Below are positions 1 to 28,180 of a stretch of 28,180 nucleotides of DNA, piece after piece. The stretch's first letter is position 1; every line of letters starts with the position of its first letter. The stretch comes from a virus, in IMG/VR virus record IMGVR_UViG_3300037963_001143, positions 1-28,180 of that record; one strand, written 5' to 3'. The position numbers and the translations under genes were made by a program. Under the pieces are notes generated by a model that was not told the DNA's origin, did not search any database, and saw nothing but the letters and a program-made list of their open reading frames with translations.

Positions 1-66
1 AGTAAAGCAGATCTAGAATACTTAATAGAACTATATAAAGAAAAGCTAAAAGAAATATGCAAATAA
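1..66 (+). CDS. C-terminal fragment, probably the end of ninG
   Basis: An open frame runs from base 1 to a TAA at 64-66 and encodes 21 residues, helical and charged, ending in KEKLKEICK. It has no start inside the window, so it is the tail of a gene that begins upstream. The NinG-like gene cut off at base 28180 lacks its C-terminus, and this peptide (ADLEYLIELYKEKLKE) is what a NinG C-terminal helix looks like. The frames join if the terminal AG at 28179-28180 is the same AG as bases 1-2. It overlaps the methyltransferase start by 10 bases, matching the overlap style elsewhere. The assignment rests on the assumption that the molecule is circular or circularly permuted. Confidence 0.55.
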   Translation, partial: SKADLEYLIELYKEKLKEICK

Positions 67-686
67 CAAACGAAGACAATATGCAACTAATGGCAAGGTA
101 TGAAGACAATTACTTTGACCTTGCTATTGTCGACCCTCCTTATGGGATAAAAGCATCCAAAGGAGTTGGAAAATACTCTCGAAAAAAATATGGAAAAACA
201 GATAAAAACTGGGATAATGAAACACCGAAAAAAAAGTATTGGGAGGAGTTGTTTCGAGTAAGTAAAAATCAAATTGTTTGCGGTTCAAACTACTTTAGTG
301 AATTTTTATATTCAACGAAAAGTTTTGTTTGTTGGATAAAAAATAATCCAGCACCAACATTCGCACAAGCTGAATTGATATGGACTTCTTTTGATATAAA
401 TGGTAAAGTTTTTGATAGTGGCAAACAAATAATTCACCAAATACAAAAAGATGGTGGAAGCATACATCCAACACAGAAACCTATTTGTTTGTATGAATGG
501 CTCTTGATGAACTACGCAAAAGAAGGAGATAAAATACTAGACACTCACTTGGGTAGCGGTTCTATTGCTATTGCGTGTCATAATTTAGGTTTTGACCTAA
601 CAGCCTGCGAATTAGATAAAGAATACTACGAAGCAGCTATAAAACGTATAAACAATCATAAAGCGCAGACTAGGCTGTTTTGTTAA
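57..686 (+). CDS. DNA methyltransferase, N6-adenine/N4-cytosine type (beta-like order)
   Basis: A 209-residue S-adenosylmethionine-dependent DNA methyltransferase. The catalytic motif DPPYG lies at residues 26-30, HPTQKP at 137-142 and the cofactor-binding motif DTHLGSGS at 162-169, followed by ACELDKEYYE. Motif IV before motif I gives the beta-class order. The protein is short for the class, with little room for a large target-recognition domain, and its target cannot be read from sequence. No restriction endonuclease is adjacent, so it is an orphan enzyme, probably modifying phage DNA against host restriction. Its codon use (TTT, AAT, GAT, TTG) differs from the CTA/ATA/AGC/GAC-rich neighbours, which suggests recent acquisition. 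The start overlaps the preceding fragment. Confidence 0.9.
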   Translation: MQITNEDNMQLMARYEDNYFDLAIVDPPYGIKASKGVGKYSRKKYGKTDKNWDNETPKKKYWEELFRVSKNQIVCGSNYFSEFLYSTKSFVCWIKNNPAPTFAQAELIWTSFDINGKVFDSGKQIIHQIQKDGGSIHPTQKPICLYEWLLMNYAKEGDKILDTHLGSGSIAIACHNLGFDLTACELDKEYYEAAIKRINNHKAQTRLFC

Positions 687-701
687 TAACTTTGTTAATA
701 A
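679..701 (+). repeat. Tandem 11-bp repeat after the methyltransferase
   Basis: TTTGTTAATAA occurs at 679-689 and again at 691-701, separated by a single C. The first copy overlaps the methyltransferase stop. The repeat lies in the 64-base gap before the sigma-like gene, which also holds TGTATTTG at 719-726, one mismatch from the Bacteroidota -7 box TAnnTTTG. I cannot tell whether the repeat is a binding site or the scar of an insertion. Confidence 0.5.
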
Positions 702-750
702 GCTGAATACTAATTACTTGTATTTGTCTATTTAATTTGTATAATGCGCT

Positions 751-1296
751 ATGCTTACTGACAAGCTAGCAAAAGAACTAAAAGAAGTAGCAAGTAACTT
801 TATACCTGCTAACGATTTAGACGACCTTACCCAAGAAGTTTTCTTATACTTACTAGAATTACCTGCAGACAAACTAAAGCAACTAGTAGAAGATAAACAA
901 ATAAAATACTACTTCATAAGGTTATGTAAAAATAACTACTTTAGTAAGACTTCTAAGTACCACTATAAATATAGGAAGCCTGTAGAAAATATTACTTTTA
1001 CAGATAGCAAGCTACACGCTGAATATATACAATACCTAAAACAAGACGCAGTAGGCTTATATTTTAATACAGATATAGAAGACAGCGATCTAATACACAA
1101 TATACTAGCAGAGTTATACTGGTACGAACGCGAATTATTTAAACTGTATGTGTTAGGTAAGGTAAAAGATAGGGGCTATACATATAGCACCCTTAGCCAT
1201 AAAACAGGTATAAGCCGTATGTCTATATACACTACGATAAAAGGCGTAAAGCGTTACGTACGCAAGCGCCTAAAAGAATTAAGAAATGATATATAA
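751..1296 (+). CDS. Sigma-factor-like transcription regulator
   Basis: A 181-residue protein with the size and layout of a small (ECF-like) RNA polymerase sigma factor. Residues about 20-70 contain DDLTQEVFLYLLE, resembling sigma region 2.1-2.2 (typically DLxQExFL), followed by an aromatic, basic stretch as in regions 2.3-2.4. Residues about 145-178 form a helix-turn-helix with a basic end (YTYSTLSHKTGISRMSIYTT, then a KRYVRKRLKEL helix), matching region 4. It would act by recruiting host RNA polymerase to phage promoters. Its position ahead of the terminase and tail genes would suit an activator of late genes, and three late-block motifs lack the host -33 box. The similarity is to motifs only. 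A non-sigma HTH protein remains possible. Confidence 0.6.
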   Translation: MLTDKLAKELKEVASNFIPANDLDDLTQEVFLYLLELPADKLKQLVEDKQIKYYFIRLCKNNYFSKTSKYHYKYRKPVENITFTDSKLHAEYIQYLKQDAVGLYFNTDIEDSDLIHNILAELYWYERELFKLYVLGKVKDRGYTYSTLSHKTGISRMSIYTTIKGVKRYVRKRLKELRNDI

Positions 1297-1516
1297 AGAA
1301 CTAGCACAGCTTATAGACTACGATATACCTTGTATAGAATTTTACAACGAAGAAGGACAACTAGAATACTTAGCTACATTAGATAACTTCGAACTAGAAG
1401 ACATAGATATAATACTGCACGATAAATACGAGCCCTTCGGAATAATAAAACTAAAAAGAAATGCGAAAACCGAACTTAATGGTAAAAGCCTACAACCTCC
1501 TGAAAGCAAGCTATAA
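1286..1516 (+). CDS. Small acidic hypothetical protein
   Basis: A 76-residue acidic protein that I do not recognise. Its ATG lies inside the last codons of the sigma-like gene, an 11-base overlap that suggests translational coupling. The N-terminal two thirds are rich in D/E/I/L/Y and look like a small alpha/beta fold; the last 15 residues, which overlap the next gene, are polar and probably disordered. The codon use (CTA, ATA, GAC) is typical of this genome, supporting that it is translated. Confidence 0.6.
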   Translation: MIYKELAQLIDYDIPCIEFYNEEGQLEYLATLDNFELEDIDIILHDKYEPFGIIKLKRNAKTELNGKSLQPPESKL

Positions 1517-1691
1517 GCACGCTAAAAACGATTTTGAAAAGGCAGATCAAGTTTTATATAATGATAGAGTACATAGCTGTAGCCGTTGCGACTTTTATAG
1601 CGACGACGATAATAGCTGTAACGTATGCGGTTGCCCTATTGCTACTAAGGCTAGCTGGAAAAGTGAACAATGCCCTAAGAACAAATGGTAG
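1461..1691 (+). CDS. Small zinc-ribbon-like protein
   Basis: A 76-residue protein with six cysteines in a zinc-ribbon arrangement: C40-x2-C43, C53-x2-C56-x-C58 and C71. The N-terminal 35 residues are helical and basic. Small cysteine-cluster proteins of this kind are frequent in phages and usually bind nucleic acid or protein, but the exact role is unknown. The first ATG overlaps the previous gene by 56 bases. A second in-frame ATG at 1479 would reduce this to 38 bases, so the start is uncertain. It is followed at once by another overlapping small gene. Confidence 0.65.
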   Translation: MRKPNLMVKAYNLLKASYKHAKNDFEKADQVLYNDRVHSCSRCDFYSDDDNSCNVCGCPIATKASWKSEQCPKNKW

Positions 1692-1831
1692 AATTTTTAA
1701 AACACATATTCGGCTTTTGTGGCGAACCACACTTAAACGTTTTTCATATATTACTAGGCACGCCTGCTATATCTTATATAATATACAAAGTAAAAAAGTT
1801 AGTATGCAAATTACAGAAGAACAATATATAA
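1685..1831 (+). CDS. 48-residue single-span membrane protein
   Basis: A short frame, overlapping the previous gene by 7 bases, encodes a 48-residue peptide. An aromatic N-terminus containing FGFCGEPHLN is followed by a hydrophobic segment at about residues 19-34 (VFHILLGTPAISYIIY) and a lysine-rich end. One membrane span with a positive C-terminus, and a composition unlike random sequence, support a real gene. It sits in the chain of tiny overlapping genes between the sigma-like gene and the terminase. Function unknown. Confidence 0.5.
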   Translation: MVEFLKHIFGFCGEPHLNVFHILLGTPAISYIIYKVKKLVCKLQKNNI

Positions 1832-2028
1832 GAATACTAGAAGTATGGGAAAAGTGCAAAAGCGGCAAATGCGAAACGCACGAAGACAAAGCAGAACTAA
1901 TAACAATATATAACGAAATACACAATACTAAATATAAAACTACTACAAACTGCGGTAGCTGTTTACGTTCGGTATTTGTAGGTATTAAACACATAGTAGA
2001 AAAATGGCAGTACCCAAATATTACATAG
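1804..2028 (+). CDS. 74-residue protein with CGSC motif
   Basis: A 74-residue, mostly helical protein with a C50-G-S-C53 pair in the context TNCGSCLRSVFVGIK. I have the impression that similar CxxC proteins of 70-80 residues occur in Bacteroidota phages near the terminase, but I cannot name a function. The frame is open further upstream to 1534, but that part lies over the zinc-ribbon gene and gives a poor sequence. The ATG at 1804 is therefore preferred, overlapping the preceding gene by 28 bases. It overlaps the DUF3310 gene by 25 bases. Confidence 0.6.
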   Translation: MQITEEQYIRILEVWEKCKSGKCETHEDKAELITIYNEIHNTKYKTTTNCGSCLRSVFVGIKHIVEKWQYPNIT

Positions 2029-2261
2029 GTAAAACACATAAGTACGAAGCAAGCAAAGTAGTAGAAGACTTTCAAGGCGATAACTATAATTTAGGCGTGG
2101 CAATAAGTTATTTGCTTCGTGCAGGTAAAAAGCCAAACAACCCAAAGGAACAGGATATACGCAAGGCTATAGACCACCTGCACTTTGAACTAAACAGAAT
2201 AGCTGCAGATAAAGAAACAGAAACAAATTTAGTATATGAAAATACAGACTGTACGTATTGA
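2004..2261 (+). CDS. DUF3310 family protein
   Basis: An 85-residue protein matching the pattern of DUF3310, a family of small phage proteins (nucleotide-kinase-associated in some phages) with the core GNxxKYxLRAxxK followed by DLxKAxxHL. Here the core reads YNLGVAISYLLRAGKKPNN, then QDIRKAIDHLHFELNRI, at residues about 28-66. It is helical and presumably cytosolic; the biochemical role of the family is not established to my knowledge. It overlaps both neighbours, consistent with one transcript leading to the terminase genes. Confidence 0.75.
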   Translation: MAVPKYYIGKTHKYEASKVVEDFQGDNYNLGVAISYLLRAGKKPNNPKEQDIRKAIDHLHFELNRIAADKETETNLVYENTDCTY

Positions 2262-2682
2262 AACAATACAGGGCAATAGAGATAACCCACGTATAGTTAA
2301 CAAAGCTAAGTTCGAAAAGCTAAAGAAGTCTATAAAAGACTTTCCAGAAATGCTTAAACTACGCCCTTTGATAGTTAACAAACATAACGTTATACTAGGC
2401 GGTAATATGCGCTATAAGGCTTTAGTAGAATTAGGCTATAAAGAAATACCTGTAATACATGCAGAAGACTTAACAGAACGACAAGCGCAGGAATTTATAG
2501 TAAAAGATAACCTAAGCTACGGCGACTGGGATTTTGATATACTAGCTAACGAATGGGATAGCGTAGAACTTGAAGACTGGGGCTTAGACGTATGGCAAAA
2601 TGAAGACGACCTAATAGCACACGAAGAAGAAGAAACAAAAGAAAAAGAAGAAAAAGAAGTATGCCCTTTATGTGGCAAATAA
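2236..2682 (+). CDS. ParB/sulfiredoxin-fold (ParB-N) domain protein
   Basis: A 148-residue protein with a ParB N-terminal-type domain in the first 95 residues: a polar-rich start with NRDNPR at 14-19, RPLIVNKHNVILGGNMRYKA around 43-62 (the ParB box GGxxR at 55-59) and EIPVIHAEDLTERQAQEF after it. ParB-type domains bind and hydrolyse CTP in true ParB, while phage homologues next to terminases or methyltransferases are often called ParB-like nucleases. The C-terminus is a Glu/Lys-rich linker ending in CPLCGK, half of a zinc ribbon. There is no HTH, so it is not a full partition protein. It lies directly upstream of the small terminase gene, suggesting a link to DNA packaging or modification, which is inference. 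Confidence 0.85.
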   Translation: MKIQTVRIETIQGNRDNPRIVNKAKFEKLKKSIKDFPEMLKLRPLIVNKHNVILGGNMRYKALVELGYKEIPVIHAEDLTERQAQEFIVKDNLSYGDWDFDILANEWDSVELEDWGLDVWQNEDDLIAHEEEETKEKEEKEVCPLCGK

Positions 2683-2700
2683 TTACAAAATGCAACACCT

Positions 2701-3048
2701 ATGCAGGATAGAACAGAAAAAGGTAAACTAGCTATGTTAGAAGCGTTAGAGCAAACGCTGGGCGTAGTTACTACTGCGGCAAAAATGGTAGGTATAGACA
2801 GGGTAACACATTACAGGTGGTTAGAAGAAGACGAAGACTATAAGACTGCAGTAAAAAGTATAGACGACGTAGCTATAGACTTTGCAGAAAGCCAGCTACA
2901 TAAGCAGATTAAAAAAGGTAGCACTTCGGCTACTGTATTTTACCTAAAGACAAAAGGTAAGAAGCGCGGTTATGTAGAACGCCAAGAACACGAACTAAGC
3001 GGCGGTGCTAGACCTATTAACATACAAATAGATATTGACGAAGACTAG
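2701..3048 (+). CDS. Terminase small subunit
   Basis: A 115-residue DNA-binding protein directly upstream of the large terminase. Residues about 8-45 form a helix-turn-helix: MLEALEQTLGVVTTAAKMVG then IDRVTHYRWLEED, the pattern seen in the N-terminal domain of phage small terminases and related HTH proteins. The middle (VAIDFAESQLHKQIKKGSTS, then ATVFYLKTKGKKRGY) matches the oligomerisation/core region of this family. It recognises the packaging site and hands DNA to the large subunit. Its 3' end overlaps the large subunit gene by 14 bases. Confidence 0.85.
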   Translation: MQDRTEKGKLAMLEALEQTLGVVTTAAKMVGIDRVTHYRWLEEDEDYKTAVKSIDDVAIDFAESQLHKQIKKGSTSATVFYLKTKGKKRGYVERQEHELSGGARPINIQIDIDED

Positions 3049-4342
3049 GCTAACAAAAAAGCAAGGACAAGCGCTAAAGTACTTACACGATAAGACTACT
3101 ACAGAAGTACTATTCGGCGGTTCTGCAGGTGGCGGTAAGTCTTACTTAGGTAGCGTATGGCTTATATACCTTTGCACTAGCTACGACGGTATACGCTGTT
3201 TAATGGGTAGGAGCAAGCTAGACAACCTAAAGAAAACAACGCTTAACACTTTCTTTGACGTATGCAAAGAATTTAAACTAATAGCAGGCGTAGACTACAC
3301 CTATAACGCACAAAGCAATATAATAAAGTTCAATAACGGTAGCGAAATAATACTTAAAGACCTTTTTCAGTACCCTAGCGATCGTAACTTTGATAGCTTA
3401 GGTAGTTTAGAAATTACTGCAGCTTTTATAGACGAAGCTAACCAAGTAACAGAAAAGGCAAAACAAATAGTAAGCAGTAGGATACGTTACAAGCTAGACG
3501 AATATAACTTAACACCTAAACTACTACTAACCTGTAACCCTGCTAAGAACTGGGTGTATAGTAACTTCTACAAGCCACAAAGAGAAAACAGGCTACCAGA
3601 ATACAGAAAGTTTATACAAGCCTTAGTAGACGATAATAAGCATATATCTAAACACTATAAACAGCAACTGCTAAAGCTAGACGAAATAAGTAAGCAAAGG
3701 CTTTTATATGGTAACTGGGAATACGACGACAGCGAAGACAAGCTAATAAACTACAACGCTATACTATCTGCGTTTGAACTAGACAATACACCTACAGGCG
3801 ATAAGTATATAAGCGCAGATATAGCGCGCTATGGTAAAGACAAAACCTGTATAATACTTTGGAATGGTTTACGTGCTGAACAATTTGTGGTTATAGACAA
3901 AAATAGCGTAACAGAAGCCGCAGAAGCTATACGAAAACTACAGCAAGCTAACGCAGTTCCACTACAAAACATAATAGTAGACGACGACGGCGTAGGTGGT
4001 GGCGTTACTGATATATTGCGCTGTAAGGCGTTTAGGAACAATTCTAAGGCACTTAAAGGCGAAAACTATATAAACTTAAAGACGCAATGCTATTATGCGC
4101 TTAGCGACGCTGTAAATAAGTCGCAGGTATATATAAGCACTAATAACATAGCATACAAGAATTTTATAGTACAAGAATTAGAGCAGGTAAGGCGTAAGAA
4201 CTTCGACAAGGACACAAAGCTACAGCTAATAAGTAAAGACGAAGTAAAAGCAGCTATAGGCAGGTCGCCAGACTTTAGCGACGCTTTAGCTATGCGTATG
4301 TACTACGAATTAAGACCGCAGGGTAAGTACTATGTGCAATAA
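3035..4342 (+). CDS. terL: Terminase large subunit (ATPase and nuclease)
   Basis: A 435-residue DNA-packaging motor. The ATPase domain has Walker A GGSAGGGKS at residues 28-36, Walker B AAFIDEAN with D133/E134, and the coupling motif LLTCNPAKNW. The C-terminal RNase-H-like nuclease shows its acidic residues in SADIARYGKDKT (D262), IIVDDDGVGGG (D316-318) and DFSDALAM (D413/D416). It docks on the portal, translocates DNA and cuts concatemers. The apparent start is TTG at 3035, inside the small subunit gene; I see no better ATG before Walker A. A stem-loop follows 4 bases after the stop, so the upstream transcription unit probably ends here. Confidence 0.97.
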   Translation: MTKTRLTKKQGQALKYLHDKTTTEVLFGGSAGGGKSYLGSVWLIYLCTSYDGIRCLMGRSKLDNLKKTTLNTFFDVCKEFKLIAGVDYTYNAQSNIIKFNNGSEIILKDLFQYPSDRNFDSLGSLEITAAFIDEANQVTEKAKQIVSSRIRYKLDEYNLTPKLLLTCNPAKNWVYSNFYKPQRENRLPEYRKFIQALVDDNKHISKHYKQQLLKLDEISKQRLLYGNWEYDDSEDKLINYNAILSAFELDNTPTGDKYISADIARYGKDKTCIILWNGLRAEQFVVIDKNSVTEAAEAIRKLQQANAVPLQNIIVDDDGVGGGVTDILRCKAFRNNSKALKGENYINLKTQCYYALSDAVNKSQVYISTNNIAYKNFIVQELEQVRRKNFDKDTKLQLISKDEVKAAIGRSPDFSDALAMRMYYELRPQGKYYVQ

Positions 4343-4346
4343 AAAA

Positions 4347-4370
4347 AAGGGTAGCTTTTATACTACCCTT
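4347..4370 (+). terminator. Stem-loop after terL
   Basis: AAGGGTAG (4347-4354) pairs with CTACCCTT (4363-4370), a perfect 8-bp stem around an 8-base loop. It starts 4 bases after the terL stop and precedes the late motif at 4443. The + strand lacks a clear U-tract, but the A-run at 4341-4348 would give one on the opposite strand, so it may act in either direction or as an RNA 3' stabiliser. Confidence 0.6.
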
Positions 4371-4442
4371 CCAAAAACAATGAATAGCCTAAAGGAAAGG
4401 CTAGCTAAAATATGGAAGCGCAATATACTCAAAATTGAATTT

Positions 4443-4456
4443 TTATATTTTATATT
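4443..4456 (+). promoter_or_regulatory. Late-block motif, copy 1
   Basis: TTATATTTTATATT, preceded by extra Ts, abuts the ATG of the chaperone-like gene. The same 14 bases occur at 14276-14289 and 16580-16593, each in a gap before a structural block. TATATTTT within it is one base from the Bacteroidota -7 box TAnnTTTG, but there is no TTG at the proper -33 distance. If it is a -7 box, transcription would begin about at the ATG, giving a leaderless or nearly leaderless mRNA. The promoter role is inferred. Confidence 0.5.
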
Positions 4457-5104
4457 ATGGAATTAGTTATTAACAACGAAACGTACTATATACCTAACAA
4501 ATGGAACGAAGTAAGTTTAGGCTGCTATATGCGCTTTATGGAAGCGTATAACGAAGAAGACACAGACTTACAAAAGGAAATAGTACTACTTTCTAGTTTT
4601 ACAGGCGCACCTATAGAAAAGCTAGGTAACATAAAGAAGAAAATGTTAGACCAAGCAGTAGAACACTTAGCTAAACTAATGGATACAAAGGTAACGGAAG
4701 ACGTTAACCTAATTATAGAAATAGACGACGTGGAATACGGCTTGCACCCAGACTTACATAACTTAAAGCTAAAGGAGTTTGTAGATCTAGACAATAAGCT
4801 AGCCGAAGGCTGGGAAAATATGGACGGAGTAATGGCTATTTTATATAGACCTGTAGTAAGTCGTAAAAAGGATAAATACAAAATAGAGGAATACGACTAT
4901 ACAACTGCTAAAAAGCGCGCAGAACTATTTAAGGAAAATTTAAGCGTAGAAACGGTTAACGCGGCTGCGGCTTTTTTTTTAGCTATAGGAATAGACTACA
5001 CGAAAATTACGCAGGTATATTCAAAGCTGAACAGGAAGACGAGGCGAAAACTTACAAAACAGAAGAAGAATTATTTAACGAAAGGTACGGCTGGTACGCT
5101 ATAA
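4457..5104 (+). CDS. Tail assembly chaperone-like protein, zero-frame product
   Basis: A 215-residue, helical, acidic protein heading the tail block. No motif identifies it. The case for a tail assembly chaperone (lambda gpG-like) is its position upstream of the tail proteins and tape measure, and a T9-A run at residues 172-175 that contains the classical -1 slippery heptamer T TTT TTA in the correct phase. After that site the zero frame encodes only a Lys/Arg/Thr-rich end, while the -1 frame continues with well-composed protein up to the next gene. The first 170 residues alternate short strands and helices. The gene is preceded by a late motif touching its ATG. Unlike lambda, it is separated from the tape measure by about 6 kb. 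Confidence 0.55.
   Translation: MELVINNETYYIPNKWNEVSLGCYMRFMEAYNEEDTDLQKEIVLLSSFTGAPIEKLGNIKKKMLDQAVEHLAKLMDTKVTEDVNLIIEIDDVEYGLHPDLHNLKLKEFVDLDNKLAEGWENMDGVMAILYRPVVSRKKDKYKIEEYDYTTAKKRAELFKENLSVETVNAAAAFFLAIGIDYTKITQVYSKLNRKTRRKLTKQKKNYLTKGTAGTL
4975..4981 (+). promoter_or_regulatory. Candidate -1 programmed ribosomal frameshift site
   Basis: The zero-frame codons are GCT TTT TTT TTA GCT, so the heptamer T TTT TTA sits exactly as X XXY YYZ, the same type as the HIV-1 gag-pol site. A slip of -1 opens a frame of 82 further codons ending at 5227-5229 in an ATGA overlap with the next gene. I did not identify a clear downstream stimulatory structure. A sequencing error in the T9 homopolymer is the main alternative. 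Confidence 0.6.
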
Positions 5105-5229
5105 TATACAACCTAGCAAACGGCGACCTATTAAAGTTCGACGAAGTGCTAGAAAGAACAGTAGACGAATGCTTTAATTTTATTATGTACCAAACAGACT
5201 TAGCACACATAGAAAATAGTAGAAAATGA
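4981..5229 (+). CDS. -1 frame extension of the chaperone-like protein (gpT-like part)
   Basis: This frame has no plausible own start but is open from the slippery site to a TGA at 5227-5229. It encodes 82 residues after the slip, giving a fusion of about 257 residues (175 + 82). The sequence is ordinary folded-protein material: YGWYAIIYNLANGDLLKFDE, then VLERTVDECFNFIMYQTDLA. The W..I..LA.GD...F/D.V pattern followed by a helical end resembles C-terminal parts of tail chaperone fusions. The stop forms ATGA with the start of the next gene, a coupling seen throughout this genome, which argues that ribosomes really reach it. Known GT-type fusions bind the tape measure; that role here is inferred. 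Confidence 0.6.
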   Translation, partial: SYRNRLHENYAGIFKAEQEDEAKTYKTEEELFNERYGWYAIIYNLANGDLLKFDEVLERTVDECFNFIMYQTDLAHIENSRK

Positions 5230-5726
5230 TATTAGACAATAACCAGATAAGCAGTTTAGGTATAAAGTATATATACAATAGACTAAGGCAAACTGCAGAT
5301 ACTGTAAGTAGTCAAGGCGCACAGCATATACGTAAGGTAACGGTAGGCGATATTTTCGAAGTAGAAGCAAAAGCTAAAGACTACCCACTACTACACATAG
5401 CTACAGAAAGCGCAGCAATAGATACAGGTAGGGTAGTATATAGTTTCCAGCTTATACTAATGGACTTAGTAAGTAAAGACGAAAGCAACGAAGAAGACGT
5501 GTTAAACGACACTTTAGAAACGTTAAAGCACTTTTTAGCATATTTAAGAATGGGTGTTACAACCTACGGACAAACGCCAAAACCAGAAGACGCGGCTAAT
5601 ATGATAAGGCTACAAGAAAGCATAAGCTGCGAACCTTTTACAGAACGTTTTGACAACGAAGTAGCAGGCTGGACGGCTAACATACAAATAGAAGTTATGT
5701 ACGACTTCGACTACTGCAACGCTTAA
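5226..5726 (+). CDS. Probable tail completion/terminator-type virion protein
   Basis: A 166-residue protein, starting in ATGA overlap with the -1 frame of the chaperone gene. It has the pattern VVYSFQLILMDLV, then EEDVLNDTLETLKHFLAYLR (residues about 68-110), then EVAGWTANIQIEVMYDFDYC at the end, which I associate with minor tail or tail-terminator proteins of Bacteroidota phages: a beta sheet, a helix with alternating acidic residues, and a closing beta strand. Its place in the tail block fits. I cannot separate tail terminator from other completion proteins. Confidence 0.5.
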   Translation: MILDNNQISSLGIKYIYNRLRQTADTVSSQGAQHIRKVTVGDIFEVEAKAKDYPLLHIATESAAIDTGRVVYSFQLILMDLVSKDESNEEDVLNDTLETLKHFLAYLRMGVTTYGQTPKPEDAANMIRLQESISCEPFTERFDNEVAGWTANIQIEVMYDFDYCNA

Positions 5727-5800
5727 CCTATGATTTTAAACGACTTATACAAAAATCGTAACAGCGAAGTAGCACAAACAAGAAGTAATATATATATACT

Positions 5801-5834
5801 TATTAGTATTATAGTATATATAAATAGTAATATA
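5801..5834 (+). repeat. Shared AT-rich intergenic element, copy A
   Basis: The order TATTAGTATTATA (5801-5813), GTATATATA (5814-5822), two bases, TAGTAATATA (5825-5834) recurs at 22977-23016, where only a six-base insertion and the two spacer bases differ. It lies in the gap before the gene at 5858. Possible roles are a regulator or replication-protein binding site or a promoter region; none can be chosen from sequence. Confidence 0.55.
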
Positions 5835-5848
5835 GTAATATAATAATA
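5825..5848 (+). repeat. 8-bp tandem repeat, three units
   Basis: TAGTAATA at 5825-5832 and 5833-5840 is followed by TAATAATA at 5841-5848, one base different. The unit overlaps the last segment of the shared AT-rich element and ends 9 bases before the ATG at 5858. It may be an iterated binding site or simple slippage in AT-rich DNA. Confidence 0.5.
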
Positions 5849-5857
5849 TAAGGATAA

Positions 5858-6313
5858 ATGGCAACAACGGTAACAACGGCTACTTTAACTGTAGCAGTAC
5901 AAGAAACACTAACACTTAACGGAACTGTATACGATCAAACGGTAAGTAAGTCTATTAGCGGCATAGGTAACGTATCTAAGCGTATACACACTATACCTGC
6001 TTCGACTACAGTAACCTTAGCTACATTTGCTAGCGCTGGTACAGGTTCTAACTTTGACGTAGAAGACTTTAAGTATATGCGTATAACAAACTTAGACGAC
6101 ACAGAAAACTTAATTTTAACTAAGGCTTTTAACGCAACGTCTGCAGGTACAGAATTAAAGGCTGGCTGTAGTGTTACATACTTTACGCCTAACGGACTAG
6201 GCGCTACAAGTAAAGCAGGTATAACTACACAGGACGATATAGAAACTTTGTTCGTACATAATGCACACGGCGGTAACGCTGTAGACTTAGAAATTATTAT
6301 AGCTACTGCATAG
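5858..6313 (+). CDS. Virion structural protein, beta-rich, function unknown
   Basis: A 151-residue protein rich in Thr, Ala, Val and Gly with alternating strands and no charged helices, typical of a phage virion protein. KYMRITNLDDTENLILT (residues about 73-89) and the Gly/Thr-rich middle fit a beta-sandwich. It lies in the tail block between two probable tail completion genes, and follows an AT-rich gap that may carry its own promoter. A small tail or capsid decoration protein is possible. I do not recognise the family with certainty. Confidence 0.55.
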   Translation: MATTVTTATLTVAVQETLTLNGTVYDQTVSKSISGIGNVSKRIHTIPASTTVTLATFASAGTGSNFDVEDFKYMRITNLDDTENLILTKAFNATSAGTELKAGCSVTYFTPNGLGATSKAGITTQDDIETLFVHNAHGGNAVDLEIIIATA

Positions 6314-6840
6314 TGCAAGTAAAAAACACGCATAAAGTCTTTAACCTATTCGGTAAGAAAGTAGTAGATACTGCTAAAAGTATACTAAAAGCAAAAGGTA
6401 AAAATGCTAGCGGTAACTTAGCAGATAGTTTAAGCTACGACTTACACGTATACCCTAGTGGCGCTTTAGAACTTAGTTTTAAAGGTGCAGGCTACGCTAA
6501 ATTTGTAGACAAAGGTGTAAAGGGTAGTAAGAGTAGCGCAAAAGCACCTACCAGCCCTTACAAGTTTACAGGAAACAAGAAAACAGTAAACATAGGCGCT
6601 ATAGATAAATGGGTAGTAAGAAAAGGGCTTAAAGCAGCACGTAACGAAAAAGGTAAATTTATTAAACGTAAAAGCCTAGTAGGCGCAATAGCTAGAAGTA
6701 TATATTTATACGGAATAGAGCCTACTAACTTCTTTACAGGCGCAGTAGACAAAAACATAAAAACTTTACCGCCACAAATAGCTAGAGCCTACGCTAACGA
6801 CGCGGCTAAATTCATAAGAACAGTAACAAAAGATATATAA
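6313..6840 (+). CDS. Probable tail completion/connector protein (HK97 gp10-like)
   Basis: A 175-residue basic protein with a likely GTG start at 6313 that overlaps the previous stop (TAGTG). Features resembling HK97 gp10-type head-tail joining proteins are LADSLSYDLHVYPSGALELS followed by GAGYAKFVDKGVKGSKS (residues about 36-77), the latter like the conserved YAxFVExGT loop, and a C-terminal helix after FFTGAVDKNI, which resembles the FxxPA..... end of that family. It would act at the head-tail junction. The remaining middle section (residues 75-125) is Lys-rich and may be an extended arm. Confidence 0.55.
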   Translation: MQVKNTHKVFNLFGKKVVDTAKSILKAKGKNASGNLADSLSYDLHVYPSGALELSFKGAGYAKFVDKGVKGSKSSAKAPTSPYKFTGNKKTVNIGAIDKWVVRKGLKAARNEKGKFIKRKSLVGAIARSIYLYGIEPTNFFTGAVDKNIKTLPPQIARAYANDAAKFIRTVTKDI

Positions 6841-6842
6841 CA

Positions 6843-8267
6843 ATGGCAGTAGAAGTAGTACAAGCGCCTAACGAAATGGTAATACCTGCATATAGCGATA
6901 TAGTGTTTACAGTAAAAGACACAGGTACAGGTACGCTTGCGGAAATGTTAGCAGCAAGGTTTAAGTTTGTATGCGACGTATACGTAAATTCAGAAAAGGT
7001 AGCGCGTTTAAAAGTATCGCCTAATAAAAACAAAATAGGCGTATTTAATATATCTAAAATAGTACAAGACTACGTACAAGAAACTAGAAAGGCAGGTAAA
7101 CAGTCGCTATTCGAACAGACAGTACAAACGCACGTTATACACAATACAGACAAGTATAGCCGAAACGATAATACAATAGTAAAAGTAGAAGTGCTATTCG
7201 GACAAGAGTTTTTATTTTTAGAAAACTTAACACAGTTTAACGGCTTTAATAACGCAGGTAACCCAGCCTTAACAGTTAAAAATACTAACGTATCGCAAGA
7301 AGGCGCGCGTTATTTCTATAAGATATTTAACGGCTGTACGCAGTTTACCGACGGCTTCGAAGCATTCGACGTTAGTACATATATAAACAATAACGCTAAC
7401 GATCTATTATTAACTAAATTTCCAGACTATGCAAGTAGCGGACTATCGCAAAATGTTAGACTAACAGACTACCATACTATGGCGCGTTTTGATAGCCAAA
7501 GTAACGACCAGTTTACAGCTTTAGACGGCACTACAGAAAATAGTACAGGTAGGTATATACAAATAAAGCAATACAACAGCGCCGATAGTTTGTTAGCTAC
7601 TAATAGCTACGTAGTTAGTTCTGGTAACGGTGCGGCTTTAGAACAAGGCGAATTTAATATAGTAGGACGCACACCTATGAACCTTTTATACTTTGGCGCA
7701 GGTGCTAAAAATATAGATAATTCAAACATAGCACTAAACGCTAGTACAGCATACTACGAAATAACAGTTGTAAATGCTAGCGGTACTGCAAAGTCTAAAA
7801 CTTACAGGTTTACTATACAAGACGAAGACTGCAAAGGCTTCGAAACTGTAAGGCTATGCTGGCTTAATACTTTCGGTACTTGGGACTACTACAACTTTAC
7901 AAAACGTAGCACTAGAGTTACTAATGTTAAGCGTAATCAATTTAGAAAAAACGTAGGTAACTGGCAGGACGCTAGCGAAACTGTTAACTGGACTTACAAT
8001 ACTTTTGAAGGTGGTAAAGGCGTTTATTCAGTAGACGCTAGTAAGACTATAGAAGCTAACACAGACTATATAACAGAAACAGAAGCAACCTTTTTAGAAG
8101 AACTATTTACTAGCCCTAGCGTAATGTTTTACGCAGGTAGTAATAACTGGGTAACAGCAAATGTAACAGAAAGTAGCTATACAAAGCAGACTAAAGTAAA
8201 CGACAAGCTAATACAGTACGTACTAAACATAGAGTTAGGACACAAAACAGTAGTACAGAACAGATGA
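6843..8267 (+). CDS. Large tail/baseplate virion protein
   Basis: A 474-residue, beta-rich protein. The C-terminal third contains GTWDYYNFTKRSTRVTNVKR, then VNWTYNTFEGGKGVYSVDAS, then TEATFLEELFTSPSVMFYAG and a closing VNDKLIQYVLNIELGH. This GxWDxYxF... LxELxxSP... YxxxIE pattern is one I associate with tail-tip proteins of Bacteroidota phages. The N-terminal part (residues 1-130) looks like an immunoglobulin-like or distal-tail-type domain. Position between tail completion proteins and the hub-like protein supports a baseplate or distal tail role. It starts 2 bases after the previous gene and overlaps the next by 4 (ATGA). Confidence 0.55.
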   Translation: MAVEVVQAPNEMVIPAYSDIVFTVKDTGTGTLAEMLAARFKFVCDVYVNSEKVARLKVSPNKNKIGVFNISKIVQDYVQETRKAGKQSLFEQTVQTHVIHNTDKYSRNDNTIVKVEVLFGQEFLFLENLTQFNGFNNAGNPALTVKNTNVSQEGARYFYKIFNGCTQFTDGFEAFDVSTYINNNANDLLLTKFPDYASSGLSQNVRLTDYHTMARFDSQSNDQFTALDGTTENSTGRYIQIKQYNSADSLLATNSYVVSSGNGAALEQGEFNIVGRTPMNLLYFGAGAKNIDNSNIALNASTAYYEITVVNASGTAKSKTYRFTIQDEDCKGFETVRLCWLNTFGTWDYYNFTKRSTRVTNVKRNQFRKNVGNWQDASETVNWTYNTFEGGKGVYSVDASKTIEANTDYITETEATFLEELFTSPSVMFYAGSNNWVTANVTESSYTKQTKVNDKLIQYVLNIELGHKTVVQNR

Positions 8268-10435
8268 TAAGATTAGTAGCATATAGCCAAGACGATACTA
8301 CAGCCGTAGACTTAGATTTATTTGAAGACGAAAAGATAGCTTTAACGTTAAACGTAGACGACATACGTACAGTAAGCGATAAGATAGGTAGCTATAGTAA
8401 AGACTTTGACTTACCAGCGACTAAAAAAAACAATAAGTTTTTTAAGTCTATACATAATATAGAGGTAACAAGTGAATATAACGCTTATAGAAGTACAAGG
8501 GCTGAACTATACGAAGACAGCGCTTTAATTTATAGTGGCCGTTTATTTTTAGACGAATTAATACAGAAGGAAGGCGAAAAATACTATACAGCTACGCTTA
8601 TATCAAATAGCCCTAGCCTGTTTAGCGAATTAGAAGGTAAAACTTTTAAAGATTTAGACCTATCAGACTTAGCACACAGCTATAACGAAGCAAATATAGT
8701 AGCGTCTGCAACTAGTACAGGTGTAACACTAAATAGCGGCGGTACTTCTACAGATGTATACTACCCTTTAGTCGACAATGGTATATATTTGAGTTATTCT
8801 GACGTTTTTAATATAAAGTCAACACAAAACTATACGCCGTTTGTAAGCCTAAAACATATAATAGATAAAATATTCGAAGAAGCTAATTTTGAATATGTAA
8901 GCGACTTTTTTAATACAGACTATTTTAAATCTATATATATGGATAGTTCTGTAGGCGGTTTTGTAGGCGACGACGGGCAAACTTTTGGAGATGTTAAACA
9001 AAAGCTATCGGTTGTTCAACAGCCTCTAACAGAAAGTTTCCAACCGTTAATACTAGGCGATACAATAGAAGACGACGACGACTTATATAATGCTTTGACA
9101 GGAGTATATACTGCGCCTGCGGATAATTCTGTTATACTAGTAGATGGCTTTATACCTATACAATTTACTTACATAGGTGAAGAATACCAAATGGCGCTAG
9201 AAAAAACTATAAGCGGCGTTACTACTACTGAAATAATATGGAATGCAGATGCCTACGAGATAGGCTGGCAAGTAGATAACGCACAAGGCGACCCTATAAC
9301 AAATAGTGCATTCTTTGTCATAAACGAACAGTTTACGCTACCAAGTGCAGGCGACACTTTTAGATTACTAGTAAAGCAAATAGGAGTATTTCCAATTTCT
9401 ACTCCTGCTTTTGCCTCTATAGTAAACGAAGCGCCTTACTATATACCTAACCCTTTAGACTTAACTTTATTTACACAGGACGGAACTTTAGACTTAGATT
9501 TTAATATAAATACTTCTGTAGCGCTAGATATTACTACAGGTATGCAAACGTATAGAGGGGAAATAGATCTTACAACGTTTTTGCGCGACATTATTAAAAT
9601 GTTTAACCTAACACTAGAAGACACAGAACACGCTAAAGAAATACGTATAGAGCCGTTCCAAGATTTTATAGCTACAGGTAAGCGTTTAGACTGGACTAAT
9701 AAAACAGACAGAAGTACCTATAAACGTATATTTGTAGAAACACCTAATAAAATAGTATTTAGCTTTAATAACGATAGCGAAGACACGCTTTTAAGCATAT
9801 ATAAAGAAGAAACAGGAACAGACTATGGTAGTATTACAATATACCCAACTAGCGACCTAGCGCAAACAGACGAACAAATAGTTAAAGAAGTAAAACTAGA
9901 AACTATAAGCGCTTCTGCTTTTGCTACACATAATAACAACGCTATTTTAAGCATATACAAACAAGACGAAACAGTAAATAATGACGGCTATTTTGACAAA
10001 CACCCTTTTGAAAACAGTATAAGATTAATATTTAAAAATAGCACGCAGTACTACGGCGTAAGTACAGACTTAGACGGTATAATAAGTTTTCAAAGTAACT
10101 ACGTATCAGGCACGCACTACGACGCTAACTTGTCAGCTATAAACACAGATACAAATAGCTTAAACTTTGGCTATATATCGCAAATGTTTAGTACGGTTGA
10201 ATATACAACACCTACGAACAACCTGTATAACAGATTTTGGAATAAATATATAAGCGAACGCTACAGCGACAAATTACGCGTCGTAAGTGTTTTTGTAAAC
10301 TTAACACCCTCAGATATACATAACTTTACATTTGCAGATACAGTACTTATAGACAATTTAGAATACAGAGTAAATAAAATAGAGTATAGCGCAGGTGCTA
10401 GGAGTATGAGTAAAGTAGAACTATACGTAATATAA
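8264..10435 (+). CDS. Baseplate hub/tail-associated structural protein
   Basis: A 723-residue protein, the largest in the window. The N-terminus (residues about 20-110) reads as ...VDDIRTVSDKIGSYSKDFDL PATKKNNKFF..., a pattern (SKxFxLPxTxxNN..F) that I recognise from tail hub-like proteins of Bacteroidota phages. Residues about 410-520 hold a second region with RGEIDLTTFLRDIIKMFNLT and ADxxxIxIEP-like sequence (HAKEIRIEPFQDF), as in hub proteins that build a beta ring around the tail axis. The C-terminus (FADTVLIDNLEYRVNKIEYS) closes another beta domain. No peptidoglycan hydrolase motif is evident. ATGA overlap with the upstream gene supports co-translation. Confidence 0.6.
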   Translation: MIRLVAYSQDDTTAVDLDLFEDEKIALTLNVDDIRTVSDKIGSYSKDFDLPATKKNNKFFKSIHNIEVTSEYNAYRSTRAELYEDSALIYSGRLFLDELIQKEGEKYYTATLISNSPSLFSELEGKTFKDLDLSDLAHSYNEANIVASATSTGVTLNSGGTSTDVYYPLVDNGIYLSYSDVFNIKSTQNYTPFVSLKHIIDKIFEEANFEYVSDFFNTDYFKSIYMDSSVGGFVGDDGQTFGDVKQKLSVVQQPLTESFQPLILGDTIEDDDDLYNALTGVYTAPADNSVILVDGFIPIQFTYIGEEYQMALEKTISGVTTTEIIWNADAYEIGWQVDNAQGDPITNSAFFVINEQFTLPSAGDTFRLLVKQIGVFPISTPAFASIVNEAPYYIPNPLDLTLFTQDGTLDLDFNINTSVALDITTGMQTYRGEIDLTTFLRDIIKMFNLTLEDTEHAKEIRIEPFQDFIATGKRLDWTNKTDRSTYKRIFVETPNKIVFSFNNDSEDTLLSIYKEETGTDYGSITIYPTSDLAQTDEQIVKEVKLETISASAFATHNNNAILSIYKQDETVNNDGYFDKHPFENSIRLIFKNSTQYYGVSTDLDGIISFQSNYVSGTHYDANLSAINTDTNSLNFGYISQMFSTVEYTTPTNNLYNRFWNKYISERYSDKLRVVSVFVNLTPSDIHNFTFADTVLIDNLEYRVNKIEYSAGARSMSKVELYVI

Positions 10436-10437
10436 CT

Positions 10438-11184
10438 ATGGCTAGATCAATTAAAAGTATAAATTCAAAAACTGGCGAAATAACAGTAGACGACGGTAAA
10501 GCTGTAAATGGCGTAGTACCTACTGCTACAGAATGCGCTTTTTATGGCGGTATATTAACTAGAAATAAATGTAAAATACCTACAAAACAACAAGTTAAAA
10601 GAACAGATGTAACTAACAATAATTATGCTAAAGGTTTTAATAATAAAATTATAGGTAGCGGTAACGTTAGTATAGTAGGTAACAATAACCGTAGCACAAA
10701 TAGCGGACAATACATACGTGGAAACTTTGCAGATGCTATAAGATATAAAGAAAATATCTTTGCCTGCACAGATACTTTAGGTAGGGCGCAGGTATCTACG
10801 CTTATCTTTCAAGGCAGAACTACAGACAATAGCGCTACAGAAATATTTATAGGCGGCGAAAGCGGTAAAAGGCTAATTATAGACGAAGACAAGGAGTGCA
10901 GTTTATTTTTAGAAATAGACACAATAAGCAAAGGGTTAAGTACTGGTATTACAAACAGAAATAGCGCACAAAAAGACTGCGCTACTTTTATAGTTAACGG
11001 CGGTACTTTGTCGCAGAATGGCAGCACTACAAATATATACGGCGAAGACGCTAGAACAGTTACGCTAACAGCTACGAGCGCTACGCCAGACTATATAAAA
11101 ATACAAGTAACAGGAGCTTCTGCACAGACGTACGACTGGGTATGTATAGTAAGAATAACAGAACTTAAAACAGACGTTATATAA
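10438..11184 (+). CDS. Tail fibre/spike-like virion protein with YadA-like segment
   Basis: A 248-residue protein. Residues about 60-100 contain NNNYAKGFNNKIIGSGNVSI and VGNNNR..., an Asn/Gly/Ile repeat like the coils of trimeric YadA-type heads or phage beta-helix spikes, which usually form trimers and bind surfaces. The remaining C-terminal 140 residues are beta-rich with many Thr/Ser, ending TYDWVCIVRITEL, like a jelly-roll. Its place between the hub-like protein and the tape measure suggests a receptor-binding or baseplate-attached protein. Codons are slightly more AT-rich in the repeat segment. Receptor binding is inferred. Confidence 0.45.
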   Translation: MARSIKSINSKTGEITVDDGKAVNGVVPTATECAFYGGILTRNKCKIPTKQQVKRTDVTNNNYAKGFNNKIIGSGNVSIVGNNNRSTNSGQYIRGNFADAIRYKENIFACTDTLGRAQVSTLIFQGRTTDNSATEIFIGGESGKRLIIDEDKECSLFLEIDTISKGLSTGITNRNSAQKDCATFIVNGGTLSQNGSTTNIYGEDARTVTLTATSATPDYIKIQVTGASAQTYDWVCIVRITELKTDVI

Positions 11185-11342
11185 TGAAACGTAAGCAGCA
11201 TATAAAATTTAAGCTACAGGCGGATATGATACAGACAGGCTTTCAAGCCTTTAAAGAAGTACTACCTGCTATAACAAAATACAAGCTAAAAACAAAGACT
11301 AACGAATTTATACTAGGTAAATGGCACAACGCGAAGAAATAA
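11184..11342 (+). CDS. 52-residue basic protein upstream of the tape measure
   Basis: A short frame starting in a TAATG overlap with the previous stop and ending 22 bases into the tape-measure gene. It encodes a 52-residue Lys-rich helical peptide containing MIQTGFQAFKEVLPAITKYK and then TNEFILGKWH. The overlaps at both ends and the genome-typical codons support translation. Short genes right before the tape measure are common in siphophages; some are chaperone parts. Function unknown. Confidence 0.55.
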   Translation: MKRKQHIKFKLQADMIQTGFQAFKEVLPAITKYKLKTKTNEFILGKWHNAKK

Positions 11343-12997
11343 TTTTTAATCTAAAAATGACTTCTGCAGAAGCAGAAAAAAGTTTAGAAAAAGTAAAAAA
11401 GAATATATCTGACACTAACAAGGAAGTTAAAGATAGTATAAACAACTTTGGTATTTTTGGCGTAACTGTAGGCGACGTTAAAAATAAGTTTAACGAGTTA
11501 AAGGGTATAGCGTCTAAATCTTTATCTATAATAAAACAACAAGGACAACAAGCTGCTTTAGGATTACGTCTTATGTTTGGCGGTAAAATGAAAATGGGCG
11601 CAAGTTCTTTGTTTAAAACTATTAAAGTAGGTATTGCTTCTACAGGTATAGGTTTGTTAATAGTAGCTATAGGTTCTTTAGTAACATATCTAACACAGAC
11701 TAAAAAAGGTGCTGAACTTTTAGAAGTAGCGTTTAGGACTGTAGGCGCTGCTATTTCTGTTATTACAGATCGTATAAGCAGTATAGGTAGCGCTATAGTT
11801 AAAGTGTTTAAAGGCGATTTTAAAGGCGCTGCAGAAGACGCTAAAAAAGCAGTAACAGGTTTAGGCGACGAAATACGTAAAGAAGTTAAGGCTATGAATG
11901 AACTAGCAAAAGCTAGCATAGCGTTAAGAGATAGCCAGCGCGAACTAAACGTAGAAACAGCTAGACGTAGGGCGGAACTAGAAGCGTTAAAGTTAATAGC
12001 AGAAGACACTACGAAAACAGACAAAGAAAGGTTAGAAGCTGCTAGAGCTGCTATGGAGTTAGAAACAACTTTAGTAGAAAAACGCGTAGCTAACGCAGCC
12101 GAAGCGGTTAGAATACTAAAAGAAGAACTAGGCACTAGAGAGGCAACGGCAGACGAACTAGACGAACTAGCGCAGCTAGAGATAGATTTGTTTAACATAA
12201 AAGCAGAAAGTACTACAAAGCAAATAGAGTTAAACAATAAGATAAACAGTATAGAGAAAGAAGCAGAAGCTAGAAGACTACAAGCTATAAAAGACGAAGA
12301 ACAGGCTAGAAAAGAAGCTGCAGAAGCTAGGGCGAAAGATTTTGAAGAAGCAGAAAAGCTACAAGAAGAACTATTTAAGGCAGAAGAAGAACGCGTTAAG
12401 AAAGAAAAAGAACTAGCTAAACAAGCAGCTTTAGATAAAATAGCACAAGACAAAGCCGTAGCAGATAGTAAAATAGCTGTTAGCAGCGCAGCGCTAGGCG
12501 CAGTAGCGGATATATTTGGAAGGGAAAGCCAAGCAGGTAAAGCCGCCGCAGTAGCACAGGCTACTATTAACACGTACCAAGCGGCTAACAACGCACTAGC
12601 TAATACGCCAGCGCCGCCACCTTTCCCTTTTATAGCCGCAGGTGTAGCCTTAGCCGCAGGTTTTCAAAACATAAATAAGATACTATCTACACCTATAGAA
12701 AATAAGTTTGCTAACGGTGGTATAGTCGGCGGTTTTGGTACTGGCAGAAGTGATAGCGTACCTGCTAGACTATCAAAAGGAGAAAGCGTAATAAACGCAC
12801 GTTCTACTAGAATGTTTAGACCAGTACTAAGCGCTATAAATGAAGCTGGAGGCGGTCGTGGTTTTGCAGACGGAGGAACACTAGACGAAGGTTTAGGCGG
12901 TATAACTACAGGAACAGTAAAAGCGTATGTAGTCAGCGACGAAATGACTAATAACCAAGAAAGGTTAGCTAAAATTAGAAGAAAAGCAACAATTTAA
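11321..12997 (+). CDS. Tape measure protein
   Basis: A 558-residue protein with the organisation of a tail tape measure: a hydrophobic segment at about residues 104-126 (GIASTGIGLLIVAIGSLVTY), a long Ala/Glu/Lys-rich coiled-coil region at about 150-390, a second hydrophobic Ala-rich part, and a Gly-rich C-terminus (FANGGIVGGFGTG, then RLSKGESVINARSTRMFRPV and FADGGTL) of the kind seen at the end of many tape measures. It sets tail length and is ejected with the DNA. Using the usual 0.15 nm per helical residue, it would imply a tail of about 80 nm, which is inference. It is short for a siphovirus and lacks obvious lytic transglycosylase or peptidase domains. Confidence 0.85.
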   Translation: MAQREEIIFNLKMTSAEAEKSLEKVKKNISDTNKEVKDSINNFGIFGVTVGDVKNKFNELKGIASKSLSIIKQQGQQAALGLRLMFGGKMKMGASSLFKTIKVGIASTGIGLLIVAIGSLVTYLTQTKKGAELLEVAFRTVGAAISVITDRISSIGSAIVKVFKGDFKGAAEDAKKAVTGLGDEIRKEVKAMNELAKASIALRDSQRELNVETARRRAELEALKLIAEDTTKTDKERLEAARAAMELETTLVEKRVANAAEAVRILKEELGTREATADELDELAQLEIDLFNIKAESTTKQIELNNKINSIEKEAEARRLQAIKDEEQARKEAAEARAKDFEEAEKLQEELFKAEEERVKKEKELAKQAALDKIAQDKAVADSKIAVSSAALGAVADIFGRESQAGKAAAVAQATINTYQAANNALANTPAPPPFPFIAAGVALAAGFQNINKILSTPIENKFANGGIVGGFGTGRSDSVPARLSKGESVINARSTRMFRPVLSAINEAGGGRGFADGGTLDEGLGGITTGTVKAYVVSDEMTNNQERLAKIRRKATI

Positions 12998-13009
12998 AAT
13001 ATAAAAGAT

Positions 13010-14272
13010 ATGCCTTGTAAACAATGCGAAAACGGTAAATACAGGTTCGGCGACGGTAACTGCAAATATGAAACATTAGCAGAATGTGAAGCAGCGCACC
13101 AAACGTACGACATAGTAGAACTAGTTATAGACGACAATAACGAAGCAATAGCCATAGACGCTATAAGCCTAGTTACTAACCCTGCGATAGAAGTAAACGC
13201 GGTTTTTTTCAATAAAGAAAATAACTTAACACTAGCAAAGATAGACGAAGAAAAGCGTATGCTAGTAAGCCCTGCGCTTATACCATATAAGCAAATATAT
13301 AGATATAACGCAGACACAGATAAGCACTACTACGTATACTTTACTGCGGAAACGGTACGTAAGTCTGCAGAAGCCTTTATTAAGCACCACAACACTAATA
13401 ACGCTACAATACAGCACGAATACAAAGTAACAGGCGTAAGCGTTATAGAAAGCTGGATAAGCGAAAGCGAAACAAAAGACAAAAGCAACTTATACGGCTA
13501 CGAATTGCCTAAAGGTACTTGGTTTGTATCTATGCGTATAGAAAACGACGAAGTATGGCAGCAAATAAAAAGCGGCGAACTAAAAGGCTTGTCTATAGAA
13601 GGCTACTTTGTTAACGCTGCGGAAAAAATGGCTAAAGTAGGTAGTATGGTAGTAGACAATATGGACTTACCTTTATACGACAACGAAGAAGAAGCGTTAG
13701 CAGTAGCTAAAGAAATGGGCTGCGAAGGAGTACACGAACACACGCTAGACGGTAAGACTGTATATATGCCTTGCGCAGATCACGATATAATTAGCGCACT
13801 ATCAGAAATATTAAATTTAGATTGTAATTGCTTAGATACAGAGTTAATAACACCTAACCCATGCCAAAGCGGATATGAGCCATACGGTCACAAAATTAAA
13901 GATGGTAAAAAAGTACCTAACTGTGTGCCTATAAAAGCTAAAAAAAAAAGTAAGCTAGAAAGCTATACAGACTACCCACAGGCGGCAACTAATAACGCTA
14001 AAAGGGCTATAAAATGGAAGGAAGAAAACGGCACCACTTGCGGCACACGTGTAGGCTGGACTAGGGCTAGACAGTTAGCAGACAGAAAGCCTATAAGTCG
14101 CGATACTATAGCGCGTATGGCTAGTTTTAAGCGACACCAACAAAATAAGGACGTACCTTATAGCGAAGGCTGCGGCGGTCTAATGTGGGATGCTTGGGGC
14201 GGTTCTAGCGGCGTTAACTGGGCTATAAGCAAACTAAAAGAAATAGACAGCGAAAATAAAACAAACGAATAA
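13010..14272 (+). CDS. Prohead maturation protease, XkdF-type, with extra N- and C-terminal domains
   Basis: A 420-residue protein. Residues about 85-205 match the XkdF-type phage serine protease: LIPYKQIYRYNADTDKHYYV, then TIQHEYKVTGVSVIESWI with candidate catalytic H136, and GELKGLSIEGYF with candidate nucleophile S195. It would cleave scaffold and capsid during head maturation. The N-terminus has a cysteine cluster (CKQCENG... GNCKYETLAEC). The C-terminus (about 320-420) is a separate domain with NAKRAIKWKEENG, CGTRVGWTRARQLADRKPIS, TIARMASFKRHQ and a Gly/Trp-rich end; I have seen similar tails on phage head proteins but cannot give a function. The gene sits immediately before scaffold and capsid, as expected. 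Confidence 0.8.
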   Translation: MPCKQCENGKYRFGDGNCKYETLAECEAAHQTYDIVELVIDDNNEAIAIDAISLVTNPAIEVNAVFFNKENNLTLAKIDEEKRMLVSPALIPYKQIYRYNADTDKHYYVYFTAETVRKSAEAFIKHHNTNNATIQHEYKVTGVSVIESWISESETKDKSNLYGYELPKGTWFVSMRIENDEVWQQIKSGELKGLSIEGYFVNAAEKMAKVGSMVVDNMDLPLYDNEEEALAVAKEMGCEGVHEHTLDGKTVYMPCADHDIISALSEILNLDCNCLDTELITPNPCQSGYEPYGHKIKDGKKVPNCVPIKAKKKSKLESYTDYPQAATNNAKRAIKWKEENGTTCGTRVGWTRARQLADRKPISRDTIARMASFKRHQQNKDVPYSEGCGGLMWDAWGGSSGVNWAISKLKEIDSENKTNE

Positions 14273-14275
14273 CCT

Positions 14276-14289
14276 TTATATTTTATATT
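14276..14289 (+). promoter_or_regulatory. Late-block motif, copy 2
   Basis: TTATATTTTATATT followed by GTAA, identical over 18 bases to copy 3 at 16580. It lies 4 bases after the protease stop and about 30 bases before the scaffold ATG. If TATATTTT (14277-14284) acts as a -7 box, a roughly 30-base A-rich leader would precede the scaffold/capsid genes, the most strongly expressed pair. No TTG is present at the host -33 distance. Confidence 0.55.
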
Positions 14290-14319
14290 GTAACTTATTG
14301 ACTTTAACACACATTAAAA

Positions 14320-15003
14320 ATGGACTTGAAAACACGTATTAAGGTAGCTTTAGGTATAGAAGAAGAAGCTAACGAAATTAAGTTAGCGTACCAAGCTAAA
14401 CTAGTAGACGGTACTATAATTACTTCTGACGCTGACGAATTAGCAGAAGGTGTAGTTATGAACATTCTATCAGAAGACGGACAACAGACACCACTACCTG
14501 CAGGAACTTATGAACTAGAAGACGGTACTAAATTTACTACAGACGAAGCAGGCTTGGTATTAGAAGTAGCGGCTGTAGAAGAAGAAGCTGAAGTAGAAGC
14601 TGAAGACAAAGAAGACGAAATCTACACAGAGGACAAAGAAGAAATGTCTAACGAAGAAGTAGACAGCGTAGAAACTACAGTAGACAAAGAAGCTGAACTA
14701 TTCGAAGAAGTAGGTATGGTAGTAAAAGAATTACTAGAAGAAGTACGCAACGATATTGCTAGACTATCTGGCGAGTTAGACGAGTTACGCGGCGAGAACT
14801 TGGCAAAAGACGAGAATATCGCAGAACTACAAGAAGAAAACACTAAACTATCTGCACAGGTTAAAGAATTAAACGAGCAACCTGCAGAAGAAGGTATAAA
14901 ACTATCTAAGTTTGAAGAAAAAAAGAAGGTGCAACTAAGCGAAGTAGAATACGCTAAACTTACACCACAACAGAAATATTTATATAACTTTAATAATAAG
15001 TAA
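14320..15003 (+). CDS. Scaffold/capsid assembly protein
   Basis: A 227-residue, very acidic protein directly upstream of the major capsid gene (2-base gap). The N-terminal 85 residues look like a small beta domain (YQAKLVDGTIITSDADELAE ... PAGTYELEDGTKF). A Glu-rich low-complexity linker runs from 88 to about 125, and a coiled coil from about 125 to 190 (EVRNDIARLSGELDELRGEN, then heptads of L/I/E). The C-terminus reads QKYLYNFNNK. Acidic coiled-coil proteins between protease and capsid are typically scaffolds that are digested in maturation. The same protein could include a capsid decoration domain at its N-terminus. Confidence 0.75.
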   Translation: MDLKTRIKVALGIEEEANEIKLAYQAKLVDGTIITSDADELAEGVVMNILSEDGQQTPLPAGTYELEDGTKFTTDEAGLVLEVAAVEEEAEVEAEDKEDEIYTEDKEEMSNEEVDSVETTVDKEAELFEEVGMVVKELLEEVRNDIARLSGELDELRGENLAKDENIAELQEENTKLSAQVKELNEQPAEEGIKLSKFEEKKKVQLSEVEYAKLTPQQKYLYNFNNK

Positions 15004-15005
15004 AA

Positions 15006-15857
15006 ATGGCATTAACTATTACAGGTTCGTCGTATGCTGGCGAACACGCAGGGCTTTATATAAACGCAGCCCTCAAGCAAGCAAAATCTCTAGAGTTTTT
15101 AACTGTTAGAGAAAACGTAAACTACAAAGAAGTAGTAAACAAAGTAGCAGGATCTGACTTAGTAAAAGACCGTACTTGCGACTTTACAGAAAATTCAGCA
15201 ACTTTAACACTAACAGAAAGTGTTTTAGAAGTAGAACCTTTCCAAATTAATATTGACGTATGTAAAAAGACTATGTTATCGGACTGGTCGTATAACCAAA
15301 TGGACGATTTTACAGCGTACGCAGTATCTTACTTAGCAGACTCTATCGCTGACAGCGTAGAAAATTCTATCTGGCAAGGTAACACAGCTACTTCTGGTCA
15401 ATTTAACAAAGTAGCTACAGGTTCTATGACTGCTTCTTCTGCTTCTGCAGCTTATACAGCAGCTAACATTATAGCTAACTTAGGTACTTTAGTAGCAGAC
15501 ATTCCTACAGCAGTATACGGAAAAGACGATTTATATATTTATATGAACAAGAAGACTTACCGCTTCTACATTTCTGCTATTTCTGCATTATCTGCATTCC
15601 CTTTTAACCACATGGGGCAATACACTCCAGAGTTTGAAGGTATTAAAATTGCAGTTTGTCCAGGTTTAGCAGATAACCAAATGTTTGCAGGACAGAAGTC
15701 TAACTTGTTCTTCGGAACTTCTTTGTCTTCTGACTTAACAGAAATTCGTATCTTAGATATGGCAGAATTAGACGGTTCTGACAACGTAAGAATGGTAGCT
15801 AAGTGGACTGCAGGAGTACAAGTAGGTGTAGCTTCTGACTTTACTTTCCAATCATAA
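15006..15857 (+). CDS. Major capsid protein
   Basis: A 283-residue protein after the scaffold, the expected place for the major head subunit of HK97 fold. Supporting features are the N-terminal strand/helix (GEHAGLYINAALKQAKSLEF), QINIDVCKKTMLSDWSYNQM followed by an amphipathic spine-like helix (AYAVSYLADSIADSVENSIW), a middle A-domain with DIPTAVYGKDDLYIYMNKKT, and a C-terminal strand pair ending VGVASDFTFQS. I did not detect a large insertion. Its codons differ from the rest of the genome: TCT for Ser, ATT for Ile, TTC and TTA, rather than AGC, ATA and CTA, which is the pattern expected for very high expression. A stem-loop lies 10 bases after its stop. Confidence 0.85.
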   Translation: MALTITGSSYAGEHAGLYINAALKQAKSLEFLTVRENVNYKEVVNKVAGSDLVKDRTCDFTENSATLTLTESVLEVEPFQINIDVCKKTMLSDWSYNQMDDFTAYAVSYLADSIADSVENSIWQGNTATSGQFNKVATGSMTASSASAAYTAANIIANLGTLVADIPTAVYGKDDLYIYMNKKTYRFYISAISALSAFPFNHMGQYTPEFEGIKIAVCPGLADNQMFAGQKSNLFFGTSLSSDLTEIRILDMAELDGSDNVRMVAKWTAGVQVGVASDFTFQS

Positions 15858-15867
15858 TAACTAACTA

Positions 15868-15903
15868 GCGTAACGGCAGGGGCGTAAGCCCTTGCTTTAA
15901 CGC
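15868..15903 (+). terminator. Stem-loop with GNRA tetraloop after the capsid gene
   Basis: GCAGGGGC (15876-15883) pairs with GCCCTTGC (15888-15895) with one G-U pair, capped by the GUAA tetraloop. GCGT (15868-15871) can pair with ACGC (15900-15903) as an outer stem. There is no strong U-tract, so it may be a partial terminator or an mRNA 3' stabiliser between the capsid and tail-tube genes, helping to set their ratio. Confidence 0.65.
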
Positions 15904-15919
15904 CTTAAACTAATAACAA

Positions 15920-16501
15920 ATGGCTTGCGAATTAACTAAAGGACGAAGTCTAGGGTGCAAATCAACGAGCGGCGGCATAAAAGCCGTATACTTTGCGCAG
16001 TTAGAAGACTTAGTACTAACAAACCCAGAAGCAGGTTCTATTACAGATATAGAGTTTGCAGGCGGCGCTACTACAGCGTTACGTAAATACGTTTTACCTA
16101 GAGGTACTGGTAGTTTTACTGAAACTATTACAGGTAGCCCAGAAAACGGTAGCGTATTTTATGAGCCTAGCGTATCGATAATGTTACATAACTTGTCAAG
16201 CGCAGACCAAAACGAAATTAAGTTACTAGCACAAAACAGACTAGTAATTTTCGTAGAATTGAACCAACGTGTAGCAACTGGCGGACATAACGTTATACTT
16301 TGCTTAGGTGGCGAAAACGGAATGGAACTAACTACAGGTACTGCGGCAAGTGGCGCAGCATTCGGAGATATGAACGGATATACTCTTACCTTTGCAGGAA
16401 TGGAGCGTTTCCCTGTTTCAGTAGTAGCAGACTACACTAGTTCACCGTTTGACAATTCAGATTTCAACGGCGGCGCTTCTATTACTATTGACGTAGACTA
16501 A
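15920..16501 (+). CDS. Probable major tail (tube) protein
   Basis: A 193-residue protein. The start MACELTKGRSLGCKSTSGGI followed by KAVYFAQLEDL, the middle YVLPRGTGSFTETITGSPEN, GSVFYEPSVSIMLHNLSSAD and the end GDMNGYTLTFAGMERFPVSV form a pattern I associate with tail-tube subunits of Bacteroidota phages. Such proteins are beta-sandwiches that stack as hexamers around the tape measure. It would be separated from the other tail genes and paired with the capsid gene, which suits a need for high expression. It is flanked by two stem-loops. Alternative: a capsid decoration protein. Confidence 0.6.
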   Translation: MACELTKGRSLGCKSTSGGIKAVYFAQLEDLVLTNPEAGSITDIEFAGGATTALRKYVLPRGTGSFTETITGSPENGSVFYEPSVSIMLHNLSSADQNEIKLLAQNRLVIFVELNQRVATGGHNVILCLGGENGMELTTGTAASGAAFGDMNGYTLTFAGMERFPVSVVADYTSSPFDNSDFNGGASITIDVD

Positions 16502-16525
16502 TAGAACTTACATATATTTATAGTT

Positions 16526-16550
16526 AAAAGCGGCATTTTGTCGCTTTTTT
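16526..16550 (+). terminator. Intrinsic terminator after the tail-tube gene
   Basis: AAAAGCGGCA (16526-16535) pairs with TGTCGCTTTT (16539-16548) through one G-U pair around a TTT loop, and the stem runs into a T-tract to 16550. This is the best rho-independent terminator in the window. It ends the scaffold-capsid-tube unit and lies 30 bases upstream of the third late motif. Confidence 0.85.
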
Positions 16551-16579
16551 CTATATAAAACTAAATAAATAGGACTTTT

Positions 16580-16593
16580 TTATATTTTATATT
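16580..16593 (+). promoter_or_regulatory. Late-block motif, copy 3
   Basis: TTATATTTTATATT preceded by five more Ts and followed by GTAA, placed between the terminator at 16526-16550 and the ATG at 16597. The arrangement terminator-then-motif argues that it restarts transcription. As with copy 1, a -7 box here would put the start of the mRNA at or near the ATG. Confidence 0.6.
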
Positions 16594-16596
16594 GTA

Positions 16597-17061
16597 ATGA
16601 TATATTTAACTAGAACAAGCGACGGCGGTTTTTACAACAATTTTCAAGTAAGGACTACTAATAAGTACGCTTTAGCTGTACCGTTAACTACGTATTTATA
16701 TATGAAAATAGTTAACGATATTACTAAAGAAGAATTTTTCAGTTATTTACACGTAATAAGTAGTACGCCTTATTTTCAATTAGTTAATTTTACTAATACG
16801 GCAGGTTCACAGTCGCAAGTAGGCGGCGAAGATATAGGCTTACAAGAAGAAATTTTTCATACTTACACTATATACGAAATATCTAACACAGACCAGACAG
16901 GCGACGTAACAGAAGCTATAGTGCAAGGCAAAAGTAACGCAATAGAAAGAGGTAAAATATTTTTAATAAACGATAAGATAACAGAAGTAAGCTATACAGA
17001 ATACACGCCTACAGACAACACAAATACAACAAATAAAAACACAGTATATTTAAACATATAA
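16597..17061 (+). CDS. Virion-associated protein, function unknown
   Basis: A 154-residue beta-rich protein with FYNNFQVRTTNKYALAVPLT, a middle VISSTPYFQLVNF and then HTYTIYEISNTDQTGDVTEA, followed by GKIFLI and VSYTEYTPTDN. The composition and position between terminator and portal suggest a structural component, perhaps of head decoration or fibre attachment. I have a weak recollection of similar proteins downstream of tail-tube genes in Bacteroidota phages, without a known role. It opens the third late unit; the next gene follows after 4 bases. Confidence 0.5.
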   Translation: MIYLTRTSDGGFYNNFQVRTTNKYALAVPLTTYLYMKIVNDITKEEFFSYLHVISSTPYFQLVNFTNTAGSQSQVGGEDIGLQEEIFHTYTIYEISNTDQTGDVTEAIVQGKSNAIERGKIFLINDKITEVSYTEYTPTDNTNTTNKNTVYLNI

Positions 17062-17065
17062 TAAA

Positions 17066-17326
17066 ATGGGATATAAAAACCAAGTAGATTTACTAAACGA
17101 GCAGTTAGGAAAAAAAGGACAAAACGTTTGCTTTACTACTGCAGCACAAACAGAAGACTTTTACGCAGTACACTTTGTAACAGAAAGCGTTATAGCTTCT
17201 ATTACTATTGCTAACGGAACAGGAGAAAGCGCACTACAGACTACTATACCTGCAGGTACGGTTATTTTTGCTAACATTACAGCTATTACACTAACAAGCG
17301 GTGTAGCAATAGGCTACCATAACTAA
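17066..17326 (+). CDS. Small virion-like protein
   Basis: An 86-residue Thr/Ala/Ile-rich protein with little charge: VDLLNEQLGKKGQNV, then AVHFVTESVIASITIANGTG and IPAGTVIFANITAITLTSGV. It looks like a small beta-barrel, possibly a capsid decoration protein or a base for the following lectin-like protein. The 4- and 3-base gaps around it show that it is co-expressed with both neighbours. The family is not recognised. Confidence 0.5.
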   Translation: MGYKNQVDLLNEQLGKKGQNVCFTTAAQTEDFYAVHFVTESVIASITIANGTGESALQTTIPAGTVIFANITAITLTSGVAIGYHN

Positions 17327-17329
17327 GAT

Positions 17330-18139
17330 ATGAAACTAGGACTTTCTATAGGTATAAATGCTAGGGCAGAAAACCTAGAAACTATGGGCGGTTTTGAACC
17401 TGCAGACTTTGGCAGCTTAGATATACACTACGATATATCGTTACAAAGCGGTAGCCATTCAGATCTAGTCGCTAGCGTAGTTAACAGGGGTGCTGGCGGT
17501 AACACTTACGATATAGCGCAAAGTACAGACGCTAATAAGCCTAGATTAGATACTTCTTCTATGGGTTTAAAGTCGTTAAGTTTTGACAATTCTAACGACA
17601 GGCTAGATAGCGGTACTGCTTACGTAACAACTGACCAGACCTTTACTTTCTTTGCTGTTTTTGAAACAGGGCAAGCAGGTACAGACGTGTTTTTTGCAGG
17701 AGATGTTACTACTAACCTAAACTTTATACAGCTAGCAGGCGCTAACGGTGTAGCTATACAAACTAAATTTGTAGGTAATACTGCAGGTAGCAATAACGCT
17801 GCAGTTACAACAAAGATAGACGGTTCTCAAAGCGCAGGTACAGACGGCGATATAGACTATACCTATAGAGTATCTACGCCAGAAATACTAATCATAACTA
17901 GAGATGCTAGCGAAAACATAAGGTTTTTTAACCATACAGGCGGATTAATGGCTACAAGTACTAGCGACGCTACAGACTCAGATACTAACTTTAGGTTTCA
18001 AAGAGTAGGGCTAGCAGGTACTGGCGGCTCTCCTTTCGACGGTAACTTAGGAGAACTAGGATTATATAACAAAAAGCTAACAGACGCACAGGTATTAACT
18101 TTAGCTAATTATTTAGCTGAAAAATGGAACGTTTCATAA
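17330..18139 (+). CDS. LamG/ConA-like lectin domain virion protein
   Basis: A 269-residue protein whose sequence from about residue 25 on looks like a concanavalin A-like (Laminin G-type) jelly-roll: FGSLDIHYDISLQ, LKSLSFDNSNDRLDSGTAYV, TFTFFAVFETGQAGTDVFFA, then FDGNLGELGLYNKKLTDAQV LTLANYLAEKWN at the end. The C-terminal motif GxLGELxLYxxxLTxxQxxxLxxYLxxKW is the most typical feature. Such domains bind carbohydrates, so the protein may attach the particle to host or environmental polysaccharide. Unusually, it lies in the head block next to the portal and not with the tail fibres. The stop overlaps the portal start as TAATG. Confidence 0.7.
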   Translation: MKLGLSIGINARAENLETMGGFEPADFGSLDIHYDISLQSGSHSDLVASVVNRGAGGNTYDIAQSTDANKPRLDTSSMGLKSLSFDNSNDRLDSGTAYVTTDQTFTFFAVFETGQAGTDVFFAGDVTTNLNFIQLAGANGVAIQTKFVGNTAGSNNAAVTTKIDGSQSAGTDGDIDYTYRVSTPEILIITRDASENIRFFNHTGGLMATSTSDATDSDTNFRFQRVGLAGTGGSPFDGNLGELGLYNKKLTDAQVLTLANYLAEKWNVS

Positions 18140-20022
18140 TGGAAAACAGACTACTAAATATACAACTTACTAACGAAGTACAGCCTAAGATAACAGAAAT
18201 GGGCGGTATGGATTGGGTAAGTATAGGCGACGGCGACTATAAGAACTTATACCCACAATATCTTATAGACTTATATAACAATTCAGCTACGCACGCTGCA
18301 GTAGTTAACGCTACGGCTGCTATGATAGCAGGCGAAGACCTAATACCAGAAGAAACGGAAAACCTACAAGAGTTTGTAGAACTAAAAAAGTTTCTAGGAG
18401 GTGTAAACAAAACAGAAACAGCGCACGAACTATTAGTTAAATTAGCGTTCGATCTTAAACTACAAGGCGCTTACGCTATTAACATAGTATGGAGTAAAGA
18501 CCGTACTAAGATAGCTGCTATGCACCATATACCTGTAGAACAAGTTAGGGTAGGTAAGCCTGTAGACGGCGACGTACAAGAATACTACATAAGCGCTGAT
18601 TGGTCGCAGTATCGTAAAAAAGAGTATATGCCAGAACGTATAGCTGCTTTTAACCTACAGGATAGACGCGAAGCTAGCCAACTATTATACGCAGGTGTAT
18701 ATAGTCCTGCACTAGAACTATACCACACGCCAGACTATGTAGCAGGTACTAACTGGATACAAATAGACAACCTTACTGCAGACTTTCACTTAAACAATAT
18801 AGCTAACGGCTTTAGCGGTTCGTACTTTATTAATTTCGCGAATGGCATTCCGTCGCAGGAGGAGCGCAGACAAATAGAAAACCAGATAGTTAAGAAGTTT
18901 AGCGGTGCTAATAATGCAGGTAAGTTTGTACTGACCTTTAGCGACGACGCTAACAGCAAGCCAGAAATACTACCTATACAGGTATCTAACGCAGATAAGC
19001 AGTATACAGTACTTAACGAACTTTGTATACAGAATATAATGATATGCCACAGAGTTACTAGCCCTATGTTATTAGGAGTTAAAACAGAAGGGCAGCTTGG
19101 CGGACGTGGCGAACTATTACAGGCAAGCGAATTATACCATAATACAGTTATTAGACCTTTTCAGAATATTATACTTAAAACGTTTAACAAGATATTACGC
19201 GTAAATGGTATATCTTTAGGCGTATCTATTAAAGACGTTAAACCACTTTCTAGCGTGTTTGACGCAGAAACGCTTAAAGACGTACTAACACAGGACGAAA
19301 TACGCGCAGAATTAGGCTACGCGCCTTTAGAGGTTAACGAAGAAACAGCTAACGAAGAAGCAAATACTAATTTATGTAAGGAAGTAGTAGATACTAACGA
19401 AGGTATAGTACAACCTACAGACCAAGAACTTTGCGCGTATATAGACGACATATTCGAAACTGAATACGACTTATTACAAGAGGGCTACGAGCTAATAGAC
19501 GAAGAAGACATAGACGAAGACGAAGCTAACTACAATTTTTCTGCTAATACTGCAGCTATTAGTCCTACAGGATTAGATAGTAAAAGCCGTAGGGCAGACG
19601 GTAAGTTCTTTAAGATACGTTACGTATACAGACCACTAACACTTAAAGAAAATAGCCGCGACTTTTGCAAGCACATGGTAAACAATCACGCAGACAGCTT
19701 ATTTAGACGCGAAGACATTAGTAAAATGAGTAGTAAAAAGGCTAACGGCGACTTCGGCTTCTACGATATATTTAAGTTTAAAGGTCGTTTCAACTGTAGG
19801 CACTATTGGCGACGTAGAACATACGTACTTAAAACAGCTAAAAGGCGTACTGTTATAGGCGACAAGGTATACGAAAAAGGCGATAGGCTACCGAACTTTG
19901 CAGAAAACTATAAAAGCGTTACTACTGCAGTAGCAGACGGTGTTAGAATACCTACTACAACACCAGAAGAAAGGACAGCGACTAAAAGAAATAAACAAGT
20001 AGGAAAAGGATATATAGAATAA
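18139..20022 (+). CDS. Portal protein with C-terminal MuF-like domain
   Basis: A 627-residue protein. Residues about 1-420 look like a portal: YPQYLIDLYNNSATHAAVVN at the start, LVKLAFDLKLQGAYAINIVW, EILPIQVSNADKQYTVLNEL, then RVTSPMLLGVKTEGQLGGRG, a motif I associate with portals of Bacteroidota phages. It forms the dodecameric DNA channel. The C-terminal part (about 470-627) is a different domain: FKIRYVYRPLTLKENSRDFC, FRREDISKMSS, YDIFKFKGRFNCRHYWRRRT, with conserved Cys/His, as in MuF-type head morphogenesis proteins. The ATG at 18139 (TAATG with the previous stop) is preferred; an in-frame ATG at 18124 would add five residues. Confidence 0.8.
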   Translation: MENRLLNIQLTNEVQPKITEMGGMDWVSIGDGDYKNLYPQYLIDLYNNSATHAAVVNATAAMIAGEDLIPEETENLQEFVELKKFLGGVNKTETAHELLVKLAFDLKLQGAYAINIVWSKDRTKIAAMHHIPVEQVRVGKPVDGDVQEYYISADWSQYRKKEYMPERIAAFNLQDRREASQLLYAGVYSPALELYHTPDYVAGTNWIQIDNLTADFHLNNIANGFSGSYFINFANGIPSQEERRQIENQIVKKFSGANNAGKFVLTFSDDANSKPEILPIQVSNADKQYTVLNELCIQNIMICHRVTSPMLLGVKTEGQLGGRGELLQASELYHNTVIRPFQNIILKTFNKILRVNGISLGVSIKDVKPLSSVFDAETLKDVLTQDEIRAELGYAPLEVNEETANEEANTNLCKEVVDTNEGIVQPTDQELCAYIDDIFETEYDLLQEGYELIDEEDIDEDEANYNFSANTAAISPTGLDSKSRRADGKFFKIRYVYRPLTLKENSRDFCKHMVNNHADSLFRREDISKMSSKKANGDFGFYDIFKFKGRFNCRHYWRRRTYVLKTAKRRTVIGDKVYEKGDRLPNFAENYKSVTTAVADGVRIPTTTPEERTATKRNKQVGKGYIE

Positions 20023-20594
20023 TGGCAGTATTATTTGTAAGTGAAGACACACTAAAGAAGTCTACAACTATTAACGGCAACGTAGACGCAGAACTACTTT
20101 TACCATATATAAAGGTAGCGCAGGATATACATATACACCAGTTACTAGGTACAGACCTATACGATAAGTTAGCTGCTTTAATTACTGCTAACACTATGGC
20201 GGACGTTGCTAACAATGACTACGAAACGCTTATAGATAAATACGTACAGCCTGTACTTATACACTATAGCTTATACGAAAGCCTACCGTTTCTAACGTAT
20301 AAAATAATGAATAAAGACCTAGTACGTAAAATTAGCGAAACGTCTAGCCCCGCTTCACTAGAAGACCTTAAATTTATACGTAACATAGTCTTAAATACTG
20401 CAGAATACTACGCACAAAGACTAGTAGACTGGCTAAAAAACAATAGCGACAAGTACCCAGAATATAATAGTAATAGCGGTGCAGATCTAAGCCCTAGCAA
20501 AGAAGCATACTTTAGCGGTATGAACTTAGGCTACGATATGCAAAGCACGCGTATTACGTTACGCGACTTTCTTACACCAGACATTAGTATATAA
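20022..20594 (+). CDS. Head-tail connector-type protein (DUF6712-like)
   Basis: A 190-residue mostly helical protein starting in TAATG overlap with the portal gene. The N-terminus MAVLFVSEDTLKKSTTINGN, then VDAELLLPYIKVAQDIHIHQ and LLGTDLYDKL, fits a family of Bacteroidota phage connector-like proteins (I believe DUF6712) that resemble gp6-type head-tail adaptors: helices that plug onto the portal. The C-terminal half is also helical with several Tyr/Asp. Placement immediately after the portal supports the role. Family naming is from memory. Confidence 0.55.
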   Translation: MAVLFVSEDTLKKSTTINGNVDAELLLPYIKVAQDIHIHQLLGTDLYDKLAALITANTMADVANNDYETLIDKYVQPVLIHYSLYESLPFLTYKIMNKDLVRKISETSSPASLEDLKFIRNIVLNTAEYYAQRLVDWLKNNSDKYPEYNSNSGADLSPSKEAYFSGMNLGYDMQSTRITLRDFLTPDISI

Positions 20595-20701
20595 TGAAGT
20601 ATAAGCCAAAGACTAAAAACGTAGAAAAGCTAAAAACCTATTTAGGGAAAGGAAATGAAGCAACTAATAAACCAGAACGCAGACGTACTAGGACTAAATA
20701 G
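20594..20701 (+). CDS. 35-residue basic micro-protein
   Basis: A short frame in TAATG overlap with the connector gene encodes 35 residues with 15 Lys/Arg and no hydrophobic core (MKYKPKTKNVEKLKTYLGKG at the N-terminus, then an Arg-rich end). It overlaps the next gene by 47 bases in another frame, so either could be non-coding over the shared part. Its start spacing fits the series of TAATG junctions here. Function unknown. Confidence 0.35.
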   Translation: MKYKPKTKNVEKLKTYLGKGNEATNKPERRRTRTK

Positions 20702-20837
20702 CATAACGCTTTTTATTTCTTTAACAGAAGTAGAACAAATACTACAGATACTAGCGCTAGCTTTAGGTATCGTATATACGTTAGACAAGTATATAACTTA
20801 TAGAAGGTCTAAAGATGGCAAAAAGAACAATAAGTAG
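20655..20837 (+). CDS. Small single-span membrane protein, holin-like candidate
   Basis: A 60-residue protein with a hydrophobic segment at about residues 16-43 (ITLFISLTEV ... ILALALGIVYTLDKYITY) and a strongly basic tail (RRSKDGKKNNK). One membrane span with positive charge at the C-terminus is compatible with a small holin, antiholin or spanin-associated protein, but there is no family match I can name. It is the first membrane protein of the lysis region. Confidence 0.5.
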   Translation: MKQLINQNADVLGLNSITLFISLTEVEQILQILALALGIVYTLDKYITYRRSKDGKKNNK

Positions 20838-20937
20838 TTTTATAGCAAAGCCTAAAGTAAAGCGCAGAAAACACTCTAAAAACGCTTCTAAAGGGCAAAA
20901 GGGCTATAAGAAGAAGTACAGGGGGCAAGGCAGATGA
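20815..20937 (+). CDS. 40-residue very basic conserved-type micro-protein
   Basis: A 40-residue peptide starting at 20815 and ending in ATGA overlap with the next gene. It is highly basic, with the pattern KPKVKRRKHSKNASKGQKGY followed by KKKYRGQGR. I recognise this HSKN...Y.K.YRGQGR ending as recurring in Bacteroidota phages near the lysis genes, although its function is unknown. No hydrophobic part exists, so a nucleic-acid- or membrane-surface-binding role is possible. Both ends overlap neighbours, supporting translation. Confidence 0.65.
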   Translation: MAKRTISSFIAKPKVKRRKHSKNASKGQKGYKKKYRGQGR

Positions 20938-21161
20938 TACAAAAAGACTTAACACTATCTGTAGGTAACATAATCTGGATTATAGGAATAATCTTTACTA
21001 TGGGCGTAGCATATAGCCAAATAGCACAGCTAGAAGAAGACTTACAAGTGTTAGAAAATAGATTAGAAAAAAAGATAAAAATACTAAACGAAAACGAAGA
21101 CCGTATAGTAGAAATAGAAAAGGAGTTAGCAACAATTAAAAGCTGTAATAATGATAGATAA
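20934..21161 (+). CDS. Membrane-anchored coiled-coil protein
   Basis: A 75-residue protein with a hydrophobic segment at residues about 9-27 (VGNIIWIIGIIFTMGVAYS), then a heptad-patterned coiled coil (IAQLEEDLQVLENRLEKKIK and on) to the end. N-terminal anchor plus coiled coil is the layout of inner-membrane spanin or Rz-like proteins and of some holin partners. It lies in the lysis region, in ATGA overlap with the preceding basic peptide. No outer-membrane spanin (lipobox protein) could be recognised next to it. Confidence 0.6.
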   Translation: MIQKDLTLSVGNIIWIIGIIFTMGVAYSQIAQLEEDLQVLENRLEKKIKILNENEDRIVEIEKELATIKSCNNDR

Positions 21162-21246
21162 AATAAAGGCAGTAGTTTGTATTTTATTATACTACGCTAC
21201 ATTTAAGAAAGTATGTTTTGGTAAATGCGAATACTGTAAGCTGTAA
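21151..21246 (+). CDS. 31-residue cysteine-bearing micro-protein
   Basis: A 31-residue peptide (hydrophobic N-terminal half AVVCILLYYATF, then CFGKCEYCKL at the end) that overlaps the coiled-coil gene and ends TAATG into the next gene. The C-x3-C-x2-C ending could bind metal or form disulfides. Tight junctions on both sides suggest that it is translated, but its small size makes this uncertain. Confidence 0.45.
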   Translation: MIDKIKAVVCILLYYATFKKVCFGKCEYCKL

Positions 21247-21455
21247 TGGAAGAAGTATTAAAATTAGTAGAAACGTACGGCATAACGTTAGTTTTGTTGT
21301 TAGGTAGCTGTTACGCACTTTACAAGTTTTTCGTTTTTTCTATATACGAAGTTAAAGGTCAGTTTTCAAAATACCACGAAAATAACGCTAAAGATATGCA
21401 GTATATCAAAAGCAAAATAGATACTATTTTAGAATTTATTAAAGAAAAAAAGTAA
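21246..21455 (+). CDS. Holin-like or membrane-anchored small protein
   Basis: A 69-residue protein with a single hydrophobic segment at about 12-34 (GITLVLLLGSCYALYKFFVF) followed by a charged helical tail ending FIKEKK. The layout resembles small phage holins with an N-terminal span and a charged cytoplasmic tail. It directly precedes the endolysin gene with a TAATG junction, which supports a role in lysis. A Rz-like role is also possible. Confidence 0.55.
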   Translation: MEEVLKLVETYGITLVLLLGSCYALYKFFVFSIYEVKGQFSKYHENNAKDMQYIKSKIDTILEFIKEKK

Positions 21456-21829
21456 TGCTTAACTACTTTAATTTTGAGGAGTTCGACAGCCCAGACGAAA
21501 TAGGTAGCGGACTACCAAAAACGCAAGGCGGTAAAATGGACTTAGGCTTTTTACATAAGCTAGACGAAGCGCGTATGTTAGCGGACACGCCCTTTAGAAT
21601 TACAAGCGGTTATAGAACAACTGAACACAACGCAAAGGTCGGCGGACGCGTAGGCAGTAGCCACTTAAAAGGCTGCGCTGTAGACATAGCGGTAAACAAT
21701 AGCGCACAGCGTAGCGCAATAATCCAGGGCTTAGTTAAAGCAGGCTTTACGCGTATAGGTATAGCTAAGACTTTTATACACGCAGACACAGACGAAAATA
21801 AACCAAGCGCGATATGGCTTTACCAATAG
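21455..21829 (+). CDS. Endolysin, M15-type peptidase
   Basis: A 124-residue zinc peptidase of the M15 (VanY/D-Ala-D-Ala carboxypeptidase-like) group. Metal ligands and motifs visible are FRITSGYRTTEHN (47-59), S-x-H-x2-G-x-A-x-D as SSHLKGCAVD (H70, D77) and the closing H in FIHAD (H109). It cuts the peptide stems of peptidoglycan at lysis. The length equals a single catalytic domain with no separate wall-binding domain and no signal peptide, so it depends on a holin for release. It overlaps the 3TM holin gene. Confidence 0.9.
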   Translation: MLNYFNFEEFDSPDEIGSGLPKTQGGKMDLGFLHKLDEARMLADTPFRITSGYRTTEHNAKVGGRVGSSHLKGCAVDIAVNNSAQRSAIIQGLVKAGFTRIGIAKTFIHADTDENKPSAIWLYQ

Positions 21830-22209
21830 GTAATATAATTAAAGAACTATTTAGCGGTGGCGTTACTGACTTAGTAGACGAAGTAGTAACTAGCAAAGAA
21901 GAAGCACAGGAGTTAAAGATACGCCTAACAGAAGTAGAAAATAAACTAACCGAAACTATAGAACAAGAAGTTAGTAAAAGGTGGGTAGCAGATATGCAAA
22001 GCGACAGCTACCTATCTAAAAACATTAGACCTATGGTACTAGCGTTTCTAGTAGTATCTACTATAGTTATGGTATTTATAGATAGCGGTAAGCTAGACTT
22101 TGAAGTAAAAGACACTTGGGTAGACTTATTACAGATAGTACTAATAACTGTAATAGGTGCGTACTTCGGTAGTCGCGGACTTGAAAAGGTTAAAGGTGGG
22201 AAACAATAG
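21814..22209 (+). CDS. Holin of the 3TM type
   Basis: A 131-residue protein matching the 3TM phage holin pattern: a helical acidic N-terminal half (EEAQELKIRLTEVENKLTET), then the motif KRWVADMQSDSYLSKNIRPM, spans at about 76-93 (VLAFLVVSTIVMVFIDSG) and 104-123 (VDLLQIVLITVIGAYFGSRG) and the basic end GLEKVKGGKQ. The RPM/L and YFGSRGxEK motifs are the hallmark of the family as I know it. It would permeabilise the inner membrane at lysis. It starts inside the endolysin gene (16-base overlap). Confidence 0.85.
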   Translation: MALPIGNIIKELFSGGVTDLVDEVVTSKEEAQELKIRLTEVENKLTETIEQEVSKRWVADMQSDSYLSKNIRPMVLAFLVVSTIVMVFIDSGKLDFEVKDTWVDLLQIVLITVIGAYFGSRGLEKVKGGKQ

Positions 22210-22915
22210 ATACAGACTAAAAGCAGACGAAGAAGCCTTACTACTTAACTATCGTAAGCACAAAGAAAGTAACGTACTAGTAATAGGCGACCTACACGAG
22301 CCGTTCTGTTTAGACGGCTACCTAGACTTCTGTATAGAACAATACAATATACATAACTGCGACGAAGTAGTGTTTATAGGCGATATCATAGACAATCACT
22401 ATAGCAGTTACCACGAAACAAGCGCAGACGGTATGGGTGGCGCAGATGAACTAGAACTAGCTATAAAGCGTATAGCACGCTGGCGCGACGCTTTTCCTGT
22501 AGCTACTGTACTAATAGGTAACCACGATCGTTTAATAATGCGTAAGGCACAGACTAGCGCAATACCTAGTAAATGGATTAAAAGCTATAAGGACGTTTTA
22601 GAAGTACCAGAATGGACGTTTACAGAACGCTACGTTAAAAACGGCGTACAATATATACACGGCGAAGCAGGAACTGCTAGAACGAAATGTAGGGCAGATA
22701 TGCAGAACACCGTACAAGGACACTTACACACGCAAGCATACTGCGAACACTACGTAGGGCAGAACTTTCGTATATTCGGTATGCAGGTAGGCTGCGGTAT
22801 AGATCACGAAAGCTACGCTATGGCTTACGCTAAAGCTGGTAAGAAACCTGCTATAGGGTGCGCTGTAGTAAAGAACAACGGCACACTACCTATGAATATC
22901 TTAATGCACCTATAA
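22196..22915 (+). CDS. Calcineurin-like metallophosphoesterase
   Basis: A protein of about 239 residues if it begins with GTG at 22196, overlapping the holin by 14 bases; a GTG at 22157 would add 13 residues buried in the holin gene. All five metallophosphoesterase motifs are present: GDLH (D32, H34), GDIIDNH (D63, N67, H68), GNHDR (N109-D111), HGE (H155) and GHLH (H176, H178). It should be a two-metal phosphodiesterase or phosphatase in the cytosol; the substrate (nucleotide, RNA, DNA or protein) cannot be read. It is the last gene before the control region, in the late unit. Possible roles in nucleotide signalling defence or end processing are inference. Confidence 0.9.
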   Translation: MGNNRYRLKADEEALLLNYRKHKESNVLVIGDLHEPFCLDGYLDFCIEQYNIHNCDEVVFIGDIIDNHYSSYHETSADGMGGADELELAIKRIARWRDAFPVATVLIGNHDRLIMRKAQTSAIPSKWIKSYKDVLEVPEWTFTERYVKNGVQYIHGEAGTARTKCRADMQNTVQGHLHTQAYCEHYVGQNFRIFGMQVGCGIDHESYAMAYAKAGKKPAIGCAVVKNNGTLPMNILMHL

Positions 22916-22929
22916 CTAGTCTGTTATAG
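22910..22929 (+). terminator. Weak stem-loop at the end of the late unit
   Basis: CTATAAC (22910-22916) and GTTATAG (22923-22929) are perfect complements around a 6-base loop. The stem spans the phosphoesterase stop codon. It is AT-rich and has no T-tract, so it is a weak candidate for the end of the late transcript. Confidence 0.35.
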
Positions 22930-22976
22930 TATTATCGTAACAACAAAATAACACAACTAAGAATAATACTCTTATA

Positions 22977-23016
22977 TATTAGTATTATATAAGTAGTATA
23001 TATATCTAGTAATATA
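22977..23016 (+). repeat. Shared AT-rich intergenic element, copy B
   Basis: TATTAGTATTATA (22977-22989), six bases, GTATATATA (22996-23004), two bases, TAGTAATATA (23007-23016): the same three blocks in the same order as at 5801-5834. It lies about 50 bases upstream of the early promoter in the 202-base gap between late and early blocks. AGTATTAT also occurs at 22928-22935, and its complement at 22963-22970 could form a hairpin with 22981-22988. Confidence 0.55.
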
Positions 23017-23045
23017 AAGTTTTTTTAATTTTTTTTATATAAAAC

Positions 23046-23077
23046 TTGTTTTGTAAACAAAAAAGTGTTTATATTTG
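23046..23077 (+). promoter_or_regulatory. Bacteroidota-type promoter for the early block
   Basis: TTG (23046-23048) and TATATTTG (23070-23077), 21 bases apart, match the Bacteroidota primary-sigma consensus (TTTG, 19-21 bases, TAnnTTTG). A T-rich tract at 23021-23036 lies upstream like an UP element. Transcription should start near 23084 and give a leader made almost only of A and C before the ATG at 23118. Confidence 0.75.
23049..23062 (+). promoter_or_regulatory. Palindromic operator candidate in the early promoter
   Basis: TTTTGT-AA-ACAAAA is a perfect inverted repeat occupying the spacer between the -33 and -7 boxes, the position where a bound protein would block RNA polymerase. No repressor gene is recognisable in the window, so a host factor or one of the small unknown proteins would have to bind it. 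Confidence 0.45.
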
Positions 23078-23117
23078 TACCAACAAACAATAACAAAATA
23101 ACAAAAACAACAAAACA

Positions 23118-23396
23118 ATGAAAACAATTACACTAAAAGAACTAAAAGAAAACAAGCCACACCTTAATTTTATAGAGGTAAATTGGGGAAATGGGTGGCA
23201 AGAAGTTGTAACTTCTTCGTTTAATCCAGATAAAACAAAAACATTGGCGGGCGGCAAGGTGATTATGTTTGAATCTTGGACTAAAAAAGGTGAACCACAA
23301 TTGCCTATAGTATCGCTAGAAAAAATTAAAGGAGCAAGAGTAAAGATGTTTGATAGAGATTCTTTAAATGATAAATACTTTAAAATAACTTTCTAA
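23118..23396 (+). CDS. First early gene, unknown function
   Basis: A 92-residue protein of mixed alpha/beta pattern (MKTITLKELKENKPHLNFIE, then WGNGWQEVVTSSFNPDKTKT and VIMFESWTKKGEPQLPIVSL). I do not recognise it. It is the first gene after the host-type promoter, where phages often place proteins against host defence or for host takeover. Its codons (TTG, GGG, AAT, TTT) differ from the neighbours, and similar A/C-only leaders precede it and the next gene, as though it were an inserted cassette. A GC-rich stem-loop follows its stop. Confidence 0.7.
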   Translation: MKTITLKELKENKPHLNFIEVNWGNGWQEVVTSSFNPDKTKTLAGGKVIMFESWTKKGEPQLPIVSLEKIKGARVKMFDRDSLNDKYFKITF

Positions 23397-23407
23397 AACA
23401 ACCAACC

Positions 23408-23446
23408 CCACCGCCCCGCACTGAAAAAAATGCGGGGATTTGGTGG
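23408..23446 (+). terminator. GC-rich two-part stem-loop after the first early gene
   Basis: CCCCGCA (23414-23420) pairs with TGCGGGG (23431-23437) around a 10-base loop, and CCACC (23408-23412) pairs with GGTGG (23442-23446) across a small internal loop. It is the most GC-rich structure in the window. No T-tract follows, so attenuation, RNA processing or stability is as likely as termination. Confidence 0.65.
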
Positions 23447-23469
23447 TAGTAATTAACAAAAACAAAACA

Positions 23470-23712
23470 ATGAAAAACCACTACGAAGAAATTGCAGAAA
23501 TTTTTAGCACGTCTAAACCAAGAGAAACACACGTATATATGCGTAATGTAGTAAAGGTACTAGACAAGGCTAAAGCACGTATAAAGGCGCACGAAACACA
23601 GGCGTACGCAGACGAAAACTACGACAGGGCACACGCTTATCATATGGCGCTTATAGAACTAGCATTTGTAACTTCGGAAATAATGCTACAACAACTTAAA
23701 GAAAATGAATAA
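23470..23712 (+). CDS. Small helical early protein
   Basis: An 80-residue helical protein (MKNHYEEIAEIFSTSKPRET ... VLDKAKARIKAHETQAYADE and on) of unknown function. The frame is open slightly further upstream, but the ATG at 23470 follows the leader AACAAAAACAAAACA, nearly identical to the leader of the gene at 23118, which decides the start. The alternating charged heptads suggest a helical bundle. Confidence 0.6.
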   Translation: MKNHYEEIAEIFSTSKPRETHVYMRNVVKVLDKAKARIKAHETQAYADENYDRAHAYHMALIELAFVTSEIMLQQLKENE

Positions 23713-23812
23713 AGAAACTAAAGTAAATACAGTTATAGCGATAGTATGTATGGCTACAGGTGTTATCCTAATGCACCTACTAGACACATTAGGAGTAATA
23801 ATAACAATATAA
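23705..23812 (+). CDS. 35-residue membrane micro-protein
   Basis: A short frame overlapping the previous gene by 8 bases encodes 35 residues: a charged start (MNKETKVN) and an almost uninterrupted hydrophobic remainder (TVIAIVCMATGVILMHLLDT and on). It would span the membrane once. It fills the gap before the SSB-like gene. Function unknown. Confidence 0.45.
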   Translation: MNKETKVNTVIAIVCMATGVILMHLLDTLGVIITI

Positions 23813-23816
23813 TAAG

Positions 23817-24236
23817 ATGAATAAGAAAAGTAAAGTAGTTAGCGCACAGGCTAACGGAACTTGGGAAGGAAAGTACGGCGTAATGTATAAGCACGAAATA
23901 GCTTTTGAAAACGGCGACGCAGGCGAATATAGCAGTAAGTCGGCAGAACAAAACAAGTTCGTAGAAGGACAAGAAACAGAGTACGAATTTATAGACGGTA
24001 AATTCCCTAAAGTAAAACCAGTAAGCAACTTTCAGCAAGGCGGCTACGCTACAGTAAAAAAAGGAGATAACCGCGAAAAATCTATAGTAAAACAAAGTAG
24101 TCTTAAATGCGCTACAGATTTTGTAATAGCTAACGGTGGCGACGAAGCTAGAGTTATAGAACTAGCTGATATGTTTACTACTTGGGTTCTAGAAGACGTA
24201 AAACCTACACCTGCACCGCAGGAAATGCCGTTCTAA
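23817..24236 (+). CDS. Single-stranded DNA-binding protein-like
   Basis: A 139-residue protein. Residues about 5-65 have an OB-fold-like strand pattern: KVVSAQANGTWEGKYGVMYK, HEIAFENGDAGEYSSKSAEQ, then FVEGQETEYEF, similar to phage ssDNA-binding proteins of Bacteroidota phages as I remember them. The C-terminus ends QEMPF, like the DIPF-type tail that SSBs use to recruit partners. It would coat ssDNA during replication and recombination. The middle (about 75-120) is a helical region. No other SSB candidate exists in the window. Confidence 0.65.
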   Translation: MNKKSKVVSAQANGTWEGKYGVMYKHEIAFENGDAGEYSSKSAEQNKFVEGQETEYEFIDGKFPKVKPVSNFQQGGYATVKKGDNREKSIVKQSSLKCATDFVIANGGDEARVIELADMFTTWVLEDVKPTPAPQEMPF

Positions 24237-24238
24237 TT

Positions 24239-24568
24239 ATGAGAGCAGGAAGCGACATAGGGTACTGCGATAGCGATCACCCTAAAGCACCTTTTGAATG
24301 GTGCGAACAGGATATTAAAACAAATGTAGAGGCATTAGGTTTTATGTTAGAAGAAGTAATTTTAGGAGATTACAAAATGCGTTTGTACCTTATAGACAAA
24401 GATACAAATGTAGCCTATGATTACGAAGACTTATACTACGATACTTACGAAACTTTTACAAGAAGGGACTTTTTAAATGACTACGATAATAGGTTTAGCC
24501 CTTGCTGCGGTGCAGATATTATAGAAGACTACGGCAGATGTAAACAATGTAAAGAAGCAATAATATAA
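24239..24568 (+). CDS. Acidic protein with C-terminal zinc ribbon
   Basis: A 109-residue, Asp/Tyr-rich protein with a C-terminal zinc ribbon: C89-C90-GAD ... C101-x2-C104. The frame is open to 24182 upstream, but that part lies over the SSB-like gene, so ATG 24239 is chosen; it begins 2 bases after the SSB-like stop. The acidic N-terminus could mimic DNA or bind a basic partner. Function unknown. Confidence 0.6.
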   Translation: MRAGSDIGYCDSDHPKAPFEWCEQDIKTNVEALGFMLEEVILGDYKMRLYLIDKDTNVAYDYEDLYYDTYETFTRRDFLNDYDNRFSPCCGADIIEDYGRCKQCKEAII

Positions 24569-24592
24569 AAATAGTTAAATAAGACTTAGAAA

Positions 24593-25000
24593 ATGAAGTT
24601 AAAATACGAAATAGAAAAGTTAAATAGTATTATAGAAGAAAAGCTAGATATAGATAGCATAAATACTAAAGAAAAAACTAGCGATCAAGTACTAGGTCGT
24701 ATGATAGCCTGCAATATACTTATGGATAACGGCGTAACGCCTGCAGGATTAGCACAATATTACTGCAAAGATAGAAGCAACTTTTACCACTACAGAAAAA
24801 AGCATAACACTTATATAGAAAATCCTAAGATTTTTCCAGAATATATAAAGCTATACGAAGCTGTAGAAGAAGACTTTGTAAAACGCGCTACAGACTTTAG
24901 GCTATTAGACAAGCTGCAGCGTATGGAAGTGCTAGACAGTATAAACAAAAATATAGACGAACTACTAATAAGACGTACAGACGTACTAAAAACATTATGA
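24593..25000 (+). CDS. Helix-turn-helix protein, DnaA-C-like pattern
   Basis: A 135-residue helical protein. Residues about 30-72 read QVLGRMIACNILMDNGVTPA, GLAQYYCKDRSNFYHYRKKH, which resembles the DNA-binding domain IV of DnaA (AxxxxLxxxx...S...IGxxFxxRxHSTVxxxxKK) with changes at key positions. It may bind a phage origin or operator. The remaining C-terminal half is a charged helix. It precedes the replication protein gene by one small gene, and overlaps that gene by 4 bases (ATGA). Confidence 0.5.
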   Translation: MKLKYEIEKLNSIIEEKLDIDSINTKEKTSDQVLGRMIACNILMDNGVTPAGLAQYYCKDRSNFYHYRKKHNTYIENPKIFPEYIKLYEAVEEDFVKRATDFRLLDKLQRMEVLDSINKNIDELLIRRTDVLKTL

Positions 25001-25359
25001 AGACAAAAGAAATAGTACTAGACTTATTGACAAGAAGTAAAAGTCTGCGCGATAACGATAACAGGCTAGTAGCTAATGTATGGGCAGTAGAACTAGGCGG
25101 TAAGATAAACGAATTAAGCGCTACAGATCTATTAAACTATGTAGCAGAAGGCAAGCTATCTGCAGCTAATAATATAAAAAGGCTACGCTGTAAGCTACAA
25201 CAAGAAAACGACTATTTACGCGGCGAAAAGTACGAGTACAAGCAAAGGTTCGTACAGGATAAATGGAGAAAAGAAATGCGTAAAAAAAGAATATATACCT
25301 TTGACAACCCAGACGACTGGGAAATAGATATAGATATAGACAATGAAAGGCTACATTAA
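24997..25359 (+). CDS. Small replication-block protein, unknown
   Basis: A 120-residue protein with an N-terminal helical domain (residues 1-50, KTKEIVLDLLTRSKSLRDND, then LVANVWAVELGG) followed by SAANNIKRLRCKLQQENDYL RGEKYEYKQRF, a pattern (IxRxRxxLQxxxxxLRGxxYxxR) that I recall from small proteins in many Bacteroidota phages. The C-terminus is Asp-rich. It may be an HTH protein of the replication module. It starts in ATGA overlap and overlaps the next gene by 17 bases. Confidence 0.55.
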   Translation: MKTKEIVLDLLTRSKSLRDNDNRLVANVWAVELGGKINELSATDLLNYVAEGKLSAANNIKRLRCKLQQENDYLRGEKYEYKQRFVQDKWRKEMRKKRIYTFDNPDDWEIDIDIDNERLH

Positions 25360-25930
25360 ATTACATAGGAAAATACTTGATAACGGCGTATTTGCAGACG
25401 CTGAATTATTAAAGGTTTTTGTATGGTGTATACTAAAAGCTAACACTACGCCTAACATAGTATACGGTCGCAAAGTAGACGTAGGGCAATTTATTACAGG
25501 ACGTGTAAGCGCAGCCGAAGAACTACGGCTAAAACCTAGTACAGTATATAAGCGTATGCAGGTACTAAAGAAGCAAGGCTACATAGATATAGACAGCAAT
25601 ACTAAAAACAGCTTAATAACTGTAAGTAAGTATAAGTCTTACCAACTAGACGAAAAGCCTAAAAAACGCGATCTAGAAGCCGTTTACAAGCGTTTTAGCG
25701 ACGAAGTATATAGCTACGACTATAGCGCAGAAATGCAGGCAGAATTTATAGACTACTGGACAGAACCTAACAGAAGTAAAACAAAGCTACGCTACGAGTT
25801 AGAAAAGACTTTCGATATAGCTAGACGTTTAAAGACTTGGGCAAAGCGCCAGAAGCAATACACAAAAACAGAAAAAAAGAATATTTTAGACACTTGGCAG
25901 GAAGCTAGAAATATAGTTAACAATGGATAA
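25343..25930 (+). CDS. Replication initiator-like protein, winged helix (DnaD/gpO-like)
   Basis: A 195-residue protein. The N-terminus MKGYIKLHRKILDNGVFADA ELLKVFVWCILKANTTP is the pattern of the N-terminal winged-helix domain of phage replisome organisers (KLYRKIxxNxxF ... LKxWxxxLxxAN). It continues with a winged-helix HTH, FITGRVSAAEELRLKPSTVY, KRMQVLKKQGYIDI, at about residues 50-90. The C-terminal part (135-190) is helical (YELEKTFDIARRLKTWAKRQ). It probably binds the phage origin and loads the host helicase. No phage polymerase, primase or helicase is present, so host enzymes must be used. Confidence 0.75.
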   Translation: MKGYIKLHRKILDNGVFADAELLKVFVWCILKANTTPNIVYGRKVDVGQFITGRVSAAEELRLKPSTVYKRMQVLKKQGYIDIDSNTKNSLITVSKYKSYQLDEKPKKRDLEAVYKRFSDEVYSYDYSAEMQAEFIDYWTEPNRSKTKLRYELEKTFDIARRLKTWAKRQKQYTKTEKKNILDTWQEARNIVNNG

Positions 25931-26600
25931 AATGAAAATACTAAACTTATACGCTTGTCTAGGTGGTAATCGTTACAAGTGGGACGAAGTAGCCAAAGAA
26001 GCTGGTATAGAAATAGAGGTAACTGCAGTAGAACTAGACGAAGAAGCTGCTAAATTGTACCAAGAACGTTTCCCTGCAGACACAGTAATAGTAACAGATG
26101 CGCACGAATACTTACTAGACCACTACAAAGAATTTGATTTTATATGGAGTAGTCCACCTTGCCCTACACATAGTAGAATAAACATAAGTCAATATACAAG
26201 AGAAAGCTGGAAACCTAAATACCCAGAAATGAAACTTTACGAAGAAGTAATATTTTTACAACACTACTACAAAGGTAAATTTTGCATAGAAAATGTTATA
26301 CCTTTTTACGAACCACTTGTACCAGCACACAAAAGACACAGGCACTTATATTGGACTAACTTTAATTTGCCTAATAAATTAAGCGAAAGAAAAAACCCTG
26401 ATTTGGCAAGAACTAGAAATGTAGTAAAACAATTAAGCAAATTTCACGACTACGACTTTAGCAAATATAAGGGTAAGCAGTCAGTACGTAAAATGGCACG
26501 TAATTTAGTAGACTATGAAGCTGGGCGCACAATATTTGAAACAGTACTAGGAATTACAAAAAAAGCAAATCAAAAACAAATAGATATATTTGACAGCTAA
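25923..26600 (+). CDS. DNA cytosine-5 methyltransferase
   Basis: A 225-residue C5 methyltransferase. Motif I is NLYACLGGNRYKWDEVA (residues 8-24), the acidic motif II EL is in AVELDEEAA, motif IV with the catalytic Cys is SSPPCPTHSR (C80), motif VI is ENV (123-125), a HKRHRHLYW segment takes the place of motif VIII, and motif X resembles VRKMARNLVDYEAG. The enzyme is short compared with the usual 320-400 residues, leaving a very small target-recognition region. No cognate endonuclease is adjacent. Codons from about 26140 onward are less typical of the genome than those before, hinting at a mosaic origin. Confidence 0.85.
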   Translation: MDKMKILNLYACLGGNRYKWDEVAKEAGIEIEVTAVELDEEAAKLYQERFPADTVIVTDAHEYLLDHYKEFDFIWSSPPCPTHSRINISQYTRESWKPKYPEMKLYEEVIFLQHYYKGKFCIENVIPFYEPLVPAHKRHRHLYWTNFNLPNKLSERKNPDLARTRNVVKQLSKFHDYDFSKYKGKQSVRKMARNLVDYEAGRTIFETVLGITKKANQKQIDIFDS

Positions 26601-26604
26601 AACA

Positions 26605-27000
26605 ATGGATAAGAGTAAGCAAATATGGTATCGGTTTAACAAAGACCAGAAGCAACTAAAAACAGACTGCGTAGACTTGGTTAGCAAGTGCTACTTAATG
26701 CTAGGGCAAAAGCCAGAAACACAGCAAGTAGTAATAATGGCGCAGTTACTATACGACGACTTAATAAATAGTTACAGCCGCCTTACTATGGACGAAGTAA
26801 CCTTTGCTTTTGAACAAGGTGTAAGACACAGCGAAAACGGCGCTTTTGTAAACGTTCGTAACTTTAACTTATGGATCAAAGAATACAGACAAAAAGCACA
26901 GCTTAATAAACAGAAAGGTATAATAACCGACTATCAACACCATAAGCAAAACCAAAAAGCAATAGCTAATACTATCAAGAAAGCTAAACATATAAAATGA
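26605..27000 (+). CDS. Replication accessory/helicase-loader-like protein
   Basis: A 131-residue helical protein. The central part (VVIMAQLLYDDLINSYSRLT MDEVTFAFEQGVRHSENGAF VNVRNFNLWIKEY) resembles N-terminal regions of phage P-like/DnaC-like loader or replication accessory proteins, in which a helical domain is followed by TFxxWIxxY. The C-terminus is basic. The ATG at 26605 follows AACA in the usual A-rich context; an upstream TTG at 26590 would lie in the methyltransferase gene. Role inferred from pattern and position after the replication initiator. Confidence 0.45.
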   Translation: MDKSKQIWYRFNKDQKQLKTDCVDLVSKCYLMLGQKPETQQVVIMAQLLYDDLINSYSRLTMDEVTFAFEQGVRHSENGAFVNVRNFNLWIKEYRQKAQLNKQKGIITDYQHHKQNQKAIANTIKKAKHIK

Positions 27001-27473
27001 ATACAAATTACGAAACTACTATTAGTAAGGAAGAATGGTATACACCTACACGTATTATAGATGCACTTGGAATATTTGACCTTGATCCTTGCAGCCCAAA
27101 TAAACCGTTTAATAAAATAGCTAATAATATTTTTACTAAAAAAGATAATGGACTTCTAAAAGAATGGTATGGTAGCGTATACTGTAATCCGCCTTATGGA
27201 AAACAAACTAAATTATGGCTAAATAAATGTGCAAAGCATAATAATTGTATAGCTTTAGTTTTTGCTAGAACAGATACAAAAATGTTTTTTAGTGAAGTAT
27301 GGAACAAAGCAAGTGCAATATTTTTCATAAAAGGCAGGTTAAAATTTTTAAACGAAAATAACGTAAGCATAGGCAGCGCTGGCGCGCCTAGTGTTTTAAT
27401 AGCTTACGGAAAACAATATAAAAGGTTAGAAAATTTAGATAGAACTATACAAGGTAAATATATTAAACTATAA
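26997..27473 (+). CDS. Phage Dam-type DNA N6-adenine methyltransferase
   Basis: A 158-residue enzyme of the phage DNA N6-adenine-methyltransferase (Dam) family: EEWYTPTRIIDALGIFDLDP (residues 12-31), NNIFTKKDNGLLKEWYGSVY, the catalytic NPPYG (N64-G68), then a GRLKFLNE segment and a GSAGAPSVLIAYG end. This arrangement (EWxTP ... DP ... FTxxxDGL ... W ... NPPY) is the family signature. It methylates adenine, typically to protect phage DNA. Its codons are AT-rich (AAT, TTT, GAT) unlike the genome average, as in the other methyltransferases. It overlaps the previous gene as ATGA. Confidence 0.9.
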   Translation: MNTNYETTISKEEWYTPTRIIDALGIFDLDPCSPNKPFNKIANNIFTKKDNGLLKEWYGSVYCNPPYGKQTKLWLNKCAKHNNCIALVFARTDTKMFFSEVWNKASAIFFIKGRLKFLNENNVSIGSAGAPSVLIAYGKQYKRLENLDRTIQGKYIKL

Positions 27474-27496
27474 ACAAAGCAAACAAAAATAGAGAT

Positions 27497-27751
27497 ATGA
27501 AAAAAGGACAACTAAAAACAGAAACAGTTAAAATACTTAAACTAATAGTTAAGCATATTAACGAAAGTAATGTAGACTACGATAGCGACAGCTTAAAGCA
27601 CTTATTAAGCGAAGCTATGGCATACTACGACCTGTACTTACTAAAGAAAAATAACAATAGAGTAGAAGCGCAAAAGCTAGAACAAAAGCTAACACCTAAA
27701 TACGAAGAAGGTCTACGCGCAGCTATTAGAGAATACCTAGACGAAGTATAG
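27497..27751 (+). CDS. Small helical hypothetical protein
   Basis: An 84-residue, strongly helical and charged protein (KTETVKILKLIVKHINESNV, then DSLKHLLSEAMAYYDLYLLK) of unknown function. It resembles a two-helix bundle. The 23-base gap before it carries only A-rich sequence. Genome-typical codons (CTA, GAC, GAA) return here after the methyltransferase. Confidence 0.6.
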   Translation: MKKGQLKTETVKILKLIVKHINESNVDYDSDSLKHLLSEAMAYYDLYLLKKNNNRVEAQKLEQKLTPKYEEGLRAAIREYLDEV

Positions 27752-27753
27752 AT

Positions 27754-27894
27754 ATGCAAATATTAGTATGTATAATTCTTATACTAGCTATAATGTATAC
27801 AGCACTTACGCTATACTTTGAATATAGGCTAGATAAAAAGAATAAAGAATGGCGCGAAAAGCTAAAACGCACGCAAAACTTAAAAAAGAACTAG
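27754..27894 (+). CDS. 46-residue membrane-anchored peptide
   Basis: A short frame beginning 2 bases after the previous stop: a hydrophobic span at residues 3-22 (ILVCIILILAIMYTALTLYF) followed by a basic helix (EYRLDKKNKEWREKLKRTQN). It overlaps the NinG gene by 46 bases. Single-span topology and tight spacing support a real gene; function unknown. Confidence 0.5.
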   Translation: MQILVCIILILAIMYTALTLYFEYRLDKKNKEWREKLKRTQNLKKN

Positions 27895-28180
27895 ACGCTG
27901 TATTTAGCAAGTATATACGTTGGTACTATGCAGACGCTAACGGCTACGTAGAATGCTATACGTGCGGACAGGTAAAGCCTGTAAAAGAAATGCAGGCAGG
28001 GCACTTTATGAGCAGACGACATACTAGCACGCGCTGGGATACAGAATACGGAAACGTAAAGCCTCAATGTGTTAAGTGCAATATGTTTGCGCAAGGCGAA
28101 CAATACTTATTTGGTCAAAAGCTAAAAGCAGAAATAGGTGAACAGGCAGTAGACGAACTTATAGCGTTAAGTCGCAAAAG
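27849..28180 (+). CDS. ninG: NinG/Rap-type recombination protein, 3' end cut by the window
   Basis: The first 110 codons of a protein matching lambda NinG (Rap): basic N-terminus MARKAKTHAKLKKELDAVFS, then C36-x2-C39 in ECYTCG, GHFMSRRHTS around 51-60, R62-W, and QCVKCN (C74-x2-C77-N78), the zinc/HNH-like core. NinG-type proteins are structure-specific endonucleases acting on branched DNA in recombination. The window ends within the C-terminal helices. Bases 1-66 probably hold its last 21 codons (see the first feature). It would follow the early genes and close the circle to the methyltransferase at 57. Confidence 0.85.
   Translation, partial: MARKAKTHAKLKKELDAVFSKYIRWYYADANGYVECYTCGQVKPVKEMQAGHFMSRRHTSTRWDTEYGNVKPQCVKCNMFAQGEQYLFGQKLKAEIGEQAVDELIALSRK

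Follow-up and report, generated by a model that had tools for sequence, protein, structure and literature searches.

The gene at position 4457 of the window, as we call the whole 28,180-base IMG/VR virus record (IMGVR_UViG_3300037963_001143) analyzed here, contains a run of nine T's (T9), behind which a second reading frame is open. This arrangement raises the question of whether one gene gives rise to two proteins, by what step the reading frame would be switched, and what the products do. A sequence-only reading had proposed products of 215 and about 257 residues, generated by a programmed -1 frameshift and acting as tail chaperones. The comparisons described below strongly support, at the level of sequence, a programmed -1-type frame switch with predicted products of 215 and 257 aa, and the gene probably encodes the two-product tail-assembly chaperone of a Bacteroidota siphophage, similar to lambda G/GT.

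Layout and setting of the locus

The run is the only T9 in the window. The slippery T run claimed for this gene was borne out, with T TTT TTT in frame and the heptamer named earlier, T TTT TTA, likewise present. The -1 frame contains no stop between 4960 and its terminal TGA, which overlaps the ATG of the next gene, in agreement with the earlier description of an open frame ending in ATGA. The predicted fusion consists of 257 aa (174 residues before the slip and 83 after it). No start was found near the beginning of the -1 frame in the window, where the earliest possible starts are a GTG and an ATG, 174 and 213 nt past the first T.

Table 1. Coordinates of the two-frame gene and its neighbors in the window
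Feature	Position	Strand	Remarks
Terminase large subunit (TerL)	3035..4342	+	Directly before gene 4457
Zero-frame gene (G-like short product, 215 aa)	4457..5104	+	N part is residues 1-174; stop at 5102-5104; homologues in all relatives; phrog_32199
T9, candidate slippage site	4972..4980	+	Zero-frame codons GCT TTT TTT TTA; in-frame heptamer T TTT TTT at 4972-4978
-1 part of predicted long product	4978..5229	+	83 residues after the slip, then TGA at 5227-5229
Overlap coding for both the zero-frame tail and the -1 domain	4979..5104	+	Both frames constrained
Next gene	5226..5726	+	Start overlaps the -1 stop (ATGA); follows the pair in relatives too
Tape measure protein, expected partner of short form	11321..12997	+	phrog_3336, E 6e-19

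The gene set of the window is of the siphophage type, with terminase subunits, portal, head protease, capsid-like protein and tape measure protein, and the order TerL, genes 4457, 5226, 6313, 6843 and 8264, and tape measure gene is largely kept among relatives. The sequence-only reading had correctly placed the gene directly behind TerL and some 6 kb ahead of the tape measure gene. A gene of the G/GT type is expected just upstream of the tape measure gene; here about 6 kb and several genes lie between, and the gene order is unusual for a tail chaperone. Between TerL and gene 4457, two hairpins were observed at 4345-4403 (z -2.96), with a loop and stem that vary among relatives, and the 40 bases preceding the ATG of gene 4457 are well conserved. 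Elsewhere in the window, an A10 run (13940-13949) lies inside the gene at 13010-14272, between the head-protease-like part and the C-terminal part; as a second slippage site it found no support, the sole relative spanning the site having no A run. By eye, three genes (57-686, 25923-26600 and 26997-27473) resemble DNA methyltransferases, and one (21455-21829) resembles a peptidase-type endolysin.

Two cultured phages of Nonlabens, P12024S and P12024L, carry a homologue immediately after the terminase gene, and it too has T9. In P12024S, the two frames are annotated as two hypothetical genes (P12024S_38 and P12024S_39), the -1 gene being given an internal ATG start. A homologue is also carried by two bacterial MAG contigs, one assigned to Bacteroidetes and one to Winogradskyella; therefore, the hosts are most likely Bacteroidota. 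A tblastn search of phages with the window's own two halves gave no match, and the Nonlabens phages were reached only with the N part of a distant clade. Flavobacterium phage 11b and Cellulophaga phage phi10:1 have a related TerL, but a portal gene lies behind it, while Polaribacter phage P12002L has an unnamed gene at the position behind TerL.

Conservation of the run and selection on both frames

The -1 frame alone, used as the query, retrieved 43 loci with identities down to 27%. A profile of the -1 frame reached at least 568 relatives, 80 of them retained, and a third clade yielded 303, 80 of which were likewise retained; the 192 loci analyzed form 52 clusters at 75% identity. Exactly nine T's, in the same relation to the two frames, were found in 190 of the 192 loci. 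The other two both have T10: in one (L105) the frame relation is kept, and in the other (L008) both frames are merged into one ORF of 257 aa. Among 63 loci reached through the zero-frame half of P12024S, some of them on contigs already counted elsewhere, 62 have T9 and one (L233) has T10. No run shorter than nine T's occurs in either set, and the heptamer T TTT TTT lies in the zero frame at every locus. Furthermore, in each of the 51 clusters for which a codon table was available, T occupies the three synonymous third positions of the slippery codons, corresponding to a log10 P of -36.8 if the clusters are taken as independent, which they are not fully. The conservation of T9 is thus far beyond chance. 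Natural T10 runs that keep the relation of zero and -1 frames were observed in L105 and L233, and ten T's therefore seem to be tolerated. The sequence-only reading had counted against itself any relatives with the two frames as separate genes or without the -1 frame; the relatives examined showed neither, and the run and both frames are conserved among them.

Selection was assessed as pN/pS from pairs at 72-95% identity, which are not independent, so that the values are descriptive. Upstream of the run, the zero frame alone is constrained (0.14, versus 2.31 for the -1 frame), and behind the zero-frame stop, the -1 frame alone is constrained (0.16, versus 1.24 for the zero frame). In the overlap, both frames are constrained, with values of 0.27 for the -1 frame and 0.66 for the zero frame against shadow-frame baselines of 1.24 and higher, and synonymous divergence in the -1 frame is about halved (0.30 versus 0.56). 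These data point to purifying selection on both frames within the overlap. Because the overlap constrains both frames, the zero-frame tail represents a real product end; described earlier as basic and of low complexity, it is not junk but is itself under selection.

Decoding at the run

Expression of the gene would mostly yield the short form of 215 aa, and at T9 a fraction would switch to the -1 frame, giving the 257-aa form with an extra helical domain. The same fusion results whether RNA polymerase slips, which would add one U to the nine U's, or the ribosome slips by -1 on U_UUU_UUU. A ribosomal shift had been assumed earlier; the in-frame heptamer that it calls for is present, but T9 fits transcriptional slippage about as well.

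U_UUU_UUU is a legitimate heptamer for ribosomal -1 slippage, and a downstream stimulatory RNA structure is usual at such sites, without being obligatory. The locus has the X XXY YYZ heptamer, as T TTT TTT; however, no RNA structure was detected on either side of the run across the 52 clusters (mean z about 0). Transcriptional slippage calls for a run of about nine or more A or T, and the runs here are T9 or T10. Nine is the run length of high-efficiency slippage by bacterial RNA polymerase, and nine-base runs are avoided in many genomes (PMC5009743; PMC1088944). Thermus thermophilus dnaX and other genes with nine-base transcriptional slippage generate two products from a run of nine (PMC5009743; PMC1088944); dnaX and the window gene share this run length and are not homologous, and in the window slippage is only a candidate. 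Elsewhere in the genes of these viruses, runs of at least seven T's occur at about half the expected frequency. Transcripts one T short would mostly stop within 2-8 codons.

On a supported tree, the run shifted register against the frame on at least two occasions, and its length was nine each time. The absence of RNA structure in the 52 clusters, the absence of any run under nine, although the heptamer would suffice, and the retention of nine T's through two register changes together lead us to lean toward slippage. This lean is only slight, because in the commoner register the residues conserved in both frames plus the ribosomal heptamer already yield nine T's, because the run could be shifted by an insertion paired with a deletion even if its length were not selected, and because the site of phage P2 is T rich and ribosomal. 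RNA polymerase slippage at T9 is the decoding step that we think likeliest, with our confidence in it evenly poised. Programmed -1 frameshifting by the ribosome alone on U_UUU_UUU, of the kind used for P2 E+E' and lambda G/GT, with the mRNA remaining at U9, is a serious contender that we regard as quite possible: the heptamer is in frame at every locus, P2 uses GGT TTT TTG, and the tail-chaperone switches known so far are mostly ribosomal (PMC5009743).

The T10 contig L008 was compared with a T9 contig, L009; the two are 99.73% identical over 4,072 bases, with a single gap, located in the run. Both begin 35-39 nt before the ATG, just inside the conserved leader behind the variable hairpin, and for this reason their starts do not show an RNA origin. 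As a hint of mixed run length the pair is only suggestive; if the datasets behind it are metatranscriptomes, it would be direct evidence of slippage.

Proposed function of the two predicted products and meaning of the switch

With good confidence, we infer production of both proteins and a role for them as tail chaperones. A chaperone function is plausible from the architecture, the genomic context and matches to tail-chaperone families that stay below threshold, rather than from established homology. As in lambda gpG/gpGT, one gene specifies a short form and a -1 fusion that shares its N part and adds a C-terminal domain, and a tape measure gene is present (PMC5009743). In contrast to lambda, the window has T9 as its site, about 125 nt are shared between the zero-frame tail and the -1 domain, and the gene follows TerL instead of adjoining the tape measure gene; the likeness is one of architecture. 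The second comparison is with P2 E/E+E' (PF10109, phrog_103, phrog_166), which has a T-rich -1 site, GGT TTT TTG. The P2 run has six T's and the window's nine, the window protein is longer, and P2 E adjoins the tape measure gene whereas the window gene does not.

Profile searches gave a significant match to phrog_32199, annotated as of unknown function, with E values of 2e-7 for the window protein, 2e-21 for a clade consensus and 9e-124 for P12024S_38. The latter and P12024S_39 constitute a direct homologue, with T9, an open -1 frame and the same position directly behind TerL, although identity to the window gene is about 30% and the frames are annotated there as separate hypothetical genes. 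The N-part consensus matched the tail-chaperone family phrog_166 at an E of about 0.001, below threshold, in the region that P2 gpE matches too (E 4e-7), and matched PF10109 (Phage_TAC_7) at an E of 0.06, below the curated cutoff. Profile-profile comparison (hhalign) gave no significant link to the P2 gpE family. Thus, the tail-chaperone identity proposed in the sequence-only reading is plausible in that the layout fits, while the homology behind it stays below threshold.

The natural single-ORF fusion of L008 was modeled with a mean pLDDT of 90.5. In this model, the shift point falls inside a long helix (residues 164-184), and the -1 part adds more helices; in the model of the window's short form, the body is the same and the tail is helical, with low confidence in the last residues. 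No solved structure was matched by sequence or, with Foldseek, in the PDB, and the few VIA-align rows, all with Z under 3, show neither a new nor a differing fold. Foldseek did match many unnamed viral models, including a P12024S protein. Two BFVD models, A0A6J5N0W0 (267 aa) and A0A516L611 (258 aa), align over the whole fusion model; such models spanning both halves may be natural fusions or single-ORF relatives, joined annotations, or run-length variants.

It is unlikely that the frame switch is real but yields two forms of a connector or of an assembly factor that is not a tail chaperone. The position directly behind TerL, the nonsignificant chaperone homology and the annotation of the matched families as of unknown function would suit such a protein, but the G/GT layout, with a shared N part and a frame-shifted C domain, argues for a chaperone, as do the weak chaperone matches in the same region as P2 gpE and the lack, among the listed ORFs, of a rival two-frame candidate close to the tape measure gene. 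Very improbable is synthesis of the -1 frame by internal initiation or translational coupling, with no fusion. Some relatives have an ATG or GTG in the -1 frame, 32 nt ahead of the run, and P12024S is annotated with its internal ATG start; however, no -1 start lies near the run in the window or in 94 of 191 loci, the start is not conserved whereas T9 is, and the run itself marks the beginning of the conserved -1 domain. Slightly less credible still is phase variation at the DNA level, in which run lengths would differ between genomes of one population and turn the long form on or off. The L008/L009 pair, 99.7% identical with its one gap in the run, is what such variation would produce, but T9 is present in 190 of 192 loci and both frames are under selection in T9 genomes. 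A sequencing or assembly error in one ordinary gene, homopolymers being error prone, is already refuted by the relatives, since T9 is shared by cultured isolates and by independent contigs from 52 clusters, and the zero-frame tail is under selection.

Our reading of the gene as a two-product chaperone has consequences for the wider group. A very large Bacteroidota siphophage group, most of it uncultured, may set its tail-chaperone ratio by RNA polymerase slippage at the conserved T9, not ribosomally, using a chaperone family without recognizable relatives; this we hold tentatively, at just short of an even chance. In the literature on tail-chaperone frameshifts in flavophages or Bacteroidetes and on transcriptional slippage, with few subscription journals covered and hence as weak evidence of absence, the T9 switch was not described. 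Two hypothetical genes of hundreds of environmental viruses and of the cultured Nonlabens phages become one testable two-product gene, and the annotation of such pairs is corrected. T9 behind TerL would serve as a marker for tail chaperones where homology search fails, and Nonlabens phage P12024S and its host provide a system for a direct test. If the switch is transcriptional, this would be the first tail-chaperone ratio known to us that is set by RNA polymerase.
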